Source: Pseudomonas sp. WN033
Lineage (GTDB): Bacteria > Pseudomonadota > Gammaproteobacteria > Pseudomonadales > Pseudomonadaceae
Direction: 5' to 3'
DNA: 64,000 nucleotides
NCBI GenBank assembly: GCA_002287035.1
Contig: NSKG01000001.1
Coordinates: 372,001-436,000, forward strand
Made by a program: the position numbers and the translations under genes. Shown piece by piece: positions 1 to 64,000 of the stretch (position 1 is its first letter; each line of letters opens with the position of its first letter). Under the pieces are notes generated by a model. That model was not told where the DNA came from, did not search any database, and saw only the letters and a program-made list of their open reading frames with translations.

Positions 1-96
1 GATATGCCTGCGAAACGCCTGTTCAACTTCCGGCTCGACGAACTCTCCACGCCAGGTAGAGAGCTGATATGAGAGCGCAGCATCTGTTTCTGCCAT
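1..96 (-). CDS. 5' fragment of an unidentified gene leaving the left edge
   Basis: An ATG on the minus strand at 96 opens a reading frame that stays open to the window edge (32 codons, beginning MAETDAALSY). A purine-rich AGGGG lies just upstream and can act as ribosome binding site. The short N-terminus contains a W-R-x-x-F-x-x-P-x-x-E-x-x-F pattern. I associate this loosely with the leader of membrane nucleotide-cyclase proteins (GGDEF or adenylate cyclase types) in Pseudomonas, but 32 residues cannot prove it. The frame is too short for ordinary ORF detection. Confidence 0.45.
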   Translation of the reverse strand, partial: MAETDAALSYQLSTWRGEFVEPEVEQAFRRHI

Positions 97-265
97 ACAC
101 CCCTGCCCCGCAATGCCAGCATTATTATTATGTGTATCACTATTAAACAAAATTACATGAATGCCAAGCATAAAGCACAGTGCCGATACTGCCAATTTGG
201 CATCACATAATTTCCATCTGACCCACCCGTCTTAGCACAGGAAAAAATCTTTTTTCATCAGACGC

Positions 266-293
266 TTGACAGTTATTCGCGAATGCGTAGAAT
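266..293 (+). promoter_or_regulatory. Sigma-70 promoter of tRNA-fMet
   Basis: A perfect -35 TTGACA (266-271) is followed after 16 bases by a -10 TAGAAT (288-293). The GC-rich GGCGCCC that follows resembles the discriminator of stringently controlled stable-RNA promoters. The expected transcription start near 300 is only a few bases before the mature tRNA. The AT-rich stretch 97-265 upstream shows no gene. Confidence 0.75.
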
Positions 294-305
294 GGCGCCC
301 TCTGA

Positions 306-382
<77 letters not shown>

Positions 383-387
383 GTTTA

Positions 388-429
388 CAAAACCGCTGAT
401 CGGCGCAAGCCAATCAGCGGTTTTTTTTA
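388..429 (+). terminator. Rho-independent terminator after tRNA-fMet
   Basis: A perfect stem AACCGCTGAT (391-400) pairs with ATCAGCGGTT (413-422) across a 12-base loop and runs into eight T residues on the plus strand. It ends the tRNA transcript. A-runs on the other side mean it could also stop the convergent response-regulator transcript. Confidence 0.9.
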
Positions 430-466
430 TGTTCAGAATCACGCTATCAGAGTCTCAACCGCGCCT

Positions 467-1108
467 TCAGCGTGGCTGCAAACTGAACGGTTCGACCAGC
501 CCGGCACCAATCGCCATACCTACCAGCGCCGGCAGACTATCGGCCTGCATGCGCTTCATCACCCGCGCCCGATACAGATCCACGGTCTTTACGCTGACAT
601 GCAGCTGTTCAGCAATTTCCCGATTGCTGTAACCCTGCACCAGCGGCAGCAGAATGTCTCTTTCACGCGGGGTCAGGCTGTCGAGCCGGGCCTGGACCTC
701 ATGCCGGGCCCGCTGGTTGGTAGCGATTACCGGCTGACGGTTGAGCGCGCGCTGGACGCTGTCGAGCAGCAACTGTTCATTGTAGGGCTTTTCAATAAAG
801 TCGACCGCACCACCGCGAAAGGCCCGGACCACAATCGGCACATCGGCGTGGGCGCTAACGAAAATGACCGGCAATTCGAGGCCACGCTCACGCATCGCCT
901 CCTGTACTGCCAGCCCACCCATTCCCGGCATGCGGATATCCAGCAGAACACAGGCCGGTGCCATTGGATCACAGGCATCAAGAAAGGCCTGACCATTGGT
1001 GAACGGCAGCGCCTTGAGTCCGACCGAGTCAAACAGCCAGACGGTGGAGTCGAGCATGCCCTGGTCATCATCGACAACATAAACCAGTTGCTGGGACATC
1101 TCGGGCAT
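467..1108 (-). CDS. FixJ/NarL-type response regulator, LuxR-type output
   Basis: This 213-aa cytoplasmic regulator has an N-terminal receiver domain (about 7-125) with acidic pocket D13-D15, phosphoacceptor D57 (LLD-IRMPG) and the IEKP lysine. A LuxR/GerE helix-turn-helix follows (about 145-205, LTPRERDIL then SNREIAEQLHVSVKTV). The start at 1108 is preceded by AAGGAG at correct spacing; longer upstream frames lack a binding site. It lies 40 bp downstream of a PAS histidine kinase on the same strand, so the two form a FixL/FixJ-like pair. The target is inferred to be the divergent acyl-CoA synthetase gene set; this is not shown by the sequence. Confidence 0.9.
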   Translation of the reverse strand: MPEMSQQLVYVVDDDQGMLDSTVWLFDSVGLKALPFTNGQAFLDACDPMAPACVLLDIRMPGMGGLAVQEAMRERGLELPVIFVSAHADVPIVVRAFRGGAVDFIEKPYNEQLLLDSVQRALNRQPVIATNQRARHEVQARLDSLTPRERDILLPLVQGYSNREIAEQLHVSVKTVDLYRARVMKRMQADSLPALVGMAIGAGLVEPFSLQPR

Positions 1109-1148
1109 GCGCGCTCCTTTTATTGTTCGCAAATTCAGGGCTGGCAGC

Positions 1149-2600
1149 CTAATCGACACTGGTGCCAACCGGCAACCAGCAGTGCAGGCATAACCCACCG
1201 CCGTCAACCGGCAGTGCTTCGAGCCCACCACCAAAGCCTTCAACGATACCCTGACTCATCGACAGGCCCAAGCCCAAACCATCCGGCTTGCTGGTATAGA
1301 ACGGGGTGAACATCTTGCTGCGTTCCTCCTCGGACAAGCCCGGTCCCTGATCGATCACCCGTATATGTACCAGCCCGGCAGCACTGTCGAGTTGCAGGGT
1401 GATCTGTGAGGACGCTTGCGGATGGCGTTCACGATTGGCCTCGATAGCGTTGCGCAGCAGGTTCAGCAGCACCTGCTGCAACAGGATTGGATCAACCTGA
1501 ACCAGTGGCACCTCAGCAGCGAACTGCTCGACCACACTGATCTGATGCTGGACAGCCTCCCAGGCACAGAGGTTGACCGCCTCACGCAACAACTGTGCCG
1601 GCGCGAGCCGTTGCAGTCGGCGCTGGCCCTTGCGCAGAAAACCGCGCAGCCGGCGAATCACCGCCGCCGCATGCTCGGCCTGCTCACTGATCCGGGCCAG
1701 CCCCTGCTCGACCTTCTCCAGCCCTACTTGTCCCTGGTGCGCGCCGCTCAGGTAGCGCTGACTGGCACTGGCATAGTTGAGAATCGCCGCCAGCGGCTGG
1801 TTCAGCTCATGAGCAATTCCCGAGGCCAGCTCGCCCAGGGTCGCCAGCCGGGCGGCGTGGGCCAACTCATCCTGCAGCCGACGGTTGCTTTCCTCGCTAT
1901 GGATTCGCGCAGTGATATCCCGCGATACGCTGATGACCTCGACCACGCTGCCGGTGTAGGTTTCGCGGATGGCCCGGCTGGCGGTCTCGAACCAGAGATA
2001 GTGACCATCGTTATGCCGGATCCGGTAAGTCACTGTCAGGTAGCCGTCCTGCTCCAGAGCACGCCGGTAACGCTCACCCAATTGGGCACTGTCTTGCGGA
2101 TGGTAGAGGTTTTGAATCGAACTGCCACGCAGTTGCTCAGGGGAGTAGCCGAGCAACGTACGAGCAGCTGGCGAGGCATCGAGAAACACCCCATCCGGGG
2201 TGTGGCGGGAAATCAGGTCGGTGGTGTTCTCGACAATCAATCGATATAGCCGATGAGCCACGGTGGCTTCATGCTGCAGGCGCAGGCTCTCGGTCGCATC
2301 CCGGCCACGTACCAGCACGGCCGCCAGCGCCGACTGGGGGATATAGCTCCAGAGCATATAACGCTCTCCAACCTGGGCTTCCACCTCGTCGATGCAGCGC
2401 TGCTGGCGGCGACAGGCTCCGACCAGGGCCTCATGATTGGCCGGTAACCACTCCGCCAACCCAGGCCCACTAGCCAGCAACTGCTGCAACGCCGGATTGC
2501 CCTCGTCGGTGCACGCATCGGTAATCAGCAAGCTGGGCTGCGGGTCACTGTCGAGCAGTTGCCTGGCCGCCCGGCGCAATGTGTTGAGTTCTGTCTTCAC
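1149..2600 (-). CDS. PAS-domain sensor histidine kinase
   Basis: This 483-aa kinase has no clear membrane segment. Residues 1-110 form a degenerate sensory region and about 115-235 a PAS/PAC domain (GVFLDASP, then YLWFETASRAI). A HisKA domain follows with the H-box GIAHELNQPL, phosphoacceptor H264. The C-terminal HATPase has the N-box LLRNAIEANRE and glycine-rich IDQGPGLS and GLGLGLSMSQG. It probably phosphorylates the regulator encoded just downstream. The start is GTG, chosen because AAGGA lies 6 bases upstream. The PAS domain shows no recognisable FixL haem histidine pattern to my eye, so oxygen sensing should not be assumed. Confidence 0.92.
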   Translation of the reverse strand: MKTELNTLRRAARQLLDSDPQPSLLITDACTDEGNPALQQLLASGPGLAEWLPANHEALVGACRRQQRCIDEVEAQVGERYMLWSYIPQSALAAVLVRGRDATESLRLQHEATVAHRLYRLIVENTTDLISRHTPDGVFLDASPAARTLLGYSPEQLRGSSIQNLYHPQDSAQLGERYRRALEQDGYLTVTYRIRHNDGHYLWFETASRAIRETYTGSVVEVISVSRDITARIHSEESNRRLQDELAHAARLATLGELASGIAHELNQPLAAILNYASASQRYLSGAHQGQVGLEKVEQGLARISEQAEHAAAVIRRLRGFLRKGQRRLQRLAPAQLLREAVNLCAWEAVQHQISVVEQFAAEVPLVQVDPILLQQVLLNLLRNAIEANRERHPQASSQITLQLDSAAGLVHIRVIDQGPGLSEEERSKMFTPFYTSKPDGLGLGLSMSQGIVEGFGGGLEALPVDGGGLCLHCWLPVGTSVD

Positions 2601-2609
2601 TCAAATTCC

Positions 2610-2629
2610 TTATAGTAAAAATACTATAA
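2610..2629. promoter_or_regulatory. AT-rich perfect palindrome upstream of the kinase gene
   Basis: TTATAGTA (2610-2617) and TACTATAA (2622-2629) are perfect inverted arms separated by AAAA. The palindrome sits immediately upstream of, and touches, the binding site of the kinase gene. It lies in the 149-bp divergent region facing the acyl-CoA synthetase gene. It could be an operator or a promoter -10 cluster. No other feature is evident between 2630 and 2749. Confidence 0.4.
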
Positions 2630-2749
2630 TACTTTAGATTATCTTCCATATATCTCAGAAATAAACTATAAATCCCATCGTGAAAGTCTGGTAGCCAGAT
2701 CCGGACCTGTCACTACAAGAGCCAACAAATAACCAGCCCAGGTGTTGCC

Positions 2750-4369
2750 ATGTCGATTTTTCAGGAAGGTCTGTCCCAGGCCCCGGTCAACCATATCGCT
2801 CTGAGCCCACTGAGTTTCATCGAGCGGACCGCCAGCGTCTACCCGCATTACCCTGCCGTGATCCATGGCGCCATCCGCCGCGATTGGCAGGAAACCTATC
2901 AGCGCTGCCGGCGGCTGGCTTCGGCGCTACAGGGTCGTGGCATTGGCGCCGGCGACACCGTAGCCGTCATGCTGCCGAACATTCCGGCCATGCTGGAAGC
3001 CCATTTCGGCGTCCCCATGATCGGTGCGGTCCTCAATACCCTCAATGTGCGCCTGGATGCCGAAGCCATCGCTTTCATGCTTAACCATGGCGAAGCCCGG
3101 GCACTGATCACCGACCGAGAATTCCATACGGTCATCCGTGAAGCCCTGCAGCTGATCAACCGACCGATTCTGGTCATTGATGTCGATGATCCGGAATACG
3201 GTGAAGGCAAAGCGGTCAGCGACCTTGATTATGAAGCTTTCCTGGCCGAGGGCGATCCCGAGTTCGCCTGGCACTGGCCCAGTGACGAATGGCAGGCGAT
3301 CTCGCTGAACTACACCTCCGGCACCACCGGCAACCCCAAGGGCGTGGTCTACCACCACCGCGGCGCCTACCTCAATGCGCTGGGCAACCAGATGACCTGG
3401 GGCATGGGCCAGCACCCGGTATACCTGTGGACCCTGCCGATGTTCCACTGCAACGGCTGGTGCTACCCCTGGACCGTCACCGCCCTGGCCGGCGTACATG
3501 TCTGCCTGCGCCGGGTCGACCCCCAGAAGATTCTCAACCTGATCGATGAGCATCAGGTCACGCACCTGTGCGGCGCGCCCATCGTCCTCAATGCCCTGGC
3601 CAACATGCCGGAATCAGCCAAGGCCGCCATCGACCATCCGGTCAAGGCGATGGTCGCCGGCGCCGCGCCGCCAGCCAAGGTGATCGGCTCAGTCGAGGCC
3701 ATGGGTATCGAAGTGACCCACGTATACGGCCTGACTGAGGTCTATGGCCCGGTCACCGTTTGCGCCTGGCATGAAGAGTGGAACGAGCTGCCACTGGACG
3801 AGCGGGCCCGACTCAAGTCGCGTCAGGGTGTGCGCTACCCAACTCTGGAAGGGGTGATGGTGGCCGATCCCCAGACCCTGCAGCCGGTACCGCGTGACGG
3901 CGAAACCATCGGCGAGATTTTCATGCGCGGCAATACCGTGATGAAAGGCTATCTGAAAAACCCCGAAGCTACCGCCGAAGCCTTTGAAGGCGGTTGGTTC
4001 CACACCGGTGATCTGGCGGTCTGCCATCCCAACGGCTACGTGGAAATTCGCGACCGGCTCAAGGACATCATCATCTCCGGTGGCGAGAACATCTCCACCA
4101 TCGAAGTGGAAGACACCCTGTACAAGCACCCGGCAATACTCGAAGCCGCAGTAGTCGCTCGCCCGGACGAGAAATGGGGCGAAACACCCTGCGCCTTTAT
4201 CGCCCTCAAGGGCAGTCAGCAGGCTAGTGCCGAGGACATCATGCAGTTCTGCCGCGAACACCTGGCCGGCTTCAAGGTGCCTAAGACCGTAGTGTTTACC
4301 GAGTTGCCGAAGACCTCGACCGGCAAGATTCAGAAATTCGTGCTACGCGACTGGGCCAAACAGCTCTGA
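2750..4369 (+). CDS. AMP-dependent acyl-CoA synthetase (FadD/DmdB-like)
   Basis: This 539-aa ANL-superfamily ligase activates a carboxylic acid to an acyl-adenylate and then an acyl-CoA. Visible motifs are the P-loop YTSGTTGNPKG (188-198), YGLTEVYGP for adenine binding, the WFHTGDLA hinge region, RLKDIIISGGENIS, and the C-terminal catalytic lysine in KTSTGKIQ. Length matches medium-chain and methylmercaptopropionate-type ligases; the substrate cannot be read from sequence. It opens a plus-strand cluster with a permease, an OprD-like porin and an MBL-fold hydrolase, divergent from a two-component system. I infer a coordinated uptake-and-activation role. Confidence 0.92.
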   Translation: MSIFQEGLSQAPVNHIALSPLSFIERTASVYPHYPAVIHGAIRRDWQETYQRCRRLASALQGRGIGAGDTVAVMLPNIPAMLEAHFGVPMIGAVLNTLNVRLDAEAIAFMLNHGEARALITDREFHTVIREALQLINRPILVIDVDDPEYGEGKAVSDLDYEAFLAEGDPEFAWHWPSDEWQAISLNYTSGTTGNPKGVVYHHRGAYLNALGNQMTWGMGQHPVYLWTLPMFHCNGWCYPWTVTALAGVHVCLRRVDPQKILNLIDEHQVTHLCGAPIVLNALANMPESAKAAIDHPVKAMVAGAAPPAKVIGSVEAMGIEVTHVYGLTEVYGPVTVCAWHEEWNELPLDERARLKSRQGVRYPTLEGVMVADPQTLQPVPRDGETIGEIFMRGNTVMKGYLKNPEATAEAFEGGWFHTGDLAVCHPNGYVEIRDRLKDIIISGGENISTIEVEDTLYKHPAILEAAVVARPDEKWGETPCAFIALKGSQQASAEDIMQFCREHLAGFKVPKTVVFTELPKTSTGKIQKFVLRDWAKQL

Positions 4370-4450
4370 GCCCGGCACCAGCTCCAGCTCATAACCCGTT
4401 TCACAACAACAACAAGCGGCCGGACCCGTTCCGGCCGACGGAGGCTTATC

Positions 4451-5827
4451 ATGCAAATGTTCAAGCGCGCTGACGGCGCCGAGCAACCTTATTGGCCCTG
4501 CGGTCCGTTCAAGATCCGCCTGCCCTTTATTCATTACCGCTGGGAAACCGCCGAAATGCTCCAGGCGCTGATCATGTTCGTGGTCAGCCTGGGCATGATT
4601 CCGCTGCTGGAAAAATTCCTCGGCCTGCCCTACGACGTGGCACTGGCCTATGTGGTGGTGTGCGGCATTGGCTTCATGCTGCCGGCCCTGCTCGGGGTGC
4701 CCATGGTGCCGGGCTGGATTACCCCGGCGATCCCGGTGGTACTGCTGTTTCTCGGTGATTTCGAGCCCGGCCCGGAGGCGATCCAGGCACTGTTCGCGCT
4801 GCAGTTTCTGGTCTTTCTGATCTTCCTGATTCTCGGCATCACCCGGCTCGGCAGCGTGATGGTGCGCATCGTGCCCAACTCAATGAAGGGCGGGATCATC
4901 ATCGGTGCCGGTATCGCCGCACTGATGGGCGAAATCTCCAGCGGCGGACGCCTGGCCAACACGCCGATCTCACTGGTGCTCGGCAGCCTGATCTGTCTGT
5001 ATCTGATGTTCTCGGTATCGTTCAAGGGCCTGACCGAGCGCCTGCCATTCATGCGCAAGATCGTTAACTACGGCATGGTGCCGGGCATGCTGATTGCCAT
5101 CATCGTCGGCATTGCGGTCGGCGAGTACAAAATGCCGGACGTGCGCTGGGGCATCACCACACCGGCGTTCGGCGAGATGTGGAACTACCTGCCGTTCATG
5201 CTCGGCTTTCCGGAGTTCAAGGTATTTCTGCTGGCGGTACCAACCGCAGTGATCGCCTACATCATTGCCTTCGGCGACATCATCGTCGGCCAGTCACTGA
5301 TGCAGCGGGCTGATGAACTGCGCCCGGACGAAGTGATCGAGAACAACATCGACCGCGTCCACCTGGTGACTGCCATCCGCAACGCCCTGCACGCCTTCTT
5401 CGCGCCCTATCCGGGCCTGGCCGGGCCGATCTGGACCGCCGTCGCCGCGACCATGGCCGAGCGCTACAAGTACGGCCGCAAGGCCATGGACTCGATCTAC
5501 AGCGGTGCCGGCACCTTCTGGATCACCGGCTTCATTGCCCTGTTCATGCTGCCACTGGTCAGTTTCTTCCAGCCGGTGCTGCCAATCGCCCTGTCGCTAA
5601 CCCTGATCCTGACCGGTTACATCTGTCTGATGGTCGGCTTCGAACAGCTCAACAACAACACCGAGCGTGGCGTGGCCGGCACCATGGGCGTGGTCCTGGC
5701 AGTCTACGGCGCAGGCTGGGGCCTGGCCGCCGGCGCCGTGCTGTACCTGCTGGTCGAGCGCACCCACATCCTGCGCTTTCGCAGCGTCAAGGACCATGCC
5801 GAGACCAAGGCCCCGGCCCGCGACTGA
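4451..5827 (+). CDS. Multi-pass inner-membrane permease, NCS2/SulP-like
   Basis: This 458-aa protein has about 12 hydrophobic segments, starting after a polar N-terminal tail of roughly 35 residues. Glycine/proline-rich stretches such as GVPMVPGWITPAIP and PNSMKGGIIIGAGIAAL resemble the split-helix substrate sites of uracil/xanthine (NCS2) and SulP carriers; exact family membership is uncertain. GGAGG lies 6 bases upstream of the chosen ATG. Its position between an acyl-CoA synthetase and an outer-membrane porin suggests it imports the organic acid that the synthetase activates. The substrate is not deducible. Confidence 0.78.
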   Translation: MQMFKRADGAEQPYWPCGPFKIRLPFIHYRWETAEMLQALIMFVVSLGMIPLLEKFLGLPYDVALAYVVVCGIGFMLPALLGVPMVPGWITPAIPVVLLFLGDFEPGPEAIQALFALQFLVFLIFLILGITRLGSVMVRIVPNSMKGGIIIGAGIAALMGEISSGGRLANTPISLVLGSLICLYLMFSVSFKGLTERLPFMRKIVNYGMVPGMLIAIIVGIAVGEYKMPDVRWGITTPAFGEMWNYLPFMLGFPEFKVFLLAVPTAVIAYIIAFGDIIVGQSLMQRADELRPDEVIENNIDRVHLVTAIRNALHAFFAPYPGLAGPIWTAVAATMAERYKYGRKAMDSIYSGAGTFWITGFIALFMLPLVSFFQPVLPIALSLTLILTGYICLMVGFEQLNNNTERGVAGTMGVVLAVYGAGWGLAAGAVLYLLVERTHILRFRSVKDHAETKAPARD

Positions 5828-5851
5828 ACACAACAATAACAGAGGATGACC

Positions 5852-7090
5852 ATGAAATTACTGCAAACCACTGTCCTGCTCGGCCTCAGCGGCCTGTTGG
5901 CCCTGCCAGTCAATGCCGCGTTCCTTGAAGACAGCCTGACTCGCCTGGAACTGCGCAACTTCTATTTCAACCGCGACTTCCGTCAGTCCGGTGCCGCGCA
6001 AAGCAAGGCTGACGAATGGGCTCAGGGCATTCGCCTCGACTGGCAGTCCGGCTACACGCCGGGCCGCTTCGGCGTTGGCCTGGACGCCATCGGCCTGCTC
6101 GGTATCAAGCTCGATTCCAGCCCCGACCGCACAGGCACCGGCCTACTCAAGGCCGACCGTAGTGAAGGCCGCGCGATGGACGAATACGCCCAGCTCGGCC
6201 TGACCGCCAAGCTGCGGCTGGATGAGCATGTGCTGCGCCTGGGCACCCTGCTGCCACAACTGCCGCTGGCCATGCACAACGACAGCCGCCTGCTGCCACA
6301 AACCTTCCGTGGCGGTTGGCTGCAAGCCAAGGGCAGCGACGCCCTGAGCTTCGACCTGGGCCGCTTCGACGCCATCAACCTGCGCGACTCCTCCGATCAC
6401 CAGCGCATGCGTCCGGTGCAGGGTGGCGCACGCAACGTCAGCGTACGCGGCAAGCCTGACAGCAATGCCTTTGACTTCGCTGGCGTCAGCTATCGATTCA
6501 ACCCAGGTACCCGCGCCAGCTACCACTACGGCGAGCTTGACGGTATCTACCGCCAGCACTACCTGACCCTGAACCACAGCCGCACGCTGGGCACCGGCCG
6601 ACTCAGCGCCGACCTGCGCTACGCCGACGCCAGCAACGCCGGTCGCAGCAACATCGACAACCGCATGACCAGTCTGGCACTGGCCTGGCAAACCGGTATG
6701 CAGCGCTTCGGCGCCAGTTACCAGCAGATGAATGGCCGTACCGGCTTCGCCTATCTCAACGGCACCGATCCATTCCTGATCCACCTGGTACAGATCAACG
6801 ACTTCGCCAACCGTGACGAGCGCAGCTGGCAACTGCGCCACGACTACAGCTTCGCCAACCTCGGCCTGCCGGGCCTGAGCCTGATGAACCGCTATACCCA
6901 TGGTGACAACATCAAGCTGGCCAGCGGTCGCGGCAGCGAGTGGGAGCGCAACACCGACCTGGCCTATACGGTCCAGAACGGCCCGCTGAAAAACCTGTCC
7001 GTACGCTGGCGCAATGCAACCTACCGCAGCAGTTTTGCCAGTGACCTGGATGAGAATAGGTTGATTGTTGGTTACGTCGTGTCGTTTTGA
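5852..7090 (+). CDS. OprD-family outer-membrane porin
   Basis: This 412-aa protein has an N-terminal signal peptide (MKLLQTTVLLGL, ending near AVNAA) and a mature beta-barrel beginning with the OprD-like F-L-E-D-S-x-L-x-L-x-x-R-N-F-Y-F pattern. Repeated alternating strands lead to a C-terminal phenylalanine typical of BAM substrates. Members of this family form narrow channels for amino acids or small carboxylates. The start at 5852 follows AGAGG at 6 bases; the in-frame ATG two codons earlier overlaps that site. It is 24 bp downstream of the permease, so uptake across both membranes is encoded together. Confidence 0.9.
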   Translation: MKLLQTTVLLGLSGLLALPVNAAFLEDSLTRLELRNFYFNRDFRQSGAAQSKADEWAQGIRLDWQSGYTPGRFGVGLDAIGLLGIKLDSSPDRTGTGLLKADRSEGRAMDEYAQLGLTAKLRLDEHVLRLGTLLPQLPLAMHNDSRLLPQTFRGGWLQAKGSDALSFDLGRFDAINLRDSSDHQRMRPVQGGARNVSVRGKPDSNAFDFAGVSYRFNPGTRASYHYGELDGIYRQHYLTLNHSRTLGTGRLSADLRYADASNAGRSNIDNRMTSLALAWQTGMQRFGASYQQMNGRTGFAYLNGTDPFLIHLVQINDFANRDERSWQLRHDYSFANLGLPGLSLMNRYTHGDNIKLASGRGSEWERNTDLAYTVQNGPLKNLSVRWRNATYRSSFASDLDENRLIVGYVVSF

Positions 7091-7124
7091 TTTGTAGCTG
7101 ATCTGCTGATCGTGTGCGGAGCTC

Positions 7125-7214
7125 CCAAGCGCTTTTTCAGACCGTCGATGCCCAGGGATGGGCATCGCCGAGCGTACAGGGATGTATTTACAGCGTGTCT
7201 GAAAAAGCGCTTGG
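7125..7214. repeat. Palindromic intergenic repeat with three nested stem-loops
   Basis: Outer 18-bp perfect inverted arms CCAAGCGCTTTTTCAGAC (7125-7142) and GTCTGAAAAAGCGCTTGG (7197-7214) enclose a second hairpin, GATGCCCA/TGGGCATC around 7147-7166. An imperfect third one surrounds CAGGGATG near 7175-7185. The internal CAGGGATG loop recurs in both inner hairpins. The unit sits between the porin stop and the hydrolase gene and may protect or attenuate the transcript. Such NNN-CAGGGATG-NNN hairpin units resemble dispersed Pseudomonas intergenic repeats. Confidence 0.75.
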
Positions 7215-7259
7215 CAATACCGCCGGCACTCACTCGCAAAAACAGGAGTCCCACCCACC

Positions 7260-8129
7260 ATGCGCACATTCACCACCCTGGAAGGCAACAGTCAGCGACT
7301 CGATGGCGGCGCCATGTTCGGCAATGCGCCCAAGGCCCTATGGTCACGCTGGGTCGAAACCGACAAGCACAATCGCATCACTCTGAGCTGCCGAGCCCTG
7401 CTGGTACAGGAAGATGGCCGTAACATTCTGGTCGAAACCGGCATTGGTGCCTTCTTCGAGCCACGCCTGAAAGAACGCTACGGCGTGGTCGAGGACCGTC
7501 ATGTACTGCTCGACAGTCTGGCCGACATTGGCCTCAGCCATGAGGACATTGATGCCGTGGTCCTGACCCATTTGCACTTCGACCATGCCGGCGGCTTGCT
7601 CAGCGCCTGGCAGGACGGCCAGCCAGCGCAACTGCTGTTTCCCAACGCTGCCTTTATCACCGGCCAACGTCACTGGCATCGGGCCAAGCGTCCGCACCCG
7701 CGCGACCAGGCCTCATTTATTCCCGAACTGCTCAGACTGCTGGAAGCCAGCGGCCGGCTGGAGCTGATCGCCGACGGCCAGCAGTCCGCCACCCTTGGCA
7801 AAGGCTGGCGCTTTCGCTTCAGCGATGGCCATACCCCAGGCCTGATGATTCCCGAGTTCGACATGCCGGACGGTCCGGTAGTGTTCCCCGGCGACCTGAT
7901 TCCCGGGGCCCCCTGGGTTCACCTGCCGATCACCATGGGCTATGACCGCTTCCCTGAAGCATTGATCGAAGAAAAGGAAGAGCTGCTTGATTCAATGGTA
8001 GCCCGCCATGGGCGGCTGGTATTCACCCATGACCCACAAGTCGCGGTGGCTGGCGTTGAACGTGACGAGCACAGCGGTCGCTACCAGGCAACCAATCCGT
8101 GCGGCAATGTAGAGACAATCAGCCGATAA
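7260..8129 (+). CDS. MBL-fold metallo-hydrolase
   Basis: This 289-aa soluble protein has the zinc-binding signature [10 protein letters not shown] (H104, H106, D108, H109). Downstream metal ligands are likely in [16 protein letters not shown] and the late FTHD. It resembles lactonase- or thioesterase-like branches of the superfamily, but no substrate can be assigned. It lies 170 bp after the porin across the palindromic repeat and on the same strand. A role with the upstream acyl-CoA synthetase, for example opening a lactone or hydrolysing a thioester, is inference only. An AGGAG lies about 12 bases upstream of the ATG, slightly far. Confidence 0.85.
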
Positions 8130-8203
8130 GCGGAAACAAGACACAGTACAGTAGTGAGCAGGCACCCTATACTGCAGGTATGGCCCAATCATAATGATGC
8201 CCT

Positions 8204-8953
8204 ATGCACCCGATTCGCTACTGCCTGCTGCTGTTGTGCTGGTTATTGCCCATAAGTGTCCTGAGCGCCGATGAAGCAAAACCGCCACTCAGGTTCATGA
8301 CTGCCGATGTCTGGCCCTGGGGTTATATCGATGAATACGGGCAACCGGCAGGCTTGCTCAGCCGCCTGGCCAATCGCCTGAGTGAGCTGAGTGATCTGCC
8401 ACTGGACAATCGCGTGCTGCCACACCAGCGCCTGGTGCACGAACTGCGCCTTCATCGGGCGGATTTTGCCGTGCTGTTCGAGAACCCGACCCTGGATAGC
8501 TTTGCCAGCAGTCTTGGCGTAGTCATTCAGGCCGATATCCTGCTGGTTACCCGCCCATCCAACAGTCTGAAACTGAACCTGGAGGGTCTGTCTGGCCGCA
8601 AGGTGGCTTATATCCGCGGCACCTATTACGGCGAAAGTTTTACCGCCGATCAGCACATCATCAAAGTACCGGTCCACAATCTCGATCAGGCAGTGGAAAT
8701 GCTGCTCATGGGTCGGATTGACGCGCTGATCAGCAGCGATCTGGTGCTGCATCACACTCTGGAAGCCTTGGGCATGACTACCGGGCAGTTCCGCATCGCC
8801 GTGCACGCGCCAGGTCACCCGGGCCATCTGTACATGTCCAATCAGCCCAGCTACCCAGAACAGGCTCAAGCCATGCAGAGCGCACTGGAGCAGTTGCGGA
8901 CCAGCGGTGAGCTGCGTGAGCTGTTCGACAGCTCATTACTGGTCAACGAGTAG
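8204..8953 (+). CDS. Periplasmic solute-binding family 3-like protein
   Basis: This 249-aa protein has a clear signal peptide (YCLLLLCWLLPISVLSA, cleavage near residue 22) and an SBP_bac_3-type fold (PLRFMTADVWPWGYIDEYGQPAGL, then RADFAVLF, then GRIDALISSD). No transport permease or ATPase gene is adjacent, so it may be an orphan binding protein or a sensory partner rather than an ABC uptake component. Pseudomonas genomes carry many such stand-alone proteins. Ligand unknown. It is separated by 74 bp from the hydrolase and 113 bp from mmsA. Confidence 0.8.
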   Translation: MHPIRYCLLLLCWLLPISVLSADEAKPPLRFMTADVWPWGYIDEYGQPAGLLSRLANRLSELSDLPLDNRVLPHQRLVHELRLHRADFAVLFENPTLDSFASSLGVVIQADILLVTRPSNSLKLNLEGLSGRKVAYIRGTYYGESFTADQHIIKVPVHNLDQAVEMLLMGRIDALISSDLVLHHTLEALGMTTGQFRIAVHAPGHPGHLYMSNQPSYPEQAQAMQSALEQLRTSGELRELFDSSLLVNE

Positions 8954-9066
8954 ACCGCATTTGTCCAGAGGCAGGTCTTGGGGTGCGATCACGGTGGTAA
9001 ACACCTGTGCTATTTAATCTGTAGTACCCTCAGATTATGCAGTGCCCCAAACCGGAGGCCGCCATC

Positions 9067-10575
9067 ATGTCCTCAATCCTTCCCCCCACCGTCAAACTGC
9101 TGATCAACGGCGAATTTGTCGACTCGCAAACCGATCAGTGGCGTGAAGTCATCAACCCCGCCACCCAGCAGGTGCTGGCCCGGGTTCCATTCGCCACGAC
9201 CGCCGAGGTCGATGCGGCAGTAGCCAGCGCCCAGGAAGCCTTCAAACACTGGCGCAACACCCCGATCAGCAGCCGTGCCCGGGTATTTCTGCGCTACCAG
9301 CAATTGATCCGCGAGCATCTCAAGGAGCTGGCCGCGCTTCTCAGTGCCGATCAGGGCAAGACTCTGGCCGATGCCGAGGGTGATGTGCTGCGCGGCCTGG
9401 AGGTGGTCGAGCATGCCGCTTCAATCGGCAACCTGCAGCTTGGCGAACTGGCCCATCAGGTCGCTGGCGGGGTCGACACCTATACCCTGCGTCAGCCTCT
9501 GGGCGTGTGCGCCGGCATCACCCCATTCAACTTCCCGGCAATGATCCCGTTGTGGATGTTTCCAATGGCCATCGTCACTGGCAACAGCTTCGTACTCAAG
9601 CCTTCCGAGCAGGACCCGCTGGTGACTATGCGGCTGGCCGAGCTGGCCATGCAGGCCGGCATTCCTCCCGGAGTACTCAATGTCATCCATGGCGGTGCCG
9701 AGGTGGTCAATGCGCTTTGTGACCATCCGGCTATCCAGGCTGTTTCCTTTGTCGGCTCGACTGCGGTTGGCACCCATGTTTACCAGCGCGCCACACAGGC
9801 CGGCAAGCGGGCGCAGTGCATGCTGGGGGCCAAGAACCACGCGGTGGTGATGCCCGATGCCAATCGCGAGCAGACACTCAACAGCCTGATCGGCGCGGTA
9901 TTCGGTGCCGCCGGGCAGCGCTGTATGGCCCTGTCAGTACTGATTCTGGTCGGCCAGGCCAGTGAGTGGCTGCCCGAACTGGTCGACAAGGCCAGGAAGC
10001 TGAAGGTCAATGCTGGCTGCGAACCCGATACCGACCTGGGGCCACTAGTCTCACGCGAGGCCCAGAACCGGGTCGAGCGACTGATTGCCCAAGGGCTGGC
10101 AGAGGGAGCCGAGTTGCTGCTCGATGGACGCAATACGGCGGTGAGCGGTTATGAGAGCGGAAACTTCGTCGGCCCCAGCATCTTTGCCAGCGTCACCCCA
10201 CAGATGAGTATTTACCGCGAGGAAATCTTCGGCCCGGTACTGTGCGTCATGCAGGCCGACAGCCTTGATCAGGCCATGGCGATCATCAATGCCAACCCCT
10301 ACGGCAACGGCACGGCGATTTTCACCAGCTCCGGCGCCAGCGCCCGGCGATTCAAGGAGCTGATCGACGTTGGTCAGGTCGGTATCAATGTACCCATTCC
10401 AGTGCCAGCCGCGATGTTCTCCTTCAGTGGCTCACGCGGCTCCAAGCTGGGTGACCTGGGCCCCTACGGCAAGCAGGTCATTCTGTTCTATACCCAGACC
10501 AAGACGGTCACCGAGCGCTGGTTCGACAGGGATGATCAAAGCGAAACCGTCAACACCACCATCACCCTCAAGTGA
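9067..10575 (+). CDS. mmsA: Methylmalonate-semialdehyde dehydrogenase (CoA-acylating)
   Basis: This 502-aa aldehyde-dehydrogenase-superfamily enzyme oxidises methylmalonate semialdehyde to propionyl-CoA, with NAD+ and CoA, in valine catabolism. It shows [16 protein letters not shown] (151-166), the cofactor-site FVGSTAVG (228-235) and the catalytic cysteine in GQRCMALS (C286). The start at 9067 is chosen because GGAG lies 9 bases upstream; an ATG 30 bases earlier has none. mmsB follows 26 bp later, the usual Pseudomonas mmsAB order, though no adjacent AraC-type mmsR gene is present. Confidence 0.95.
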
Positions 10576-10601
10576 ACGGCCAAACTACGGAGGTAGTCAC
10601 C

Positions 10602-11495
10602 ATGCATATCGGCTTTATCGGACTGGGCAACATGGGCAGCCCCATGGCCCACAACCTGCTCAAGGCCGGACATCAGCTCAGCGTGTTCGACCTGTCGCAG
10701 CCTGCGGTCGACGAACTGGTCAAGGCTGGTGCCAACGCGCCTGGCAGCATCGCTGGAATAGCCAGCAGTCCAGCTGAGCTGATCATCACCATGCTGCCCG
10801 CCTCGGCCCATGTGAAAACCGTGTACCTGGGCGACCAGGGCCTGCTTGCCCATGTTCAACGCGGGGTGCGATTGATCGACAGCTCCACTATCGACCCGTT
10901 GACCGCGCGCGAAGTGGAAGCCCTGGCCAGGGCCCAGGGTAACCCGATGCTCGACGCCCCGGTCTCCGGCGGCACCGCTGGCGCTGCGGCCGCCACCCTG
11001 ACCTTCATGGTCGGTGGAGAACAGGCCGACTTCGACAGCGCCTTGCCTGTGCTGCAATGCATGGGCAAGAACATTGTCCATTGCGGCCCGGCTGGCAACG
11101 GCCAAGTCGCCAAGGTCGCCAACAATCTGCTGCTGGCGATCAGCATGATCGGCACAGCTGAAGCCATGAACCTCGGGGTGGCGCTGGGCATGGACCCGAA
11201 GCTGCTGGCCGGGATCATCAACACCTCCAGTGGCCGCTGCTGGAGCTCGGATACCTACAACCCCTATCCCGGGGTCATGGACAATGTTCCCTCCGCTCGC
11301 GGCTACAGTGGCGGATTCGGCAGCGACCTGATGCTCAAGGATCTCGGGCTGGCCAGCGAAGCGGCCCGGCAAACAGGCCAGCCGGTACTGCTCGGCGCCC
11401 TGGCCCAGCAGCTGTATCAGACCTTCAGCAACCAGGGGCATGGTAATCTGGACTTTTCCGCGATCATCAAGCTGTATACCGGAGCGTCCGAATGA
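10602..11495 (+). CDS. mmsB: 3-hydroxyisobutyrate dehydrogenase
   Basis: This 297-aa NAD-dependent enzyme oxidises 3-hydroxyisobutyrate to methylmalonate semialdehyde, the substrate of the MmsA encoded just upstream. It has the N-terminal Rossmann motif GFIGLGNMGSPM (GxGxxG at 7-12), the substrate-binding DAPVSGG (118-124) and the catalytic lysine in GNGQVAKVANN (K171). The start at 10602 follows CGGAGG. Its stop overlaps the next start (ATGA), indicating translational coupling with the hydrolase gene. Confidence 0.95.
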   Translation: MHIGFIGLGNMGSPMAHNLLKAGHQLSVFDLSQPAVDELVKAGANAPGSIAGIASSPAELIITMLPASAHVKTVYLGDQGLLAHVQRGVRLIDSSTIDPLTAREVEALARAQGNPMLDAPVSGGTAGAAAATLTFMVGGEQADFDSALPVLQCMGKNIVHCGPAGNGQVAKVANNLLLAISMIGTAEAMNLGVALGMDPKLLAGIINTSSGRCWSSDTYNPYPGVMDNVPSARGYSGGFGSDLMLKDLGLASEAARQTGQPVLLGALAQQLYQTFSNQGHGNLDFSAIIKLYTGASE

Positions 11496-12541
11496 CCGAA
11501 TCACAGGCCCCTATCCTGTCCGAAGTGCGCAACCACATCGGCCACCTGACCCTGAACCGCCCAGCCGGCCTCAACGCCCTGACCCTGGAAATGGTCCGCC
11601 TGTTGCAACACCAGCTCGATCAATGGGCCTGCGATGACCGGGTCCGGGCCGTGGTGCTGCGCGGTGCTGGAGAACGGGCATTCTGTGCCGGCGGCGATAT
11701 TCGCGGGCTCTATGACCAACATCTGGCCGGAAACAGTGCGGCGATCGAAACCTTCTTCACTGAAGAGTACGCTCTGGACCAATGCATCCACGCCTATCCC
11801 AAACCGCTTCTGGCCTTGATGGATGGCTTTGTGCTCGGCGGCGGTATGGGTCTGTCCCAGGGCGCCAGCCTGCGCATCATCACTGAACGCTCACGGCTGG
11901 GCATGCCGGAAACCGGCATCGGCTACTTTCCCGATGTCGGCGGCAGCTATTTTCTCCCACGCCTGCCCGGCGAGCTGGGTATCTACCTGGGGCTGACCGG
12001 CAACCATATCCGCAGCGCTGATGCACTCCATGCCGGGCTGGCCGATATCTGTCTGCCCAGTGAATGCCTGAGCGAACTCGATCAGCGTCTGGACCAGTTG
12101 GACTGGACCAGCCAGACACCCGAACAACTGGCCCGCAGCCTGGCTGTCAGCGACATGCCGCCCGCCGAGCTGGCCAGCCTGCAACCAGCCATCGACCAGC
12201 ACTTCGCCCAGCCCGATCTGCCGAGCATTCAGCAATCCTTGCAGCAGGAGCAACGACCGGCCTATCACGACTGGGCCCAGACCACCCTGAACACCCTGCA
12301 GGCGCGTTCCCCCATTGCCATGGCCGTGACCCTGGAACTGCTGCGTCGTGGTCGCCAGCTCAAGCTGGCCGAGTGCTTTGCCCTGGAGCTGCATCTGGAT
12401 CGCCAGTGGTTCAGCCGTGGCGATATCGTCGAAGGGGTACGGGCTTTGCTGGTCGACAAGGACAAGCAACCTCGCTGGAACCCGGCCCACATCGATCAAT
12501 TGGACCCGGCCCGGGTGTCCGCCTTTTTCGAGGGATTCTGA
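11492..12541 (+). CDS. 3-hydroxyisobutyryl-CoA hydrolase-like crotonase
   Basis: This 349-aa crotonase-superfamily protein shows the oxyanion-hole segments AFCAGGDIRGLY (64-75) and GGGMGLSQGASLRI. The MPETGIGYFPDVGGSYFL region carries the acidic residues E140 and D148 characteristic of 3-hydroxyisobutyryl-CoA hydrolases rather than plain hydratases. The larger size than ordinary 260-aa hydratases supports this. The reaction would release 3-hydroxyisobutyrate for MmsB. The gene overlaps mmsB by 4 bases and abuts the dehydrogenase gene. An enoyl-CoA hydratase/isomerase role remains possible. Confidence 0.87.
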   Translation: MTESQAPILSEVRNHIGHLTLNRPAGLNALTLEMVRLLQHQLDQWACDDRVRAVVLRGAGERAFCAGGDIRGLYDQHLAGNSAAIETFFTEEYALDQCIHAYPKPLLALMDGFVLGGGMGLSQGASLRIITERSRLGMPETGIGYFPDVGGSYFLPRLPGELGIYLGLTGNHIRSADALHAGLADICLPSECLSELDQRLDQLDWTSQTPEQLARSLAVSDMPPAELASLQPAIDQHFAQPDLPSIQQSLQQEQRPAYHDWAQTTLNTLQARSPIAMAVTLELLRRGRQLKLAECFALELHLDRQWFSRGDIVEGVRALLVDKDKQPRWNPAHIDQLDPARVSAFFEGF

Positions 12542-13693
12542 ATGCACGATATCGAACTGACCGAAGACCAGCGGATGATCCGCGACATGGCCCGCCAGTT
12601 CGCTCAAGCTGAACTGGCGCCACGGGCCGCCGAATGGGACCAGAGCGGCTGGATCGACCCGGCGGTGGTCCAGCAAATGGGCGAGCTTGGCCTGCTCGGC
12701 ATGGTGGTACCCGAGGAGTTTGGCGGCAGCTATGTCGACTACGTCGCCTACGCTCTGGCCGTGGAAGAAATTTCCGCCGGCTGTAGCGCCACCGGGGCGC
12801 TGATGAGCGTGCATAACTCGGTCGGCTGCGCCCCGGTGCTCAACTTCGGCACAGATCAGCAGAAGGCCGAGTGGCTGGCGCGACTGGCCCGTGGTGAGGT
12901 CATCGGCTGTTTCTGCCTGACCGAACCCCAGGCCGGCTCGGAAGCACACAACCTGCGCACCCGTGCGCAGTTGCAGAACGGCGAATGGGTTATCAACGGC
13001 GCCAAGCAATTTGTCACCAACGGCAAACGCGCCGGCCTGGCCATCGTTTTTGCCGTCACCGATCCTGACTTGGGCAAGAAAGGCTTGTCGGCGTTTCTGG
13101 TGCCAACCGACAACCCCGGTTTCAAGGTTGAACGCATGGAGCACAAGCTGGGGATTCGCGGTTCGGATACCTGCGCGGTAAGCCTGGACAACTGCCGGAT
13201 TCCCGAAGCCAACCTGCTGGGTGCGCGCGGCAAGGGGCTGGCGATCGCCTTGTCGAACCTGGAGGGCGGGCGGATCGGCATTGCAGCCCAAGCACTGGGC
13301 ATTGCCCGCGCCGCTTTTGAAGCCGCCCTGGGCTACGCGCGCGAGCGCACACAGTTCGGGGTCGCGCTGACCGAACACCAGAGCATCGCCAATATGCTGG
13401 CCGACATGCATACCAGCATCAACGCCGCACGTCTGCTGATACTGCACGCCGCCCGGTTGAAAAGCACTGGCCTGCCCTGTCTGTCTGAAGCCTCACAGGC
13501 CAAGCTGTTCGCCAGTGAAATAGCCGAACAGGTCTGCTCCAAGGCCATTCAGATCCATGGTGGTTACGGTTATCTGCAGGATTACCCGGTCGAGCGCCTG
13601 TACCGTGACGCGCGGATTACCCAGATCTATGAGGGCACCAGCGAAATCCAGCGCCTGCTGATTGCCAGGGAACTGCGTGATTACCCGCTGTAA
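12542..13693 (+). CDS. Acyl-CoA dehydrogenase, probably isobutyryl-CoA specific
   Basis: This 383-aa flavoprotein has the ACAD architecture: N-terminal helices ([13 protein letters not shown]), the FAD/substrate motif [13 protein letters not shown], and the C-terminal [21 protein letters not shown]. The catalytic-base region [11 protein letters not shown] places the likely base at E364. Its start directly follows the upstream stop (TGA-ATG). With the hydrolase, MmsB and MmsA it would make a nearly complete isobutyryl-CoA to propionyl-CoA route, lacking only a separate hydratase. Isobutyryl-CoA specificity is inferred from this context. Confidence 0.9.
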
Positions 13694-13810
13694 ATATGGC
13701 CGCACATCCGCCAATGCTTGCCGGATCAACTAGCGTGATATAGCCTTGAATCCATAACACCCGTCTCATCCGAAGACGCAAAAAAAAATAACAAATAATG
13801 GGTAGTCACC

Positions 13811-13969
13811 ATGGCTCTCAAGTTTTCAACACTACTCGCCATCCTGTTCCTGGCTATCTTCGCCATTTCATCGACTCTGAAGCCTATCCATACATCGCAA
13901 AGTATTCAGGCCTCTTGTGCCAAATCCACTTGCTCTCAACCACAGATCAGTTGGCGCTACCTACACTGA
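13811..13969 (+). CDS. Small putative exported or membrane-anchored protein
   Basis: A 52-codon frame encodes a positively charged start (MALK) followed by a strongly hydrophobic stretch (about residues 6-19) and a short polar tail with two cysteines (C36, C40). It looks like a signal-anchored or secreted small protein. The sequence GGTAGTCACC just before the ATG resembles the mmsB leader but gives only a weak binding site. I recognise no family. It lies alone in the 354-bp region between the acyl-CoA dehydrogenase and umuD genes. Whether it is expressed is uncertain. Confidence 0.4.
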   Translation: MALKFSTLLAILFLAIFAISSTLKPIHTSQSIQASCAKSTCSQPQISWRYLH

Positions 13970-14015
13970 GTCCAGAGCTAAGAACAGCTTCCCTCGACAT
14001 GAACAGCCTCATATA

Positions 14016-14031
14016 CTGTATATAAATACAG
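14016..14031 (+). promoter_or_regulatory. LexA (SOS) box upstream of umuD
   Basis: CTGTATATAAATACAG is a perfect match to the gamma-proteobacterial LexA operator CTGT-N8-ACAG with an AT-rich core. It lies 17 bases before the umuD start, where bound LexA would block transcription. The SOS control element is therefore intact even though the downstream umuC is broken. Confidence 0.92.
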
Positions 14032-14047
14032 CATATAGGTGCGCGCC

Positions 14048-14479
14048 ATGTCTGTCCTTCTGATCGGCCCGGCCGCCACTGGCGGCCAACGCCTTCCATT
14101 GTTCGGCAGCCGGGTGGCCGCCGGCTTTCCCAGTCCGGCTGACGAATACCGTGAAGCCAGCCTGTCACTCGACGAGCTGGCCGGTATTCATGCCCCACAT
14201 ACCTTCCTGTTGCGGGTCCAGGGCGACAGCATGATTGAGGCCGGGATCTACGAAAACGATATTCTGGTGGTTGATCGGGCCGTGCAACCGTTGCCGGGTG
14301 ACGTGGTGATCGCCTGCATCAGCGGCGAGTTCACGGTCAAGTTGCTGACCTGGGAAGCCGGCCTGCCGGTGTTGATGCCCGCCAATGCCAGCTATCGACC
14401 GATTCGCCTGAAGTCCACCGATGAACTGGAAGTCTGGGGCGTGGTCACTCACAGCCTGCACCGGCATCGGTTCCGCTGA
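14048..14479 (+). CDS. umuD: UmuD-type SOS mutagenesis protein
   Basis: This 143-aa LexA/S24-type auto-protease shows the expected A25-G26 cleavage site (RVAAGFPSP), catalytic serine S61 in QGDSMIEAGI and catalytic lysine K98 in GEFTVKLL, at nearly the same positions as in E. coli UmuD. After RecA-stimulated self-cleavage the product would join UmuC as DNA polymerase V. A GTG start 9 bases earlier is possible; the ATG is preferred. The gene overlaps umuC (TGATG), and a LexA box controls it. Its partner is disrupted here. Confidence 0.93.
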   Translation: MSVLLIGPAATGGQRLPLFGSRVAAGFPSPADEYREASLSLDELAGIHAPHTFLLRVQGDSMIEAGIYENDILVVDRAVQPLPGDVVIACISGEFTVKLLTWEAGLPVLMPANASYRPIRLKSTDELEVWGVVTHSLHRHRFR

Positions 14480-14712
14480 TGTACGCACTGGTAGACTGCA
14501 ACAATTTCTATGTCAGCTGTGAGCGGCTGTTCCGGCCCGATCTGCATACGCGGCCCGTGTTGGTATTGAGCAACAATGACGGCTGCGTGGTCAGCCGCAG
14601 CCTTGAAGCCAAGCGGCTCGGGGTGAAAATGGCGGTGCCGTTTTTTCAGATTCAGGACCTGGTCAGCCAGCATGACATCACCGTCTTCAGCTCCAATTAC
14701 GCCCTGTATTAA
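14479..14712 (+). pseudogene. umuC: umuC 5' fragment, truncated by insertion
   Basis: The first 77 codons of the Y-family polymerase V catalytic subunit are intact, including the metal-binding motif MYALVDCNNFYVSCE and the steric-gate region. Homology stops exactly after SSNYALY, where the inserted DNA supplies a TAA. The rest of the gene resumes in a fitting register at 19553, about 4.8 kb away. The fragment lacks the second catalytic carboxylate motif SIDEAF, so it cannot polymerise DNA. Confidence 0.93.
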
Positions 14713-14744
14713 GTTAGGTGGAATGCTTTTGAGCTAGGCTGAAT
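14712..14744 (+). repeat. Imperfect direct repeats at the left end of the element
   Basis: AGTTAGGTGGAAT (14712-14724) and AGCTAGGCTGAAT (14732-14744) are direct repeats matching at 10 of 13 positions, spaced by 20 bases. They lie between the umuC junction and the first recombinase gene. Two helical-turn spacing at an element end suggests recombinase binding sites. I did not find a clear matching copy at the right end. Confidence 0.5.
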
Positions 14745-14767
14745 CCGTTGACGCTCAGGGGGCGCCC

Positions 14768-15787
14768 ATGACCACCACCCCATTGCACAAGCAAGTGTTA
14801 AGTCGTTATTCCAGTGTACAAGCTTGGCTGGAGCTCTTGGGTAATCTGGGGCGTGCGCCGGCCACCCTTGACGCCTATGGCCGTGCCCTTGCGCATTACT
14901 TATTGCATTGCGAAGGGAGTGGGCTGAAACCCGAATCCGCGACATTCGAACAAGTCACGCTCTACATCCGTGAGCTGCTACCTGGCGCAAAGAGCGCGGT
15001 GGCGAATTCAACCTTGCACCAGCGGCTTACTGCTATCCGGTTGTGGTACGACCACCTCGTTTTTCAGGGTCTTTGCGAGCACAACCCCGTGCCCCGCGGA
15101 CAGCATGGTCGGCTGGCCCAAGTGCCTGGACATGGAGGGTTTGTCAGGGGCTTGCTCCCACGGCTGATTAAGTTGCCAGACATTCCCACCGATGAGCAGT
15201 GGCGACACTTTCTCAGTATTGCGGCCAGGTCGTCTATCCGTGATCGACTAATGCTGTCGTTGGCGTATTTCGGGGCTCTTCGCCGTGCCGAGTTGGTGGC
15301 CTTGCGTATTGAGGATTTAGACGTTGCACACCGACTGATCTCGGTGCGAGCGGAAACGACCAAAGGCAAACGCAGCCGCGTCGTGTGCTACAGCCCAGAC
15401 ATTGCACCTGTCTTGATAGAGCATCTACATGCTCTTCGCGGCGCTGGCTGGATGCGAGGTTCGTTGTTTCGATCAGCATCAGATCGTAATCGAGGCTCGC
15501 CACTGTCCCGTTGGGCGTGGAGTAAAACGGTTGAAGGGTGGGCCAAGGAAGCGAAACTATCGCACCTGAGCACTCATACCTTTCGCCACCTTCGGCTTAC
15601 CCATCTGGCCCGTGCGGGCTGGAAGCTCCATGAACTGACCACGTATGCTGGACATCGAGACCCCAAAACCACTTTGATTTACCTGCACCTATCTGGCGCG
15701 GATTTAACCGCAAAGATGGCGCACTCCGTCGGCAGTCTCGATGCTCGGATGTTCTGTGAACTCTTTGGGTCTGAGGCATTGCTATGA
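14768..15787 (+). CDS. Tyrosine recombinase, TnpA-like
   Basis: This 339-aa protein has an N-terminal SAM-like core-binding domain (about 10-110) and a catalytic domain with the full tyrosine-recombinase set: arginine in GALRRAEL (R172/R173), H270-x-x-R273 in THTFRHLR, H296 in AGHRDPKTT and nucleophile Y305. Length and position first in a pair match TnpA of Tn554 (361 aa). AGGGGG lies a few bases upstream of the ATG. Its stop overlaps the next start as ATGA. It would cut and join the element ends, with the downstream recombinase helping. Confidence 0.92.
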   Translation: MTTTPLHKQVLSRYSSVQAWLELLGNLGRAPATLDAYGRALAHYLLHCEGSGLKPESATFEQVTLYIRELLPGAKSAVANSTLHQRLTAIRLWYDHLVFQGLCEHNPVPRGQHGRLAQVPGHGGFVRGLLPRLIKLPDIPTDEQWRHFLSIAARSSIRDRLMLSLAYFGALRRAELVALRIEDLDVAHRLISVRAETTKGKRSRVVCYSPDIAPVLIEHLHALRGAGWMRGSLFRSASDRNRGSPLSRWAWSKTVEGWAKEAKLSHLSTHTFRHLRLTHLARAGWKLHELTTYAGHRDPKTTLIYLHLSGADLTAKMAHSVGSLDARMFCELFGSEALL

Positions 15788-17949
15788 GCACCCCCTCAGT
15801 CACCCCTTATGTTCCGTTCGACGCGAGCAAGTACGTACGTCAGAGCGATCTATCGAAAATCGAGCTGAGCATACTTTCGAATCGCTCTCACCGTTCAGAC
15901 TGGGGCTACCTCCAATCAGAGATACCTGAGCTCATGAGGCCGCTAGCTGATATAGCGGCGCACAGCGGCGTTTCTCAGCGATTAGCCATTTCATCAGTGG
16001 CAGTCATTCTCTGGAATGTCAGCAAAACCGGTAAACCCTACTGGTGTTGGTCTGAGTCGCAGTGGTTGACCTTGCTCAGTAATCGAGCAGGATCACGACC
16101 ATATCTCGCTTCCGTTGCTTACCATCTCGGCGATTTTCGAACCCCGCAGCGTATCGCCAAATTCCGGCAGCCGGCGATATATGCTTCTTTTATCTTCGGC
16201 CATGCCGTGTTCAGACATGAGCACGTTCGCTTGAGCCAAGCGTTGAGATCGCTGGGCTACGCTGCTCGCCATCTTGAGCAGTTCCTTTCCAACGTGCTGG
16301 GTGCCTTGATGCTGGAAAACGGCGATCCGCGGTTGGAGACATTCACCGAGGAACTGCTACTGAAGGGCCAACAGCATCGAAGCGAAGGTGTCGCGAGATC
16401 GGTCGGAAAGGTATCTCACGGCCTCGCTGCCATGGGGATTTTGGCGAAACCTTTACGCATGCGAGGCTATACCTGTTGGCGGGCGAAAAGCATCGAAGGC
16501 ATCGATCCGACTTGGGCAATGTGGTGCCGTCGATGGCGAGACACTTCCACCTTGCGTCCACGCACACGTGAAAGCAATTACAGTTTTATCTTGAGGACCG
16601 GTGTCTGGCTAGCGCGCGAGCAATCAGGAATGGCGGCGCCTACCGATTGGAGCATGTCCACTTGCGCTGCATTTATTGCTGCCGTCGACCGGATGACGGT
16701 CGGTGAGTGGGCTTTGGAGTCAGCGAAGGGAACACAGCTAAAGGGGCTTGGTCAGCCTATCGCTGCCAACTCGAAGCGCGGCTTTCTACATGCCTTGCGA
16801 CGATTTTTTACAGACTTTGAACTCTGGGGATGGGGTCGTTTGAAGTTCAGCCCCCGGCATCACCTCGCCACCCCGCGATCCGTGACATTCAACTCGGGTA
16901 TCAACCCGCGGGTAATTGATGACTCGACCTGGCTCAAGCTGATTTGGGCGAGTCTAAATCTTGAGCGTAGTGATCTGCTTTCGGAGATTCACTATCCGCT
17001 GTCGATGGTTCAAGCCATTGCTGTAGTGTGGACGCACGCTGGTTTGCGCAGCAATGAAATCATGCGCTTGGATAAAAGATGCGCGCATCCTCAGACCAAT
17101 GATGTGGTACACGAGGATGGGACCATCGTTCCAGCAAAAACTTTATGCTATCTCGATATTCCTGCCAGCAAGACGTTCAAAGCTTTCGTCAAACCTGTAG
17201 CGGTGGTCGTGAAGGAGCGCATTGACGCCTGGCTGGAGGACAGGCCTGCTAACCAGGCCGCTTTGCTGGATGAGCGAACCGGGGAAAAAGTTAGCTACCT
17301 ATTTCAGTTTCGAGGCAAGCGCATAGGCTCCAGTGTCATTAATGGCACCATCATTCCAATGCTATGCGCCAAGGCGGGTGTGCCACTGGAGGACAGTCGC
17401 GGGCGAATCACCAGCCACCGGGGACGTGCCTCCGCAGTGACGGCGCTCGCCAGCGTCCCTCAGGGCATGTCGCTGATCGAGCTAATGCAGTGGTCGGGAC
17501 ATAGCTCGCCGAATTCGACTTTGCATTACATTCGAATTCGGCCTACCAAGCTGGCAGCATCCTTCGTTAAAGCCGATCAAATGGCCCATATGGTCTCCGT
17601 TTTGATCGATCATGACGTAATTGTTCGCCATTCAGATGCCCCCTACACCTTCTATGACTTGGGCGACTCGTATTGTTCAAATCCCTTCTGGAGCAGCTGC
17701 CCACATCGCATGGCCTGTGCGGGGTGTGACTTCAACTTGCCGAAAGCCAGCGCAAGGGCCCAAGCATTGGAAAGCAAATCGTCTATCGGACGGTACTTGG
17801 AGGCCGTGCCTTTAACTCCCGACGAGCGAGCCATTGCCGAGGGCGACTTGGAAAAGCTGGAGAGCCTCATTCGAAAGCTGGACAATGTGCCGGCTCTAGA
17901 CGGCAGGATGCCGAGGAGATCGATGAGAGAAAGAGGAGGCTATAAGTAG
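15784..17949 (+). CDS. Large tyrosine recombinase, TnpB-like
   Basis: This 721-aa protein has a C-terminal integrase catalytic domain with R422 (HAGLRSNEI), H545-x-x-R548 (TSHRGR), H573 (WSGHSS) and nucleophile Y582 (LHYIR). After it come a cysteine-rich segment (CSNPFWSSCPHRMACAGCDF) and a helical tail, as in TnpB-type recombinases of Tn554-like elements (630 aa in Tn554). The long N-terminus has no recognisable domain. It overlaps the TnpA-like gene by 4 bases. The usual third gene, tnpC, is absent: only 144 bp separate it from the convergent chlorite dismutase gene. Confidence 0.88.
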   Translation: MSTPSVTPYVPFDASKYVRQSDLSKIELSILSNRSHRSDWGYLQSEIPELMRPLADIAAHSGVSQRLAISSVAVILWNVSKTGKPYWCWSESQWLTLLSNRAGSRPYLASVAYHLGDFRTPQRIAKFRQPAIYASFIFGHAVFRHEHVRLSQALRSLGYAARHLEQFLSNVLGALMLENGDPRLETFTEELLLKGQQHRSEGVARSVGKVSHGLAAMGILAKPLRMRGYTCWRAKSIEGIDPTWAMWCRRWRDTSTLRPRTRESNYSFILRTGVWLAREQSGMAAPTDWSMSTCAAFIAAVDRMTVGEWALESAKGTQLKGLGQPIAANSKRGFLHALRRFFTDFELWGWGRLKFSPRHHLATPRSVTFNSGINPRVIDDSTWLKLIWASLNLERSDLLSEIHYPLSMVQAIAVVWTHAGLRSNEIMRLDKRCAHPQTNDVVHEDGTIVPAKTLCYLDIPASKTFKAFVKPVAVVVKERIDAWLEDRPANQAALLDERTGEKVSYLFQFRGKRIGSSVINGTIIPMLCAKAGVPLEDSRGRITSHRGRASAVTALASVPQGMSLIELMQWSGHSSPNSTLHYIRIRPTKLAASFVKADQMAHMVSVLIDHDVIVRHSDAPYTFYDLGDSYCSNPFWSSCPHRMACAGCDFNLPKASARAQALESKSSIGRYLEAVPLTPDERAIAEGDLEKLESLIRKLDNVPALDGRMPRRSMRERGGYK

Positions 17950-18008
17950 AAAAGTTCTTAAGCGACTAGTGGCTCGCTAGACATACCTGTCGCGTTACTC
18001 CTAAGTTA

Positions 18009-18056
18009 TGCGACACACTAGATTTTTCGGGGTTTTGCTGGGCTGCGGGTGTCGCA
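18009..18056. terminator. Inverted repeat between recombinase and chlorite dismutase genes
   Basis: TGCGACAC (18009-18016) and GTGTCGCA (18049-18056) are perfect inverted arms separated by 32 bases that include TTTTTCGGGGTTTT. The gap lies between two convergent genes, so a weak bidirectional terminator is possible. The long loop would also fit a protein-binding site. The remaining 17950-18093 shows no gene. Confidence 0.35.
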
Positions 18057-18093
18057 GGAGTGTGCCGCACGTAGATCGAAGTTAAACCTGATG

Positions 18094-18657
18094 CTAGGCC
18101 GGCTCATGCACTAGCCGGATGTCGATTTCTCTGTCGACATACTGCCACTCCACCGAGGCTCGGAGTTCGGCCAGAAGCCTGTTAAAGGCCGTCTCATCAG
18201 ACGGGGAATATTCGAACCAAGTCAAGAAGTCGAAGGGTTCGTTCTCGCCCAGGTCCCGACAATGGTGGAGGCGGCGGGCCACAGCAGGGAGATATTGGAG
18301 CCCGATGTGAATGTGACGGGACTGTTCCTCAAAAATCTTCCGGCGTTCGTCTTGAGACAGTCCCCACCATGAGGGGTTTTTCCGGATAGGGATCAGGGCG
18401 GCGCAGGTAGCCTCTGCTCGACCCAAGCTTGGCTGCTTCGCCACGAGACGATCCTTCTCTTCACGCACGACATAGCGCTCGTTACTCGTTATCCCGCGAA
18501 GGAGCCATTTGGTGCCCGGAGGCTGCGGCGAAACAGAGCCAGCGGCTACGTTGAGCCGTGGGATTCCAGGGAGAGGGGCTCCTGCCACGGCATTCATCGC
18601 AACAACGCGCCAAACCCCCGTTTCTCCACCAGCGAACGTAAATACTCGTGTATTCAT
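18094..18657 (-). CDS. cld: Chlorite dismutase, short dimeric (lineage II) type
   Basis: This 187-aa haem protein converts chlorite to chloride and O2. It aligns by eye along its whole length with the short Nitrobacter winogradskyi Cld as I recall it. Shared segments include RKIFEEQSRHI, YLPAVARRLHHCRDLG, PFDFLTWFEYSP and YVDREIDIRL. The proximal haem ligand is H115, and the distal arginine needed for O-O bond formation is R128, in the same 13-residue spacing. No signal peptide is seen, so it is cytoplasmic. AGAGGA precedes the ATG. It lies 23 bp after the cupin gene inside the umuC insertion and has no chlorate reductase genes nearby, so it may serve detoxification rather than respiration. 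Confidence 0.9.
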   Translation of the reverse strand: MNTRVFTFAGGETGVWRVVAMNAVAGAPLPGIPRLNVAAGSVSPQPPGTKWLLRGITSNERYVVREEKDRLVAKQPSLGRAEATCAALIPIRKNPSWWGLSQDERRKIFEEQSRHIHIGLQYLPAVARRLHHCRDLGENEPFDFLTWFEYSPSDETAFNRLLAELRASVEWQYVDREIDIRLVHEPA

Positions 18658-18680
18658 CAGGTTCCTCTCAGGCCTTTCGC

Positions 18681-19043
18681 CTATTTCTCAGATAACGCAA
18701 AACCTGCACTGCCCGGCGCAACCACGGAGACAAATATGAAAGGTCCTGGACCAGAGTTCACGGCACCATGTACTTGCCCAGGTTTTGCAATGGCAATATC
18801 TCCAGCTTTAAGATGAATTTCTACGCCGTTGCCTTGATAATACTTGGCCTCACCTGAGATAACCGTCCAAGTATCTTGGCCGTGAGGATGGACATGGGCA
18901 GCTATTTCCTGCCTAGGGTAGGCGTGCCAAACTACAACGACAGAATCGTTGGTCTCCAGAACAACTGAACGGATCGGTTCGCCGTTAGACGGACGGACAT
19001 ATTCGTCCACCGAAAAAATCCGCGATTCCGTTTCTGCTTTCAT
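18681..19043 (-). CDS. Small single-domain cupin protein
   Basis: This 120-aa protein has the cupin_2 barrel with metal-site motifs H50-V-H52-P-H54-G-Q-D and, near the end of the barrel, GDIAIAKPGQVHG with H92. The start at 19043 is supported by GGAG 7 bases upstream; the longer frame continues past it without a site. It is the first gene of a two-gene unit with the chlorite dismutase gene. A metal-binding sensor, a reactive-chlorine scavenging enzyme or a small oxygenase are all possible; the sequence does not choose between them. Confidence 0.8.
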   Translation of the reverse strand: MKAETESRIFSVDEYVRPSNGEPIRSVVLETNDSVVVVWHAYPRQEIAAHVHPHGQDTWTVISGEAKYYQGNGVEIHLKAGDIAIAKPGQVHGAVNSGPGPFIFVSVVAPGSAGFALSEK

Positions 19044-19552
19044 GTTCACACTCCATTCCTGCACCGCAAGGTGACGTGCATCTGGCACTAACACCAAGAC
19101 GAAGCCTTGATCTTGATGGGGGCGGAGAAGCTCGACACGCCGAACGGCATCATGAAGAGCACTTTCATGCGGCACCAACCATTTCTTTTAACGACACGAG
19201 GCTCGTATGCACATGACGATATGTACTTGAGCGCCTTTCGGAAAAGCTATGTTATAGGACGGAGACCGTCAATACTCCGTCGTGGGTAGGCATGACAGAA
19301 CGGTAGGATAACGGCGACGTTTTGGTCATATGTACATGGGAGGGCGGTTCACCGCTCGGCAGGGGTGTTGTCGATGGACAGGTGTCCGCCTTCGATGTAA
19401 CAGATCAGCTTTGACCGGTTACTAACAGGATGACCGGATGATCCGGTGAGCGACGGCGATCTCCTCAGAAGCTACAGCCATACCGGTTGGGTATGAGAAG
19501 CTCCAAGGGCGAGCATGGCCCGGTTCTTATTGACTTTCTATTACACATAAAC
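19044..19552. other. Gene-free right part of the umuC insertion
   Basis: About 500 bp upstream of the cupin gene contain no convincing ORF. They do hold several short palindromes: GACGGAG/CTCCGTC (19258-19281), ACCGGAT-G-ATCCGGT (19433-19447) and CATACC/GGTATG (19479-19495). A frame around 19107-19200 reads like decayed coding sequence but matches nothing I know. The right recombination end of the element must lie just before 19553. Confidence 0.6.
19258..19281 (-). promoter_or_regulatory. Candidate operator/promoter of the cupin-cld unit
   Basis: GACGGAG (19258-19264) and CTCCGTC (19275-19281) form a 24-bp operator-like palindrome with 7-bp arms. Read on the minus strand, a TTGACG hexamer overlaps it, and a weak TAGCTT follows at 17 bases, pointing toward the cupin gene about 200 bp downstream. 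No regulator gene is encoded in the element, so any repressor would be a host protein. This is tentative. Confidence 0.4.
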
Positions 19553-20656
19553 GGCGACATCTCCGAACGGATCATGCGTACCCTGGAATCCCTGGCACCG
19601 CGCGTGGAACGCTACTCGATCGACGAGGCCTTTCTCGATCTGACTGGCCAGGGGCTCGAACTCGAACCCTTCGGTCAGCAGCTGCGCCAGCGTATCCAGC
19701 GTGATATCGGCATGCCGGTCGGCGTCGGCATCGCACCGAGCAAGACCCTGGCCAAACTGGCCAACTGGGCAGCCAAGCGCTGGCCCGGCAAGACCCAGGG
19801 CGTAGTCGAACTGAGCGACCCACAGCGCCGTGACAAGCTCTTGGCCTATACCGATGTACACGAAGTCTGGGGCGTTGGCCGGCGCCTGGCCATGCGCTTG
19901 AACAGCCTGGGTATTCGCAAGGCCATCGACCTGGCCCAGGCCGATCACAAGCTGCTGCGCAAAAACTTCAGCGTGGTACTGGAGCGCACCGCACGCGAAC
20001 TCTGCGGCGAACCCTGCTTCGGTTTCGACGACAGCCCCGAGCCGAAGAAAATGATCGCCAGCACCCGCTCGTTCAGACACCGGGTTCATGATCTTGACTC
20101 ACTGGCCCAGGCTGTCACCCTGCATGTCTCTCAGGCGGCTGAAAAGCTCCGCGCCCAGCGGAGCCTGTGTGGCGCCGTGCATGTCTATATCCGACCGGGC
20201 GCCTACGCCAGCGACGGGCATAGCGCCCGCTGCGCCGGTACCCTTGCCCTGCTATCCCCCAGTGATGACACCCGAGATCTGCAGGCCGCTGCCCAGCAAG
20301 TGTTGCGTAAGCATTACCGGGAAGGGCCGGGCTATGCCAAAGCCGGCGTGGTATTGATGGATCTGGTCAAACGCGAGCAATTCACCCCGGACCTGTTCAG
20401 CCCGCCACCACGACGCGGCAGCGAAGCGCTGATGCAGACCCTGGATGCGATCAATCAGCGCCAGGGCCGCGGCTGCATCCGGCTCGGCCGCTTGCCGGCC
20501 AACCCAAAATGGGCCATGCGCCGGGACCACAAGAGCCCGGGCTATACCACTCGCTGGGAAGAACTACCCAAGGTAGGAGCACACAGTCTGGATAACTGCA
20601 CGCCCAAGAAAGACATCAGGCCAGCCAGTGCAGATCTTCTGGCCGGGTTATCTTGA
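19553..20656 (+). pseudogene. umuC: umuC 3' fragment
   Basis: The remaining 367 codons of UmuC resume at GDISERIMRTLE, directly continuing the sequence lost at 14709. They include the second catalytic motif YSIDEAFLDL, the thumb and helix-hairpin-helix region (GVGIAPSKTLAKLANW, VWGVGRRLAMRL) and the little-finger domain. Without the N-terminal DCNNFY aspartate the product is inactive. A TTG or ATG near 19487-19493 keeps the frame open, so a truncated protein might be made. The end runs 41 bases into the convergent ispD, giving a tail of about 27 residues beyond the usual TRWEELP terminus. Confidence 0.92.
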
Positions 20657-21293
20657 TATTGTCGGCCCGCCCTTCCACCAGCCTGGGCGCATGTCCGGCC
20701 CATTCCATCGCCGAGGCCTCATCGGTAATCGTCACGCCAGCAGCCAGAGCCGAAGCCAGTGCTTCGCGCAGGGCACCAAGACGAAACATCTGCGGCGTAT
20801 AGGCTTGCCAGTACAACGCACGATCCGGGGTTGATTGTACCCGCCCATCCGGGCCGGCCAGCTTCAGAGTATCGCGCACTGGCACTGCCAGTAGTCCACC
20901 GACCGGGTCATTAGCCAGCTCATGCAACAGCTTGTGCAGATCAGCTCCGGCCAGGTTGGGACGGGCTGCATCATGGACCAGCACCCAGTCCTGTTCATCA
21001 GCACCCAGTTCACTGAGCCGCTGCAGGCCGGCCAGCACCGAGTCGACCCGCTCTCGCCCACCCGCAGCACGGCTGATGCGGGTATCCAGCGCACAGGCCA
21101 GTTGCGGCCACCAGCTATCATCGGCCGACAGGCAGACCACCAGTCCCAAAAGTTCAGGCTGGCCAAGAAAACAGTCGAGGGTGTGTTCGATCAGGGTACG
21201 GCCCCTGAGGGGCAGATACTGCTTGGGCCGATCGGCCTGCATGCGGGAGCCGACACCAGCGGCCGGAATCACTACCCAGTAGCGCGGGCTCAT
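20616..21293 (-). CDS. ispD: 2-C-methyl-D-erythritol 4-phosphate cytidylyltransferase
   Basis: This 225-aa enzyme attaches CMP to methylerythritol phosphate in the MEP isoprenoid pathway. The nucleotide-binding start VIPAAGVGSRMQADRPKQYL is diagnostic, followed by VHDAARPN and a C-terminal TRPEDL. It overlaps ftsB by 4 bases (ATGA), the standard Pseudomonas pairing, and dxr of the same pathway lies elsewhere in this window. Its 3' end overlaps the tail of the broken umuC on the other strand. Confidence 0.96.
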   Translation of the reverse strand: MSPRYWVVIPAAGVGSRMQADRPKQYLPLRGRTLIEHTLDCFLGQPELLGLVVCLSADDSWWPQLACALDTRISRAAGGRERVDSVLAGLQRLSELGADEQDWVLVHDAARPNLAGADLHKLLHELANDPVGGLLAVPVRDTLKLAGPDGRVQSTPDRALYWQAYTPQMFRLGALREALASALAAGVTITDEASAMEWAGHAPRLVEGRADNIKITRPEDLHWLA

Positions 21294-21562
21294 TCGCTGC
21301 TCAGTTGAAACAGAATTTCGCCTTCCTTGACCATGCCGAGTTCGTGACGGGCACGCTCCTCGATGGTTTCCAGGCCCTGCTTGAGTTCAATGACCTCAGC
21401 GGTCAGAACCCGATTACGCTCCTGCAACTGCTCGTTCTCGCGCTGCTGCGCGGCGATCTGCTGCTTGAGCTGGGCGACATGGGCAAAGCTGCCATCGCCC
21501 ACCCACAACCGGTATTGCAGACCGGCCAGAAGAGTCAGCGTGATGAGCCAGAGCCATTTCAT
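21290..21562 (-). CDS. ftsB: Cell division protein FtsB
   Basis: This 90-aa bitopic membrane protein has an N-terminal transmembrane segment (WLWLITLTLLAGLQYRLWVG) and a periplasmic coiled coil (about 28-65, LKQQIAAQQRENEQLQERN). It ends in the ERARHELGMVKEGE motif that binds FtsL and FtsQ in the divisome. Position between eno and ispD is the common gamma-proteobacterial arrangement. Confidence 0.95.
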   Translation of the reverse strand: MKWLWLITLTLLAGLQYRLWVGDGSFAHVAQLKQQIAAQQRENEQLQERNRVLTAEVIELKQGLETIEERARHELGMVKEGEILFQLSSE

Positions 21563-21596
21563 AGGGGCAGGCCTTGAGAAGGCGACTGAAGGTAGT

Positions 21597-21630
21597 CTGC
21601 CCCCTCTCCGATAGACCGGAGAGGGGGCAG
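21597..21630 (-). terminator. Strong hairpin between eno and ftsB
   Basis: CTGCCCCCTCTCCG (21597-21610) and its exact complement (21617-21630) form a 14-bp perfect stem with a 6-base loop. No U-tract follows on the minus strand, so it may be an attenuator, an RNA-processing or a transcript-stabilising element rather than a classic terminator. It would lower ftsB relative to eno expression. Confidence 0.55.
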
Positions 21631-21640
21631 AACCAGACTA

Positions 21641-22960
<1,320 letters not shown>

Positions 22961-22975
22961 TCAATCGGGAAATTA

Positions 22976-25483
<2,508 letters not shown>

Positions 25484-25586
25484 TTAGGCGGCAGGGCCGC
25501 AAGGAATCGAAAGGGAGCCGGGAAAAAGGTCTTTCCCAAAGTCTCGTCAAGATGGGATATCAGGATACCAGAGCGCCCCGTCTTGC

Positions 25587-26930
25587 TCAATCCGTAGCTG
25601 GCCTTTCCGCATACGGAAACCAGCTCAACTCCCAGCCATCCTGGTCCGGCGCGGCTATGAAGGCCTCGGCATTCCAACGACCAGCCACCGATACCAGATG
25701 CCCTTGGCAGTATAGCAACGGGATTGATGGACGCAGCCACATAGGAATGCCAGCCTCCTGAAACAACTGTTTGAGTGACTGACTGGGTCTACCCGGCAAA
25801 CGAATGCGCTCCCCGCCCTGGCGATAACCAATCTGCCATGGCCCAGCCCCCGGCAGCAGCCCGCCCTGGCGGCGACGCCAGCACAACCAGCCATTACCCG
25901 CACGCAGCCGGGTATCGGCCAGCTTGTGCAGCTCCTCAGCCTCACCGGCTGGCAACCCCGCTGCCGGCAAGCACCACAGACGATCCGACGAACGGCACAA
26001 GCGGTAGTCAACCAGACTCAGCAACGGCTGGCGATCAGCCGCAGCAGTCAACTGCTGCTGCCATTGCAGCAACTGACGCTGTTCCGGCGCCACATGACCC
26101 AGCCCATGCAGCCAGAACCGCAGCAGATTGCGCTGCCGGGCTGGACTCAGCTCCAGCAGACGCTCCACCGGCAAGCTGGGCCAGGCACTCAGCCAGACAT
26201 CAGCTAAAGCGTCAGTACAGCGCTCCAGATCCTCGGCCGCTCGCTCATCAAGCAGACTGTTAGCTTCCTCTGCATGGGCAGCCAGGCGCAGCAGATTGTC
26301 ATCCAGATGTGGCCAGGCCTGACGCAGGTTCGGCAGCCATTGGTGACGCAGAGCGGTGCGGGCAAAGCGCGGGTCGGTATTGGCCGGGTCATCGATCCAG
26401 CTCAGCCCACGCTGGCGCGCCTCGCGCTCCAGCTCGCTTCGGGAAAACCCCAGTAGTGGCCGATACAACCGCCCCTGCCCCAGGGCACGCTCACGCGGCA
26501 TGCCGGCCAGCCCGCGCACGCCAGTGCCGCGCAGCACTCGAAACAACAAGGTTTCCAACTGATCATCGCGGTGATGGGCCAGCAGCAGCACCTCGCCCGG
26601 CCCAATCTGCCGCTCGAAGGCCGCATAGCGCGCATGACGGGCAGCCTCTTCAACGCTGCCGCCAGGCGCCAGCGTCACCCGCTCGCAGTGCAGCGGCAAA
26701 CCCCGTTGTTCACAAGCCTCGCGGCAATGCTCGGCCCAGACATCGGCATCGGGATGCAGGCCATGGTGGATATGGATAACGCGCAGAGGGGGAATTTGAT
26801 GGGTTGTCGCCAACTCGGCCAACAAGTCCAGCAACAGCAGAGAATCCAGGCCGCCGGACAGCCCCAACCACCAGGCCGGGGCATGGGCGCAGGGCGCCAA
26901 CTGCTCGAGCAGCGCCTGCGAAGACAACAT
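25587..26930 (-). CDS. tilS: tRNA(Ile)-lysidine synthetase
   Basis: This 447-aa enzyme converts C34 of tRNA-Ile2 (CAU) to lysidine, preventing misreading of AUG. The ATP-pyrophosphatase PP-loop is SGGLDSLLLLDLL near the N-terminus, followed by HIHHGLHPDADVWAEHC and AHHRDDQLETLLFRVLRG. The C-terminal tRNA-binding domains cover the last 150 residues. It lies 1 bp after the accA stop, as in other pseudomonads. Confidence 0.95.
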   Translation of the reverse strand: MLSSQALLEQLAPCAHAPAWWLGLSGGLDSLLLLDLLAELATTHQIPPLRVIHIHHGLHPDADVWAEHCREACEQRGLPLHCERVTLAPGGSVEEAARHARYAAFERQIGPGEVLLLAHHRDDQLETLLFRVLRGTGVRGLAGMPRERALGQGRLYRPLLGFSRSELEREARQRGLSWIDDPANTDPRFARTALRHQWLPNLRQAWPHLDDNLLRLAAHAEEANSLLDERAAEDLERCTDALADVWLSAWPSLPVERLLELSPARQRNLLRFWLHGLGHVAPEQRQLLQWQQQLTAAADRQPLLSLVDYRLCRSSDRLWCLPAAGLPAGEAEELHKLADTRLRAGNGWLCWRRRQGGLLPGAGPWQIGYRQGGERIRLPGRPSQSLKQLFQEAGIPMWLRPSIPLLYCQGHLVSVAGRWNAEAFIAAPDQDGWELSWFPYAERPATD

Positions 26931-26931
26931 G

Positions 26932-27894
26932 TTACTGCAGGCCGTAACTCATCAGCCGCTGGTAACGCTGCTCCAGCAGTGCGTCATCAGCCAGGCCACC
27001 GAGCTTGTCAAGTTCGGCAATCAAGCGGGTCTTGATCCGCGCAGCGGTTTCAGCCGGGTTACGGTGCGCGCCACCCAGCGGTTCGGGGATCAGGCTATCA
27101 ACCAGTCCCAACTCCTTGAGCCGCTCAGCGGTCACGCCCATGGCCTGAGCGGCATCAGCAGCCTTCTCGGCGCTACGCCACAGAATAGAGGCACAGCCTT
27201 CCGGCGAAATCACCGAGTAGGTGGAGTATTGCAACATCATCAAATGGTCGCAGACACCGATGGCCAACGCACCACCGGAACCACCCTCGCCAATCACAGT
27301 GGCGATGATCGGGGTCTTCAGTCGCGCCATCACCTGCAGGTTCCAGGCAATCGCCTCGCTCTGGCCGCGTTCTTCAGCGTCGATCCCCGGATAGGCGCCA
27401 GGGGTGTCGATAAAGGTGACGATCGGCATATTGAAGCGCTCGGCCATCTGCATCAGCCGGCAGGCCTTGCGGTAGCCTTCGGGCTTGGGCATGCCGAAGT
27501 TGCGCCGGACCTTCTCGCGGACATCGCGACCCTTCTGGTGACCGATAATCATCACCGGGCGACCATCCAGGCGCGCCATCCCACCAACAATCGCTGCATC
27601 GTCGGCAAAGTGCCGATCACCATGCAGCTCTTCAAAGTCGGTAAAAATATGGCTGATGTAATCCAGGGTATAAGGGCGCTGCGGGTGCCGCGCCATCTGC
27701 GCAACCTGCCAACTGCTGAGATTGCCGAAAATGCTTTCGGTGAGCGACTTGCTCTTGTCCTGCAGCTTGGTAATTTCTTCGGTGATATTGAGAGAGTTGT
27801 CATTGCCGACCAGACGTAGCTCCTCAATCTTGGCCTGCAAATCAGCGATGGGCTGTTCGAATTCCAGGTATTGCTGACTCTTGCTCATAAGCAT
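26932..27894 (-). CDS. accA: Acetyl-CoA carboxylase carboxyltransferase subunit alpha
   Basis: This 320-aa subunit, with AccD, transfers the carboxyl group from biotin to acetyl-CoA in fatty-acid synthesis. It has the N-terminal helix [17 protein letters not shown], then [34 protein letters not shown] and [12 protein letters not shown] for CoA and carboxybiotin binding. Two in-frame ATG codons (27894, 27888) each have a GGA about 5-6 bases upstream, so the start may be two codons later. It lies between dnaE and tilS. Confidence 0.96.
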
Positions 27895-28021
27895 CCATTA
27901 TCCGCGTGGCGGCCCGTCGGGCGTCAGAAATTGTTTGGCAATACCTTACGGGATTGCCGCAGATTCGTCGAGAATCACTGCTGTTACCCGCGCCACAAGT
28001 CTTGCGGGCAACACACAGAGC

Positions 28022-31000
28022 CTATCTGTAGTGCAAGGAGACGCTGTCTTTGCCCAACTGGTCACGCAGGCTCTGCACCAGATCGTCAGCCGGTTCAACG
28101 CACCAGTCATCGCCCAGGCGCAATAGCGCCTGGGCATCCGGGCGCTGCAGTTCAACGCTGACTGAGCACTCACCACGATGCTGCTGCAACAGTGTGGCAA
28201 CCTTGTCCAGGCTGTCCGGCCCGTGGCGCTGCGTGTCCAGACGAATGCGCACGCTGTCGAGCAAGGCAGTACGCGCCTCTTCCAGACTCATCACCCGCTT
28301 GGCCCGCAGGCGCATGCCCCCGGAGAAATCATCCAGCGCCACCTCGCCCTCAATGACCAGCAACGCATCTTTCTGCAACAGAGCCTGAGCGGCAGCGTAA
28401 GCTTCGGAGAACAGCGAAGCCTCGATCCGTGCCGAACGGTCATCCAGAGTCACGAACGCCACCTTGTCGCCACGCTTGTTCTTCATCACCCGCAGATCGA
28501 AAACCAGCCCGGCTACGGTCTGGCTGTCACGCGAGGGTTTCAGATCGAGAATCCGCTGCCGGGCAAAGCGTCGTACTTCCTGTTCATACTCATCGATTGG
28601 GTGACCAGTCAGATACAGGCCGAGGGTTTCCTTCTCGCCACGCAGCCGTTCCTTGAAACTCCATTCGCGCACCCTTCGATAGGGTTCATAGACATCACGC
28701 TCGGTTGACGGTCCCAGCAGATCGCCAAACAGATCATCATGGCCGCTATCAGCGCTCTTGGCGCTCTGCTCAGCCGAGGCAATGGCCTCTTCCATGGCCG
28801 CCATCAGAGCTGCACGGTTACGGTCGATCTGCTTCTGGTAGGCCTGCGGCTCCTCGGCAAAGAACGGCCCCAGCCGGTCCAGCGCACCACTACGAATCAG
28901 CGCTTCCATAACCCGCTTGTTGATGCGCTTGAGATCGACCCGGGCGCAGAAATCGAACAGATCATTGAACGGCCCGCCGGCCTGGCGGGTCTCGACGATG
29001 GTTTCCACCGGCCCCTCGCCCACACCCTTGATGGCGCCCAGACCATAAACCACATCGCCGGCTTCATCGACGGTGAACTTGAACTCGGAAACATTGACGT
29101 CAGGCGCCTTGATCCGCAGCTTCATGCTGCGGCATTCCTCGATCAGGGTCACCACCTTGTCGGTGTTGTGCATATCGGCCGAGAGTACCGCAGCCATGAA
29201 CGGCGCTGGATAGTGCGCCTTGAGCCAGGCAGTCTGGTAGGAGACCAGACCGTAGGCCGCCGAGTGCGACTTGTTGAACCCGTAACCGGCGAACTTTTCC
29301 ACCAGGTCGAAGATGTTGCCCGCCAGATCGGCATCAATGTTGTTGTTCTGGCAGCCCTCCAGGAATACGGCACGCTGCTTGGCCATCTCCTCCGGCTTCT
29401 TCTTGCCCATTGCCCGGCGCAGCATGTCGGCACCACCGAGGGTGTAGCCGGCCATTACCTGGGCAATCTGCATCACCTGCTCCTGATACAGAATGATGCC
29501 GTAGGTCGGTTTGAGCACTGGCTCCAGTCCGGGGTACTGGTAGTTCGGGTGCGGGTAGGAAATTTCCTCGCGCCCGTGTTTGCGGTTGATGAAGTCGTCA
29601 ACCATGCCCGATTGCAGTGGCCCCGGACGGAACAGGGCCACCAGTGCGATCAGGTCTTCCAGACAGTCCGGCTTGAGCTTCTTGATCAGCTCCTTCATGC
29701 CGCGCGATTCAAGCTGGAACACCGCCGTGGTCTCGGCCTTCTGCAACATGGCATAGGTCGGCTTGTCATCCAGCGGGATGAAATCGATATTAATCGGCTC
29801 AAGACCCTTCTTGGCCTGCTCGCGGTTGATGGTCTCCATCGCCCACTTAATGATGGTCAGTGTCCGTAACCCGAGGAAGTCGAACTTGACCAGGCCGGCA
29901 GACTCCACATCATCCTTGTCGAACTGGGTTACCAGGCCACCACCGGACTCATCACAATAAAGTGGAGCAAAATCGGTCAGCTTGGTCGGCGCGATCACCA
30001 CCCCACCGGCGTGCTTGCCGACGTTACGGGTGATGCCTTCGAGCTTGAGCGCCATGTCCCAGATTTCCTGGGCTTCCTCGTCATTGGCGAGGAAGTCGCG
30101 GAGCATTTCTTCCTGTTCGTAGGCCTTGGCCAGGGTCATGCCGACCTCGAACGGGATCATCTTCGACAGCTTGTCGGCCAGGCCATAGGACTTGCCCTGC
30201 ACCCGCGCCACATCGCGCACCACCGCCTTGGCCGCCATGGTTCCGAAGGTGATGATCTGCGACACAGCATTGCGGCCGTACATATCGGCCACATAGTCGA
30301 TCACCCGGTCACGGCCTTCCATGCAGAAGTCAACGTCGAAGTCGGGCATCGAGACCCGCTCGGGGTTGAGGAACCGTTCGAACAGCAGGTCATACTGCAG
30401 CGGATCAAGATCAGTGATCAGCAGCGAGTAGGCCACCAGTGAACCGGCACCCGAGCCTCGACCAGGGCCTACCGGTACCCCGTTGCCCTTGGCCCACTTG
30501 ATGAAGTCCATCACGATCAGGAAGTAGCCAGGGAACCCCATCTGGTTGATGATATCCAGCTCGAAGTTGAGCCGATCGATATAGACCTGGCGCTTGGCCT
30601 CATAATCCGGGGTGTCGGGTGGCAGAATGACCTTGAGTCGCTCTTCCAGCCCTTCAAATGAAACCTGCTTGAAGTATTCCTCGATGGTCATGCCTTCGGG
30701 AATCGGGAAATCCGGCAGGAAGTAGGTACCCAGCTGCACCTCGATATTGCAGCGGCGGGCAATTTCGACCGAGTTCTCCAGTGCCTCGGGGATATCGGCA
30801 AACAGCTCGGCCATTTCCGCTGGAGTCTTGAGATACTGCTCTTCGCTGTACTGACGCACCCGGCGCGGATCGTCCAGCGCCCGGCCCTCGCCAATGCAGA
30901 CGCGGGTTTCATGGGCTTCGAAATCCTCGCGTTTGAGAAACCGCACATCGTTGGTTGCCACTACCGGGCAACCACTGCGCACCGCCAGGGCCACGGCGGC

Positions 31001-31546
31001 ATGTACATGCTCTTCATCGTTGGCCCGGTCGGTCCGCTGCAGCTCCAGATAAAAGCGCTCAGGGAACACCGTCATCCAGAAATCCAGCAACTCATCGGCC
31101 ATCTGCGGATTACTCGATAGCAAGGCCTGGCCGATTTCACCTTCTTTTGCCCCCGATAGCGCGATCACCCCTTCACTGGCCTCAGCGACCCACTCCCGGC
31201 GCACAGTCGACAGACCATTGCTCTGACCTTCGGTAAAACCGCGCGATACCAGTTCGGTCAGGTTGCGGTAGCCCTTGGCATCCATCGCCAACAGGGTCAT
31301 GCGAGTAAGCTGGTCATCGTCATCGCGCCCGACCAACCAGACATCCACCCCGGAAATCGGCTTGATCCCCGCCCCCATGGCAGTCTTGTAGAACTTCACC
31401 AGGCTGCACATATTGCTCTGGTCGGTCACCGCCACCGCCGGCATGCCCGCCTCGCCCACCGCCTTGATCAGCGGCTTGACTTTGACCAGGCCGTCGACCA
31501 GGGAAAATTCGGTGTGTACGCGCAAATGGATGAAGCTGTGGTTCAT
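28022..31546 (-). CDS. dnaE: DNA polymerase III alpha subunit
   Basis: This 1174-aa replicative polymerase has an N-terminal PHP domain (FIHLRVHTEFSLVDG), catalytic palm aspartates in MPDFDVDFC, the polymerase segments GPGRGSGAGSLVAY and GYGFNKSHSAAYG, a helix-hairpin-helix region (GLGAIKGVGEG) and an OB fold near the C-terminus. The length is typical for gamma-proteobacterial DnaE1. The 127-bp gap to accA carries no recognisable feature. It sits between rnhB and accA on the minus strand. Confidence 0.98.
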   Translation of the reverse strand: MNHSFIHLRVHTEFSLVDGLVKVKPLIKAVGEAGMPAVAVTDQSNMCSLVKFYKTAMGAGIKPISGVDVWLVGRDDDDQLTRMTLLAMDAKGYRNLTELVSRGFTEGQSNGLSTVRREWVAEASEGVIALSGAKEGEIGQALLSSNPQMADELLDFWMTVFPERFYLELQRTDRANDEEHVHAAVALAVRSGCPVVATNDVRFLKREDFEAHETRVCIGEGRALDDPRRVRQYSEEQYLKTPAEMAELFADIPEALENSVEIARRCNIEVQLGTYFLPDFPIPEGMTIEEYFKQVSFEGLEERLKVILPPDTPDYEAKRQVYIDRLNFELDIINQMGFPGYFLIVMDFIKWAKGNGVPVGPGRGSGAGSLVAYSLLITDLDPLQYDLLFERFLNPERVSMPDFDVDFCMEGRDRVIDYVADMYGRNAVSQIITFGTMAAKAVVRDVARVQGKSYGLADKLSKMIPFEVGMTLAKAYEQEEMLRDFLANDEEAQEIWDMALKLEGITRNVGKHAGGVVIAPTKLTDFAPLYCDESGGGLVTQFDKDDVESAGLVKFDFLGLRTLTIIKWAMETINREQAKKGLEPINIDFIPLDDKPTYAMLQKAETTAVFQLESRGMKELIKKLKPDCLEDLIALVALFRPGPLQSGMVDDFINRKHGREEISYPHPNYQYPGLEPVLKPTYGIILYQEQVMQIAQVMAGYTLGGADMLRRAMGKKKPEEMAKQRAVFLEGCQNNNIDADLAGNIFDLVEKFAGYGFNKSHSAAYGLVSYQTAWLKAHYPAPFMAAVLSADMHNTDKVVTLIEECRSMKLRIKAPDVNVSEFKFTVDEAGDVVYGLGAIKGVGEGPVETIVETRQAGGPFNDLFDFCARVDLKRINKRVMEALIRSGALDRLGPFFAEEPQAYQKQIDRNRAALMAAMEEAIASAEQSAKSADSGHDDLFGDLLGPSTERDVYEPYRRVREWSFKERLRGEKETLGLYLTGHPIDEYEQEVRRFARQRILDLKPSRDSQTVAGLVFDLRVMKNKRGDKVAFVTLDDRSARIEASLFSEAYAAAQALLQKDALLVIEGEVALDDFSGGMRLRAKRVMSLEEARTALLDSVRIRLDTQRHGPDSLDKVATLLQQHRGECSVSVELQRPDAQALLRLGDDWCVEPADDLVQSLRDQLGKDSVSLHYR

Positions 31547-31676
31547 GCGAATCCTGTGGACGCTGGAGGAATGTTCAAAGCATGGATTGTAGCGGTGGGG
31601 GTGGACTGCGGCCAGTCTGGCACTCAGGAAACGCTAACCTATTGCACGCAAATCAGGAGCCCGGTTAAAGCAGCAA

Positions 31677-32282
31677 TCAAGGCTCCAATACCGCCCGCAC
31701 CGGGGCGAATGAGCGCCGATGAATGGGCGTAGCCCCCAGCTCGCGCAAAGCCTGCAGATGCACTGGGGTCGGATAGCCCTTATGCCCGGCCAGACCATAG
31801 CCAGGGTACTGACGGTCCAGCTCGCACATTTCCCGATCCCGAGCCACCTTGGCCAGAATTGAGGCGGCAGCAATCGCCGGCACCCGGCTGTCACCCTTGA
31901 CCACAGGTTCAGCCGGCATTGGCAATGGCGGGCAGCGATTGCCGTCAACCAGCACCCGGTCCGGGATCACCGCCAAACCAGCCACCGCCCGCTGCATCGC
32001 CAGCATGGTGGCATGGAGAATATTCAACTGATCGATCTCCTCGACCTCAGCCCGGGCAATGCACCAGGCCAGCGCCCGTTCCTGAATCAGCGGAAACAGC
32101 GCTTCGCGGCGGGCTTCAGTGAGTTTCTTCGAGTCGTTCAAGCCTTCGATAGGCCTGGCCGGGTCCAGAATCACCGCAGCTGTCACTACCGCACCACAGA
32201 GCGGACCACGACCAACCTCATCCACCCCTGCTATCAACTCGTCACCTGCCGGCAAGGCCCAGTCCATGCTCAGCTGGGTCAT
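31677..32282 (-). CDS. rnhB: Ribonuclease HII
   Basis: This 201-aa enzyme removes ribonucleotides misincorporated in DNA. The active-site acidic cluster begins in [13 protein letters not shown] (DEVGRG), with later carboxylates in VDGNRCPP and the [13 protein letters not shown] segment. Its ATG overlaps the lpxB stop (ATGA), so translation is coupled to lipid A synthesis genes, the standard lpxB-rnhB-dnaE order. Confidence 0.96.
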
Positions 32283-33442
32283 AGCCGGCCCTTATCGCGC
32301 AGCAGCTCCAGAATCGCCTCGGCAGCGGCATTGTCCGCGTCACGGCGCAAGAGCTGGTGCAGCTCAAGAAAGGTGGCCTGGGCGTCGTCACGTTCGGGAC
32401 TGGGCTGCAGACGGGCGAGCAGTGCTCCCCCCAGCGCTTCAGGGGTCGCCGCATCCTGAAGGAACTCAGGCGCCACTTCACGCCCGGCGAGCAGATTGGG
32501 AAGAGCGACATGGCCGACCTTGACCAGCCGCTTGAGAATCTTAAAGGTTAGACCGGCCATCCGATAGGCCACGACCATAGGCCGTTTGAACAGCATCGCT
32601 TCCAAGGTCGCAGTACCCGAGGCAATCAGTACAGCATCACAGGCTGCCAGTGCTTCGTGGGCCTGACCATCGAGCAAGGTCAGCGGCAAAACCATCCCGG
32701 ATTCGGCAATGATCGCCTCCATCTGCTCGCGGCGTTGCGGATTGGCGCACGGCAGGATGAACTGCAAGGTCGGATCGCGCTCCAGACACCAGCCAGCAGT
32801 CTCAAGAAACAGACGCCCGAGTTTGCGCAGTTCGCCATTGCGGCTGCCAGGCATTAGCGCCACCACCCGGGCTCCAGCGGCCAGATCCAGCGTCTCTCGC
32901 GCCGCCAGACGATCAGGCTCCAGAGCAATACGATCGGCCAGGGTGTGGCCGACGCAACGCACGCGCACACCGTGGCGCTGATAAACCTCTTCCTCGAACG
33001 GGAACAGGGTCAGCATCAAGTCAGTGGACTCGCGAATGCCAAGCACCCGCTTCTCACGCCAGGCCCAGACTGAAGGGCTGACATAATGCACGGTGGCAAT
33101 ACCGGCCTCACGCAACCGCCGCTCGACCCCCAGGGTGAAATCCGGCGCATCAATGCCAATGAACACGTCGGGCTGCTCGGCCTTGAGATAATCGACCAAC
33201 TCACGGCGAATTCGCAGCAACTCACGCAGCCGCCCGAGCACTTCGACCAACCCCATTACCGACAGACGCTCCATCGGGACCCGGGTCTGCATACCCTCGG
33301 CAAGCATTTTCGGGCCACCGATACCGATAAAACGCGCGTCAGGGAAACGCTGCCTGAGCACCCGGATCAGGCCGGCGCCCAAGGTATCACCGGAGGCTTC
33401 TCCGGCGACCAGCGCAATACACAGAGGTTTCTGAGTTGCCAC
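32279..33442 (-). CDS. lpxB: Lipid-A-disaccharide synthase
   Basis: This 387-aa GT-B glycosyltransferase joins UDP-2,3-diacylglucosamine with lipid X to form the lipid A disaccharide at the inner-membrane surface. Motifs are [16 protein letters not shown] at the N-terminus, then [34 protein letters not shown] and [17 protein letters not shown]. The start is GTG and overlaps the lpxA TAG stop by one base, so it depends on coupled translation. Confidence 0.96.
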
Positions 33443-34218
33443 TACCGGGTAATACCGCGAGTCGAGGCCAGAATGGAGTCGCGGTAGAGCGCAACTTCGG
33501 AATATTGCTCGGCACTGCTCTCAAGCTGGGCCAGCGCCTCCTGCAGAGTCAAGCCCTGACGATAGACAACCTTGTAGGCACGGCGCAGAGCGCTGATCAG
33601 CTCTGCACTGTAGCCGCGCCGACGCATGCCCTCAAAGTTCATGCCGTGTGCACCAGCCGGATTGCCACCGACCATGACAAAGGCCGGAATGTCCTTGAAT
33701 ACCGCGCTATTGGCCGCGCTCATGGCGAAAGCACCGATATGGCAGAACTGGTGAACTGTGGTGTATCCACCCAGGATCGCGCCATTGCCGATCTGCACAT
33801 GACCAGCGATGGTGGCGTTGTTGGCCATGATAATGTTGTCGCCAACCACGCAGTCGTGGGCCACATGCACATAAGCCATCAGCAGGTTGTTGCTTCCGAT
33901 CCGGGTCACGCCCTGATCCTGCACGGTGCCGCGATGAATGGTGCAACCCTCGCGGATGACATTGTTGTCACCGATTTCCAGCCGGGTCGGCTCACCGTTG
34001 TACTTCTTGTCCTGACAGTCCTCACCGACCGAGGCAAACTGAAAGATACGGTTGTTGCGACCGATTCGGGTCGGCCCCTTGATCACCACATGCGAACCGA
34101 TGACGCTACCGGCACCGATTTCGACCTCTGGTCCAATCAGGGTCCAGGGGCCTACCTCGACATCATCCGCCAGGCGGGCGGATGGATCGACGATCGCCTG
34201 AGGGTGAATCCGACTCAT
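33442..34218 (-). CDS. lpxA: UDP-N-acetylglucosamine acyltransferase
   Basis: This 258-aa left-handed beta-helix enzyme catalyses the first step of lipid A synthesis using 3-hydroxyacyl-ACP. Hexapeptide repeats run from [17 protein letters not shown] through about residue 190, with the catalytic histidine in [14 protein letters not shown] and the C-terminal helical domain ([13 protein letters not shown]). The start at 34218 is chosen because it overlaps the fabZ stop (ATGA); a longer frame begins inside fabZ. Confidence 0.97.
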
Positions 34219-34661
34219 ACCTTGTGTTCCGCACAGATGATTTCGCCGGAACAAGCCTCCTTGCCATCCACCAGCGCCCGACAGGCAAACTTCCAGATGC
34301 CCCGCTTGTTGCTCAGGTACTCGGCTTCCAACTGCAGCTGATCACCCGGCACTACCGGCTGGCGGAAACGCAGCTTGTCGGAGCCGACAAAGTAATACAG
34401 CGTGCCATCTTCAGCCTTGGTGTTCATCATCTTGAAACCCAGCAGGCCAGCGGCTTGAGCCATGGCCTCGATGATCAGCACACCCGGCATGATCGGATGA
34501 CCAGGAAAGTGGCCGTTGAAAAACGGTTCGTTGACCGACACATTCTTGTAGGCGCGAATCTTGCGGCCTTCCAGATCCAGCTCCAACACCCGATCTACCA
34601 GCAAGAAAGGATAGCGGTGTGGCAGATACTCTTTGATTTCGTTGATATCCATGTATGGCAA
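34215..34661 (-). CDS. fabZ: 3-hydroxyacyl-ACP dehydratase FabZ
   Basis: This 148-aa hot-dog-fold dehydratase has [14 protein letters not shown], the catalytic [19 protein letters not shown] region with the active histidine and glutamate, and a C-terminal CSGEIICAE. It draws on the same 3-hydroxyacyl-ACP pool as LpxA and LpxD, whose genes flank it, so its location balances fatty-acid against lipid A synthesis. A 42-bp gap precedes it from lpxD. Confidence 0.97.
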
Positions 34662-34703
34662 GGCCTTGCAGTGAAAATTATGATGCGCCAGCGTGGCGCA
34701 AGC

Positions 34704-35765
34704 TCAGGATTCAGATGAATCCTGCGTCCCTGGAGTCACCGCCGACAACTGTTTTTCCAGTTGTTGCACCCGCTTGACCAGCGAGTCCAGTTGCCTGATC
34801 CGCGCCGCGCTCTTTTTCCATTCCGCCGCAGGTTGCATGGCCGTTCCCGAAGAATAGGCACCTGGTTCGGTGATCGAGCGGGTGACCATGGTCATACCGC
34901 TGACAAAGACGTTGTCGCAGACTTCGATATGCCCAACCATGCCGACCCCGCCAGCAATGGTACAGTGCCGACCGATACGGGTGCTGCCGGAGATACCGAC
35001 ACAGGCGGCCATGGCAGTGTGATCGCCAATCTGCACGTTGTGGGCAATCTGGATTTGGTTATCGAGTTTGACTCCATCGCCGATCAGAGTGTCGGCCAGG
35101 GCGCCACGATCGATACAGGTATTGGAGCCAATTTCGACATCATCACCAATACGCACGCCACCGATCTGGGCAATCTTCTCCCAGCGCCCCTTGTTGTTGG
35201 CAAAGCCGAACCCTTCAGCGCCAATGACCGCACCGGATTGAATCACGACCCGGGCCCCGATAATCACGTCGTGATACAGGGTTACCCGGGCAGCCAGCCA
35301 ACCACCTTCGCCGATCCGGCTTCGAGCCCCGATAAAGCAACCCGCGCCCAGCGTAACACCCGGACCGATGACCGCACCGGACTCGATGACCACGTGCGGA
35401 CCGATTGCCGCACTGGCGTCGACCACGGCATCCTCAGCCACTACCGCCGTTGGATGAATCCCAGGCGCTGGACGTGGTTTCGGATCGAACTGATGAGACA
35501 GACGGGCATAAGCCAGATAGGGGTTGGCGACGATCAGCGCATTACCGGTAAAACCTTCGGCATCGGCCTCGGTCAGCAACACCGCCTCGGCTTGGCTGGT
35601 AGCCAGATACTTACGATACTGCGGATTGGCAAGAAAACTCAGTTGACCCGGTCCGGCTTCCTGCAGGGTTGCCAGACCGGTAATGCGCCCGCCCCCCTCA
35701 CCAAGTAGCCGCGCATCCAGAAGCTGGGCCAGCTCGGACAGGGTCAGAGAGACAGTAGTACTCAT
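34704..35765 (-). CDS. lpxD: UDP-3-O-(3-hydroxyacyl)glucosamine N-acyltransferase
   Basis: This 353-aa enzyme performs the third step of lipid A synthesis. A uridine-binding N-terminal domain (about 1-100) is followed by left-handed beta-helix hexapeptide repeats with the catalytic histidine likely in the [14 protein letters not shown] region. A C-terminal coiled-coil ([15 protein letters not shown]) follows. It is directly after skp in the bamA-skp-lpxD order. Confidence 0.97.
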
Positions 35766-35770
35766 GATAC

Positions 35771-36277
35771 TCAGCGCATGCTGTTCAGGCGTTCAATCAC
35801 CTGACGGGTGATATCGAACTCCGGCTTGACGTCCACCACCGCGCTGCGATCAATCACCAGATCATAGGAGCCGGCTTGCAGAACGGCTTCAACCGCCTGA
35901 TCCAGCTTGGGCTTGAGCTGCTCCAGCATCTCCCGATCAGAAGCGGCCTTGGCTTCGTTCAGTTCACGCGACTCGCTCTGAAATTCGCGGGCTTTCTGGC
36001 GGAATTCCAGTTCCAGACGTTCCAGCTCGGCCTGGGCCAGCTTGTCGCCATCGCGCTGCATACGCTCCTGCAGTCGCTTGGCTTCTGACTCGAGGTTGCG
36101 CAGCCGCTGCAACTGACTGCCAAATTTTTTCTCGGCATCTACGGAGTAGCGTTTGGCCGCATCCGACTCAAGCAGCGCCATCTGGTAGTCCAGCACAGCA
36201 ATTTTCATCTGGGCGGCAGCCGGGAAACTGGCCATGACCAGCACCGACATCAAAGCAACGCGAATAAACTTACCCAC
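35771..36277 (-). CDS. skp: OmpH/Skp-family periplasmic chaperone
   Basis: This 168-aa protein has a signal peptide ([20 protein letters not shown], cleavage near 22) and a long charged coiled coil (about 50-125) that forms the tentacles of the trimeric chaperone. It shields unfolded outer-membrane proteins on their way to BamA, encoded just upstream on the transcript. The lpxD start lies 5 bp downstream of its stop. Confidence 0.94.
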
Positions 36278-36315
36278 TTAAAGGACTCCTGATAACGTTT
36301 CGTTATTAGCCGAAA

Positions 36316-38688
36316 TTAGAAGGTCTGACCCAGGGTGAACTGGAAGACCTGGGTCTTGTCGCCCGACTGTTTGTTCAGCGGTACAGCCAGGCTGAAGCCC
36401 AACGGCCCCAGCGCCGTCAGCCAGTTCAGACCGACACCGGCACTGTAACGCAAATCCCCAAGATCGACATCCCCACAGTTGCGGTTCTCGTTCAGACAGT
36501 TGGTGTCGAACACGTTGCCGACATCAACGAACAGCACCGTGCGCAGCGAGCGCTGGTCCTTGATAAAGGGCAGCGGGAACAGCACTTCGGCACCGCCGGT
36601 GACCTTGACATTACCACCGAAGGGCAACGGATCCTGATCCGGGTCGGTCAATGACCCCGCAGGGAAGCGCGGATCATCAGCGTTGCTACGACTGGGAGTG
36701 CTGCGTGGCCCTAGGGTACTGTCGCGGAAACCGCGTACCGAGCCAATACCACCGGCAAAGTAGTGCTCATAGAACGGCACCGCCTTGGTACTGCCAAAGC
36801 GATCCACATAGCCCAGGTCAGTATGCAGACGCAGAGTCAGATCTTCAGTCATCGGGAAAAACTTCTGGGCCCGGTAATCGAGCGAATAGAAGCTCAGGTC
36901 ACTGCCCGGCACCGTCACCTCAGCGCCAAGCGACTGCGAGTGCCCGCGGTCAGGGAAGACCCCGCGGTTGAGGGTCGACTGTGACCAGCCAGCGTTGAAC
37001 TTGAAGTTGGTGAACTTGTCACCTTCCTGGCGCATGAACTCGTGGATTTCCAGCACGGTATAACGACCGGTCTTGATCTCGTCATTCTGCACCGACAGAC
37101 CGAAATTCAACCGCGAGTTGTCGCTGATCGGATAACCGAAATTGAAGCCGGCACCGTAGGAGTCAACCGCGTAGCTGGAAATATCGACGTTCAAACGGTC
37201 ATAGTCGGTGGTGCGATAGAAGGCGTTGTAGCCCATGCTCACGCCGTCAACCGTGAAATACGGGTTGAGAAAGCCAAACGACAACGCCGTCTGGTACTCG
37301 GAACGGGTAGCACTGAAGCTGACCCGGTTACCGGTACCAAAGAAGTTGTTCTGGCTGATCGAACCACCAAGAATCAGACCGGTACCCTGAGCAAAGCCCA
37401 GGCTGGCTGTGATAGAACCGGACGGCTGCTCTTCCACCGTGTAGTTGACATCGATCAGGTCGTCAGCACCCGGCACCGGCACGGTTTCGACGTTGACTTC
37501 CTTGAAGAAGCCCAGGCGCTCAAGTCGGACCTTGGACTGATCGATCAGGTGGGTCGAGGCCCAGCCGCCTTCCATCTGGCGCATCTCCCGGCGTAGTACT
37601 TCGTCATCGGTCTTGGTATTGCCGCGGAAATTGATCCGGTTGACATAGGCCCGCTGCCCTGGGTCAACCACGAAGGTCACGGTGACACTGCGATCTTCCT
37701 CATGGATCTCGGGAATACCGTTGACGTTGGCGAAGGTATACCCTTCGTTGCCCAGGCGCCGGCTGATCAGATCAGAGGTCGCCGTCAGCACCTGACGGGA
37801 AAAAACCTGGCCCGGCTCAATCAACAGTAACTTGCGTACTTCGTCCTCAGCCACGACCAGGTCACCGGACAAACGCACATCACGCACGCTGTACTGCTCG
37901 CCTTCGTCGATATTGACCGTGATGTAGACGTGTTTCTTGTCCGGCGTAATGGATACCTGGGTCGAGACAATATCCATATTGATATAGCCACGGTCCAGAT
38001 AGTAGGAACGCAGACGCTCCAGGTCACCGGAGAGTTTCTCCCGCGAGTACTTGTCGGCACTGCTGAAGAAGCGGTACCAGCGGCTGGTCTTGAGCTCGAA
38101 CAGGTCGGTCAGGTCTTCGTTGGAAAAAACCGTATTGCCGACCACATTGACATGACTGATCGATGCCACCGAGCCCTCGTCGATGACGATTTTCAGCGAA
38201 ACCCGGTTACGCGGCTCGGCAATCACCTGGGTTTCGATATCGGCCGAGTAGCGCCCCTGGGACACGTACTGGCGCAACAGCTCATTGCGCACCCCTTCAA
38301 GGGTCGCCTGCTGGAAGATTTCACCTTCAGCCAGGCCGGCCATCCGCAGACCATTGAGCAGATCTTCGCTCTTGATCGCCTTGTTGCCTTCCAGCTCGAT
38401 TGAGGCAATCGATGGCCGCTCGACCACAGTGATCACCAGCACATCGCCTTCGCGGCCCAGCTGAATATCCTGGAAGAAGCCGGTACGAAACAGTGCCCGC
38501 GAGGCTTCAACCAACTGCTGGTTGTCGACCTGCTCGCCAATGTTGAGCGGCAACGCGCTGAAGACGCTGCCAGCGGAGACACGCTGCAACCCATTGACGC
38601 GAATGTCGGTGATCCGGAAGGCGTCGGCAAGAGCAATCCCAGGCGCCAGGAGTGTCAGCAATAGCGCAGGCAATAGGTAACGTTTCAT
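36316..38688 (-). CDS. bamA: Outer membrane protein assembly factor BamA
   Basis: This 790-aa Omp85 protein inserts beta-barrel proteins in the outer membrane. It has a signal peptide (YLLPALLLTLLAPGIALA), five POTRA domains in the first ~420 residues (starting FRITDIRVNGLQRVSAG) and a 16-strand barrel. The barrel carries the conserved VRGF motif (GSVRGFRDSTLGP) and a C-terminal phenylalanine (FTLGQTF). It lies between rseP and skp, the conserved envelope-assembly order. Confidence 0.97.
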   Translation of the reverse strand: MKRYLLPALLLTLLAPGIALADAFRITDIRVNGLQRVSAGSVFSALPLNIGEQVDNQQLVEASRALFRTGFFQDIQLGREGDVLVITVVERPSIASIELEGNKAIKSEDLLNGLRMAGLAEGEIFQQATLEGVRNELLRQYVSQGRYSADIETQVIAEPRNRVSLKIVIDEGSVASISHVNVVGNTVFSNEDLTDLFELKTSRWYRFFSSADKYSREKLSGDLERLRSYYLDRGYINMDIVSTQVSITPDKKHVYITVNIDEGEQYSVRDVRLSGDLVVAEDEVRKLLLIEPGQVFSRQVLTATSDLISRRLGNEGYTFANVNGIPEIHEEDRSVTVTFVVDPGQRAYVNRINFRGNTKTDDEVLRREMRQMEGGWASTHLIDQSKVRLERLGFFKEVNVETVPVPGADDLIDVNYTVEEQPSGSITASLGFAQGTGLILGGSISQNNFFGTGNRVSFSATRSEYQTALSFGFLNPYFTVDGVSMGYNAFYRTTDYDRLNVDISSYAVDSYGAGFNFGYPISDNSRLNFGLSVQNDEIKTGRYTVLEIHEFMRQEGDKFTNFKFNAGWSQSTLNRGVFPDRGHSQSLGAEVTVPGSDLSFYSLDYRAQKFFPMTEDLTLRLHTDLGYVDRFGSTKAVPFYEHYFAGGIGSVRGFRDSTLGPRSTPSRSNADDPRFPAGSLTDPDQDPLPFGGNVKVTGGAEVLFPLPFIKDQRSLRTVLFVDVGNVFDTNCLNENRNCGDVDLGDLRYSAGVGLNWLTALGPLGFSLAVPLNKQSGDKTQVFQFTLGQTF

Positions 38689-38757
38689 GAAATCCGTTCT
38701 GACTGACTGGTTGATTTTTGGCTATCTGCATGACAGCCACTTATTGGTAATTAGTAA

Positions 38758-40119
38758 TTAGCCACCCAACCGGCTGATATCGTTATAGATGGCGAACAGC
38801 ATGATCCCGACAATCAGCGTCAGGCCAATTTGCAACCCCCAGGCCTGAATCCGCTCGGACAGCGGCTTGCCGCGGATCCATTCAGCGGTGTAATAGACCA
38901 GATGCCCCCCATCAAGCACCGGAATCGGCAGCAGGTTGAGTACCCCCAGACTTATGCTCAGATAAGCAATAAAGGTGAGAAAACTCTCCAGCCCCGACTT
39001 GGCCGAAGCGCCCGCCACTTTAGCAATGGTTATCGGGCCACTCAAGTTTTTTGCCGAGACCAGCCCGGTCAGCATTTTCTTCAGCGATTCCAGGGTTAGT
39101 ACGGTCATGTCCCAGGTTTTGCCGACCGCCACCGGGATCGCCACCAACGGGTTGTAGTCAATTGAGCGGATCATGTGCTCGGGCCAGTCGAATGCTTCGA
39201 CCCCGGCACCGATGAAACCGACCTGACGCTCGCCCTGCTCGCGCACCGCCGGCACCAGTTCCACACTCAGGAACCGGCCATTGCGTTCAATCCCCAGGTT
39301 CAGCGTCTGTCCCGCACTGTTCTGAATCGCCGGCACCACCTGACGCACCCAGTCTTCAACCGGCTCGCCATTGACCTCGACAATCAGATCACCCTCTTGC
39401 AATCCCGCCGCTGCCGCCGCACCGTCGGCATTGAGCTGACCGATCCGTGGCGCCACCACCGGCTGCCAACTGGTCAACCCCAACGCGGCAATCGGATCAG
39501 GCTGATCGGCGCCGCGCAACCAGTCGCGCAACTCCAGGGTGTAGATTTGCGGCTCGCCGCCTTCCAGGCTCCGGGCCGTGACCTGCATCTGTCCGGTTTC
39601 GCCAAGCCGGCGGATCAATTGCAGATTAACCTCATGCCAACTGCGGGTTGTCCGGCCATCGACCTCAAGAATTTCCAGCCCTTCGCTCAACCCTGCACGC
39701 GCCGCGACACTGCCCGGCTGCACCGGACCAAGCACGGGTGCCAGCGTAGTAATACCAACTACGGCGATAATCCAGAAAGCGACGATGGCCAGCAAAAAGT
39801 TGGCCAATGGCCCTGCGGCAACGATAGCGATGCGCTGTTTGACGTCCTTGCGATTGAACGCGCGCTCCAGCTCCGCCTCATCGACCGGCGCCTCCCGCTC
39901 ATCCAGCATTTTGACGTAGCCGCCCAGGGGAATGGCGGCAATCACGAATTCGGTGCCTTGGCGGTCATACCAGCGATACAGCGGCGAGCCGAAACCGACC
40001 GAAAAACGCAGAACCTTGACCCCGCAGCGACGCGCGACCCAGAAGTGCCCGTATTCGTGGATGGTGACCAATAGGCCCAAAGCCACGATGGTCGCCACAA
40101 TTGTAAACAGCAGATCCAT
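38758..40119 (-). CDS. rseP: Site-2 zinc metalloprotease RseP
   Basis: This 453-aa intramembrane protease has the zinc motif H21-E22-Y-G-H25 in its first transmembrane helix, two tandem periplasmic PDZ domains (around LEILEVDGRTTRSW and DLIVEVNGEPVEDW) and the second metal motif LPIPVLDGGHLV near the C-terminus. In pseudomonads it cleaves the anti-sigma factor of the envelope-stress sigma factor (AlgU/RpoE). It sits between dxr and bamA. Confidence 0.97.
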   Translation of the reverse strand: MDLLFTIVATIVALGLLVTIHEYGHFWVARRCGVKVLRFSVGFGSPLYRWYDRQGTEFVIAAIPLGGYVKMLDEREAPVDEAELERAFNRKDVKQRIAIVAAGPLANFLLAIVAFWIIAVVGITTLAPVLGPVQPGSVAARAGLSEGLEILEVDGRTTRSWHEVNLQLIRRLGETGQMQVTARSLEGGEPQIYTLELRDWLRGADQPDPIAALGLTSWQPVVAPRIGQLNADGAAAAAGLQEGDLIVEVNGEPVEDWVRQVVPAIQNSAGQTLNLGIERNGRFLSVELVPAVREQGERQVGFIGAGVEAFDWPEHMIRSIDYNPLVAIPVAVGKTWDMTVLTLESLKKMLTGLVSAKNLSGPITIAKVAGASAKSGLESFLTFIAYLSISLGVLNLLPIPVLDGGHLVYYTAEWIRGKPLSERIQAWGLQIGLTLIVGIMLFAIYNDISRLGG

Positions 40120-40161
40120 TCAACGCCTCGTTGGTGAAGGCTTCAACTCAAGCCGGCAGCC

Positions 40162-41346
40162 TCAACTGCGGCGGGCAACCCAGTGCGCAGCCTGTTCACG
40201 CGCAACCTGATCGGCCCACATTATGTGCTGCAAATCTTTGACCGACTCCACCGTGATACGGTTCAGTGTGTCTTCGATGATAACAGGGATATCGGTAAAA
40301 CCAATCCGCCGCTCAAGAAAGGCGGCCACGGCGACCTCATTGGCAGCATTGAGCATGGCGCAGGCAGTACCACCGGCTTCAGCAGCCTGACGCGCAAGCC
40401 CCAGGCAAGGGAACCGCTGCGGATCAGGAGCCTGGAAGTCCAGCCGGGCAGTCAACAGCAAATCCAGCGCACTGACGCCCGAATCGATACGCTCCGGCCA
40501 GGCCAGCGCATGGGCAATCGGGGTGCGCATATCGGGATTACCCATCTGAGCCAGTACCGAGCCATCGACATAATCAACCAGCGAATGCACCACGCTTTGA
40601 GGATGAATCACCACCTCGACCTGCTGCGGCTCCGCGTCGAACAGCCAGCAGGCTTCGATCAACTCCAGCCCCTTGTTCATCATGCTGGCCGAGTCGACTG
40701 AAATTTTCTGCCCCATTGACCAGTTGGGATGAGCACAGGCCTGCTCGGGAGTCGCGCTTGCCAGCGCCTCCAGCGGCCACTCCCGGAACGGACCACCGGA
40801 GGCCGTCAATAGAATCCGACGTACTCCGACCGGTGCCAGACCACGGGTGTAATCGGCTGGCATACACTGAAAAATTGCATTGTGCTCACTATCGATGGGC
40901 AGCAACTGAGCGCCGGACTCAGCCACGGCCTGCATGAACAGCGCCCCGGACATCACCAGTGCTTCCTTGTTGGCCAGCAGTACCCGCTTGCCGGCTCGCA
41001 CCGCCGCCAGGGTCGGCTCCAGACCAGCAGCGCCGACAATCGCCGCCATCACTACATCGACCTGACTGCTGGAAGCAACCTGACACAACGCCTTGGGGCC
41101 GTGCAGCACCTCAGTTGCCAGACCCGCCTCACGCAATTGCTGCTGCAGCGCCACTGCCTGCGCGGCATGGGCAACAACCGCCACCTGCGGGCGGTGAGCC
41201 AGACACTGCTCAAGCAGAACATCAACACGACTAAAGCCCGTCAGCGCCCAAACCTGATAACGCTCCGGATGCCGCCTCGCCACATCCAGAGTACTGACTC
41301 CAATCGAGCCGGTGGCGCCCAGCACACAAAGTTGCTGACGCCTCAC
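40162..41346 (-). CDS. dxr: 1-deoxy-D-xylulose 5-phosphate reductoisomerase
   Basis: This 394-aa NADPH enzyme makes 2-C-methyl-D-erythritol 4-phosphate, the committed MEP-pathway step. Motifs are [49 protein letters not shown] and [17 protein letters not shown]. The start is taken as GTG at 41346, which overlaps the cdsA stop (GTGA) and gives a normal length. A longer frame to 41376 would overlap cdsA by over 30 bases without a binding site. Confidence 0.95.
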
Positions 41347-42158
41347 CCGAGCTGACTCCCAATCAGCCACCAGCACAGCGAAAACACCGGAATGGCCGCC
41401 GTCAGGCTATCAATCCGATCAAGCACCCCGCCATGTCCGGGCAACAGCTTGCTACTGTCCTTGAGGCCCTGTTCACGCTTGAACAGACTTTCGGTCAGGT
41501 CGCCGACTACCGAAAACAACACTACCAGCAAGGCGCCCAGCAACCCCAACAGCAGCGACGGCAAGCTCCAGTTCAGATAAAGCAGCGCTGCCAGCGCCAG
41601 TGCCTGGGTCAGCAGCACACCACCCAGCAGACCTTCCAGGGTCTTGCCGGGACTGACATTGGGCAGCAGCTTGCGCTTGCCCCAAGTCTTGCCGGCGAAA
41701 TAGGCACCGATATCCGCCGCCCAGACCAGCACCACCAAGGCCAGAATCAACCACAGGCCATGCGCCTGACCTCTCAGCCAGACCAGGCCGTACCAGGCCG
41801 GAACCAAAATCAACAGCCCGAACAGCCAGGCCAGCGGCATGCCACTACGCAACCCCTTGGCTTCGGGATAACGTACGATCAGCACACAGGCCAGCAGCCA
41901 CCACAACAGCGCCGGCACCAGCACCGGACCAGGCGTCCAGCCAAACTGATACAAGGCCCAGAGAATCACCGCCACAACAGCGGCATAGACAACCCGATGG
42001 GTCTGCGCGGTCTCACCAGCCAGACGTGCCCACTCCCAGGCTCCAAGGGTGACCACCGCACCGATGAACAGGGCAAACAGACCACCCTGCAGGAAAATGA
42101 AGCCGGCAATTGCGATCGGCGCCAGGATTACCCCGGTTATTACCCGTTGCTTGAGCAT
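41343..42158 (-). CDS. cdsA: Phosphatidate cytidylyltransferase
   Basis: This 271-aa polytopic inner-membrane enzyme makes CDP-diacylglycerol from phosphatidate and CTP. It has about eight hydrophobic segments and the C-terminal family signature around [21 protein letters not shown] with [11 protein letters not shown], carrying the catalytic aspartates. The start overlaps the uppS stop (TGATG). PlsB, encoded at the right end of the window, acts upstream in the same phospholipid pathway. Confidence 0.96.
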
Positions 42159-42907
42159 CAGCCCTCCGCAGCTATCTGTTCGCTGGTTTTACCAAAGCGC
42201 CGCTGACGGCAAGCGAAATCGGCCAGCGCCTCACGCATCGCCTCATGCTTGAAATCGGGCCAGTAGAGATCGGAAAAGTACAGTTCAGCGTAGGCCAACT
42301 GCCACAGTAGGAAGTTGCTGATCCGCCGCTCACCACCGGTGCGTATGCACAGATCAGGCAGTGGCCAGTCGGCAGTGCTCAACCCCTGCTCCACCGCTCG
42401 CTCATCAATCATTTCGGGATTGAGCTCGCCGGCGGCTACCCGACGGGCCAACTGTCTGGCAGCCTGGGCAATATCCCACTGCCCGCCGTAGTTGGCCGCC
42501 ACTACCAGCGTCATGCGTTGCCCAGCAGCGGTCAACACCTCGGCATCACGCATGGCCAACTGCAACTCGGGGGCAAAGCGGCTACGATCACCAATGATCC
42601 GCAGACGAATACCGTTCTCATGCAGCTTGCGCACTTCACGGCGCAAAGCCCCCAAAAACAGTTCCATCAACGCCCCGACCTCATCGGCCGGGCGCTGCCA
42701 GTTCTCGCTGGAGAAAGCAAACAGCGTGAGCACCTCAACCTCGGCTTCAGCGCACACTTCGATGACGGCTTTGACCGCCTCAACTCCAGCCTTGTGGCCA
42801 GCGACGCCCGGCATCAGGCGCCGACGCGCCCACCGGTTGTTGCCGTCCATGATGATCGCCACATGGCGCGGCGTGGACGCCTTGCGCCCCTCGACAGGCA
42901 TATTCAT
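42158..42907 (-). CDS. uppS: Undecaprenyl diphosphate synthase
   Basis: This 249-aa cis-prenyltransferase makes the C55 carrier lipid for peptidoglycan and O-antigen. It shows the diagnostic HVAIIMDGNNRWARRR with the catalytic aspartate, FAFSSENWQRP, VVAANYGGQWDI and the C-terminal PDLCIRTGGERRISNFLLWQ followed by YAELYF. The isoprenoid substrates come from Dxr and IspD, also encoded here. The start may be the second methionine (42901); no strong binding site separates them. Confidence 0.96.
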   Translation of the reverse strand: MNMPVEGRKASTPRHVAIIMDGNNRWARRRLMPGVAGHKAGVEAVKAVIEVCAEAEVEVLTLFAFSSENWQRPADEVGALMELFLGALRREVRKLHENGIRLRIIGDRSRFAPELQLAMRDAEVLTAAGQRMTLVVAANYGGQWDIAQAARQLARRVAAGELNPEMIDERAVEQGLSTADWPLPDLCIRTGGERRISNFLLWQLAYAELYFSDLYWPDFKHEAMREALADFACRQRRFGKTSEQIAAEG

Positions 42908-42927
42908 GCTGACTTGAGCCGACAGCC

Positions 42928-43485
42928 TTAAACGGCCATCAGGTCCGCTTCCTTGACTTCCAGGGCCTTGTCAATTTCAGCGATAAACTTGTCAGTCAGC
43001 TTTTGCACATCATCAGCGGCACGACGCTCCTCGTCTTCGCTGATTTCCTTTTCCTTCTGCAGATCCTTGAGCTGACTCAGGGCGTCACGGCGGATATTGC
43101 GTACCGCTACCCGGGCATTTTCGGCTTCGGCCTTGGCCTGCTTGGTAAAGCCCTTGCGGGTTTCCTCGGTCAGCGCTGGCATCGGTACCCGGATGGTGGT
43201 TCCGGCAGTGGCGGGATTGAGACCCAGATCAGAGGTCATGATGGCCTTTTCAACCGCCTGAATCATTCCCTTGTCGAAAACCGTCAGTGCCAGAGTACGC
43301 GAGTCCTCGACGATCACGTTGGCGACCTGACGCAACGGAGTGTCGGAGCCATAGTAAGACACCATAACGCTATCGAGGATGCTCGGGTGCGCACGGCCAG
43401 TACGGATCTTGGCAAACGCATGACCCAGCGATTCGACCGATTTCTTCATGCGCTCCTGCGCATCCTGCTTGATTTCGTTGATCAT
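42928..43485 (-). CDS. frr: Ribosome recycling factor
   Basis: This 185-aa factor splits post-termination ribosomes with EF-G. Conserved segments are [47 protein letters not shown] and the long helix with [18 protein letters not shown]. It lies 2 bp after pyrH on the same strand, the universal pyrH-frr pair. Confidence 0.97.
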
Positions 43486-43487
43486 TC

Positions 43488-44222
43488 TCAGCCCTCGATC
43501 AGTGTTCCTTCGGCGCTACCGACAACCGCATTGAGCAGCGCACCTGGCTTGTTCATATTGAATACCCGCAACGGCATGTGATGGTCGCGGATCAGGCAGA
43601 TCGCAGTCAGATCCATCACTCCCAGCTTGAGGTCGAGCACCTGGTCATAGCTCAAGCTATCGAAACGCTCGGCATTTGGGTCTTTCATCGGGTCGGCATT
43701 GTACACCCCGTCTACCTTGGTAGCCTTGAGCACCAGGTCAGCATCGACCTCAATGGCGCGCAAACAGGCTGCCGTGTCCGTAGTAAAGAAGGGGTTGCCG
43801 GTACCGGCGGAGAATATTACCACGTCACCGCTACCAAGGTAGCGCATTGCCTTGCGCCGGTCGTAATGCTCGGTCACGCCCTCCATGGTAATAGCCGACA
43901 TCACCCGGGTCTGGATATTCGAACGTTCCAGCGAATCACGCATGGCCAGCGCATTCATCACCGTGGCCAGCATGCCCATATGATCACCGGTCACCCGGTC
44001 CATGCCGGCAGCGCTCAACGCAGCCCCACGGAACAGGTTGCCACCACCTATCACCAACCCCACCTGGACGCCGATACCAATCAGTTGACCAATTTCCAGG
44101 GCCATGCGATCGAGCACCTTGGGATCAATACCGAAATCCTCGGTACCCATCAGAGCCTCACCGCTGAGCTTGAGAAGAATGCGCTTGTACTTGGGCTGAC
44201 GACTACTGGGAACTTGTGCCAT
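43488..44222 (-). CDS. pyrH: UMP kinase
   Basis: This 244-aa hexameric kinase phosphorylates UMP to UDP. It begins [16 protein letters not shown] with the phosphate-binding lysine, followed by GVVIGGGN-type [13 protein letters not shown], and ends with [15 protein letters not shown] near the allosteric site. It sits between tsf and frr, with a terminator-like hairpin upstream. UDP feeds PyrG and the nucleotide sugars used by the lpx genes. Confidence 0.97.
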
Positions 44223-44305
44223 GTTCGACTCTCTCTCGCGACATTGGAGGAAACACTCAACAAGTCACCCAGACAACAACTGGAGAGCACTTGTTCAATA
44301 TTTCC

Positions 44306-44341
44306 TTAAAAAAGAGGCCCCCCGTCTACACGGGGAGCCTC
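44306..44341 (-). terminator. Rho-independent terminator after tsf
   Basis: On the minus strand GAGGCTCCCCGT pairs with ACGGGGGGCCTC (44314-44341; one mismatched pair) around a 4-base loop, followed by CTTTTTT. It lies 60 bp after the tsf stop and 80 bp before pyrH, so pyrH-frr probably needs its own promoter or readthrough. Confidence 0.88.
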
Positions 44342-44403
44342 CGTTCAACCTTGAAACGCGCCTTCGCCCCGAAGACGCGCTCTGCGGCGGTCAACTCGCA
44401 CAC

Positions 44404-45273
44404 TTACTGCTTGGCAGCGGCAACCTGAGCGGCCACCTCGGCAGCGAAGTCAGACTCAGCCTTCTCGATACCCTCACCCACTTCAAAGCGAACGAAGGAA
44501 ACGATCTTGGCGCCTGCCTTCTTGGCCAGCTCACCAACCTTGACTTCCGGATCCTTGATGAACGGCTGCTCAACCAGGCTGGCTTCGGCCAGGAACTTGT
44601 TGATACGGCCCTTGACCATGTTCTCAACAATGTTTTCCGGCTTGCCGGCGATCTTGTCGGCATTCAGCGCCAGGAAGATTTCCTTTTCCTTAGCCACGGC
44701 TTCTTCAGAAACCTGGGTCGGGTCGAGGAATTGCGGGTTGCTGGCAGCTACGTGCATGGCGACATCACGTGCCAGCTCCTCATTGCCGCCTTCGAGCACA
44801 ACCAGCACACCGATGCGGTGACCGTGCAGATAGGCACCGACCACATCACCTTCAACACGGGTCAGGCGACGGATGTTGACGTTCTCACCGGTCTTGGCAA
44901 CCAGAGCTTCACGGGCAGACTCCTGATCGGCAATCAGCGGCGCAGCATCGGTGTAGCCAGCATCGAAGGCCTTGTCCAGACTGGCGGCAACGAACGCCTT
45001 GAAATCGTCCTGCAGGGCCAGGAAGTCGGTCTGCGAGTTGACTTCAACGATAACAGCGGCCTTGTTGTCTGAAGCAACCTTGACAGCGATGGAGCCTTCG
45101 GCAGCGATGTTACCAGCCTTTTTGGCGGCTTTGATGGCGCCGGAAGCGCGCATATCGTCGATGGCCTTCTCGATGTCGCCGTTGGCGGCAACCAGGGCCT
45201 TCTTGCACTCCATCATGCCTTGGCCGGTACGCTCGCGAAGTTCTTTGACCAGGGCTGCAGTGATCTGTGTCAT
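44404..45273 (-). CDS. tsf: Elongation factor Ts
   Basis: This 289-aa guanine-nucleotide exchange factor reloads EF-Tu. It begins with the UBA-like N-terminal ALVKELRERTGQGMMECKKAL and contains the TDF-type exchange motif SQTDFLALQDDF. The start at 45273 follows AGAGGAACCATTC; a frame 39 codons longer runs into the intergenic terminator and is rejected. It is downstream of rpsB with an intervening hairpin, the usual operon. Confidence 0.97.
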   Translation of the reverse strand: MTQITAALVKELRERTGQGMMECKKALVAANGDIEKAIDDMRASGAIKAAKKAGNIAAEGSIAVKVASDNKAAVIVEVNSQTDFLALQDDFKAFVAASLDKAFDAGYTDAAPLIADQESAREALVAKTGENVNIRRLTRVEGDVVGAYLHGHRIGVLVVLEGGNEELARDVAMHVAASNPQFLDPTQVSEEAVAKEKEIFLALNADKIAGKPENIVENMVKGRINKFLAEASLVEQPFIKDPEVKVGELAKKAGAKIVSFVRFEVGEGIEKAESDFAAEVAAQVAAAKQ

Positions 45274-45356
45274 GAATGGTTCCTCTAAGATGGCTTGATT
45301 CTGTACTGCCCAATTCAAGCAGGGCAGACATCTCATGGTGCGTTCAGGATATTGCA

Positions 45357-45379
45357 AAAAGGGGGCATAGCCCCCTTTT
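45357..45379 (-). terminator. Intercistronic terminator/attenuator between rpsB and tsf
   Basis: AAAAGGGGGC and GCCCCCTTTT form a perfect 10-bp symmetric stem with a 3-base loop, working in either direction. It lies 32 bp after the rpsB stop. As in other bacteria, it probably lets only part of transcription pass into tsf, setting the S2 to EF-Ts ratio. Confidence 0.82.
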
Positions 45380-45410
45380 CGATACGGCAAGACTACAAGC
45401 CGTCAGTTCC

Positions 45411-46154
45411 TCAGCCTTCAGAGGCCTCGGCAGCCGGAGCTTCTTCTTCGACGAACTCGTCGCCAGCACCAGCATTGCTCTTGCCATGCAGCACGGCGTC
45501 AGCCATGGCGGCGGCATACAGCTTGATGGCGCGAATGGCGTCGTCGTTGCCCGGAATTACGAAATCAACACCCTCAGGGCTGCTGTTGGTATCGACGATG
45601 CCGATAACCGGAATACCCAGCTTGTTGGCTTCGGTGATAGCGATGCGCTCATGCTCAACATCGATAACGAAGATGGCGTCCGGCAGACCGCCCATATCCT
45701 TGATACCACCCAGACTGCGGTTCAGCTTTTCCAGATCGCGCGAACGCATCAGCGCTTCTTTCTTGGTCAGCTTGGCGAAGGTACCGTCCTGAGCCTGGGC
45801 TTCCAGGTCACGCAGACGCTTGATCGACTGACGAATGGTCTTGTAGTTGGTGAGCATGCCGCCCAGCCAACGGTGATCAACGTAGGGCATGCCGGCGCGG
45901 GTGGCTTCTTCAGCAATGATCTTGCTGGCAGCGCGCTTGGTACCGACGAACAGCAGCTTGTTCTTGCCGGAGGCCAGTTTTTCCACGAAGCTGACGGCTT
46001 CATGGAACATCGGCATGGTTTTTTCCAGGTTGATGATGTGAATCTTGTTGCGAGCGCCGAAAATGTACTTGCCCATTTTCGGGTTCCAGTAACGGGTCTG
46101 GTGGCCGAAGTGCGCACCGGCCTTCAGCATGTCACGCATAGAGACTTGGGTCAT
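45411..46154 (-). CDS. rpsB: 30S ribosomal protein S2
   Basis: This 247-aa ribosomal protein begins [26 protein letters not shown] and holds the conserved [23 protein letters not shown] and [22 protein letters not shown]. The start at 46154 is chosen because the protein family begins at MTQVSM; a longer frame runs into the structured leader. An acidic C-terminal tail ([12 protein letters not shown]) extends beyond the core fold. Confidence 0.97.
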
Positions 46155-46157
46155 GAT

Positions 46158-46260
46158 AACTCCATATAGTCGGGTTGGGCCTCCACGCATCCCAGCGTCC
46201 AACCCCGAAGGGCACCCAGGACACCGTGTCGATACGTGTGCGGTTTCAGTTTTCGCCTGC
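46158..46260 (-). promoter_or_regulatory. Probable rpsB leader with S2 autoregulatory structure
   Basis: The 5' untranslated region of rpsB can fold into a two-part stem. On plus coordinates GGGTTGG (46172-46178) pairs with CCAACCC (46199-46205), and ACGC (46185-46188) with GCGT (46195-46198), leaving an asymmetric bulge. Gamma-proteobacterial rpsB leaders carry a conserved structure through which S2 represses its own operon; assignment here is by position and foldability, not alignment. Confidence 0.5.
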
Positions 46261-46291
46261 CGCCAGCATGCTGACTCTATTCAGGCGGGGC

Positions 46292-46302
46292 GCTTTATAG
46301 CA
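46292..46302 (-). promoter_or_regulatory. Extended -10 promoter candidate for rpsB
   Basis: Read on the minus strand, TGCTATAAA is an extended -10 (TG-n-TATAAA, core 46294-46299) followed by GCGCCCCGCC, a GC-rich discriminator typical of ribosomal promoters. No good -35 is seen. It lies 140 bp upstream of rpsB in the 288-bp region divergent from map. Confidence 0.45.
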
Positions 46303-46442
46303 TAGAACCGCACACAAGGAAAGGCGAAGCTGTCCGTCGGAATACCGACGGGTCGCGGTCGGGCCGCCCAATCTGGTACACTTTCGCTCTTAATCCCCTG
46401 ATCGATGCGCCTGCGGGCGTTACTGCACACGAGAGCTCAGCC

Positions 46443-47231
46443 ATGACTGTAACCATCAAGACCCCGGAAGACATTGCCGGCATGCGTATCGCCGGCCGCC
46501 TGGCTGCCGAGGTGCTGGAAATGATCGGTGAGCACGTCAAGCCCGGGGTCACCACCAACGAACTGGACCGCATTTGCCACGACTATATCGTCAATGTGCA
46601 AAAAGCCATCCCCGCTCCACTCAACTATGGTGCTGCACCGGGCCGGCCTGGCTTCCCCAAGTCGATCTGCACCTCGCTCAACCATGTGGTCTGCCACGGC
46701 ATCCCCAACGACAAACCGCTCAAGAGCGGCGACGTACTGAACATCGACGTAACTGTCATCAAGGACGGCTACCACGGCGATACCAGCAAGATGTTCTCCG
46801 TCGGCGGCGTGCCGGAGTGGGCCGAGCGCCTGGCGCGGGTAACCCAGGAATGCCTCTATAAAGGCATCTCGGTGGTCCGCCCAGGTGCCCGGCTCGGCGA
46901 TATCGGCGCGATCATCCAGGAACACGCCCACGCCAACCACTACAGTGTGGTGCGCGAATATTGTGGCCACGGCATCGGCAAGGTCTTCCACGAAGACCCC
47001 CAGGTACTGCATTACGGCCGCGCCGGCACCGGCCTTGAACTCAAGGAAGGCATGACCTTCACCATCGAACCGATGATCAACCAGGGACGCCCGGAAACCC
47101 GCCTGCTCGGTGACGGCTGGACCGCCATCACCAAAGACCGCAAGCTGTCGGCCCAATGGGAACACACCATTCTGGTCACCGCCGACGGCTACGAGGTTCT
47201 GACCCGTCGCCAGGAAGAGACTTTCCAGTAA
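46443..47231 (+). CDS. map: Methionine aminopeptidase type I
   Basis: This 262-aa metalloenzyme removes N-terminal methionine from new proteins. The five metal ligands are recognisable: the two aspartates in [20 protein letters not shown], the histidine in [14 protein letters not shown], glutamate in FTIEPMIN and the last glutamate in AQWEHTILV. Divergent from rpsB, next to glnD, a conserved arrangement in gamma-proteobacteria. Confidence 0.97.
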
Positions 47232-47251
47232 TACCTGCTCAGGGCGTGCCA

Positions 47252-49939
47252 GTGGACAACGAACTTTTCGACCCCGGCCAGTTTCAGGCGGAACTGGCCC
47301 TGAAAAGCAGCCCCGTCGCTGCCTTTAAGAAAGCCATACGTCAGGCTGACAGCATCCTGCAATCACGCTTTGAAGGCGGGCGCGACATCCACAAACTGAT
47401 TCACGAGCGCGCCTGGGTCACCGACCAGATTCTCCAGCAGGCCTGGCAACGCCTGCCCTGCGCCAACGACCCGGGCATCGCCCTGCTGGCCGTCGGCGGC
47501 TATGGTCGCGGCGAACTGCATCCGCATTCGGACATTGACCTGCTGATCCTGCTCAAGGATAGCGACGAGCCCTACCGCGACAGCATTGAGCAGTTTCTGA
47601 TGCTGCTCTGGGACATCGGCCTGGAAGTTGGCCAGAGCGTGCGTAACGTGACCGAATGCGCCGAACAGTCCCGGGCCGACATCACCGTGATCACCAACCT
47701 GATGGAGTCGCGCACCCTGCATGGCGATGAGCAACTGCGCCAGGCGATGATCGCCACCATCAGCGCCGAGCACATGTGGAGTGACGCCGAATTCTTCCGC
47801 GCCAAGCGCGCCGAACAACAGGCCCGCCATGCCAAGTTCAACGACACTGAGTACAACCTCGAACCCAACGTCAAAAGCTCCCCTGGCGGGCTGCGCGACA
47901 TCCAGACCATCGGCTGGGTAGCACTGCGTCATTTTGGCACCAACGATCTGCGCGAACTGGTCGAGCGTGGCTTTCTCAACGAAGCTGAGTACACCATTCT
48001 GGCTTCCGGACGGGCCTTTCTCTGGCAGGTCCGCTTCGCCCTGCACATTCTCGCCGGACGCGCCGAGGATCGCCTGCTGTTCGACCACCAGCGCACCCTG
48101 GCCCGGCAGATGGGCTATGAAGACAGCGACAGCAAGCTGGCGGTCGAACGCTTCATGCAGAAGTACTTCCGGGTAGTGATGTCATTATCCGAGCTCAACG
48201 ACTTGTTGATGCAGCATTTCGAGGAGATTCTCCTGCGTGATGCCGAGCATGCCGACATTCAGCCGCTCAATAGCCGGTTCCAGATCCGCGATCACTACAT
48301 CGAAGTCACCCAGCCGCAGGTATTTCGCCGCACCCCCTCGGCCTTGCTGGAAATCTTCCTGCTGATGGCCCAGAACCCACAGATTCGCGGGGTACGTGCC
48401 GACACCATCCGCCTGCTGCGTGACCATCGGCACCTGATCGACGACGCCTTTCGCGCCGACATCCGCAATACCAGCCTGTTCATCGAATTGTTCCGCTGCA
48501 AGGAAGGCATTCACCGCAACCTGCGACGGATGAACCGTTACGGCATCCTTGGCCGCTATCTGCCAGAGTTCGGCAAGATCGTCGGCCAGATGCAGCACGA
48601 CCTGTTCCACATCTATACCGTCGACGCCCACACCCTGAACCTGATCAAGCACCTGCGCAAGCTCGGACGCCCGGACTATCAGGAAAAATACCCACTGGCC
48701 TGGAAGATCTTCTGCCGCCTGCCCAAACCCGACCTGCTGTACATGGCCGGGCTGTATCACGATATCGCCAAGGGTCGGGGCGGCGACCACTCCGAACTCG
48801 GCGCGGTGGATGCCGAAGCCTTCTGCCAGCGCCACCACCTGCCAGCCTGGGATACCCATCTGGTCAGTTGGCTGGTGGAGAACCATCTGGTGATGTCGAC
48901 CACCGCCCAGCGCAAGGACATTTCCGACCCGCAGGTGATCCACGACTTCGCCGTGCAGATGGGCAACCAGGTGCGCCTGGACTACCTCTACGTACTGACC
49001 ATCGCCGACATCAACGCCACCAACCCGACGCTGTGGAATTCCTGGCGCGCCTCACTGCTGCGCCAGCTCTATACCGAGACCAAGCGCGCGCTGCGCCGTG
49101 GCCTGGACAACCCACCGGATCGCGAAGAGCAGATCCATCAGACCCAACAGGCGGCGCTCGACATCCTGGTGCGCAATGGCATCGACGAAGACGACGTTCA
49201 GGCTCTGTGGACCCAGCTTGGTGATGACTACTTCCTGCGCCACACCGCCAGCGACGTGGCCTGGCATGCCGAGGCGATCATCCAGCACCCTGCCAGTCTC
49301 GGGCCGCTGGTACTGATCAAGGAGACCGCCCAGCGCGAATTCGAGGGCGCTACCCAGGTATTCATCTATACCCCAGACCAGAACGACCTGTTCGCCGCCA
49401 CAGTCGCCGCGATGGACCAACTCAACCTGAGTATTCAGGACGCCCGGATCATCACCTCGACCAGCCGCTTCAGCCTCGATACCTATATCGTGCTGGACGC
49501 CGACGGCGGCTCGATCGGCGACAACCCCGAACGCATTCGCCAGATCAAACAGGGGCTGATCGAGGCATTGTCCAACCCCGACGATTACCCCGCGATCATC
49601 CAGCGCCGGGTACCACGCCAGCTCAAGCATTTTGCCTTCCCGCCGGAAGTCACCATCTTCAACGACCCGGCAGGCCAGCACACCATTCTCGAGCTCAGCG
49701 CTCCGGACCGCCCCGGCCTGCTGGCACGCATGGGACGGATCTTCCTCGATTTCGACATCAGCGTGCAGAACGCCAAGATCGTCACCCTCGGCGAGCGGGT
49801 CGATGACGTCTTTGTGCTTACCGGCGCCGACAACCAGGCGCTGTCCGACCCGCAACTGTGCCAGCGCCTGCAGCAAACCATCGTCGCCACCCTGAGTGAC
49901 AGCAACGACAGCGCCGCCCCGCGCCAGATAACCATTTGA
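47252..49939 (+). CDS. glnD: Bifunctional uridylyltransferase/uridylyl-removing enzyme (PII)
   Basis: This ~895-aa nitrogen-status sensor adds UMP to or removes it from PII proteins. It has a nucleotidyltransferase domain ([19 protein letters not shown]), an HD hydrolase domain ([19 protein letters not shown]) and two C-terminal ACT domains that bind glutamine ([14 protein letters not shown] and [16 protein letters not shown]). The GTG at 47252 is chosen because AGGG lies 7 bases upstream. A GTG two codons earlier is equally in frame and gives a more Pseudomonas-like start. It is 20 bp after map. Confidence 0.96.
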
Positions 49940-49950
49940 GGACACCGCGG

Positions 49951-51153
49951 ATGAATCACGACTTGCAACGCCTGCAACCCTACCCGTTTGAGAAACTGCG
50001 GGCGTTGATTGCCGATATCACTCCGAATCCGGCACTACGGCCGATCTCGCTGTCGATTGGCGAACCCAAGCACCCCTCACCACCTTTTGTACTTGAAGCG
50101 CTGGCCAACAATCTGGACCAGGCCGCGGTGTACCCAACTACCGCCGGGCTACCGCAACTGCGCCAGGGCATCGCCGACTGGCTGACCCAGCGTTTCCAAC
50201 TCAAGTCCGGCAGCCTCAACCCTGCAACCCAGGTGATCCCGGTCAACGGCACACGCGAGGCGCTGTTTTCCTTCACCCAGGCTCTGGTTCAGCGCGACCC
50301 GCAAGGCCTGGTGGTCAGCCCCAACCCGTTCTATCAGATCTACGAAGGCGCAGCCTTTCTCGCTGGGGTCGAGCCGCACTACCTGGCCTGTGACGCCAGC
50401 AACAGTTTTATTCCGGATTTTGATCAGGTGCCGGCGCAGATCTGGCAGCGCTGCCAGTTGCTGTTCATTTGCACGCCGGGCAACCCGACAGGCGCGGTGA
50501 TTCCGCTAGCGACTCTACAAAGACTGATTCAGCTGGCTGATCAGTACGACTTCGTGATCGCCTCGGACGAGTGCTACAGCGAGATTCACGCCCCCAACCA
50601 GAGTGGCCCGGTCGGCCTGTTGCAGGCCTGCGCCGCCATGGGCCGGGACGACTTTGCCCGCTGCGTGGTATTCCACAGCCTGTCCAAACGCTCCAACCTG
50701 CCCGGCCTGCGCTCCGGGTTCGTGGCCGGCGACGCCAGCCTGCTCGGCCCCTATCTGCAATACCGCACCTACCACGGCTGTGCCATGCCGGTGCAGACAC
50801 AACTGGCCAGCCTGGCCGCCTGGAAGGACGAAGCCCACGTCGAGGAAAACCGCCGCCAGTACCAGGCCAAGTTCGATGCCGTACTGGATATCCTTGGCGA
50901 CGCCATGGACGTACGGCGTCCGGACGCCGGTTTCTACCTGTGGCCACGCACCCCAATCGATGACGAAAGCTTCTGCAAGCGCCTGCTGGCCGAACAAAAT
51001 GTCGCGGTTGTGCCTGGACGTTACCTCTCACGCGATGTTGACGGGTATAATCCTGGCGCCGGCCGGGTGCGCATGGCCCTGGTTGCGCCGCTGGATGATT
51101 GCATCGAAGCGGCCCAGCGCATTCGCCAGTTTCTCGGGAGCCTGACCCCATGA
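49951..51153 (+). CDS. dapC: Succinyldiaminopimelate aminotransferase
   Basis: This 400-aa PLP aminotransferase of fold type I makes N-succinyl-LL-diaminopimelate in lysine and peptidoglycan synthesis. It shows TAGLPQLRQGIADWL, PNPFYQIYEGAA, FICTPGNPTGAVIP, ASDECYSEI and the PLP lysine in SLSKRSNLPGLRSGF. The start at 49951 has GAGG 9 bases upstream. The neighbouring dapD makes its substrate precursor, which supports dapC over argD-like assignment. Confidence 0.93.
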   Translation: MNHDLQRLQPYPFEKLRALIADITPNPALRPISLSIGEPKHPSPPFVLEALANNLDQAAVYPTTAGLPQLRQGIADWLTQRFQLKSGSLNPATQVIPVNGTREALFSFTQALVQRDPQGLVVSPNPFYQIYEGAAFLAGVEPHYLACDASNSFIPDFDQVPAQIWQRCQLLFICTPGNPTGAVIPLATLQRLIQLADQYDFVIASDECYSEIHAPNQSGPVGLLQACAAMGRDDFARCVVFHSLSKRSNLPGLRSGFVAGDASLLGPYLQYRTYHGCAMPVQTQLASLAAWKDEAHVEENRRQYQAKFDAVLDILGDAMDVRRPDAGFYLWPRTPIDDESFCKRLLAEQNVAVVPGRYLSRDVDGYNPGAGRVRMALVAPLDDCIEAAQRIRQFLGSLTP

Positions 51154-51494
51154 TCACCCTGTACGGCATCAAGGCCTGCGACACGATGAAGAAAGCCCGC
51201 ACCTGGCTCGACGAGCGGGGTGTGAACTACCAGTTCCATGATTACAAGAAAGAAGGTATCGACGCCGAACGGCTGCGAGCCTGGTGCGATGAGCACGGCT
51301 GGGAGAAAATCCTCAACCGTCAAGGCACCACTTTCCGCAAACTGGAAGATGCGGACAAACAGAACATCGACACCGACAAGGCCGTAGCCCTGATGCAGGC
51401 CAACCCTTCGATGATCAAAAGACCGGTACTGGATACCGGCGACCAGCGGCTGGTCGGCTTCAAACCCGAGTGGTATGCCACCGCCTTCGACTGA
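51150..51494 (+). CDS. ArsC/Spx-family protein (YffB-like)
   Basis: This 114-aa thioredoxin-fold protein of the ArsC/Spx family has a single cysteine in the GIKACDTMKKA motif and the conserved RPVLDTGDQRLVGFKPEWY C-terminal loop. The arginine triad of true arsenate reductase is not evident. It overlaps dapC by 4 bases (ATGA). Such genes lie between dapC and dapD in pseudomonads, but their function is not established. Confidence 0.88.
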   Translation: MITLYGIKACDTMKKARTWLDERGVNYQFHDYKKEGIDAERLRAWCDEHGWEKILNRQGTTFRKLEDADKQNIDTDKAVALMQANPSMIKRPVLDTGDQRLVGFKPEWYATAFD

Positions 51495-51526
51495 CACTCC
51501 ATGCACCAGCATCCAAGGAATCACCC

Positions 51527-52561
51527 ATGAGCGAATGTTTCAGCCTGGCCTTTGGCATCGGTACCCAGAACAGCGCCGGCGAATGGCTTGAAGTCTACTA
51601 TCCGCAACCCCTGCTCAACCCCGAACCGGCCCTGGTCAAGGCCGTCTCCGAGCAGGTCGGCTACACCGGCGGCAACCAGGCCATCAGCCTGCAACCCAGT
51701 CAATGTGGCGCCTTGGGCAAGGCCATGGCCGCTGCCGGCTACGCAGAAAGCGGTGCCCTGATCGCCCAACTGGAAACCAGCAACCGCCCGCTGGTGGTCA
51801 CTATCCTGGCCAGCGATGAAGCGCCCAGCTCCACCCCCGAGGCCTACCTCAAACTGCACCTGCTCTCGCACCGGCTGGTCAAGCCGCACGGGGTAGTGCT
51901 GGCCGGCATCTTCCCGCTGTTGCCGAACGTAGCCTGGACCAATCAGGGCGCTATCGACATCAACGAGCTACCGCAGCGCCAACTGGCCGCCCGTCTTAAG
52001 GGTGAAACCCTGAACGTGCACAGCGTCGACAAGTTCCCGTGCATGACCGACTACGTGGTCCCGACCGGCGTGCGTATCGCCGACAGCGCTCGCGTACGCC
52101 TGGGCGCCTACGTCGGCGAAGGCACCACCGTGATGCATGAAGGCTTTATCAACTTCAACGCCGGCACCGACGGCACCAGCATGGTCGAAGGCCGTATCTC
52201 CGCTGGTGTATTCGTCGGCAAGGGTTCGGACCTGGGTGGCGGCTGCTCGACCATGGGCACCCTGTCCGGCGGTGGCAACATCGTCATCTCGGTCGGTGAA
52301 GGCTGCCTGATCGGCGCCAACGCCGGTATCGGTATCCCGCTGGGCGACCGCTGCACCGTCGAGGCCGGTCTGTACATCACCGCCGGGATCAAGATCGCCC
52401 TGCTGGATGACGCTGACAATCTGGTCAAAGTGATCAAGGCTCGCGAACTGGCTAACCAGAACGACCTGCTGTTCCGCCGTAACTCGCAAACCGGCGCCAT
52501 CGAGTGCAAGACCAACAAGAGCGCCATTCAGCTCAACGAGATGCTCCACGCGCACAACTGA
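51527..52561 (+). CDS. dapD: Tetrahydrodipicolinate N-succinyltransferase
   Basis: This 344-aa acyltransferase is the long form of DapD found in Pseudomonas and actinobacteria. It has an N-terminal domain (SLAFGIGTQNSAGEWLEVYY) and a C-terminal left-handed beta helix (ARVRLGAYVGEGTTVMHEGFINFNAGT, GGGCSTMGTLSGGGN) with trimeric active sites. AAGGA lies 7 bases before the ATG. It feeds DapC, encoded upstream; DapE, encoded 2.1 kb downstream, removes the succinyl group. Confidence 0.96.
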   Translation: MSECFSLAFGIGTQNSAGEWLEVYYPQPLLNPEPALVKAVSEQVGYTGGNQAISLQPSQCGALGKAMAAAGYAESGALIAQLETSNRPLVVTILASDEAPSSTPEAYLKLHLLSHRLVKPHGVVLAGIFPLLPNVAWTNQGAIDINELPQRQLAARLKGETLNVHSVDKFPCMTDYVVPTGVRIADSARVRLGAYVGEGTTVMHEGFINFNAGTDGTSMVEGRISAGVFVGKGSDLGGGCSTMGTLSGGGNIVISVGEGCLIGANAGIGIPLGDRCTVEAGLYITAGIKIALLDDADNLVKVIKARELANQNDLLFRRNSQTGAIECKTNKSAIQLNEMLHAHN

Positions 52562-52592
52562 GGCGCCGGCAGCACACCCACCGCTGTGGCAC

Positions 52593-52627
52593 AAAAAGGC
52601 CCGCACCTTCCGATGCGGGCCTTTTTT
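52593..52627. terminator. Bidirectional terminator between dapD and tcdA
   Basis: AAAAAGGCCCGCA and TGCGGGCCTTTTT form a 13-bp perfect stem with an 8-base loop; A and T tracts flank it on both sides. It ends dapD on the plus strand and tcdA on the minus strand. Confidence 0.92.
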
Positions 52628-52638
52628 GCTGCGTGCTG

Positions 52639-53415
52639 TTAACGTAACAGCCGCTGCACCATCTGCGCCGCCGCAACCATCCCAAAGGTCGCGGTCACCA
52701 TGGTCACTGCACCAAAACCACCGGCGCAGTCCAGCCGCACGCCCTCACCGACAAAGGACTTCTGCTGACACACCGTGCCGTCGGGTTTCGGATAGCGCAA
52801 CTGCTCGGTGGAATATACGCAGGGCACACCAAAGCTGCGCTTGCTGTCGGCCCGCGGGAAGTTGTGATCGCGCCGCAACAGCGAGCGCGCCTTGGCCGCC
52901 AGCGGATCGTTGACGGTTTTTGACAGGTCAGCAACGCTGACCTTGGTCGGATCAATCTGCCCACCAGCGCCGCCGGTGGTGATAATCGGAATTTTGCGCC
53001 GCCGGCACCAGGCGATCAACGCTACCTTGGAGGCCACACTGTCGATGCAGTCAACCACGCCATCGAGATCATCGGTGATGTAGTCGGCCAGTGTCGCCGG
53101 GGTCACGAAATCCATCACCGGCCGCACCTCACAGGCCGGATTGATCGCCCGTAGACGCTCAGCCATAGCCTCGACCTTGGGCCGACCAATCTGCCCGGTC
53201 AGCGCCGGCAACTGGCGGTTGGTGTTGGTCAGGCACAGCTCGTCCAGATCAATCAGCGTGATCCGGCCTATACCGGTGCGACCCAGCGCCTCGGCCACCC
53301 ACGAGCCCACCCCGCCAATACCGACTACCGCCACATGGCTTGCCTGCAGGCGTACCAGGGCCTCACGGCCATAAAGTCGGGCTATGCCACCAAAGCGGGG
53401 ATCATCAACAGTCAT
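52639..53415 (-). CDS. tcdA: tRNA threonylcarbamoyladenosine dehydratase (CsdL/TcdA-like)
   Basis: This 258-aa E1/ThiF-type adenylating enzyme cyclises t6A37 in tRNAs. It has the Rossmann ATP-binding GIGGVGSWVAEAL, DLDELCLTNTNRQ, VDCIDSVASKVALI and GAGGQIDPTKV. The start at 53415 follows GAGG at 5 bases; a frame 16 codons longer lacks a site. It is alone on the minus strand between dapD and rlmF. Confidence 0.93.
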   Translation of the reverse strand: MTVDDPRFGGIARLYGREALVRLQASHVAVVGIGGVGSWVAEALGRTGIGRITLIDLDELCLTNTNRQLPALTGQIGRPKVEAMAERLRAINPACEVRPVMDFVTPATLADYITDDLDGVVDCIDSVASKVALIAWCRRRKIPIITTGGAGGQIDPTKVSVADLSKTVNDPLAAKARSLLRRDHNFPRADSKRSFGVPCVYSTEQLRYPKPDGTVCQQKSFVGEGVRLDCAGGFGAVTMVTATFGMVAAAQMVQRLLR

Positions 53416-53529
53416 GCGCACCTCAAAATTCCAGGGCCGGCAGTATACCAGCGCGCCATGCACTGATCATTAAACGCACGACCAACGCCAACCCATGATT
53501 CATCGGCACTGGCCCGGACTGTCCCGAAC

Positions 53530-53538
53530 TTATCCACA
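53530..53538 (+). promoter_or_regulatory. Consensus DnaA box
   Basis: TTATCCACA is an exact consensus DnaA-binding 9-mer, with a weaker CCATCCACA starting at 53542 and a TTATCCAAG near 53612. They lie in the 221-bp tcdA-rlmF intergenic region, where no other feature is seen. A single perfect box can occur by chance. Confidence 0.4.
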
Positions 53539-53636
53539 GCACCATCCACAGATCGTGTGCATAACCGCAGCACGGGACTGTCGCCAGCTCGCCCGGCATG
53601 GGACACTAAGGTTTATCCAAGTAAATAATCCAAGCC

Positions 53637-54605
53637 ATGTCCAAAGCCTCCACACCGCCTGCGCGCTTTCACCCACGCAACCGCCACCAGGGACACTACG
53701 ACCTGCCCCGGCTGGCCCAGACCAGCCCGGCTCTGGGACGCTGGCTGCGCACCAACCCAAATGGCGAACCGAGCCTTGACTTCGCCGAACCCGAGGCGGT
53801 CAAGGCACTCAACCGCGCCCTGCTGACACACTGGTACGCGCTGCGCGACTGGGATATTCCCAATGGCTACCTGTGCCCACCGGTACCTGGACGCGCCGAT
53901 CTTATCCACTGCCTGGCCGACCTGCTGGGCGAAAGCCACAACGGCACGATTCCGACCGGCCCAGGTCTGGTCGGTCTGGATATTGGCACCGGCGCCAACC
54001 TGATCTACCCGCTGATCGGCACGCATGAATACGGCTGGCGTTTCGTCGGTAGCGACATCGACCCGACGGCGCTCGCCAATGCTCAGCGACTTGTCAGCGC
54101 CAACGCCTTGCCGACAGCTGTCGAGCTGCGCCAGCAGTCAGACCCGCAGAGTATCCTGCACGGCATCATCGGCGCCGACGAGCGGTTCGACTTCAGCCTC
54201 TGCAACCCGCCATTTCATCCCAGCGCCGCCCAGGCCCGGGATGGCAGCCGACGCAAATGGCGCAACCTCGGCCAACCCGGCCGGGCCCAACGCGAGCCGC
54301 TGCTCAACTTTGGAGGTCAGGCCAACGAGCTGCACTGTCCAGGGGGCGAAGCCGGGTTTCTCGGGCGCCTGGCCGAGGAAAGTGCGGCCTTCACCCAGCA
54401 AGTGTTCTGGTTTACCGCGCTGGTGTCTAAAGCTGCCAGCCTGCCGGCATTACAGGCGCAACTACAGCAGCTCGGTGCCCGCGACGTCCGGATTGTGCCA
54501 ATGCAGCAGGGCCATAAGCACAGTCGCCTGCTGGCCTGGACCTTCCTGGACAAGAAACAGCGCCGCCGCTGGCGCCGCGAGCGCTGGCCACAGCCCTGTG
54601 AATAA
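53637..54605 (+). CDS. rlmF: 23S rRNA (adenine(1618)-N6)-methyltransferase
   Basis: This 322-aa SAM-dependent methyltransferase modifies A1618 of 23S rRNA. It opens with [16 protein letters not shown], carries the SAM-binding [14 protein letters not shown] and VGSDIDP, and the N6-adenine catalytic motif CNPPFHPS (NPPF). The family's SRRKWRNLG stretch is present. The C-terminus is rich in basic residues, fitting RNA binding. Confidence 0.95.
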
Positions 54606-55804
<1,199 letters not shown>

Positions 55805-55805
<1 letters not shown>

Positions 55806-56608
55806 TGCTGAATCTGATCTGTCCACTGTGCCACAGCGCGCTGACTCAGCAGGAGCGCCAGTGGCGCTGCTCCAACCAGCACAGTTACGACCAGGCGCGT
55901 CAGGGTTATCTGAATCTGTTGCTGGTCCAGCACAAGCGCAGCAAGCAGCCTGGCGACACACCGCAGATGCTGGGCTGCCGCCAGGCCTTTCTCGATGCCG
56001 GCCACTATCAGCCGGTCAGCAAGCAGATCAATCAGAGCCTGGCCGCGCAGACACCGGCCAACCTGCTGGACATGGGCTGTGGCGAAGGTTACTACACCGC
56101 CCGGCTGCAGCAGGCCCTGCCAGCTACCGCCATCGCCGGACTGGACATCAGCAAGGATGCGATCATCAAGGCCTGCCGCCGCAGCAAGTCGATCCAGTGG
56201 CTGGTCGGCTCCAGCGCCCGTCTGCCGGCCGCCGATGCCAGCCTGGACGCGCTGTTGTGCGTGTTCAGCCCCTGGTCCTGGGACGAATGTCTGCGCACGC
56301 TCAAACCGGGTGGCCGAGTATTGCTGGTTGGCCCCCAGGCCGAGCATCTGCTGAGCCTGCGTGAATCGCTGTACGACCAGATTCACCCTACCCCGGACCT
56401 GATCCGCGACTGTCCCACCGGGCTGGAGATCGTCAGCGACCAGACCCTGCGCTATGCTTTGAACCTGAACCCGGCCGACCTGGCCAATCTGATCGGCATG
56501 ACCCCTCACGGCTTTCGCAGCCAGCCCGAGCGCCAGCAGGCGCTGATCGAGGCCGGCATTGAAGGACTGGAGGTGGCCATGCGTCTGGTCATGCTGCAAC
56601 GCCGCTAA
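55805..56608 (+). CDS. rlmA: 23S rRNA (guanine(745)-N1)-methyltransferase
   Basis: This 267-aa protein has an N-terminal zinc ribbon (CPLCHSALTQQERQWRCSNQHSYD; cysteines plus histidine) and a SAM methyltransferase core (LLDMGCGEGYYTARL, GLDISKDAIIKA, CVFSPW). This pairing is diagnostic for RlmA, which modifies G745 of 23S rRNA. Its start overlaps the dapE stop. Confidence 0.94.
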
Positions 56609-56619
56609 GAGGACCACCC

Positions 56620-56994
56620 GTGCGCCAACCGGATATCGAGATCTACCTGCGTGAAGACCATCTGCCCGCTCTGCTCGACTGGCTGGCCAGCCTCGGTCAG
56701 CTGCAACAGACCAGCACCAGCGGACGAGCCAGCCTGGAACTGGACGGTGTGCGCATCCCGGTATTGATCGTGCACAAGGCCGCAGGCAAATGGGCCAGCA
56801 TCTGGTTCGACAGCGACCGCACCCCTTGGGCCACCGACACCGATTGCGCCCGCGCCGTGTTCGCCGCGATTGGTCAGGAAGTGCGTTGCTCGGTGGGAGG
56901 TTGGTCCGAAGACGATGGCGAAGACGACGCCGATCGCTGGCTCAAGGTCAATGCCGAGGGTGAAAACGAGTTTATCTGGGCGATGCAGCGCTAA
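56620..56994 (+). CDS. Conserved hypothetical acidic protein
   Basis: This 124-aa soluble protein starts with GTG, with AGAGG 7 bases upstream. It has no signal peptide or membrane segment; the central hydrophobic strand (IPVLIVHKAAGKWASIWFDS) and an acidic loop (EDDGEDDADR) are the only marked features. It follows rlmA by 11 bp and is probably cotranscribed. I do not recognise a characterised family. Confidence 0.75.
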   Translation: MRQPDIEIYLREDHLPALLDWLASLGQLQQTSTSGRASLELDGVRIPVLIVHKAAGKWASIWFDSDRTPWATDTDCARAVFAAIGQEVRCSVGGWSEDDGEDDADRWLKVNAEGENEFIWAMQR

Positions 56995-57067
56995 GCCAAC
57001 CTTGAAGAATCCATGGGCGCAACCAACCTCTGACGCCCTAGCGCCAGACCACAGAGCCGGAAAGAGA

Positions 57068-57097
57068 AAAGGCTGCCCGATTGCTCGAACAGCCTTT
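57068..57097 (-). terminator. Terminator after the cold-shock gene
   Basis: AAAGGCTG (57068-57075) and CAGCCTTT (57090-57097) form an 8-bp stem. On the minus strand it is followed by TCTCTTT. It lies just after the cold-shock protein stop and faces the end of the plus-strand operon, so it may serve both. Confidence 0.65.
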
Positions 57098-57101
57098 GTC
57101 C

Positions 57102-57311
57102 TCAGAGCTTGGTGACGTCTTCGGCCTGAAGGCCCTTCTGCCCCTGGGTCACGGTGAACTCCACCTTTTGACCTTCAACCAAGGTGCGGTGACCATCACC
57201 ACGGATGGCACGGAAATGCACGAAAACATCCGGGCCGGATTCACGCTGAATAAAACCAAAACCTTTGGCATCGTTGAACCACTTAACGGTCCCGAGCTCG
57301 CGTTCTGCCAT
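57102..57311 (-). CDS. Cold-shock domain protein (CspA/CspD family)
   Basis: This 69-aa single-OB-fold RNA chaperone begins [21 protein letters not shown] (RNP1 K-G-F-G-F) and has RNP2 DVFVHF. The start at 57311 removes an 18-residue extension with no family counterpart. The 282-bp upstream region (57312-57593) has no other gene and includes its likely long 5' leader, common for cold-induced csp genes. Confidence 0.94.
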
Positions 57312-57556
57312 TACCACAATCTCCACAACTGCCTGATAGGTACACGCTGTCCGAAGGAGCAGCACTGTCGACGCTCCATATCAACCTGTACTTCAAACCC
57401 GTGTGCCTGGCGCAGATGCGGTCGTGCTCAACTGGGCGAGGGGCAGCCATACAGCCTAGCCGCGCCTCACATAGAAGGGTGTTATTAGAGGCCGTACCCC
57501 GATTCTAGCCAAACCCAATGCCGGTGCAAGTGGTTTTTATGCCGAGACAGAGGCCC

Positions 57557-57580
57557 TGCCGGCCAGATCACTGACCGGCA
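57557..57580 (-). terminator. Possible terminator after the DUF4340 gene
   Basis: TGCCGG (57557-57562) pairs with CCGGCA (57575-57580), with an inner CAG/CTG helping, 14 bp after the DUF4340 stop. No strong U-tract follows, so this is weak. Confidence 0.35.
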
Positions 57581-57593
57581 CGAGCCCACCCCA

Positions 57594-58583
57594 TTACTCG
57601 TCAGCAGCAGTGCGAATGATATCGGCCTGGCGCTTGTTAAGGTTTTCCATCTGCCCGATACCGATCTGAAACGCCCAACGCGAATCGGCATTGACCCGGA
57701 TCTGTTCGGACTCGGACGGCTCCTGTGCAAAGCTCTCGATCACCACCCAGTAGCGGCCGGCGACCTCATGCAGGGCTGCTTGCAGCTCGGTACCGGCCCA
57801 GGTGGTGACGGTCATGCGCAGTTTTGGCTGATCCAGCTCCAGACTATCACGCAGAGCCACACTCTGAGCGCGCAGATCGAGCAAGGCCAGAACCATGCTG
57901 TTGATCCAGCGCTCATTACCCTGCTGCTGCTCTGGAGCCAGGTCAGCGATGCGGAAGTTGTAATCGCCCTCGCTGGCCTTTTCGAGCGCCAGCACATCAC
58001 CATCGGCATGGGCCCAGCGGGCACTGGCCGCAAGCTCCATCGGCAACTCGACCACCTTCAGATCAAGCCAGTCATGACTGCTCAGCGACATGCCCAGCGG
58101 CCGGCTGAGCAACCAGACCTGATCCTGCCCGGCAAAACGCATCAACTGACCACTGCCGGCGGCTTCACCAAAGATCAGCCCTAACTGGTTGTCACCAGCG
58201 CCCAGCACGACTTTCAGGCTGTTATCACCGCTGGCCTGATCATCCAGCCCGAGCCGGGCATGGTGCGCCGGATTGGCAGTCTTGGCCTCAAGAATCCGCG
58301 CACCACGCAAGGCAGTCAGCAGCGCCGCCAAGCGCTCGCGCAGCACCGGAAACTGATCATGGACCGGCACGCCCCAGCCGTCCTGATCACGACTCAGCTC
58401 AACCACCTGATCAGCTCGTGCCAGGCTGATCCATTCAGCCTGCCCCAACAACGCCAATTGCGCCTCATCGAGCATCGGCCGGCTTTGCAGATCGGCCACC
58501 CGGTCACTGCTACGCATTTGCAGGGTCAACGCCACCAGCACCAGACTAACGATGGCAGTGACGATTATCAGCTTGTTACGCAT
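57594..58583 (-). CDS. DUF4340-domain protein of an ABC system
   Basis: This 329-aa protein has an N-terminal membrane anchor (LIIVTAIVSLVLVALTL) and a large periplasmic region with the DUF4340 repeats (RILEAKTANPAHHARLGLDD, VVLGAGDNQLGLIFGE). It is the last gene of a minus-strand set with an ABC ATPase, a permease and a GldG-like protein; such proteins accompany gliding-type ABC exporters in many bacteria, but the substrate is unknown. The gap to the GldG-like stop is 13 bp. Confidence 0.85.
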   Translation of the reverse strand: MRNKLIIVTAIVSLVLVALTLQMRSSDRVADLQSRPMLDEAQLALLGQAEWISLARADQVVELSRDQDGWGVPVHDQFPVLRERLAALLTALRGARILEAKTANPAHHARLGLDDQASGDNSLKVVLGAGDNQLGLIFGEAAGSGQLMRFAGQDQVWLLSRPLGMSLSSHDWLDLKVVELPMELAASARWAHADGDVLALEKASEGDYNFRIADLAPEQQQGNERWINSMVLALLDLRAQSVALRDSLELDQPKLRMTVTTWAGTELQAALHEVAGRYWVVIESFAQEPSESEQIRVNADSRWAFQIGIGQMENLNKRQADIIRTAADE

Positions 58584-58596
58584 ATCCGCCCTCCCC

Positions 58597-60438
58597 TCAG
58601 GCCTTGCGCCGCCAGCGACCGATCAGCCACCAGCCCAGCATGCCGAGGCTGAGCAACAGCGGCACCAGACCGATGTTGATGACCTTCAGCCAATTGCCCA
58701 GACGCTCGATGTCGGCATTGAGTTGGAAACGGACATCACGCAGTTGCTTACGGATTTCCAGTTTGTCGTCGAGAAAACGCTGGATCGCCTCCTGCTGCTC
58801 ACTGCTCAGCTCAGTCAACTGAGTGGGATCCTGATTCTGCTGCAGCTCGGCCAGACGCCGCTCGGTCTCGGCCAGTTGCTGCTGCAAGCGCTGCTCGCTG
58901 GCGCGGAACCGCCGCTCAGCCTTGCGCTGCAGATCCTGTACCACAGTGAACGGACGACTGAAGTCGCCGCGTGAACGCACGCTGATCAGCGCCTCGGAAC
59001 CGGACAGGTTGTCCAGCGCGTTGATCAGGAAGCCACCATTGTCAGCCCAGGGCTGTGGAATACGCTGACCAAAGAAGTCCTGCACCTGCACCCACATCCG
59101 ATCGCTGAGCAGATCGGTATCGGCCACCAGCAACACATTGATGTTGTCAGCCTCAGTCAGCACCGGTTCACGCCCTTCCAGCCCTTGCGGGTAGGCAGTG
59201 CTGGCCGGCCCCTGCAGGCGAGCGGCAAAGTGATAGATCTGCTCATCGGCCTGGAAACCATTGAGCAGCGCTTCCGGATCCTGCAGGGAGGCAAAGCGGC
59301 TGCTGTCGACCAGCGCACTGCTCGCGGTACTCGAGAGTAGTGGCATGAACCGGGTACCGGCACCCTCGATCGGCTTCAGCGCACCACCGGTGGCAATGGT
59401 CAGCAACTGCAGTGGCGCGGTCACAGTGTCTTCGCTATCACGCTGGGCCTGTTCCAGCTCCAGCCAGCCAATATGCCGAGCCGGCAATTGGCCCTGGCCG
59501 CGGCTGACCGACATGCCCAGGCGGGTGTCGACCACCACCTTCTCCAGATCGTAGTCCACCCCCCAGGCCGCCAGCAGCGGACCCAGGTCAGAAGCCCGGC
59601 CGTCGGCCATACCTTCGATCATGGCATCAGTGCTGATGTCCATTTCCGCATAGGGATCGATAAAGCTCAGCAAACGGCCACCACGCAGCACGAACTGGTC
59701 CACCGCAAACAGTGCCGACTCGGTCAGCGACTTGGGATGAATCAGCAGCAGCACCTCGATGTCCTCAGGTATCTCATCCAGATCAGGTTCCAGACTCTGA
59801 ATGGTGAACAACTGGCGAATCTGCTCCAACACGGTCCATGGCGGCATGGGCTGGCCGCTCATTGGGTTCATCCCACCACCAATCGGCAGACCACTGATCA
59901 GGCCGATTTGCGGTTTCTCCGGCTGCGACAGGCTGTTGACAAGACGGCTCAGCTCATACTCGAGCAGGCCTTCCTGTTCCAGGGTGAAGAACGGAATGAT
60001 TTCACGCTGGGCCAGGCTGTTGGTACCGGCCAGACCAAAGTACAGCTTGTCACCGGTCTGACTCAGCGGAATCGCCTGCAAACCAAATTCGGCCGCGCGG
60101 TCCTCAGCCTCCGAGAACGGTTGCGGATCAATGATCTGCAAGCGCAGCTTGCCGCCGGCTACCCGCTCATATTCCTTGAGCATCTCCTCAACCCGCCGTG
60201 CGTAGTTGCGCAGCATCACCATGTCCTTACTGGCACGGTCGGAGAAGAAGAAGTACAGGGTGATCGGCTCGTCAATATCACGCAGGATCTGCCGGGTTCC
60301 ATCGGAGATGGTGTAGAGCTTCTGCTCGGTCAAGTCGAGCCGGGCACCGGTCAGCAACACGCTGGAGGCCATATTGAAGGCAAGGAAGGCCAGCAGCAGT
60401 ACCAGCAGGCCGGTACCGGAATACATCAGTCGTTTCAT
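58597..60438 (-). CDS. GldG-like ABC-associated protein
   Basis: This 613-aa protein has transmembrane helices at both ends (LLVLLLAFLAFNMAS at the N-terminus; IGLVPLLLSLGMLGWWLIG at the C-terminus) and a long periplasmic part. It has the Gldg/ABC_transp_aux fold: YFFFSDRASKDMVMLRNYARRVEEML, then IDPYAEMDIS, then ending in a charged coiled coil (about 520-580). It belongs to the same unit as the permease (16 bp upstream). In Bacteroidetes relatives function in gliding; here the role is unknown. Confidence 0.87.
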   Translation of the reverse strand: MKRLMYSGTGLLVLLLAFLAFNMASSVLLTGARLDLTEQKLYTISDGTRQILRDIDEPITLYFFFSDRASKDMVMLRNYARRVEEMLKEYERVAGGKLRLQIIDPQPFSEAEDRAAEFGLQAIPLSQTGDKLYFGLAGTNSLAQREIIPFFTLEQEGLLEYELSRLVNSLSQPEKPQIGLISGLPIGGGMNPMSGQPMPPWTVLEQIRQLFTIQSLEPDLDEIPEDIEVLLLIHPKSLTESALFAVDQFVLRGGRLLSFIDPYAEMDISTDAMIEGMADGRASDLGPLLAAWGVDYDLEKVVVDTRLGMSVSRGQGQLPARHIGWLELEQAQRDSEDTVTAPLQLLTIATGGALKPIEGAGTRFMPLLSSTASSALVDSSRFASLQDPEALLNGFQADEQIYHFAARLQGPASTAYPQGLEGREPVLTEADNINVLLVADTDLLSDRMWVQVQDFFGQRIPQPWADNGGFLINALDNLSGSEALISVRSRGDFSRPFTVVQDLQRKAERRFRASEQRLQQQLAETERRLAELQQNQDPTQLTELSSEQQEAIQRFLDDKLEIRKQLRDVRFQLNADIERLGNWLKVINIGLVPLLLSLGMLGWWLIGRWRRKA

Positions 60439-60454
60439 GTCGATCTCCTTTGCC

Positions 60455-61189
60455 TCAGTCGGCCTTTTTCAGGTCGATGACGATTGCCGTGGCCAGCAGC
60501 CAGACGGCCATCAACGAGATGAAATACAGCAGGTCACGCAGATCCAGAACGCCCTTGCTGATGGCATCGAAGCGAATCAGGAAGCTGAGTGAGGCAATGG
60601 CGTCCAGCAGCCACTGGGGAGCCCAGCCGCTGAACAGATCAAGCAGTAGCGGAAAGCCACTGACGATAAAGATAAAGCACACCACTACGCTGACGATGAA
60701 GGCGATCACCTGGTTCTTGGTCAGCGCCGAGATGCACGAACCAATCGCCAGATAGCCTCCCGCCAACAACCAGCTACCCAGATAACCGGTAAAGATCGCA
60801 CCATTATCCGGCGAGCCCAGATAGTTGACGGTAATGATGATCGGGAACGTCAGCAGCAGAGCGATGCCGATGAATACCCAGGCCGCCAGGAACTTGCCCA
60901 GCACCATGTCGGCGCGTGACACCGGCAGGGTCATCAGTAGCTCGATGGTGCCTGACTTGCGCTCCTCGGCCCACAGGCGCATGGCCACGGCCGGTACCAG
61001 AAACAGATACAGCCAGGGATGGAAGTTGAAGAACGGCACCAGATCGGCCTGACCGCTTTCATAGAAGCCACCAAGGTAAAAGGTGAATACCGCCGACAGT
61101 ACCAGGAAGATAACAATAAAGATGAACGCCAGCGGGGTGGCAAAGTAGCTGCCCAGCTCACGCTTGAAGATCACGTTCAGGTTGTTCAT
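60455..61189 (-). CDS. ABC-2-type permease (GldF-like)
   Basis: This 244-aa membrane protein has six hydrophobic segments, beginning IFKRELGSYFATPLAFIFI. The conserved AEERKSGTIELLMTLPVSR is the ABC-2 coupling region typical of GldF and NosY-type permeases. Its start overlaps the ATPase gene by 4 bases. Confidence 0.9.
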   Translation of the reverse strand: MNNLNVIFKRELGSYFATPLAFIFIVIFLVLSAVFTFYLGGFYESGQADLVPFFNFHPWLYLFLVPAVAMRLWAEERKSGTIELLMTLPVSRADMVLGKFLAAWVFIGIALLLTFPIIITVNYLGSPDNGAIFTGYLGSWLLAGGYLAIGSCISALTKNQVIAFIVSVVVCFIFIVSGFPLLLDLFSGWAPQWLLDAIASLSFLIRFDAISKGVLDLRDLLYFISLMAVWLLATAIVIDLKKAD

Positions 61190-62115
61190 GCGGCCTCCCC
61201 CGCGGTCAGACGGCGGAACACTTCATCCAGACGGCCCCGCTCGACCGACAGCTCCTTGACCGGCCAGTTGTGGCTGCGCGCCAGCTCACCAACCGCCGGG
61301 AAGATCACCGCACCAGGCTGAGCCAGCACGGTCAGCAGTTGCCCTTCGCGCTGCTGCTCGATCTCGACCACCCCGGGCAGGCTCAGCAATGCCTGGGTAT
61401 CGACCGGTTGCTGCAGCTCCAGGGTCACCGCCTGGTGGTAACGTGAACGAGCTTCGAGCTCATCCGGCGTGCCGTTGGCCAGCAACTTGCCGCGACCTAT
61501 GATCACCGCCCGGGAACAAACCGCGCTGACCTCTTCGAGGATATGCGTGGAGATCACCACGATCTTGTTACTGCCTTCAGCCAGTTGCTGAATCAGCCGC
61601 CGCACCTGATGTTTCTGGTTCGGGTCCAGGCCATCGGTGGGTTCGTCAAGAATCAACACCTTGGGGTCATGGAGGATTGCCTGGGCCAAACCAACCCGGC
61701 GCTTGAAGCCTTTGGACAGGGTTTCGATACTCTGGTTGAGCACACTCGCAAGTTCCACCTGCTCTACCGCGTGTGCCACGCGCTGGTGCTTCTCAGCACC
61801 CTTGAAGCCGCGCACCTCGGCAATGAATTCAAGAAAGCGTTTGACCCGCATGTCGCCGTAACAGGGCGCGCCTTCGGGCAGGTAGCCCATCTCGCGTTGG
61901 GCCTGCAGGGTCTGAGTCTGGATATCATACCCACACACCGTGGCGCTGCCGCCGTCCGGGGTAAGAAATCCGGTGAGCATTTTCATGGTGGTGGATTTGC
62001 CGGCACCGTTCGGGCCGAGAAATCCGAGCACTTCTCCCGGCTTGACGTCAAAGGACAGGTTGTCCACTGCAACGTGCTCGCCGAAGCGTTTGGTCAGGCT
62101 GTTTATGCTTATCAT
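61186..62115 (-). CDS. ABC transporter ATPase (GldA-like)
   Basis: This 309-aa ATPase has Walker A (FLGPNGAGKSTTMK), the signature LSKGFKRRVGLAQAI and Walker B (PKVLILDEPTDGLDP) with the switch histidine in ISTHILEEV. The C-terminal 90 residues form the extension seen in ABC-2 ATPases. The start at 62115 is chosen at MISINSLTKRFG; an upstream frame of 66 codons has a composition unlike the gene. Confidence 0.92.
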   Translation of the reverse strand: MISINSLTKRFGEHVAVDNLSFDVKPGEVLGFLGPNGAGKSTTMKMLTGFLTPDGGSATVCGYDIQTQTLQAQREMGYLPEGAPCYGDMRVKRFLEFIAEVRGFKGAEKHQRVAHAVEQVELASVLNQSIETLSKGFKRRVGLAQAILHDPKVLILDEPTDGLDPNQKHQVRRLIQQLAEGSNKIVVISTHILEEVSAVCSRAVIIGRGKLLANGTPDELEARSRYHQAVTLELQQPVDTQALLSLPGVVEIEQQREGQLLTVLAQPGAVIFPAVGELARSHNWPVKELSVERGRLDEVFRRLTAGEAA

Positions 62116-62517
62116 GGCCTCTGTTCCCCCAATATTTATGCGGCCACCCCCGCGGCCGCTTGGTGCGTCGACTGGGTGCTGATACTGGAGGGAATAGACC
62201 ACAACAGGGCCTGCAGGTTCGTCGCACGGCCACAGTTCGCAGGCAGCTTGTGGCTCCGAATCGTAGAAGCGACGCCGCAGGCGTCCCTGAAGTCTGTCCC
62301 GTATCGTGCACACGGCCAGTCAACGCGGGCTACGCAGCACACTACCCGGAGATACGCGCGGCGACGCCCAAGGTGGTGACTATATGGGCCCAGTGCCGGT
62401 CATTTCAAGCGCTGTCGCGCCAGCAATACGCCAGCCAAGCTGTAACAAGAGATTAAAACCGCTAAAATTCGCCCTGCACCCATGAACGACAGCTGCGCTG
62501 TCCTGCACACTGAGAAC
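62116..62517. other. Divergent intergenic region between the ABC operon and plsB
   Basis: This 402-bp stretch separates divergent genes and contains no convincing ORF. Near plsB a promoter-like pair is visible; the rest is GC-rich without clear repeats or RNA folds that I could identify. Confidence 0.6.
62441..62468 (+). promoter_or_regulatory. Candidate plsB promoter
   Basis: TGTAAC (62441-62446) and TAAAAT (62463-62468) are separated by 16 bases in an AT-rich pocket about 50 bp before the plsB start. The -35 is weak. Confidence 0.4.
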
Positions 62518-64000
62518 ATGATGTCCGCCGCCTATTCATCCCTGTTCGGCCGTTTGCGCTTTGGCCTACTCCGTCGTTTGCTGTATCTCTGGGCCCGCTC
62601 CGAGGTTATCGGCAACTCTGCGGCCAGTCCCGGACTGGATTCCGGGCGCCCGATCATCTATGTCCTGCCCTACCGCGCGCTGTCCGACCTGCTGGTACTG
62701 GATCGCGAGTGCAGCCGTGCGGGCCTGCCCCGGCCTGTGCGAGCGCCCGATGCCAGCCTGGACGAAAAGGAAGCTCACCTGTTTCTCAGCCGCGAGCAGG
62801 TGTGGCTCGGTCGCCCCGATCCACGCGGGCAGTCCCCCCGCCTGCTCAGGGTGCTGGATGCAGTCGAACAGCAGCGCGTGGAAGACGTGCAACTGGTGCC
62901 GGTCAGCGTGTTCTGGGGCCAGTCCCCGGATGTCGAATCCTCGGCCATTAAATTACTGTTCGCCTACAACTGGGCGGTCGGCGGGCGCTTGCGCAAGTTT
63001 CTGGCCATCCTGTTGCATGGGCGCAAGATTCGCGTGCGGTTCGGCTCGCCGCTGTCCCTGCGTCAACTGGTGGCCGAAGACCTCGGCCATGCTCGCAACG
63101 TGCGCAAGGTCAATCGCCTGCTGCGGGTTCACTTCCAGCAACAGCGCCGGGCCGTGGTCGGACCCGACCTGTCGCACCGCCGGACCCTGCTCAAGGGCCT
63201 CCTGCACGCCCCGCTGGTCCGCGAAGCGATTGCCCGCGAGGCCGAGGAAAAGGGTATCGATGAAGCCAAGGCGCAGCAGCAGGCCGCCCGCTACGCCAAC
63301 GAGATCGCCTCGGACTTCACCTACACCATCATCCGCTTTCTGGAAGTGGTGCTGAGCTGGTTCTGGAACAAGCTCTACGACGGCATCCGCATCAACCATA
63401 TCGAGCGGGTCCAGGAGATTGCCCAGGGTAACGAGATCATTTATGTGCCCTGCCACCGCAGCCATATCGATTACCTGCTGCTGTCCTACATCCTGTTTCG
63501 CAACAGTCTGACGCCGCCGCATATCGCCGCCGGTATCAACCTCAACATGCCGGTCATCGGCGGTATTCTGCGCCGTGGCGGAGCCTTTTTCATGCGCCGC
63601 AGCTTCCGCGGCAACCAGCTCTACACGGCGGTATTCAACGAATACCTGCACACCCTGTTCAGCCGCGGCTTTCCAACCGAGTACTTCATAGAAGGCGGGC
63701 GTTCACGGACCGGCCGGACGCTAAACCCGAAAACCGGGATGCTGGCAATCACGCTGCGCAGCTTCCTGCGCTCCTCACGCCGGCCGATCATGTTCGTACC
63801 GGTCTACATTGGTTATGAACGGGTACTCGAAGGCCGTACCTATCTGGGCGAGCTGCGTGGCCAGGCCAAGAAGAAAGAGTCATTCTTCGACATCTTCCGG
63901 GTGCTGTCGGCGCTCAAGCTGCCATTCGGCCAGGTCGCGGTCAATTTCGGCGAGCCCGTGCCGCTGGCCGGATTTCTCGACCAGCAGCAACCCGGTTGGC
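62518..64000 (+). CDS. plsB: Glycerol-3-phosphate acyltransferase, 5' part
   Basis: The frame is open from 62518 to the edge (494 codons seen of about 830). PlsB transfers an acyl group to glycerol-3-phosphate at the inner membrane, the first phospholipid step. Family features are [35 protein letters not shown] and the catalytic block [14 protein letters not shown] (H-x4-D), followed by [12 protein letters not shown] and [11 protein letters not shown]. The start may be ATG at 62518/62521 or an in-frame ATG at 62482; none has a strong site. Placement beside the GldA/F/G-like operon is as I recall it in P. aeruginosa. Confidence 0.95.

Follow-up and report, generated by a model that had tools for sequence, protein, structure and literature searches.

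A 4,843-bp insertion in umuC of Pseudomonas sp. WN033 with two tyrosine recombinase genes and a chlorite dismutase-cupin cargo

The interrupted umuC gene and the boundaries of the insert

The DNA analyzed here, referred to as the window, is a stretch of 64,000 nucleotides from Pseudomonas sp. WN033. In this window the umuC gene is interrupted: it starts at 14479 and runs into a stop at 14712, and the remainder follows from 19552 after a gap of 4.84 kb. The gap contains two recombinase genes on the plus strand and the genes for a chlorite dismutase (Cld) and a cupin on the minus strand, convergent with the recombinases (Table 1). The interruption had been proposed in a first-pass annotation of this DNA and was confirmed by the open reading frames and by the empty site of a relative.

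Table 1. Features of the umuC locus and of the inserted element (window positions).
Feature	Position	Strand	Evidence
LexA-box-like site CTGTATATAAATACAG, upstream of umuD	14016..14031	+	sequence pattern
umuD-like S24 peptidase gene	14039..14479	+	PF00717
umuC 5' part, 76 codons and two bases of codon 77	14479..14708	+	
Left spacer TTAAG of the element, invariant in the copies read, source of the TAA stop	14709..14713	+	
Left arm TTAGGTGGAAT, an inverted counterpart of the right arm	14714..14724	+	
TnpA-like tyrosine recombinase, 339 aa	14768..15787	+	
TnpB-like tyrosine recombinase, 721 aa	15784..17949	+	
Chlorite dismutase (Cld), 187 aa	18094..18657	-	PF06778; PDB 9gtj
Cupin_2 protein	18681..19043	-	start taken from annotated copy L003
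Presumed IS66-type transposase C-terminus piece (IEGGHLSIDNTPAER)	19352..19417	-	
Right arm ATTACACATAA and ambiguous A	19540..19551	+	
umuC 3' part, remaining polymerase V catalytic subunit	19552..20656	+	

As a reference for the boundaries we used the intact umuC of a relative from the same genus (genome G016, locus L012), which reads across the site without interruption and is 98% identical in the 3' part. The empty site of this relative reads CCCTGTA^CGGCGACATC, and the junctions in the window read CCCTGTA/TTAAGTTAGG on the left and CACATAAA/CGGCGACATC on the right. The insert consequently extends from 14709 to 19551 and comprises 4,843 bp. Because of these three reads the cut has to be placed inside codon 77 of umuC, past the second base, and the third base and the following TAA come from the element. 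One A at the edge of the insert can be assigned to either end. The comparison revealed a simple insertion, and a target duplication is absent. The insert postulated in the first-pass annotation is thus real, whereas its ends (14710 to 19552, with a cut after codon 77) have to be corrected to the positions given here.

Recombinases and cargo of the element

The open reading frames of TnpA and TnpB overlap by 4 bp, and both proteins contain all six catalytic residues of a tyrosine recombinase. With the roles assigned from the motif these are R172, K199, H270, R273, H296 and Y305 in TnpA and R422, K463, H545, R548, H573 and Y582 in TnpB; both sets are invariant in the five of five members aligned. 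The prediction of two overlapping tyrosine recombinases was therefore correct. As a yardstick for the Tn554 family we used a Tn6188-like element with qacH on a Macrococcoides plasmid (L125), which was found via a TnpA search and whose gene sizes equal those given for Tn6188 in the accessible part of PMC3788773 (TnpA 361 aa, TnpB 637 aa). TnpA aligned with the Tn6188-type TnpA over 296 columns (hhalign probability 98%, E 3e-13). The match of TnpB to its Tn6188-type counterpart was weak (probability 26%, E 7e-4), and a CPH..AC..C motif beyond the catalytic tyrosine is common to both proteins inside this weak alignment. The proposed Tn554 type thus holds for TnpA and is weakly supported for TnpB. 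Against the IntI profile TnpA scored 65.1, with a cutoff of 265. A gene for TnpC was not found: there is no open reading frame of at least 60 aa between the end of TnpB and cld, and a tblastn search of the window with the Tn6188-type TnpC yielded nothing credible.

Enzymes of the Cld family destroy chlorite. The Cld of the insert is identical to PDB 9gtj and the cupin is close to PDB 3h8u, which together with the Pfam matches (PF06778, Cupin_2) bears out the two-gene cargo named in the first-pass annotation. The length, close to the roughly 185 aa typical of short Clds, and the best-matching short-Cld structures point to lineage II. The predicted Cld would probably detoxify chlorite, in lineage II by conversion to chloride and O2, with the cupin as a helper; a function of the cargo in oxychlorine defence is suggested by the enzyme family. 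A search for a sigma-70-like promoter of the cargo yielded none, with 1.4 expected from shuffled sequences. The small piece to the right of the cupin gene we take to be derived from an IS66-type transposase, in line with the IS66 annotation in matching E. coli records. This remnant hints at the way the cargo was acquired.

Identical copies in different umuC genes and relatives with other cargo

The own genome contains one copy of the element. Among the Pseudomonadaceae, 46 of 398 genomes match some part of it, and seven (own genome included) contain it completely at about 100%. Eleven records of the plasmid collection match 80% or more of the query stretch at a single place, and a scan of GTDB contigs with the TnpB profile revealed at least 18 loci, nine of them with 100% TnpB identity among the matches listed. 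Using exact 60-bp ends as the selection, we obtained 21 full reads from other records, with several genomes present twice; 16 showed no difference, three a single SNP, one an additional 20 bp and one a loss of 1 bp. A full copy with one mismatch is also present in the viral collection (L121). Two further contigs of 4,848 and 4,854 bp (L043 and L044) are barely longer than the element, and their sizes would fit collapsed multiple copies. None of 5,426 E. coli genomes has a place covering 80% of the element, and 68 carry some part of it. In the 12 E. coli records listed Cld and cupin are present, the match ends short of the right end of the element, and an IS66 transposase is annotated under the match. 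A class-wide search with the TnpB profile identified the own genome alone among 369, indicating that species representatives seldom carry the family, despite matches to TnpB in 572 of 72,556 plasmid records.

Ten distinct umuC genes allowed us to read both junctions (window, L003-type, L004-type, L041, L046, L047, L048, L052, L061 and L121), whose flanks are 59.9-77.6% alike (230 bp on each side, 45 pairs). The first-pass annotation had recommended looking for the same insert at other umuC genes, and here it was found. A chance arrangement is ruled out, since distinct umuC genes contain the same 4,843 bp; a mobile unit with an exact target in umuC, whose cargo travels with the recombinases, was correctly foreseen.

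The element occurs in the same umuC in forward (L003) and in inverted orientation (L005, L042, L059 and L090). Between L003 and L090 all 226 of 226 aligned flank bases are identical on each side. The junctions are CTCTA/.../CCAATCG in L003 and, in the reading direction of umuC, CTCTACCAA/.../TCGCTC in L090; the inverted copies are cut at the opposite edge of the ACCAAT stretch. The other inverted copies are less clean than the pair L003/L090: in L005 and in L042/L059, 61-68 bases adjacent to the element agree before the sequences diverge on one side each, and the flank identities are 97% and 70% for L005 and 69% and 96% for L042.

A search with the left arm alone yielded 37 distinct 22-bp flanks recognized as umuC, and in all 37 a spacer of the form [TG]TA[AG]G is located between flank and arm. 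Eleven of these flanks come solely from a viral scan that required TAAG; the element's own left spacer was likewise kept in 26/26 of the flanks that were unselected for it, and this constancy suggests an exchange of one polarity. At the right side the constant CATAAA is followed by the target's own sequence wherever an empty site or a twin exists (L012; L003/L090), which means that no donor bases are carried over.

Related recombinases together with both ends were found with other cargo, namely a type III effector (L008), a serralysin (L010), a Mokosh-like MkoA accompanied by further genes (L007), fluoride-related genes (L098) and a type II restriction enzyme with its methylase (L097). CBASS-like genes (L096) and a cadmium/disulfide set (L094) also adjoin such recombinases; the right end was not found at these two loci, so these genes are only candidate cargo. 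In a subfamily with TnpB 34-35% identical (L099, L100) the elements are located near umuC codon 38-51 in the other orientation. Insertions outside umuC are present at L107/L117, where we read the host gene as phage-portal-like, at L096, at L055 and in the fragment L073. One further locus (L118) has both ends in umuC at a distance of 1.06 kb and no recombinase match. The viral pattern matches L108, L109/L115, L110 and L120 were set aside: neither TnpA nor TnpB nor umuC matched them, except for a weak TnpA-like match in L110 (25%, E 2e-7).

Plasmids of the Klebsiella type (L009) carry cupin and a Cld with 177 of 187 identical residues. They also retain a stub of TnpB and the right end, followed by the beginning of the umuC 3' part. 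Unlike the element in the window they have lost the left part and the recombinases apart from the stub, and this form seems to be what remains of a sister element. The first-pass annotation had stated that separate arrival of recombinases and cargo would count against its proposal. The other cargo in the relatives indeed indicates that vehicle and cargo have separate histories, and in the Klebsiella plasmids the cargo occurs without the recombinases; nevertheless, the Cld-cupin version appears to move as one unit.

Proposed mode of transposition and relation to known elements

Our preferred reading, to which we assign a probability of about 0.75, is a Tn554-related site-specific transposon of a branch that targets umuC/rulB, including the following mechanism, which is deduced from junctions and gene content. 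TnpA and TnpB would form a circle, whose joint ATTACACATAA-ATTAAG-TTAGGTGGAAT is a predicted 11-6-11 core similar to dif, the site of the Xer recombinases. The circle would then be inserted at umuC codon 77 by strand exchange at a single edge of the spacer (6 bp), with the result that the spacer of the element stays on the left and that of the target on the right. The forward copies L045/L060, whose flanks are otherwise as in L003, lack 4 bp of the target (CCAA), a loss that this model does not foresee. In a comparison made only once the ends were known, the joint matched the host dif at 15 of 22 arm positions, and among about 406,000 control 28-mers the top score was 14; with E. coli dif as query, one of about 128,000 window 28-mers also scored 15. 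Compared by eye, the umuC target resembles the arms poorly. When the element lies forward, transcription from the umuDC promoter, which has a LexA-like box, could extend into tnpAB, and therefore SOS may induce mobility of the element, as has already been proposed in print for relatives. The LexA-like box is present in the window and in six of nine other loci scanned; with the pattern used it is absent in L004, L046 and L052.

Ordinary transposition as in Tn554 or SE elements, in which 6-7 bp of the donor's left flank end up on the right-hand side of the new insertion, could account for the similarity of TnpA and TnpB to the Tn6188 proteins and for the absent target duplication, a feature that Tn554 is reported to share. 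We consider it improbable: CATAAA runs straight into target sequence at the loci that can be compared with an empty site or a twin, and TnpC was not found. Core and spacer have the usual layout of tyrosine recombinases, and a double-strand integration of the circle as in Tn916, with mixed spacers sorted randomly by replication, has to be considered as well. Such sorting is hardly expected to leave the element's own spacer at the left in all 26 unselected umuC flanks. These events are partly non-independent, yet the Cld unit itself is located in ten different umuC genes, and we give this possibility little weight.

Other mobile elements are known to use XerCD, and this precedent together with the 15 of 22 arm matches to dif could mean that host XerCD mobilizes the element via the joint and that TnpA and TnpB are accessory. 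The complete active-site motifs of both recombinases in all five aligned members argue against it, and of the alternatives it seems to us the least probable. The identical copies could also reflect hitchhiking on megaplasmids or ICEs instead of transposition or selection by chlorine compounds, as plasmid-borne copies are frequent. However, the near-identical unit is found in ten clearly different umuC genes with no single flank haplotype, which indicates that it moved by itself and makes hitchhiking an unlikely explanation; selection by chlorine compounds may have contributed.

Like Tn554 elements, the insert combines a similar TnpA and a weakly similar TnpB with a fixed site in a conserved gene and disinfectant-related cargo. 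It differs in the lack of TnpC, in the target (umuC instead of radC), in its inverted arms, which were reported to be missing in Tn6188 in the accessible part of the source, and in the lack of a donor footprint; for Tn554-type and SE elements the available parts of PMC10214605 and PMC12486829 describe that a donor spacer of 6-7 bp is transferred and then lies on the right of the new insertion. SE/GInt elements are described with a core of four genes (IntA, Tfp, IntB, Srap; GinABCD), in contrast to the two recombinase genes here. The accessible text of Van Houdt 2012 counts TnpC-less pairs as Tn554-like, among them RHA1 pRHL2, which matches TnpB of the element at 34.8% (E 5e-36).

The closest described kind are the rulB "integron-like elements" (ILEs) with two recombinases (pDC3000A, avrPpiA1; Arnold, Jackson, Rhodes). 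Their defining features, an insertion in rulB/umuC beside an XerC/D-like integrase and variable cargo, are present here, and the pDC3000A copy (L008; TnpA 83%, TnpB 81% identical) has the same umuC position and end motifs, with a type III effector gene instead of Cld-cupin as cargo. The part of Rhodes 2014 available to us names the pDC3000A and avrPpiA elements effector ILEs, offers no evidence on their exact integration site and reports active site-specific rulB insertion for three-recombinase ILEs. The latter (ILE-FH1/FH4) use the same target gene at a site given there as 123 bp into rulB, and the FH1 type has three recombinases and tetR, which the window element lacks. A kinship to them was rejected: the L006 trio gave no significant blastp match to TnpB, its third recombinase no match to the TnpB profile, and its recombinases matched TnpA only in short, weak stretches. 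That umuC/rulB is an insertion hotspot for elements of this sort is already stated by Rhodes 2014 and De Maayer 2015. The latter describes, for ICEPan of Pantoea, umuDC islands that carry XerC/XerD at UmuC position 88, and in its accessible part draws no link to Tn554. A Pantoea plasmid with a fluoride-gene island similar to ICEPan (L098) shares the end motifs (TnpB 58% identical) and carries about 11 kb of other cargo in place of Cld-cupin; it sits at umuC codon about 76, so that, with position 88 in the partly accessible ICEPan paper, the same site is only possible.

The combination of cargo and target had been regarded as undescribed, and this has to be withdrawn. In the accessible part of Barnum and Coates 2022 (PMC9751292) the neighbours of Cld include the recombinase WP_011914410.1, the integrase WP_011914409.1, a 73-aa umuC (WP_011914411.1) and a cupin, and identical Cld is reported across genera; both recombinase accessions are annotated in identical copies of the element. 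A definition of the 4,843-bp unit was not found in the open-licence literature, covered mostly at the level of titles and abstract openings. The element thus belongs to a kind already partly described and is newly delimited here, with its exact ends, the empty site, the occurrence of both orientations in a single umuC, the predicted dif-like 11-6-11 core and the spacer rule at the left junction.

In a wider reading, which we put forward tentatively and at somewhat below even odds, those members of the Tn554 superfamily that lack TnpC would form a scarless system of one polarity, with two recombinases acting on a dif-like 28-bp core, for which the conserved codons of an SOS polymerase gene serve as a near-universal landing site and which ferries interchangeable stress, effector and anti-phage modules; its Cld version would recently have swept the Pseudomonadaceae, perhaps under chlorine disinfectants.

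Taken together, exact ends and an empty site are now available for a family so far known piecemeal as integron-like elements, umuDC islands and Cld neighbours, and this umuC-targeting family is tied to Tn554-type recombinases. A gene with conserved codons on plasmids and ICEs provides a predictable landing pad. The constant spacer makes the strand-polarity model testable, and since copies from different species hardly diverge, the spread of the chlorite-detoxifying cargo and its selection can be tested directly.

Copies of the element and their junctions

An identical element is present in Stutzerimonas chloritidismutans AW-1 (L052), a chlorate reducer. A member of the family is sited outside umuC in the loci L107 and L117, in what looks like a phage portal gene. 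Its left junction lies at L107:9930, where the flank terminates in GCGCATATA, similar to the inner CATA in the right arm of the element itself. At the right junction of two further loci, L045 and L060, the insertion is forward and lacks 4 bp of the target (CCAA), the remaining flanks being identical to those of L003, which carries the same element; this loss falls outside what the proposed insertion of a circle at umuC codon 77 explains. In the umuC of L118 (11271-12325), a 1.06 kb insert that has the element's two ends and matches no recombinase is probably a non-autonomous copy.

The umuC gene upstream of the element

In five loci (L004, L006, L046, L049 and L094) the umuC 5' part left of TnpA begins only at about codon 33 (codons 33-77), and therefore the gene seems to have been cut additionally upstream of the element. 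Since umuC codons 9-34 in L006 are followed by a set of three recombinases together with a mer operon, one gene was struck there by two unrelated systems.

Further genes in the element and its relatives

Matches of 40-72 bp to the IS66-type stretch (see table) were found in 15 of 398 Pseudomonadaceae genomes.

Coordinates of further genes in or beside the element and its relatives
Feature	Position	Location
IS66-type transposase piece	window 19352-19417	between cupin and right end
Restriction-modification genes	L097:10246-12927	carried by sister element
Mokosh-like genes	L007:15114-20156	carried by sister element
CBASS-like genes	L096:10236-14548	adjoin sister element

No right end of the element was found beside the CBASS-like genes of L096. 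Because relatives have restriction-modification and Mokosh-like cargo and CBASS-like neighbours, the umuC site may be an anti-phage defence spot that has been overlooked so far.
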